A stretch of 24,188 nt of DNA, taken from assembly GCA_022385805.1 (NCBI GenBank), contig MU277781.1, positions 43,804 through 67,991 of the forward strand. Reading direction: 5' to 3'. The position numbers were made by a program, and so were the translations under genes. This document shows, piece after piece, positions 1-24,188 of this stretch (position 1 is its first letter; every line of letters begins with the position of its first letter). This DNA comes from Pilatotrama ljubarskyi (taxonomy: Eukaryota; Basidiomycota; Agaricomycetes; Polyporales; Polyporaceae). The notes under the pieces are model-generated. The model was given only the letters and a program-made list of their open reading frames with translations. It was not told where the DNA came from and searched no databases.

Positions 1-500
1 GGGTGCGGTTCGGAGGCTGTTGAATGTGGATGCACGGAGGATGTCATGTAAGGTTCGGAATGGTCGCGGTCTGTGTTCATGGAAGCGATCTCCGACAGCA
101 TAGAGGCAAGGAGATGTAGAAGGGTACTGGAGTCGTACGCGTGGATGTCCACCGGCGCTGGGGAAGATCTTACAGCAGCTTCAGGCTCGTTGTCCTCAGA
201 CTCTGAGCCTGGAGGTGTCGACGGATCGTCTTCATGTCCGTCATAGAGAGATGTTCTCGCGGTTACGAAGGATGGCGTCCGCTGTGGCGTAGCACGTCGC
301 GGCGAGGAGGCGGCCTCCAAGGGAGCCGACCGCGATGCAGGGTGGGCTGAGTGAGCTGCATGGCTCGATGAGGACGCAGAAGAGTAAGACGGCGTGACTT
401 TGCGGTAGGGAGGTCGCGTCGACGAGCTCGGGGTGGGCGGTTGTGTTCTATGAGGGACGTCTACAGGAGTGTGCATTGGATGCGGCGCCAGAGCAAGCAT
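1..500 (-). CDS. N-terminal part of a Ser/Pro-rich hypothetical protein (runs off window)
   Basis: On the minus strand a frame opens at an ATG at 500-498 and stays open to base 1, giving about 166 codons with no stop. A CT-rich leader (CTTATCTCCCCTTCTCCAG) lies directly before the ATG, as is common in fungal promoters, which favours this start. The product begins MLALAPHPMHTP, is rich in Ser, Pro, Ala and Thr, and has an acidic patch (EDDPSTPPGSESEDNEPE) near residues 90-110. It then has a more hydrophobic stretch (STLLHLLASMLSEIASMN) that could open a folded domain. That stretch faintly resembles the segment before the cyclin box of PHO80/PCL7-type cyclins, which is only a guess because the diagnostic part is outside the window. 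No intron is needed within the visible part. Function not recognised. Confidence 0.45.
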   Translation of the reverse strand, partial: MLALAPHPMHTPVDVPHRTQPPTPSSSTRPPYRKVTPSYSSASSSSHAAHSAHPASRSAPLEAASSPRRATPQRTPSFVTARTSLYDGHEDDPSTPPGSESEDNEPEAAVRSSPAPVDIHAYDSSTLLHLLASMLSEIASMNTDRDHSEPYMTSSVHPHSTASEPH

Positions 501-961
501 GTCTGGAGAAGGGGAGATAAGGTATCGAGAGCGTCGCCTGCAACGATGATGGAAAGCGCGAGCTCGATGTTGGTCGTGATGACAGGAAAAAACAAGAGTG
601 CACTCCTCAGGGCGCTACCGTGACCCACCCGTTACCTCCGACTGTCACGCATGACATAGCACTCGGTCACACACAGCCCTCGGCCGCTCTCGCACGTTGC
701 CTCTCTGGATGGATTTTGCTCGCTTGTTCTCATTAGTACGATACCGTCTCGTCCGCCGGCATAGCTGATGCATGTTCGCTTCACTGTGGCATCTCGCTCC
801 TGGCTTACAGCGTTCTCGCACTCAGTATAACGATCTTCGCATATGTGGCATGGTGTGGCTCTCAGTACGGCTCGGGGTACCTCTATCGGCTACTGCAGAT
901 CCTGGATATCTCGACACGCACGGCATAGCCTCTTCTCAATAACCCCGGATAACGATACAGC
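501..961. other. Intergenic stretch, no convincing gene
   Basis: This is the upstream region of the minus-strand gene at 1-500. Its proximal part, read on the minus strand, is pyrimidine-rich with a T6 run at about 590-595. Another minus-strand frame here encodes a hydrophobic stretch, but it meets a stop at about 470 and has no clear splice donor joining it to the downstream gene. I see no RNA gene or repeat. Confidence 0.4.
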
Positions 962-1480
962 CTATGTATCTGAACATCTGCTGCGAGTACTCATCAGGCT
1001 AAATCTGTACGATTCCAGTCCTGAAGGCCGGACGTGTGAATCCAGCCTCGAGAGACCGGCTCTCTTGGTCCTACGCTCGTCCGTTGCGCGGGTAATGCTA
1101 TCCGTGCCTTCGTCGTTGTCCTCTGTTGCAGTCGTATCTCCCGTGGCCGATTGCACTTCGCCTCGGTCCGTCGACGCAGCCGTCTCGGCCTGGGAGGCTG
1201 AGTTGCGCGGAGCATGCTTCTTGACCTATTGGCACATCGCGAACCAAGGTCAGCTCCATCTCTAAGCATTGCGTCGACGATCCTCGGCTAGAGGTGCAGG
1301 GTCGCCACTCACGTTCCTCGGGCCCCTGCCTGTCCCTCGTGTGATATTTCCCGGCCCAAATAGCCTGTCTAGCCGCTGCTTGAACTCGCCCACGTTCGAC
1401 CAGCGCGCTTCCGTCTGTATGGGTTGAGCGCGTTCCTTCCCACTGCTTCTCTGCTGGAACTCGTCCAACCCATATGGAAC
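962..1480 (-). CDS. Doubtful hypothetical gene fragment (two exons)
   Basis: Two minus-strand segments join in frame through consensus splice sites. Exon 1480-1313 follows a TTGCAG acceptor and ends at a GTGAGT donor, encoding a polar, partly helical segment (ARWSNVGEFKQRLDRLFG). Exon 1225-962 follows an AATAG acceptor and encodes an acidic, Thr/Asp/Glu-rich tail (SATGDTTATEDNDEGTDS) ending at a stop at 962-964. Codon use in both favours C or G at third positions. A further candidate exon lies upstream near 1620-1790 (TSTARRLLDSLRTYQQRSG), but its 160-nt connecting intron is weak. The gene would continue into the AT-rich island that begins near 1900, so it may be truncated by the insertion. 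Not recognised; it may not be a gene at all. Confidence 0.2.
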
Positions 1481-1899
1481 CTGCAACAACCACTGTGCGT
1501 CGCAAGTCTGCGCTCCTCGTAAATGCGACTGTGTGATTTTTCGGCGGACGAGTGCAGGAGCAACGTGCGTTTCAAGCAGATTGCATAGTGTAATCGTGAT
1601 CGTCGTGGAAGCTGTGAGAGGGGGTTACTGCGGATGACACCAGAAGCAGGCTGGCCGATGTGTCCAGCTGACGGTGAAGTCCACTTCGCTGCTGGTATGT
1701 CCGCAATGAGTCCAGGAGCCGTCGGGCAGTTGATGTTAGGGTCTGTTTGCGTTTTTGCAGATGCAGGTCCACCAATAACTTGCCCGCGCTTCTTGCTATG
1801 TTTGCAGATCACTTCTGAGACCTGTGTAGGTCTCTCCAATGACCAATGCTTGCTGTATGGGTTTCCTCCAGGATTTCTGTGTTCTCCTTCAAATGAAAG

Positions 1900-4071
1900 C
1901 AATCAGAAGTGCACATAATCTAAAGAAGGTATAGGATGATCTTGCTCACCAGGGAACAGGGCTGATTTAGCAGGATCATTCATGGTTTGCTCTGGAGTGG
2001 TCATGTCTGTATGAGGAAGTAGCAGATAAGTAGCAGATCCTCTTCCTCTGAACTTCCCTCATTGGTGAGTGTTGTCCAGACAGGAAGTTCAAAATACGGA
2101 GCTGCTGAGCGGGAATCCCTTGGTGGACTATGATGCACTGGTTAAGCAGATGTGTTACAAGCAAGTATTGTATGGTATTCACCTTGATATCTGAGAGTAT
2201 GAATGGCCAGCATGAGAGTTGACTAGCATGAATGGCTCCACTGTCTGCTGACCTGGACAAGTGTGATTGTTGGGTTGAGAACTAAGGTGAAATGTAAATG
2301 CAGACATGAATTGACCCTGAGGAGGCTGAGAGACATGAGCGCTTGCTGAGCCTATTGTGAGTATCTCTGCTACAGGTTTTGCCATCAGACATTGTGAAAT
2401 ATAGATGGAGACAATTTGTTTTGTGAGCAGGTACACTATTCAACATATAAAAATCCATGCAGCCAGCAACAGGTATGCCTAAAATGTGACTATGCTCACC
2501 TTGTAGTGAATTGATTGTGAATGTCCTATACGGTTTGATGATGAAATGGGAGATTGTTGAGCCAAATAGCTATATGAAAGATTGGATGGGAACACATATG
2601 TAAAGGTGATGGTCACAATATTAGGAAAGAGGGGGAGCCTGATGAGAATGAAATGTGAGCTGAGCATGGTGACGGAGCCAGGAAAATCATATGGCATATT
2701 TGTGCACATTGACCTCCATTTGTGTATGTTGTCATCAATAATGATTACATTCAATTCCACACTTGTAATCAGAGAAGCATGATTGGTGCATTCACAGATG
2801 ATGACATCACCTACATATGCATGGTCATGCAAGCCTCTCACATGTCAACTCCTGTGAGAAATTGGCCACTCATGCTGTTAAGGAGTTACTATCTGGTATC
2901 TTTAAATGACCCATCATGAATAGATCCACCCCCAAAATTGTATAGGTCATGAAGGACTTCACCTCACATCAGGAAACCCTTTTTCCCTGTTTGTTTCATG
3001 CAGCACTGCACAGACTGAAAGGAGATGCCGAAGTTTGCTGACTGTGCAGAGGTGCTGGGCTCTGTGCAGCACCATATAGACCTTTGTCTTCAAATGGGCG
3101 GGTCAGAGACATTTACTTCTCATAAAACAGACATCCTCCCATTTGGTTTGTAAATGTGTGAGTAACAATAGCAGCACTCAGATCCATTTCTGTGCTGTTT
3201 CAGAGCAAACGATGCACTAGAGGTACTTGCAATGTAGTTCAAACAGAGTCTGTCAGAGATGCAGTCTCTGTATGGAGGTGCTGGATCCATTGAGCATCTC
3301 CTAGAGCAGTGGAAAACTCTGCTCCAAACAGAGATTTTGCTTTTCCTGATGCAAGTTGTAAATATATTTTTGTACTGTATTTAGAAAATAATTTGGGATT
3401 GGCATTGACACCAGAGCAATAAATATATGACATGATGATCTGACACTGGATTGTACATATTGTGTATCAACTGCATATATGCTGGTCCCATCTGCCTGTT
3501 GCTACACTCTCAAACGCTGTGATTTGGATGCATTGTATGCTTGTGCACCGTAGTAAATGCTTTTGGTGTCAGATAAATCTGAGATGCCCTGCAAGGCATG
3601 ATTCCTCCAGATTGCCTTGAATCAGCCTTGCATCACCCCCGAAGTGTTCTCAGCTACTCTCACAGAGCCCTCAACTTGCCTTAAGAAGACATCACAAGGG
3701 CAAAAGAGGCCTCTTCGCCCCCTCCTGAGGCATCCGGCAGCAAAACAATTCATTGTGTGGCATCTGGCAGCATCTCAGAAATTTCCGACAGGGGTATAAA
3801 CCCCAAGGTTTTTTCATAGGTGTAACCAGATATTGCTGTGAGCAGTGCCAGATTGTAGAGCTAGTAGTTCTCCTCAGAAGGTACATTGTAAGCCAAGTTG
3901 GAGTGGTTGTGGTTTCACAGCATAGTATATACCATACTGGTGTGATGGCTGCATTTCCCAGTTTCAACAAGGCATGAAGCCCTACAATAGGAGCAGGCCT
4001 GTCTTCTAGCAAACCCCAAGCATCTCAATGACCTGATCCTCTAAATTGGGTGCCAAAACTCCAGCCCATAT
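1900..4071. other. AT-rich island without recognisable genes, repeat-like
   Basis: Base composition changes visibly near 1900: A and T runs become frequent and the GC-rich codon pattern of the flanks disappears, until about 5280. All open frames are short (at most ~120 codons) and carry no motif I recognise on either strand. Some short frames on the minus strand between 1976 and 2440 are flanked by plausible splice signals and could be decayed exons. The composition and lack of coding signal fit an accumulation of transposon debris, including the foldback element at 4072-5017. Confidence 0.5.
4064..4071. repeat. Target-site duplication, left copy
   Basis: The octamer GCCCATAT lies directly outside the left arm of the foldback element and recurs in the same orientation directly outside the right arm at 5018-5025. 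Eight bases is the usual duplication length for hAT-type DNA transposons; that assignment is an inference from length only. Confidence 0.65.
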
Positions 4072-4416
4072 ACTACTCGTGGGCGCTAAAAGTATGGAAA
4101 TGCCCACCTGTTTGGGGGTCATTGACTTTTCACAACTATACTTCACCCTGTATGAGTGCTTTTCCTTATGTACCCTCAATGTCAGAAAATATGGGTGAGT
4201 AAGGAGTGTATGATACAGTCTGTGCTTGATTTGCTGTCCATGAATGGGAGATATGAATATACATCTTGACCTTGCCCTCAATGTCTGCTGCTTGCCTGAT
4301 TTCTCAAGCATCTCTGGCCACATTGGCTAGGCTATCCTCCATACCAATATTAGAAATATGTATGCCTATGGGCTACCTTTCTGGCAAGGCATTTGACGTG
4401 AATTGAACCGGCTTGC
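4072..4416 (+). repeat. Left inverted arm of foldback element
   Basis: It matches the reverse complement of 4672-5017 over about 345 bases with scattered substitutions. Matching blocks include GGGCGCTAAAAGTATGGAAA at the outer end and TATGCCTATGGGCTACCTTT near the inner end. Divergence between the arms suggests an old insertion or arms that evolve separately. Confidence 0.8.
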
Positions 4417-4671
4417 ATAATTTGTAATTAAGGTAACTCTGTCAACGCTCACAACACTTTGTGCTTTGATACCTGTGTGCTAATAGCTTGCACAGCAATT
4501 GATGCCCTGCCCTATGGAGGTTCACATTCTTCTCCCCGCACCCTCTTGTCCGTGTGATCATGTATCTGTATGCCAAGCAGCAAGGGAGGGCTTCAACAGA
4601 GCTATATTGCATTATTGGGGTTAAAGTGCAGGCCACATGGGTGTCAGCAGGGTTACTCAAATATGAATCCA

Positions 4672-5017
4672 AGCGAGCCAGTTCAATTCATGTCAAATGC
4701 CTTGCCAGAAAGGTAGCCCATAGGCATACATGTTTCTGATATTGGTACAAAGAATAGCCCAGCCAATGTGGCCAGAGATGCTTGAAAAATCAGGCAAGCA
4801 GCAGACATTGAGGGCAAGGTCAAGATGTGTGTTCATATCTCCACTTCATGGACAGCAAATCAAGCACAGACTGTATTATACACTCCTTACTCACCCATAT
4901 TTTCTGACATTGAGGGTACATAAGGAAAAGCACTCATACAGGGTGAAATATAGTCGTGGGAAGTTGACGACCCCAAACTGGGTGGGCGTTTCCATACTTT
5001 TAGCGCCCATGAGTAGT
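4672..5017 (-). repeat. Right inverted arm of foldback element
   Basis: Inverted partner of 4072-4416. The outer end reads GCGCCCATGAGTAGT on the plus strand, which is the complement of the left terminus apart from one base. The 8-bp duplication follows directly. Confidence 0.8.
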
Positions 5018-5025
5018 GCCCATAT
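5018..5025. repeat. Target-site duplication, right copy
   Basis: GCCCATAT, the direct repeat of 4064-4071, directly abuts the right terminus of the foldback element. Confidence 0.65.
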
Positions 5026-5283
5026 ACTAGCAGAAGCCTGTCAAGGCACTTATGTTCTGAAGCAGCCTGGTTATATCTACCCTATTGATGTCTTTATTGG
5101 AGTCAGCTTGGGTTCACTAATGGGATATTTGCGATATCATTGTACTCAGTAGCACAATAAGCATGCAGTGGCTCAGCAGTGAGAATGAGTCCACCAGTCC
5201 GCTCTTGCATGGTTCTGCCCTTCATCATGTCCAGAAAATAGTGATAACAATCTACTGCAGAATATAAACATCGCTCAAACTAT

Positions 5284-7480
5284 TCAGAGCTCTTCCTTCT
5301 TCCCATGTGAAGTCCCCTTCTCCTCGGCGGCAGTGAGCGGCAAGCAGAGTGCAGGCGAGGTGACCTTGAACTCATACTCGCACTTCTCCGGTTCAGCCAC
5401 AGACAAGACCGCATTCTCGGTACCACAAGACATGTCGAGCTACATGAATGCGCGCCATGTGAGTGAGCATAGCATCTCAGCGCTCAGTAGGATGACGTAC
5501 CGTGACACTCCTTTGTGGCCCGTTCCAGCACTTGGCGCCGCGGGTGTAGCGCTGCTTGCGGTAGTACTCGGGGGAACCCTTCTCGACTCCTGGAACATTG
5601 TTCCAAGACTCGAAGCGCCTGTGATGTCGTTGTGAGATGATCGTGCTGCCTCGGTGGACCGAGAGGGATACTCACCCGAGACTGAAGGTAGAGCCGCCCT
5701 TGACCGGCTTCTGACGTGCCTCGTCGAAGAGGCATACCTCGTAAATGTAGCTGGAAAGCATCCTTACGGTGAGCACTTGTGCGTACAAAGGCGATGTGGA
5801 TTGATACGTACTCTCCGACCTCTTTGCTGAGGCAGGTGCCGTCGAGCTTCTTCCACTCCCCGTCAGGACCATACCACTCAGGGTCGAAGAGACGGCTGAG
5901 CTCGCGCTCCTTGTCGTCCTTCTCCTTGCGGGTGAGACCCAGACTGTGTTCAGCGTCGCTCAATGCTTTCTGAACGCGAGAGGCATCTGGGGCAGATAGG
6001 TGAGCCCGAGTTTCGCACGGTGGGGGAACGGCAACGCACCAGCAGAGGCGTCAGCAGCGGGTTTGACAAGGCCGATGGCTTCGAGCCAGGAAACAAGTTG
6101 GTCACGGAGACTCTCGTATTGGGGAACGATCGCATCCGGGAGGTATGCGGAAAGATTATAAACTAAAGGGCATATCAGGAACACCGCCAGCAAACACGGA
6201 CAATGCACCACTTACGGATCGACATGGGTGACACAGGCGCACCAACGTGCTTGTCGTGCTCATTGAGCAGCGCATCGTAGTCCGTGTTGAGGAGCTCGTC
6301 GAGCTGGTGCTCAACCTGCAGCTCTGACCACAAGCCATCGTCGACCTCTTCTTCCTCTTCCTGACCGTCTTGCGCGTCGGAGCCTTCTTCCTCGCTGCTC
6401 TCCTCATCCTTCGCAACGTCGTTGATATGAGGCAAACCGGCGAGGTGCTCCCAGCCGCGGACGGCTTCAAGGACAGCCATATCCTGGTAGTTCGGGTTAT
6501 AACCACTGCGGAGGTTGTCCAAAATGTCGCCAAGAGCCTTCTCGCGCTCGAGATGCTTCTTGTAGTCACGTTGTAAGGACTTGAGCGCGATGACATGTGT
6601 CATAAGGGATTGGTAGAGAGCTAGGTTCCGCTGAGCAAGGTCATCATATCGCTAACACGATGAACTTACGTGATTGCTTCCTCGCCTCCAGCGCTGCAGC
6701 AGACAAGGACTCCGTCCGCTCGACGAGGTCTGAGATAATTCGCATAAGTCCCGATGCCAATCATCGTGGAAATGCCTTCACCCTTAAGACGTGCAACCTC
6801 CTTCTCACGAGTAGCAATCTCTTGTTCGGTCTGAGCGAGCTCTTGTTCAAGCCGCTTCTTCTCCTTCTGGGCGAAAGCGATGTAGGTCGAGCGGATTTTG
6901 GCTCCCTATAGAGGCGATCAACAGCAGTTGCTCTAGCAATATATGTGATACGCACCGTCTTCCGTAGCTTCTGTTCCGCTTTGACGCGTTCTCGGTAAGC
7001 CTGGCCGACCTCCTGACAGACGTTCCTGCAGACTCCCGGGGCCTCGTCCGAACCGTCACAACACTCAGGTTCTTCGAGCATTGTCAGCGTGACCACTGCA
7101 CGCATTAGCAGTACACATACCGCAAAGACCGTCGTTCACTCTCGAGCTGGGTATATATGAACCAATGTGGCCCTCGTTCACGCAGTAGAATCGGGAATTG
7201 GGGCACGCGCCGGTGCCTAAATGGCGACACATTAGGCGTGAATATCAAATACACACATCTGCAGCCTACCAGGCTCGTCGCTTCCATCCGGACAGTCGCA
7301 GAAGTCGTCGTTCACCGCTGACCATTCGATCGTTTGAGAGCCGTCCAAACACTCCCAGACATCGACAGAGCCCTTCCGCGTAGGAGTGTAACGTGTTGCC
7401 AATTCAGGAGCCACTCCACGAGGTCGGCTGGTGCTCGCAAGTGCGTGCAGAGGGATGAATAAGAGCAGCCAGGAGAGCAT
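5284..7480 (-). CDS. GTB1: Glucosidase II beta subunit (ER N-glycan trimming), 11 exons
   Basis: This is the non-catalytic subunit of ER glucosidase II, which trims the inner glucoses of N-glycans for the calnexin cycle, retains the alpha subunit in the ER and presents mannose to it. Exons (minus): 7480-7270, 7216-7121, 7071-6956, 6905-6782, 6729-6670, 6620-6216, 6162-6040, 5986-5812, 5750-5676, 5618-5501, 5439-5284; 552 residues, all introns GT-AG. It has a hydrophobic signal peptide (residues 1-16) and the N-terminal LDL-receptor-like Cys modules with CDCPDGSDE (61-69) and CCDGSDE (106-112). A Lys/Glu-rich coiled coil follows (~120-205), then an acidic stretch (~273-297) and a C-terminal MRH (mannose-receptor homology) domain (~410-540) with KGGSTFSLGRF. 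The protein ends KKEEL, a KDEL-like retrieval signal. Length and domain order fit the family. It is divergent from uL2, and its 3' end faces the AT-rich island. Confidence 0.95.
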
Positions 7481-8104
7481 GAGAGCCAGTGGTGAGGTGA
7501 TGCTACGTGGAAGCGCGTTCGCTGCAGTACTGCATCACCGTCACGTGATGTGAGTCGGTACCTTGAGAGAACCTCGCAAGTCGAGCGCACATAAGAGCCT
7601 GCAAGGCGTCGCTCAGACATTGTTATCCCTCTTATACGCAATGGTGTTGATGTCCAAAGATCACACGTACTATACAGGCCACTGAACGTGGTCTGAGCCG
7701 TAACCTTACACAGGACCAGGAGCAAAGATGAGAGAGGCGCCAACGGGCCGAAGCCAACGGAAGCGCCCGTGCTTCAAACAAGCGCCCATCCTTTCAGTCG
7801 CCGCTCGGCAGTTTGCGGCCGCCACATTGGGATTTGCTCGACTGCCCGCCAACGCCATCGACAACACCGCCGACCAACAAGACTGTGAGTATGCCCCTCT
7901 GCGTTCTCATGAAGGCTCTCGGACGGCTACCTGGATGTTGTTGGACGGTTTCAGCGCGAAATTGCGGTCCGAAACGGTGCATTTTCGGCTGGATGGACTC
8001 GGCGACATCTGGATGAAGCTCTCCTTGCTCCCGTCTCATTCTGCGCTCCCCCTCGCTTTCCTCTGGATTTATCTGCTTACGCCACTTTCTTCATAGAATC
8101 AGCC
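7481..8104. promoter_or_regulatory. Bidirectional promoter region between GTB1 and uL2
   Basis: A 624-bp gap separates the two divergent start codons. No gene is supported: the longest frames overlap in several phases and show no known motif. The uL2 side is pyrimidine-rich. A GTGAGT at 7885 and a branch-like GCTTAC followed by TTCATAG ending at 8096 could delimit an intron in the uL2 5' leader, eight bases before its ATG. I see no clear TATA box. Confidence 0.5.
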
Positions 8105-9087
8105 ATGGGTAGGGTAATTCGGGCACAAAGGCGGTCGCACGCTATCGTACGTGGTCTCCGCGATATACATATGGGCCGTCATTCTGAGCTAGCGACCGTC
8201 CTCTCAGTTCAAATCCCACACCCACCACAACAAGGCGCCTGCGCAGTTCCGCCCCCTCGACTTCGCGGAGCGCAATGGCTACATCAAGGGTATCGTGAAG
8301 GAGATCATCCACGACTCTGGCCGGTCCGTTGATTTCTGGGTGCTCTGCATGTGCATGCGCTAACAGACACGCAGTGGCGCTCCCCTTGCCCGTGTCGTCT
8401 TCCGCGACCCCTACCGCTACAAGCTCCGCAAGGAGACCTTCATTGCGACTGAGGGTCTCCACACTGGTGCCTTCGTCTACTGCGGTAAGAAGGCCCAGCT
8501 CGCGGTCGGCAACGTCCTCCCCGTCTCCCAGCTCCCTGAGGGTACGATTGTCTGTAACGTCGAGGAGAAGGCTGGTGACCGTGGTGCGCTTGCTCGCACG
8601 TCCGGAAACTACGCGACTGTCATCGGCCACTCGCCTGATGAGAACAAGACCCGTATCCGTCTCCCCTCCGGCGCGAAGAAGACTGTCTCTGGCAGCTGCC
8701 GTGCTACCGTTGGTATTGTCGCGGGTGGTGGCCGTATCGACAAGCCCCTGCTCAAGGCTGGCCGTGCGTACTACAAGTTCAAGGCCAAGCGCTACAAGTA
8801 TGCGTGCATATTCTCTCACCAGCAAACATCGCTGACGATCTGTGTAGCTGGCCTCGTACTCGTGGTGTTGCTATGAACCCCGTGGACCATCCCCACGGTG
8901 GTGGTAACCACCAACACATTGGTAAGGCGTCGACAATCGCTCGTTCGGCCGTCCCTGGTCAGAAAGTCGGTCTCATTGCTGCGCGCCGGGTACGTCACAT
9001 ACTCTTTCCTAGCGGAATCCGCTCTCATTTGTTCCTGTCCTCCAGACTGGTCTGCTGCGCGGTACCGTCAAGGTCAAGGAGGTGTAA
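8105..9087 (+). CDS. RPL2: 60S ribosomal protein uL2 (yeast L2, human L8), 5 exons
   Basis: A core protein of the large ribosomal subunit that binds 23S-like rRNA near the peptidyl-transferase centre. Exons: 8105-8146, 8208-8323, 8375-8797, 8848-8989, 9046-9087; 254 residues, the normal length for eukaryotic uL2. The N-terminus reads [14 protein letters not shown] and continues across intron 1 into [14 protein letters not shown]. The family hallmark [17 protein letters not shown], containing the conserved His loop, is in exon 4, and the C-terminus is GTVKVKEV. Introns are 50-61 nt; donors are GTACGT, GTCCGT, GTATGC and GTACGT. The start context (CAGCCATGG) is strong. Everything expected of a functional housekeeping copy is present. 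Confidence 0.97.
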
Positions 9088-9625
9088 GGAGCTCGGTGTT
9101 GGAGACTTGTACCTGTTGTTCTTATGCTCTACCTCACTTGCACGATGTTACAAAAGCTTTGTATGCAGTCCATTGCATATGCATCATGACCATGCTCTTG
9201 ACCCACGACTATTTGAAGAGACTTGAGTGATATCTGAGATGAGACGTCGTAGATGAGCTTTGTCGCCGAAAGAATGGTGGTAGAGACAATTTAGGCTTCG
9301 ATGAAGCGTGCTTGAACCGGGTCCCGCTATGCCACTGATTAATGCCTGCGCGCGGAGATTTCTCTTCTCTTGCGCTCGCACTTATTGACCAAACGGCCAC
9401 CGACCGATGGATGCGATCGCATTAATGAAAGAGGTCTCGACAAGGCCTGAGAGGGCAACATCTGGGCCGGGAAAGGGAATTGCCGCTTCATGAGCGGGAC
9501 TCGTGACGTTCAGGAGGAGCGCTGCTCCCTGCTTCGGAGTCGGCCCGGTTAAGTACTTGCCTAGCTCTCCAGACAAGGTTGGTCCACTCTCTACTCGCCC
9601 GTCTACTCCCCTACTTACCGCCACC
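9088..9625. promoter_or_regulatory. Intergenic: 3' region of uL2 and promoter of the FGGY kinase
   Basis: This 538-bp stretch holds the uL2 3' untranslated region and the upstream region of the downstream same-strand kinase. The 60 bases before the kinase ATG are pyrimidine-rich (CTCTACTCGCCCGTCTACTC) and end in a near-perfect Kozak context (ACCGCCACCATG). Upstream in-frame ATGs exist from 9503, but the peptide they would add has no family resemblance. I see no RNA gene. Confidence 0.5.
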
Positions 9626-11790
9626 ATGTCCCAGTCAGCGTACTACCTTGGCATTGATGTCGGCACGGGCTCTGTCCGCGCGGGCCTCGTCAAGCACGAT
9701 GGTACCCTCGTGGCGACCTCCACCGAGGACACCATCACCTGGCGCGATCCGCAGGATCACCGCATCTTCGAGCAATCCACGAACAACATATGGGCTGGCA
9801 TGTGCAAATGCATCAAGGCCTGCCTCCAGGAGGCCAAAGTCTCCCCATCCGAAGTCAAAGGCATCGGCTTCGACGCGACGTGCTCGCTCGCGGTCTCCGA
9901 CATGAACGGCGAGCCGGTGGTGGTGACCAAGGGCGATCAGCTTGGCCAGAATGGCGATCGCAACATCATCTTATGGGCAGACCACCGCGCTGAGAAGGAG
10001 GCCGAACTTATCAACAGCACAGGGTCCGTGGTGCTCGACTATGTCGGGGGCACCATGAGTGTACGTTAACCACTTCGTCTCGCTTCATCAACCCAACACT
10101 GATGTGTGTATACCACAGCTTGAGATGGAGATTCCGAAGACTCTTTGGCTCAAGCGCAATATGAAGCCGGAGCTGTTTAAACGCTGCCAGTTCTTTGACC
10201 TCCCCGATTTCCTCACCTACCGCGCGACTGGCTACAACCGCCGCTCCTGCTGCTCTGTCGCGTGCAAGTGCTCTTATGTCCCGACCAAGAATGGTTGGCA
10301 GCCCGACTTCTTCCAGAAGATCGGTTTGGGCGAGTTCGTGGAGAACAACTTCGAGCAGCTCGGCAGCGAGGAAGTCCTCACGGCCGGCATGCCCATTGGC
10401 AATGGTCTGTCCAAGCAGGCGGCCGAGGAGATGGGTCTGCTCGAGGGAACTCCTGTCGGCAGCGGTGTCATCGATGCGTAAGTCTGATATGTGGTCGTGG
10501 AGAAGCGGATTGATGACCCCTCTCTAGCTACGCTGGCTGGCTCGGTACCGTTGCTGCACGGTACAAAGTCAACGGGAAGCTCTCGGACGAGGTACCTAGT
10601 CTTGACGAATCGAGGCATCGCCTAGCCGCGGTTGCCGGTACGAGCACATGCCACATCGTGCAGGCGAGTATTATGCGCTTTGGAAGTGGCTTCCATACTT
10701 AAACCTGCTTCAGAGCCCCGAAGGTGTCTTCGTCAACGGCGTATGGGGACCGTACAAGGACGTCGTGTTCCCGGGATGGTGGATGAACGAAGGTGGACAG
10801 TCCTCTACTGGTCAGGTCAGTGGACCATGTAGATTCCAGACCGACCGGGACTTACAAGCGTCTCCAGCTTATCGACTTCATGATCACGACGCATCCTGCG
10901 TACCCGAGACTCAAGGAGCTGGCCGAACAGCAGAAGACTAACATTCACGAAGGTACGCTGGCCGGATTGTACAAAAGCCTCGGTCCTGAATGTCTTGAAT
11001 CCCAGTACTGCAGAACGAACTCGAGAAGCTGCGTGCGGAGGAGAAGGTGGAAAACCTTACCGAGCTCACGAAAGATCTGCATTTCTACCCTGATCTGCAC
11101 GGTGAGTTTGCACGATCTCGGGGCTGACAGCCTACTGACTCGGTGTTACTAGGGAACCGTTCTCCGCTCGCGGACCCTCGTATGCGCGGCTCCATTGTTG
11201 GCCTCACCCTTGTACGCCCTTCTTGCAGACAGCTGGCCGTGATATTCGACTCAATAGATTTTTGCAGGACTCTAACCTGGGTGACCTCGCGCGCAAGTTC
11301 AACGTGACCCTCGAAGCCATCGCGTTGCAGACGCGCCATATCGTCGACCAGATGAACGACAAAGGCCACTCTATCCGCTCCATCTACATGTCCGGCGGAC
11401 AGGCGAAGAACGCGATGCTCATGCAACTCTTCGCAAACACGTGCAACATGCCCGTCGTGCTGCCGCAGAGCAGTGGCGCAGCGGTCGTCCTCGGGGCTGC
11501 CATGCTCGGTCGTTTCGCCGCGGAGGCGCAGCGCAAGAACCTCGGCAAGGAGCAGCGTGGCCAGGCGCTATGGGAGATTATGGTACGTCTGCCGATGCGG
11601 TAGGGGCGTTCGGTGCACGTGTACTGACTTGATACTGCAACAGGTAGAGATGACGCCGCCGGGCACGATGGTACAGCCTGCTGCCAGCCCGAAGGAGAAG
11701 AAGCTCCTCGAAGCGAAGTACAAGATCTTCCTTGAGCAGATTGACATCCAGAGGCGCTGGCGCAGGGAGATGGAGGAGGCCGCCCGCTGA
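9626..11790 (+). CDS. FGGY: FGGY-family carbohydrate (pentulose-type) kinase, 9 exons
   Basis: An ATP-dependent sugar kinase of the FGGY superfamily, closest in feel to the animal FGGY / yeast YDR109C group, whose members phosphorylate ribulose-like sugars; the exact substrate is inferred. Exons: 9626-10060, 10119-10477, 10528-10663, 10714-10815, 10868-10952, 11006-11101, 11153-11211, 11268-11582, 11644-11790; 577 residues. The N-terminal phosphate motif is GIDVGTGSVRAG (9-20), FDATC lies near 82-86, and GWWMNEGGQSSTGQ ends exon 4. TRHIVDQMN (446-454) and MSGGQAKN (465-472) are followed by SSGAAVVLGAAMLG, the ATP-side signature. The intron between exons 3 and 4 uses a GC donor (CAG|GCGAGT). 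A Cys-rich loop (RRSCCSVACKCSY) is in exon 2. The start was chosen for its Kozak context and because the family motif begins at once. Confidence 0.93.
10664..10713 (+). other. GC-AG intron in the FGGY kinase gene
   Basis: A 50-nt intron with donor GCGAGT instead of GT, otherwise a perfect match to the donor consensus (CAG before it), and acceptor GCTTCAG. Removing it joins HIVQ directly to SPEGVFVNGVWGPY in phase 0, as the family requires. Reading through would meet TAA (CATACTTAAACC) in one phase and break the conserved block in the others. Confidence 0.8.
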
Positions 11791-12178
11791 AGCTGAAGGC
11801 TTGTGCCGCCATCTTGGAAAACGATCACGGAGAAGGACGCTTGCATAGACATAGAGATGCAATGTAACAACACGTCGGTGGACTCGGTGCTCTCTGTCCG
11901 TGAGCTTGTTCACGTGTGGTTGTATGTCGATGTGCCCGAGATCGTCGAAGCCCACACATGTAATGACCGTCGAAAATGCTCTCCGAGAGGAGCGCTGCGA
12001 TGCATGCATTGAGAGGGCCAGGGGAAGAGGCGCCAAGACGCTGCGGTACGACCGCTTCTACACTACTTCTACAACTACGTATAAGAAAGCCAATAAAGAA
12101 ACACATCATATGTACAGACAAGTCCGAGAAACGACCACATAAGCTGACAGTGCTACGATCCGCGCGTGGGCGCAGGCC
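11791..12178. other. Convergent 3' intergenic region
   Basis: 388 bp between the stop codons of the FGGY kinase (+) and the cyclin (-). It contains an AATAAA hexamer near 12092 on the plus strand, a possible polyadenylation signal for the kinase, and is less GC-rich than the flanking exons. No gene or repeat is visible. Confidence 0.5.
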
Positions 12179-13414
12179 TCAGATTTTGAATAGGCCCGAC
12201 GTTCCCCACACGGCGGTGTTGTCGTAGCACCGCCAAGGATACGTCGTCTCGACGCGGCACTCCTGCGGCCGCTCGTACCGTGCCGTCGGTGGCGAGAACG
12301 GCTCGAACCGGGGCGAGTCCGCTGGTGCAACGTACGGGTCCGCGGCGTACCACCTCACACGCGCCTCCATCTCCGGATCTCGACGCGGTGGATGGTTAGG
12401 GTGCGGCGTCGAGGGGCGGCGCGGCGGAGCGAGGTAGGGGTTGTACGACGCGCCCTTCGGGAGGTGGGAAGGGTACGCGTCGGGAGGAGTGATGACTGGG
12501 GGTGTCGAGTTGTAGGAGTCCGGCGAGTCCGGATACATTAGGTCAGGTAGGTTCGCCATGGTTGGCGCCGACTCCTCGGCGTGCGCGTGCGCGTGCGGGC
12601 GGGGGTGGATGGGGTAGCGGTACTCGGCGCGCTCGCGGTGCGCGAACACGGAGCCGGTGCGTGCGGACTGGCGCCACGCGTCCGCGCCCTTGCGCGTCGC
12701 GCGCATGAGGCCCTCGTGGTGCGCGAGGAGGTCCGCGTCCGTCACGCGCATCTCGAAGTTGAGCAGATAGAGGAACTCGCGCTCGATCCGGCATATGTCC
12801 GCCTTGCTGAAGACGCAGCTGCAGCGCGCCCAGTGCTCCGCTTTGACGGGCGCGTCGTTGATGTACTGCAGGCGCCGTGAGAACTCTGGCTGCAGGGTCC
12901 GGCGTGGTGGCGAGGGAGGCGGGACGTACCTTGAACGCGGTTATGAGCGCGCCGATGGCGAGTCGCTCGCAGACCCAGTCCTCCGAGTCGATCTCCAGGT
13001 GTTTCCGGATGCGGTCGAGGTAGACGATCGCCACAAGGACGGCGGGGGTGTCCATGCGCGTGTACTCGAGGAACGTCTTGACGATCTGCGTCGTCTGCAT
13101 GTTCTTCAGTCCGAACGCGACCTTGTACGTCGGCCCGATGAGGGCGCTCGCCACCGTGAGGGTCACGACGTCGAGGAAGTAGTCTGTGGCGGGGGCGCGC
13201 GCAAAGTTCGGAAGCGCGCTACAGGCTCGCGCGAGGAAGGCGACTTACCGAGGACGCTCCACGACAGCGGCGTCTTGACCATCTCGACCACGCGCGGGTT
13301 GTGGTCCCTGGGGTCGACCCGGCTAGCAGGATCGACGGAGCAGGCAGGGGTAGTGGCGCAGGACATGGAGAGGGACATGAAGGCGGGGGCAGAGGAGGTC
13401 GCAGCAGAGCCCAT
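12179..13414 (-). CDS. PCL-type cyclin (cyclin N-terminal domain), 3 exons
   Basis: A cyclin of the Pcl1/Pcl2-like group, which activates Pho85/CDK5-type kinases at the G1/S transition and in polarity control; the kinase partner is inferred. Exons (minus): 13414-13249, 13183-12930, 12865-12179; 368 residues. The cyclin box (~residues 60-180) includes LDVVTLTVASALIG, TFLEYTRMDTPAVLVAIVYL with LDRIRK, and ALITAFK joined across intron 2 to YINDAPVKAEHWARCSCVF. It then has DICRIEREFLYLLNFEMRV, the helix typical of PCL cyclins. The remaining ~140 residues are disordered, Pro/Arg/His-rich (HAHAHA, PPRRPSTPHP). Intron 2 could also end 24 nt upstream at CCCTGCAG, adding eight residues in frame; I chose the acceptor that restores the conserved K-Y-x-N-D. 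It converges on the FGGY kinase. Confidence 0.9.
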
Positions 13415-14313
13415 TGTGCAGGTTCGCCGGGCTCGTGGAGGTATAAAAGGGCGCGGTAGCAGGATATCTAGATCGACGGATGCGGCAGCTGCTGCAGACT
13501 GCAGACTGCGGGGACGGACGAGGGAATATGAGCGTGGGTGAGCGAGCGCGTGTTTTGTCCGGCGAGAAGCCTGTTGGTGGTTCAGAGGTGCTGCTGCTGC
13601 TGCGGGAGAGGAAGTGGCGAACGCAACTTATATGAAGGGGAGAGGATAGGAGGCCAAAGCGGCCTTGCGGCGCATTAGCCAGAACAACCAGGAGCGCCTT
13701 CCAAAGCGGTCGCGAAGGCCCACATGGACCTGCGAGTCTGCATGGCGCAAGTCCAAGCGTTGATGTACGGATTGTCCGGCGCGCGCGATGCGGTGTGTTG
13801 TGGCGAGTGCGCGAGGCACGGGAAGACAAAGCTAGCGCTGGCCTCGCGACGGGGCTCTGTTCACAAGAGACAGAAGGTCCAGAGGTGCCGCGGGAGAATA
13901 AACGGTAGGGGCAATAGCCTTTGTTAACGGCAAGAGGGAAGGCGACGAATGGCGTGGACCATTGTGCTTTTGGCGCCCACCAAGAAGCTGTGCTCCAGAT
14001 TCTCCGCGGCTGCAGCAAGGCGCGCCGGGCGCGTGCACGCAGCAGACCCATGAAGTGTCCTACGCTCGGACCAAGCACGGAGTCAGCGAAAATTGCAAAG
14101 CAAGGTAGGAGATATGATACGAAGGCGCTGCTCTGACTCGATATGACACGCCTGGACCAGAGTCCCACTGATTGCAGGTTGAATGTCTCAAGTCTCTCCG
14201 TGATGGCACACTGATTGAAAGGCTGGGGCATGTCAAGGCATGTTTTGTGGTAGTGAATACATATGCGTGCATGCGAGGGTAGAGAGCAAAGATCGAAGAG
14301 AATCCCGAAGCGT
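13415..14313. promoter_or_regulatory. Upstream region of the cyclin gene, 3' region of eS25
   Basis: About 900 bp with no supported gene. A 302-codon minus-strand frame spans most of it and runs into cyclin exon 1 out of phase, but its composition (Ser/Arg/Leu/Pro, no motif) looks like chance in GC-rich DNA. TATAAAAG occurs near 13442 but points away from the cyclin. On the cyclin strand CATATAAG occurs near 13630, about 220 bp before its ATG, a possible TATA element. A short CTG/CAG run (GCTGCTGCTGCTGC) lies at about 13591. Confidence 0.45.
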
Positions 14314-14880
14314 TTAGTCAGAGCCGCCGCCCGTTGAACGTGCTACGAAAAGATCAAAGCGTCAGCTTTCTCCTGTCCTCGCCCCTCCGCAAGAATATAC
14401 GCACTGTAGATGAGCTGGCCGCTGTGGTGCACGATCCGCTTGATCTGCCCCTCCTTCTCCAGGTGCCTGATCGCGATGCGCGCGAGGGATCCGTTGATCT
14501 TCAGCCGCTCGATGAGGATGGACTGGCTGATGAAGCGGAACGTCGGGACCTCCTTCAGGATGCGGTCGTACGTCGGCTTGTCGAGGACGACGGCGTGCTG
14601 CGCCTTGTCCTTGACCTTGCCCTTGGACCACTTCTTCTTCTTGGCAGCCTTGCCACCGCTGGACGACGTGGGTGCTGCTGCCTTAGCCTTGGCCTGCGCG
14701 AGGGGAGAAGAGGGACATCCGATTAGTCACAGACTCAAAGCTCAAGGCGTCATCCGGAGCGGCAGACAGCCATCCATGCGAACCCGACCCCTCGACGCCG
14801 CGAAAAACGGCTTAGAGGGCTCGATAGCACGTTGGCGGGCCTGTCTGTCGGCTCATAGGACTGGCAGCGGTACTCACCAT
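14314..14880 (-). CDS. RPS25: 40S ribosomal protein eS25, 3 exons
   Basis: A small-subunit protein near the head and E site, needed for some IRES-driven initiation in other eukaryotes. Exons (minus): 14880-14878, 14693-14405, 14342-14314; 106 residues, normal for the family. Exon 1 contributes only the ATG before a GTGAGT donor, and a 184-nt intron follows. The protein has the typical Lys/Ala-rich N-terminus ([20 protein letters not shown]), then the winged-helix core ([48 protein letters not shown]) and a short tail RSTGGGSD. Intron 2 is 56 nt (GTGCGT...TCGTAG). I looked for a box C/D snoRNA in the long first intron and found no convincing C and D box pair. Confidence 0.95.
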
Positions 14881-15277
14881 TGTCTTGACGGCCTTTCGTG
14901 GGTTGCTGGGAGCGGCGGTCTCTGAGATCCCTCTCTGCTAAGGCGCACGGCTGATGCCGATCGGAACCTGAAATCAAGCGCCCAGAGGGGAATAGGCGCG
15001 CGTACACACTACTTAGCATCGACTGATGCTTCAGGGAATTCATCGTTAAACGTTCATGACCGTTATGGTGCAGAACAGCTTCGTTTACACTCTCGAATAC
15101 ACCCACAGCTCATGGCCCTACGGCGAGTTTTTCACGACATGCATTCGACGATTTATAAATTGATGTAATGTAAGTTGTTCTGTACTGTTGTACCTGGACG
15201 GGACTTCGTACACAAGCGGCCACTGTGCGCAGATCTATTCGAGCCAAACATCCCGGACTGCAGACGAAAGTGAACAA
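14881..15277. promoter_or_regulatory. eS25 upstream region
   Basis: About 400 bp upstream of eS25 with no supported gene. AT-rich patches such as GACGATTTATAAATTG (near 15150) are present, and a TACACCCACAG near 15098 is loosely like the ACACCC core of Rap1-type ribosomal-protein promoters, but its role here is speculative. Confidence 0.35.
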
Positions 15278-15406
15278 CTACGTGCTCCCCTTGGCATTCG
15301 CATGCTGAAGCCAGTACTTGCACGAGTTAGAGTTTCCGCCGTTACCAAGGATAATCATCGCGTGCCTATGGCCGGATCCCTTGCCTGCCTTGATGGGTGC
15401 CGAAGG
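15278..15406 (-). CDS. Candidate orphan C-terminal exon of an unknown small protein
   Basis: On the minus strand, after a good acceptor (GTGCGTGCAG) at 15407, a 43-codon frame runs to TAG at 15278-15280. It encodes a strikingly protein-like tail, PSAPIKAGKGSGHRHAMIIL followed by GNGGNSNSCKYWLQHANAKG and ST. The amino-acid mix (Gly, Asn, Trp, Tyr, Cys) is unlike random GC-rich frames nearby. A possible upstream exon near 15535-15720 (MVLPFYSPTRLATALREAPA) could feed it through a GTAACG donor near 15530, but I cannot confirm the join. Family not recognised. It could be the remnant or 3' exon of a gene. Confidence 0.3.
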   Translation of the reverse strand, partial: PSAPIKAGKGSGHRHAMIILGNGGNSNSCKYWLQHANAKGST

Positions 15407-16258
15407 CTGCACGCACCCGAAGCCGGACTACGTCCTGTTCCTGCACTGCGTCGAGCGCTAGAATCAACGCTGTGTGCTGAGCAGGGGTAGACCTGCGCTG
15501 TGAGCAGCGCTGCATCATCGCGTACGTTACTTGCCTGCGAGTCAGTCGGTTGATGACGACTGGCGTAGAAGAGACGCTGTTTGCTTTGTATGCGCATCCT
15601 CCGGCGATGCAGCGATCGTCCTCGTTCTGCTCCAGCGCTCGGCGCCAGATACTGCAGTCTCGCTGGGGCTTCGCGAAGAGCAGTAGCGAGTCGCGTCGGT
15701 GAGTAGAATGGAAGCACCATATCTGAATATTGCGGTTATGTCAGTGAATCAGAAAGACATCGCTACAAGACGGGCGCTGCTCACCGTCAGAATGAGTTGT
15801 TTCCATTTCCACGACAGCGCTGCCGCCATGGACGTGCAGTCCAAAGTGTGCTGGGACCTCACGACGGGATCAATCTATAATGTGCGGCTGACGGACGATC
15901 AGAAAGACTTTGCGCTCAAGTGCACATCGCTACATACCACGCAAGATAATGACACGTTTGGGCGGCCAATGGAAGACCGCAAGTCAAGGACGGGACGTCA
16001 TTCGGGCATTCGTTCCGTCGAACCTATCGTGTTCGGGGGAACATATATGACCGCGGGGGCAGGGCGGATGGCTTGTGCACGCGTCGTTCCACCCACGGTG
16101 GACGTCAGAAGATCTTGGGCATGGGAGACGACGGGCTGATCTGCGGAGGGTTAGGCTTGAGAAGCCGGTGCTATCGTTGCGGAGAGCGATGTTCCTAGGA
16201 CGCGGGTGCGGCCTGAGCATGCGCGCAGGTTCCGGGGTAGACTCGAAACCAGCCGGTC
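15407..16258. other. Intergenic stretch with one short ORF
   Basis: There is no strong gene. A plus-strand frame starting at an ATG with an excellent Kozak context (GCCGCCATGG, ATG at 15828) runs 104 codons to 16139. Its first ~45 codons (MDVQSKVCWDLTTGSIYNVR...) look more protein-like than the Arg-rich remainder, but no family is recognised and no introns are evident. The region lies just outside the left terminal repeat of the element described below, or partly inside it if the repeat extends further left. Confidence 0.25.
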
Positions 16259-16309
16259 GGGACGCACGTGGAAGCTGCCAATCGGGGTTTGAAAGGCAGC
16301 TTGCGTCCC
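16259..16309. repeat. Imperfect palindrome (hairpin) abutting the left terminal repeat
   Basis: GGGACGC (16259-16265) and AAGCTGCC (16272-16279) pair with GGCAGCTT (16295-16302) and GCGTCCC (16303-16309). This gives a 15-bp stem with a 6-base bulge on the left arm and a 15-base loop. It ends exactly where detectable homology to the right terminal repeat begins, because the right copy meets the window end there, so it may itself be part of the repeat. Confidence 0.6.
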
Positions 16310-16381
16310 AAACGACTGGTCAAACTCGGGGGGGTCCTGGCAGGAGCACCGGATTAGGCAGGCGTGTGAAAACGTACTTAG
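16310..16381 (+). repeat. Left terminal inverted repeat
   Basis: It matches the reverse complement of 24117-24188 with about nine mismatches and no gaps. The perfect inner block GCGTGTGAAAACGTACTTAG lies at 16362-16381. Other shared blocks are CTGGTC, AACTCG, GGGGG and GGCAGGAGC. The repeat may extend left of 16310, but its partner would be outside the window. Confidence 0.88.
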
Positions 16382-16477
16382 CAGTACGCGTATTCTCTAC
16401 CTTGGGGAATCTCGAAGAGGAGGGGACAGCCGTGTACAAGCTGACTCGAGAAGCTCACAATGAAATGCATTTCCATA

Positions 16478-19400
16478 TTATAAATCGTCTAAGTCTAATG
16501 ACAGCTCCTCTTCCTCCGCGAAGAACTTACGTGGATCATAGTCATCCTGGTCGAAGTGCTCCCACAGCTCCTCATCGCCCTCTTCGTACAGTGATGCGGG
16601 CAGCTCGCTGATGTATACGCCTCCTTGAGTGCCACCTTCAACGGCGCCAAGCCCGGTCGAAGCGGTCTGTAATGTTGACGAATAAATGAGTATTGACAGT
16701 CACACTGTGAGCCACTGTGCGAGCCTACCTCGGAGTCGCTATGCGCACTCGACTCCTGCTCGCTCGTTGTCGCCGATATCGGTGCCTCGCCCATAGGCAT
16801 ATCAGCCAGAGGCGTCATACGCCGCCGCCGCTGGAGCTGAGCGAACATCCGGTTGTACTCCTGCAGTGGCCCTCGTAGTTGGTCCAGTCCGGCCGAGATG
16901 ACGTTCAAGACCTCATCTTCGCCCTCAATGACGCGCCCGCGCTCGATGTCGTACACGTTATGCATCCGGAGCTTCTCACTGATGGTCTTGATGTCTCTAT
17001 GGAGCTCCGGACTCTGGTGCCGACTTCCGAGTCGCACGCCGAGGTTCTTGTTGACTTGCGAGGCGAGTGTACGGAGCAGGGTGACACATGGTGAGATGGT
17101 TTGCAGCCATTCCCACGACGCGTTGCTGCCCTGCGCTTTATAGATAACCTGTGGGAGAGGCATCAGTCGTGCACATCGGAGCATGGCAGGGCACTGGAAC
17201 GCACCTTGATCCAGTAATTCATGTGCTCTTGAAGTAAGTCGACAGGCACCCAAGCGTTCGCCTTGCCGGTGGAGTTTACTAGCCAATTCTTGATCATGAT
17301 GCGCCTGCGATTACGTGTGAGATCGAGAGACGCGGCAGACGATTCGTGAAGACGCACCTTAGAGGCTCAGGCCAAACGTGCGTGAGGTTATGAACGAGGT
17401 GGAGTAGCTCGTGGGCGTACTTTGTGCGCCCGCTTCCCCGGTACATGAGTGCAAGGATCTTCAGGACGCGCACAATGCGGCCTGAGTAGCCGCCCTTGAT
17501 CGCGTCCGTGAACTCGCGCAGAACCAGTGCGTCGCGGAGGAAGAGACACGCGTTCTCGTATACCATGTCGCCTTCGCGTGACTCGGGCGTCTTGGGAGCT
17601 AGGGGCGTTTGGCCGGTTGCCTCATGGTAGCCAGAGTGAGAGGATGCGGCTCCCGCCTGCACGCCCGGCGGGTCACGCGTTCCGGACAGTTGCACATCCA
17701 CCGCAGCTCTCGTTGGCACCGGACTCTCCAGTACTGCAGTAGGCGTCGATGTGGCTGCAGGCGAGCTTGCTGGGACAGAGGCAGAGGAGGCAGCAGCGTC
17801 TTGCGGGGGTAAGGGTGTACAGTCATTGGGAGATGGCCGCGCGAGCTCCGCGTGACGGTGACGCCGGAGTTTTGCGACTTCTGCGGGGCTACCGAATTTC
17901 TTAAGGATTTCAGCGGCGTGTGCTTTCAACTGGGTGAACGTCACAGTTCGAGCGTATTCCTCAAGGTCGGAGCATCCAGAAACAAGCTCAAGGCAATGGT
18001 GGATACACCCGCTGAGGCTGGTGAAGATCAGATCACGGCATGTGCGGTAGGGGGGAAGAGAGCTGGTGACGATAGGCTTCCGATCGAGGATAGTGTTCCA
18101 GAATGACAGACATGCGGGATTGCGAGTCCCAGACTGCGGATCGCCCCAATGGGTCTCAATGATACCGTGCGTCAAGGCCATTTGATGATGGAAGAAGCCG
18201 GGGCCGAAGACAAGATGACCATATGAGTTCGCCAGGGACTCGTGTCCAGCACGGTTGCTGATAAGAGTTCGAAGGCGAGCAATGGAAAGCTGGTCGCCAA
18301 AGACAGGACGGACGATGCCGGTGAACTTCGTAGTGCCGACGTCGAACCCGAGCTCCGTGAAGATACTGTCCATGACCTCGGCATTGCCGGTGACGCTCGA
18401 CTCGTCAATATTCATGGCAGGAAGAGGGTGGACCTCTGTCTGGTGGAGAGGGATTGTATCTTCCTTGTCGGGCAGGCATTGAGAGACGGCAGAGCGGAAG
18501 CGGGCGAAGGACTCCGAGCTGTCGACGATGATGCGCAGGATGGAGTGCTCCAGCGAGCTATGGAAGAGTCGTGCTTCCTCCGGGCTGTGGAGGATATCCT
18601 TCAAGGCCAGAGAGGGTGCAGCATCGAAAGACTGGAGAAGGTCGGAGGTGAGCATGTCCTCAGGCTTCGCGCCGTAGAGAGGGAAGATGGTTGCGCAGGT
18701 CCCATTCTCTTGCGAATCTTTGCGACCTAGGATCTGTTCAGCGATCTTGAAGACCATATTGATGTTGTCGTACACGTGCCCACACAGCGAAGAGTGAGCG
18801 CAGCGTCGTGTTGCCCGTCGACAGGCGGTGGAGATCCGCCTCAGCAAGCCTGCTCCGCGATGAAGGAGAGGAAAGCCTGCCGTGGGCGCCTGAGGACTGC
18901 CGGACACGTTCCCAGGTTCATCAATTGGACGCTGTACGGCGGCACAAGGGCGAGGCTGTTCCTCTGCTCCAGTCTCACGAGACGAGTCTTCATGCTGCTC
19001 TTCGTCCTGCTCATCACTGGCGCTCCCATCTTCGTTCTGCATGGAGTCCTGCGGTGTGTCTTTCTCAGGCCAGTCTGGATCCTCCGTGTCTTCGTCCTCC
19101 AAGCGATCGCCTCCCAACGCCGTCTCGGAAGGCCCATGCTGTCCATCTACGAGCGTGTCGTTCGCGACGACTAACGTGGGGATTGCATCCGGTGAGCCAT
19201 CACTTGATCCTGTACATCTCTCATCGTCATCTGTCTGGCCAGCATCAGTGGAGACGTCCGTCGTGCGGCTCCCTGCGATACTGGGATAGCTGCTGCAGAA
19301 GCCGAGGTTGGAGAGGACAGATATGATTTGCCGTTGCGCACCGGTAGCGTACAGGTAGAGTCCCACAATGTGCTTGACATAGCTGTTGTTCTGACTCCGT

Positions 19401-20387
19401 TCGCCTAACAAGTCTGTCATGGCAGTGCCGACCCTCTGCAACAACTGTGAGTACGTTTCTGTTGATATTGACCATGAAACTTACCTGCTCCTTCCGCGCA
19501 GCCCGTTTCAACAAAACCGAGTTCTCAACAGCGTCTTCAGGTGCGTTATCCCTACCCACCTTCTGGCGGTTCGTTGTACTGAACCGGTGCATCAGGGTGG
19601 ACATCGCGGGACACAGCGTGCGCAATGCGGCGTGGATTCGCGCGAGATCAAAACCCAACACGAAGTCTTCGGAGATCGTCATCTTGCGGGACTGTAGTAG
19701 ACCGTCGTGCGTTGCCCTATCGCCCTCCCTGCTAACCACTGTACTCATGTAGTTCAAACTCCAGTCGAGAAGCCGACGCTTGCCCGAGCGCGTGTTCTTG
19801 AAAGCCCATAGGTCCAGGATACGTTCCAGCTGGCCGGCAGCTCGGAACATGCCCTCGTAGCGTATGCTCCTCATTCCCGACTTCGGCGCAGACACATACT
19901 CAACGAGGTCACCCCAGGTCTGTCCGCCTCGGTCGAGCTCTGCAAGTGCGGCCTCGAAGGAACGTTTTCGGTTCATATCAGCCTCGTGCGCAGAGTGGGC
20001 GACTGCCTCGTGGTGAGCCTGGGCGGCAGCATGTGCTTCATTCTGGAGAGTTGCTTGCCGCTCTTCAGCTTGTTTCGCCAAGGTACGCTTGCACCTCTTC
20101 TGAGCTTTTCGTCGTTTGACTTGCTGGATGGTCTCAGTAGCCGTGGCGACGATAGGAGAGGTGTACACGACACCCGGGTCGCTCGACAATGCATCATTTG
20201 TGTGACGGGATGGCGTCTGCGGCTCACGAGCCCTCTCTAGGCTCTCCAGCCGTCCCAGAAGGGGCAGGGCGGTCGCTCCGCTTGGGCAGGGTGATGAGGG
20301 CAGGGAGGAGAGCGGAGATGAGGGAGGCAGTGGGCTAGGAGGATTCGGTATGCTCAGTAAGTCGTCCAAGTCATGGTCAGCGAGCAT
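16478..20387 (-). CDS. DUF6589 protein, candidate DDE-type transposase, 5 exons
   Basis: Exons (minus): 20387-19485, 19435-17358, 17304-17205, 17148-16729, 16666-16478; 1229 residues. The N-terminus is Ser/Pro-rich, with a basic cluster KRRKAQKRCKR (91-101, possible nuclear signal) and a helical Ala/Glu-rich stretch. The middle contains a long acidic disordered segment (around DEDTEDPDW). The core then resembles DUF6589, a family I know from Agaricomycete genomes: NIDESSVTGNAEV (D645), FGDQLSIARLRTLI (D682), GPGFFHHQMALTHGIIETHW. After a Ser/Pro/Thr insert come VNSTGKANAWVPVDLLQEHM (E1020) and YKAQGSNASWEWLQ. The order D, D, late E in a helix is what an RNase H-fold transposase shows; that reading is mine, not established. 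Intron 1 could be 40 or 49 nt in the same phase; I chose 49. The tail is acidic (FAEEEELSLDLDDL). No stop or frameshift is seen, so this gene looks intact. Confidence 0.82.
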
Positions 20388-20701
20388 CGAGCTGAGAACA
20401 TCACTTTTAGCATACTCATACTATGCATATGTGCGATTTTGACGTACTTCGATGTGTATTGGATCCCGTACTCGGTGGATTGCATGCGGCGTCGTTTGGA
20501 ATGTGACTGTAATGAAGAGCTCAGGCTCGATCACACCCGCTCCCTCTCTCCGCGCCTCACTGGCACATTTGCGTTGTCCGCCGCCTGTCCGCCGCCTTCC
20601 GCCTCCCTCTTGATCCCTCTGCTTCACATATCTTTGCGGCTCTATTGTCGGCTGCTCCACACGGGGCTTGTGTCATATAGCTCAGACCTTCGTATCCTGT
20701 G
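20388..20701. promoter_or_regulatory. Shared divergent promoter of the DUF6589 and helicase genes
   Basis: Only 314 bp separate the two start codons. The helicase side is strongly pyrimidine-rich over about 100 bases (CCGCCTTCCGCCTCCCTCTT), and the DUF6589 side is AT-richer (TACTCATACTATGCATATG). No other gene fits. A shared promoter predicts joint expression of the two products. Confidence 0.6.
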
Positions 20702-23700
20702 ATGTCTCCCCGGCGGCAGCGCTCTCAGAATGGTCCTCCGACCTGGACTCCTCACCCGAGAGAGTCTGCCTCGCATGCTCCACGCCCTCGTCTGACGGCT
20801 GAGGATGTCCAATCCTTGGCCGCTAAGATGCGTGAGGAGTTTAAATGGGAGTCTGATCCACGGGACTTCCAGCTTGAGGGTGTGCGGGCCCAGATTGAAG
20901 GCCAGGATATCATCATTCAAGCACCCACAGGTGCCGGAAAGACCGCCCTCGCCGCTGGACCCCATGTCTGGCCAGGGAACGAGCGGAAGTTCACCCTCAT
21001 GGTCTGCCCTCTGCTTTCCTTGGAGGAGGAGATGGTTCGTTGTACCCTTGCGTTGAACTCTCTAGTGTATGAATCTTTGAATGTTAGGTGCACACATTCA
21101 AGACGGACTTCGGACTCGAGGCTGTCGCTCTCAATAGCAAGAATGGGGCTTGTTCTCCTCTAGTTATCCGGGTGTGTTCTGTTCTTGAATTCACCAGAGG
21201 TCTCAGTTGATTTGTATGGGGCAACCGTGTGCAGGATATACTTGCAATGAAGTACCAGATCATCCTGCTCTCTCCTGAGATGCTCCAGTCGCGCACGTTC
21301 ATGAACCGTGTCCTCCGCAACTCGTCTTTCATGCGAAATATCATCTCGATGTTCATTGACGAGGCACATTGTATCGCACACTGGGGTGCCGACTTTCGCA
21401 AAAAGTATGGCTCTCTGGGGAAAATTCGAGCTTTCCTGCCCCGTGGAACGCCCGTCATCGCGGTCACCGCAACACTTACCGCCCGTGTACGGCGCACCAT
21501 CCACAGTGTGCTGCTATTCGCTCAGGCCGAAGCGCAGTCGCGCTTTCTGAACAAGGGCAATGATTGACCTAATGTGTCTATAGTTGTCCGGGCATGCGAA
21601 CATCCGCTCAACACCTACGCCGATCTCGAGTTCGTCATACCTCCTTCAACATCGCTGAGAGGCGCCTCGGACATCCCGAAGACCTACATCTACATCGACA
21701 ACATCGCCACAGGTGCCGAGGTCATTGACTACCTCGCTGGTCGATTGGAACAACACATGGCACAACATCCGGGCTGCCATATCACTCCTGGCGTCATCCG
21801 TCCATTCAACGCGACCCTCTCGCACGAATACCGAAGCCTAGCCATGGCGCACTTCCGCGCTGGGTCAATTCGCATTCTCGTATGCACGGACGCTGCAGGA
21901 ATGGTAAGTCAGCCATGGAAAAGTTGTACAAACAGTACAGTGTTGACAGAGTACTATCCAGGGCTGCAATATACCAGACATAGACCGTGTGGTCCAGTGG
22001 AAACTCCCTGCAACCATGTCGAACTTCATACAGCGTGCGGGTCGCGCGGCCAGGGGCAGGAATAGAACTGGCCTGGCTGTCCTACTCGTCGAGAGGAGCG
22101 TTTACAACACCGACCTGGTGAGTGAGGTCGAACCCGGGACATCCAGCAACAAGAAGTCGGGCCGTGGCAAGGCCGCGAGAGCACGAGAGGCGAAACCGCG
22201 GGGCAAGAAGGAAGTTCGTGAGTATGCTCTCGCCCATGGCATCGCACGAGGCGGATCCAAGAAGCTAGATGCACCCCCATGCGGTCTTCCACCCCGTATC
22301 GACGCGGAAGCGGCTGATGAAGGCTTGGCAAGCTTCGCGCAAAGTGTTACGTGCCGTAGGAAGGTGTGGGCACACATTTTTGAGAGCCCGACGGGAGGTA
22401 AGCACAAGCCACTGTCCGTGTCCACAATACTACTAATCTGCTCACCTCATAGAGCCAACGGTTCCCTGCTGCGATATCTGCTGTCCGTCATTGTTTGATG
22501 TAACACGGCCCGCGTCACTCCCACCAGAGAAGAGGAAGCAGAAGCCGAAATGTGGCCTTCCGGACCTCACAGCACAGAGGAAACTGCAAGAGTGGCGCGA
22601 GATGATTTTCGTCCGTGATCACGCTTGGGCGCAGTACGATGAAACCGCCATACTCAACGACGAGATGATCGCGGCTCTCACATCTTGCGGTCCACTCGCG
22701 CCCAGGCAGATCGCGGATATCCTCGAGGACAAGTGGGCGTTCTGGGACGAGTACCACGAGGAGTTGAAGAGCTTCATCGCGGCGCTCAAGTTGGCGTTCC
22801 ATCCGCTTCCGAAGAAGGCGACCGCCGACAACGCGGCGACTCCCGCTGCAGATGGAAGCCCGAATCCCCCGGCCCCTGAGTCAGCGAATACCGCATCTGG
22901 TAGCCTGAAGCGTGCTCGCGAAGACATGCATGCCAAATCCATTCCCCACGGGACTGCTTCAGACACCACGCTCTCACCGAATCCTGAGGCTCATGGGCTC
23001 AGCCTGGAGAACTACCTGCCACTGAAGCGTGCACGCGGCCTTGGGTCCGAGTCTCTAGCGTCATCGAGCACAGGCATTCAAGTTGCGAGTCCGGCGTACT
23101 TGGAGTCTGCAGCACAGCCGAGCGTAATGTATAGTCAGGCTCTTCATCTCCCAGTCCTCGGATCGTCCCCGGCTCCATCTAACATCTCGGATATCTACTA
23201 CCGAACAAGTCTGGTGCATCACAACGCCGTGCAGCCGCAGACCGGAGCGACTCCTCCGACTTTGCTCACCACCACCTCCGCTCGACAACCTCCCACATAC
23301 CCTGGCACAGGCAGTCCTGCGATGCCTGCGACACCTGTACGCATGAATTATCGCGAGCAAGGAGTTCCATATTCCACTCCCCTTCCGACAACTTTCGGCA
23401 CCGCGCCCCCAACCTCCTTCCATCCGAACCTGTCGACTTCGACTCCGGTCGCCCACTACCCTGCTCCTGCACGGCACGATTCTTATCCATATGCAGCTCC
23501 GGCAGCTCATACTCCTTTCGCAGGGGCGAGCACCAATCCGACGACACACGCATACTACTCAGCACCTCCGATCCGTAAGACCTACAATTGGTACGCGACT
23601 CCCCCGAGGATGACGCCTTCCCTTGTACCACCAATGCACATGCCGCAACCTGCCCCAATTCCCTCATCATCGTACCGAGTCCCTCCATCACGCTCTCCAG

Positions 23701-23966
23701 ATCCGTACCATTCTCAAGCTCAGTCTCGCATGATGTCTCTGCAGGCCCCGCTGCCACCCTCCACCCCTCACTATGCCACATATCCGTCCAAGAACGCCCA
23801 CAATGTCGCCCCAATGTATTTGAGCTCGACATCTGGTGCTTCAAATCCCGCGCAGCCAGAATACCGACCCTTGCCGCACTCCACAGGTGACTCGCGAGGC
23901 CTCCCAGCGTCGTATCCTCTTCACTTTGCCCGACCTCCCTCTCGTCGGCAGGACCCCCCGGCTTGA
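20702..23966 (+). pseudogene. RecQ-like SF2 DNA helicase with one in-frame TGA, 5 exons
   Basis: Exons: 20702-21034, 21088-21171, 21235-21903, 21962-22397, 22453-23966; 1011 codons if codon 250 is ignored. Helicase motifs in order: FQLEGVRAQI (56-65), Walker A APTGAGKT (74-81), DEAH (181-184), TATLT, CTDAAGMG (356-363) and QRAGRAAR (386-393). A RecQ-type zinc module follows, CRR (493) and CCDICC (513-518), and then a helical segment. The last ~390 residues are Pro/Ser/Ala/Tyr-rich and disordered. This is the divergent RecQ-like lineage common in mushroom genomes. Codon 250 (21565-21567) is TGA inside G-N-D-stop-P-N-V-S-I-V-V-R, where the family has G-N-D-R-P-N. No splice pair removes it in frame. 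Translation would stop after 249 residues, keeping the ATPase half and losing the second RecA lobe. A sequencing error, readthrough or recent decay are all possible. All other exons are clean, so any inactivation is recent. Confidence 0.88.
21565..21567 (+). other. In-frame TGA (nonsense) in the helicase gene
   Basis: The local sequence GGCAATGATTGACCTAAT encodes G-N-D-stop-P-N. The conserved residue is Arg, so CGA to TGA is the simplest history. In GATCGACC the changed C would sit in a CpG, the classic deamination context for methylated fungal transposons. Confidence 0.8.
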
Positions 23967-24116
23967 CTGTCCGTTGTTTCTCAGGCCTTTGTCATGCTTT
24001 GGGATGTATATGGTCTCGCGCATAAAGCATTGTCAGATTAGTAGAGAATATGCTAGTGTGCCCTTGTCGCTGCGGTCTGCTCCCTCACTTCTCCGGCAGC
24101 AGATATGCGTGTTTCT
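23967..24116. other. 3' flank of the helicase gene inside the element
   Basis: 150 bp between the helicase stop and the right terminal repeat. It is moderately AT-rich and contains CATAAAGC near 24020 and a T-rich stretch, a plausible 3' untranslated region. Its reverse complement shows only weak, patchy resemblance to 16382-16477. Confidence 0.5.
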
Positions 24117-24188
24117 CTAAGTACGTTTTCACACGCCTTCCTTATCCGGCGCTCCTGCCAAAACCCCCACGAGTTAGACCAGCCGTTC
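24117..24188 (-). repeat. Right terminal inverted repeat (cut by window end)
   Basis: Inverted copy of 16310-16381. The perfect inner block reads CTAAGTACGTTTTCACACGC on the plus strand. Homology continues to the final base, so the true outer terminus lies beyond the window. Confidence 0.88.

Follow-up and report, generated by a model that had tools for sequence, protein, structure and literature searches.

The analyzed window is a 24,188-nt stretch of DNA from Pilatotrama ljubarskyi, a wood-rotting polypore. It corresponds to positions 43804–67991 of contig C112 in a 33-Mb assembly, and the contig ends at 67,991. Two divergent genes and an associated pair of terminal inverted repeats (TIRs) are found at the following window positions.

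16229–16237: 9-mer GTTCCGGGG in the left flank, adjoining the left TIR
16238–16381, + strand: left TIR, 144 bp, opening with TAGACTCG (TAG at 16238); start placed from other copies, those bearing target-site duplications (TSDs)
16248–16266, + strand: outer arm of a palindrome in the left TIR; 0 of 500 mononucleotide shuffles reach its score
16302–16320, - strand: inner arm of the same palindrome
16495–19976, - strand: DUF6589 gene of several exons, a proposed DDE transposase (PF20231 match and predicted structure)
20702–23966, + strand: RecQ-like helicase gene (recQ_fam, 4e-43; DEAD and Helicase_C above Pfam cut-offs)
20702–21034, 21088–21171, 21235–21903, 21962–22397 and 22453–23966, + strand: helicase exons according to this analysis
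21565–21567, + strand: in-frame stop codon inside the helicase gene (frame reading and comparison with homologues)
24117–24188, - strand: inner part of the right TIR, from the inverted-repeat search; cut by the contig end

An inverted-repeat search of the window shows arms at positions 16311–16381 and 24117–24187 that are 71 nt long and 89% complementary. A direct count gives an identity of 63/71 with a longest perfect run of 22, and comparison of the window with itself by BLASTN recovers the pair with an E value of 4.9e-20. A preliminary description of this DNA reported the same 22-base run but gave the arms as 72 bases with approximately 63/72 identical. It correctly placed them just outside the stop codons of the divergent genes, whose frames end at 16495 (DUF6589) and 23966 (helicase). 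It also stated that the repeat is found nowhere else in the window. The 71-nt pair is indeed the sole inverted repeat around the two genes, but two others are present at the same settings, a local foldback (4072–4441 and 4648–5017, 89%) and a 25-nt pair (84%).

Extension to the left of position 16310 reaches the full left TIR, which starts at 16238. As judged from the sequence comparisons, the 71-nt arms are the inner half of this longer 144-bp terminal repeat (16238–16381). The segment at 16238–16331 is identical over all 94 bases to positions 1–94 of C59, where the flank differs from that of the window; C59 appears to hold the left terminus of a further copy, the interior of which is missing from that contig. 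The right end of an element at locus C64 aligns with the left end of the window element over 147 columns (80%). Since the window ends where contig C112 ends, the outer right TIR, the right flank and any TSD of the window copy are not visible.

The public model of the DUF6589 protein, P0001 (Pilatotrama ljubarskyi BV20DRAFT_957447), is 923 aa in length and starts at 19976; the frame is open further upstream and has an ATG at 20387. P0001 is 99% identical to the window DUF6589 exon with 70% of the query aligned. The PF20231 model matches the main exon in the window at 1.4e-103 and P0001 with 477 bits. The predicted fold has an RNase H core into which a large helical segment is inserted; its nearest structures are the transposases of Hermes (hAT), the P element and RAG1/Transib, which share these two properties but only about 8–10% identity in the aligned parts. 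A DUF6589 profile compared with PDB sequences gave nothing at E values up to 10. Acidic residues are conserved in the DUF6589 alignment, and residues D268, D426 and E699 (P0001 numbering) are proposed as the catalytic triad. The predicted fold and conserved acids lead to the proposal that DUF6589 is a DDD/E transposase. The earlier suggestion of an RNase H-like transposase beside a RecQ-like helicase thus agrees with the predicted fold and the domain matches. Hermes, the P element and RAG1/Transib are not known to have a helicase gene. The DUF6589 sequences of the window and C64 give a dN/dS ratio of 0.17 at a saturated dS (2.0).

The public model of the window helicase, P0121, is 985 aa. The helicase frame has a single stop, at 21565–21567, adjoining a GN...N motif. 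This motif is present in 116 of 120 listed helicase homologues (the best 120 of 1642) when counted anywhere in the protein; in 5 of 8 homologues displayed, the five that show the motif, it is at the same place. Helicase homologues without such a stop exist, and P0121 splices around it. As read from the sequence, the helicase of the window copy is probably broken, and the splicing in P0121 is probably an artefact.

There are eight DUF6589 loci in the genome, of which five, including the window, are flanked by inverted repeats. A RecQ-like helicase gene adjoins seven of the eight; at the eighth, C158, the contig ends where a convergent helicase is expected. All seven pairs are on opposite strands. 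Two are divergent (the window and C64, with 54% identity between their main DUF6589 exons), and five are convergent (C16, C38b, C123, C25 and C38a). The expectation that the genes are adjacent and divergent genome-wide is therefore borne out for adjacency and not for divergence. Where aligned, the DUF6589 sequences of C16, C38b and C123 are about 25–34% identical to that of the window, and those of C25 and C38a have no tblastn match to it at 1e-5.

A similar association is found in public genomes. Among the 120 listed DUF6589 matches, 77 have a species name and a contig (the other 43 were left out), and 53 of these 77 share an exact contig size with one of 119 helicase contigs (1 of the 120 listed helicase matches had none), identical size of large contigs representing linkage and not adjacency. 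The matches that share contigs cover 25 of 35 species labels. Co-location on small contigs is 4/13 at up to 20 kb, 7/19 at up to 60 kb and 12/26 at up to 100 kb. Missing partners may be among the helicase matches beyond the best 120 of 1642. Adjacency is supported by consecutive or near locus tags, e.g., EVJ58_g10195/10196, NM688_g6203/6204, NM688_g2309/2307, GSI_01526/01525 and NM688_g6046/6047. A single transposon with a DUF6589 transposase and a RecQ-like helicase explains the joint multi-copy distribution of the two genes.

TAG..CTA ends and duplicated flanks were sought at 17 loci, in sets of ten and seven. Related elements in the same genome have TAGNCTCG ends and 9-bp TSDs, as follows.

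C16: perfect 9-bp TSD TCAGTCACC; 6301 bp, both genes
C64: perfect 9-bp TSD GTTTTCGAC; 8153 bp, both genes
C38b: TSD with 8 of 9 positions alike, GAGCTGGGC/GAGCCGGGC; 6181 bp, both genes
C93: perfect 9-bp TSD GCTCATTCG; 732 bp, short derivative
C10: perfect 9-bp TSD GCAAACTGT; 679 bp, short derivative
C9: perfect 9-bp TSD CCCAGTGTC; 178 bp, short derivative
C56: CACTTTGCA on both sides, 9/9 by visual reading, the left side having four additional bases; approximately 3 kb

These TSDs vary in sequence and flank TAG..CTA ends. No TSD was found at the remaining 10 of the 17 loci: contig ends restrict the view at the window, C123 and C158, no TIR is seen at C25 and C38a, and the other five, from the second set, had only 1.5 kb of flank. 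No TIR was found at C25, C38a or C158, the last limited by its contig end. The genome has 28 occurrences of the pattern TAGNCTCG-N(2-5)-CCAGNCG, compared with 5 for the pattern read backwards. TSDs are often about 9 bp in MULEs, whose TIRs are long; they are 8 bp in hAT and P elements and 5 bp in Transib.

The TIRs, the 9-bp TSDs of the sister elements, the derivatives, the gene pairing, the predicted fold and the conserved acids strongly support a transposon. The preliminary description had placed both genes inside one TIR DNA transposon and had named a TIR occurring only once in the genome as a point against it; unlinked copies with common ends, e.g., C59 and C64, are present. It regarded the genes as cargo. 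They represent instead the element's own machinery, because the pair is present in all three two-gene elements with both ends (C16, C64 and C38b) and absent from the short C93 and C56, neither of which has a match to the DUF6589 or helicase protein. A junction left by a segmental inversion or duplication around ordinary host genes would be consistent with the gene pairs at C25 and C38a, which have no detectable TIR, and with a right flank of the window copy that lies beyond the contig end. Against it stand the unlinked copies that share their ends, the 9-bp duplications and the derivatives of reduced length; a mere inversion junction is rejected on these grounds and is given almost no credence.

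The TIRs have a palindromic organization. A block with ACCA lies close to the terminus and recurs as its reverse complement approximately 50 bases inward at 8 of the 11 ends tested. The palindrome score is matched by 0–2 of 500 mononucleotide shuffles at 9 of the 11 ends; it is not above shuffles at the left ends of C56 (81/500) and C123 (33/500). At the C64 left end the matching arm is 10 bases and differs from the ACCAG block. The palindrome may represent a putative paired binding site for the transposase.

The most likely class label is AcademH of the Academ superfamily, for which Kojima 2020 (Mob DNA 11:15) is reportedly the defining paper; the label is drawn from the size of the TSDs, the type of helicase and the group of hosts, and the transposases are compared by description only. 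Excerpts of the literature describe TSDs of 9 or 10 bp for AcademH and 3 or 4 bp for AcademX, a difference seemingly tied to the presence of a helicase or a nuclease (PMC10045372), and low copy numbers of AcademH in Basidiomycota, Ascomycota and Mucoromycota (PMC10799480). In the excerpted account of fungal Academ elements, 81% of counted copies carry domains such as DEAD/DEAH (PF00270) and recQ_fam, and copies are frequently annotated as host genes (PMC6416283). Putative non-autonomous Academ elements are described as widespread in the mushroom Marasmius oreades, also from an excerpt (PMC8290104). The element described here is likewise a TIR DNA transposon in more than one copy, with a transposase, an SF2 helicase and 9-bp TSDs in sister copies. 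It shares with the excerpted descriptions a low copy number in Basidiomycota and a recQ_fam helicase; no compared feature differs, the likeness being to published description and not to sequence, termini or gene order. Animal members are absent among the DUF6589 homologues listed: the best 120 of 456 are all fungal, and a length-restricted search gave 96 matches, all named fungal, with PF20231 as the only precomputed domain and no fusion with a helicase.

KolobokH is also described, in an excerpt, as a fungal type with a RecQ helicase (PMC9587614), and the combination of this helicase with a DDE transposase is the same as here. However, the excerpted description (PMC9587614) gives Kolobok TTAA 4-bp duplications and 5'-RR..YY-3' ends, and the KolobokH helicase lies downstream of the transposase domain, whereas the present elements have TAG..CTA ends and a helicase on the opposite strand. 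The TSDs of the sister elements are 9 bp and varied, so KolobokH is rejected, with a probability close to nil.

A MULE-type (MuDR) element that acquired a helicase is very unlikely. The TSD span of 4 to 10 bp given for the IS256/MuDR group in an excerpt takes in 9 bp (PMC10045372). A Pfam scan of P0001 at E <= 1 brings up no MULE model, although HMMER filters may hide weak matches, and the RecQ-like helicase carried here is a further difference.

Helitrons also encode a helicase, and are not known to have TIRs or TSDs. Their nuclease is of the HUH/Y1 type according to an excerpt (PMC12730594), in contrast to the DDE-type predicted fold, TIRs and 9-bp TSDs here.

A superfamily separate from Academ, i.e., a TIR element with a DUF6589 transposase and a RecQ-like helicase that is restricted to mushroom-forming fungi, is improbable but less so than the alternatives above. 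DUF6589 is likened to Academ by description and not by transposase homology, and its homologues among the matches listed are only fungal. In addition, the hAT/P/MuDR/Kolobok/Dada group has a C/DxxH signature between the second D and the last E that is not readily seen here: the candidate place, whose equivalence is judged from secondary structure only, reads GxxH at 458–461 (G458 in 193 and H461 in 192 of 195 rows). Against this, agreement with the excerpted descriptions of AcademH and fungal Academ extends to the size of the TSDs, the type of helicase, the hosts and the low copy number. A wider form of this reading, of the same low probability, adds an old and persisting transposase-RecQ partnership in which gene order flips between divergent and convergent and the helicase is needed at the palindromic TIRs before cleavage or strand transfer.

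The best explanation, held with considerable confidence, is a DNA transposon with TIRs that belongs to the AcademH lineage, with DUF6589 as its DDE transposase and a RecQ-like helicase as accessory, whose helicase gene now has a stop. DUF6589 would bind the palindromic TIRs and excise the element, a catalytic role that we infer, and would insert it elsewhere through cuts staggered by 9 bases, from which the 9-bp TSDs result. An accessory role as an SF2 motor is proposed for the helicase, whose substrate would most likely be the paired ends or else excision or gap intermediates. Short elements that share these ends may be mobilized in trans.

The window element appears to be a further example of the published AcademH-type elements. 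The preliminary description called it previously undescribed and a new type, but AcademH, KolobokH and fungal Academ elements with recQ_fam helicases are already published. The term DUF6589 gave no paper in the open-licence literature searched, so the link between DUF6589 and the Academ transposase may be unwritten so far. The results of lasting value are the function proposed for DUF6589, its resemblance in predicted structure to transposases of the Hermes type, the TIR palindromes and the occurrence of two gene orders. DUF6589 is a multi-copy Pfam family of mushroom-forming fungi, and the function proposed for its members is that of DDE transposases. If this is true, the RecQ-like proteins adjoining them are transposon helicases, and both should be omitted from counts of host RecQ proteins or of 'expanded gene families'. 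With their well-defined ends, TIR palindromes, 9-bp TSDs and short derivatives, these elements would allow a direct test of what a RecQ helicase does in cut-and-paste transposition.

The DNA to the left of the DUF6589-helicase transposon (window positions 8364–14726) carries ordinary host genes, identified by a Pfam scan of frames; four other window frames gave zero matches in the Pfam scan. An inverted-repeat search shows that a foldback element is also present.

4072–5017, foldback element, two arms of ~370 nt that are 89% complementary, 206 nt spacer
8364–8876, ribosomal L2 C-terminal domain (Pfam scan)
9494–10069 onward, FGGY-family kinase (Pfam scan)
14343–14726, ribosomal S25 (Pfam scan)

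A genome search shows two further near-full copies of the foldback, on contigs C25 (94%) and C10 (92%). Eight more genomic places match at the ends only, with ~37 bp at both ends and a spacing of 0.9–1.3 kb. Direct copies of GCCCATATACTA, judged by eye, are found on both sides of the foldback, which looks like a member of a separate, non-autonomous TIR element family.

Contig C59 has a second TIR-like hairpin (positions 95–165) immediately outside its copy of the transposon's left TIR. The hairpin starts with TAGGCTCGAACCCAGCCG (C59:147–164, minus strand), and the arrangement is as if one element had inserted at the end of another. The terminal sequence TAGTCTCGGCTCCAGACG occurs nine times in the genome (contigs C7, C12, C17, C21, C43, C53, C73 and C81). 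At C12:429.6k it closes a ~189-bp stretch on the right; this stretch lacks a matching target-site duplication, and its left end resembles that of the sister DUF6589-helicase element on C123.

In Ganoderma leucocontextum, the published account describes RecQ helicase genes near some telomeres (PMC10817607). TIRs were sought around two DUF6589-helicase pairs of the P. ljubarskyi genome.

C25:139865–144087, DUF6589-helicase pair, no TIR detectable
C38:26660–30934, DUF6589-helicase pair, no TIR detectable

These two pairs may be old relics, or they are candidates for host use.
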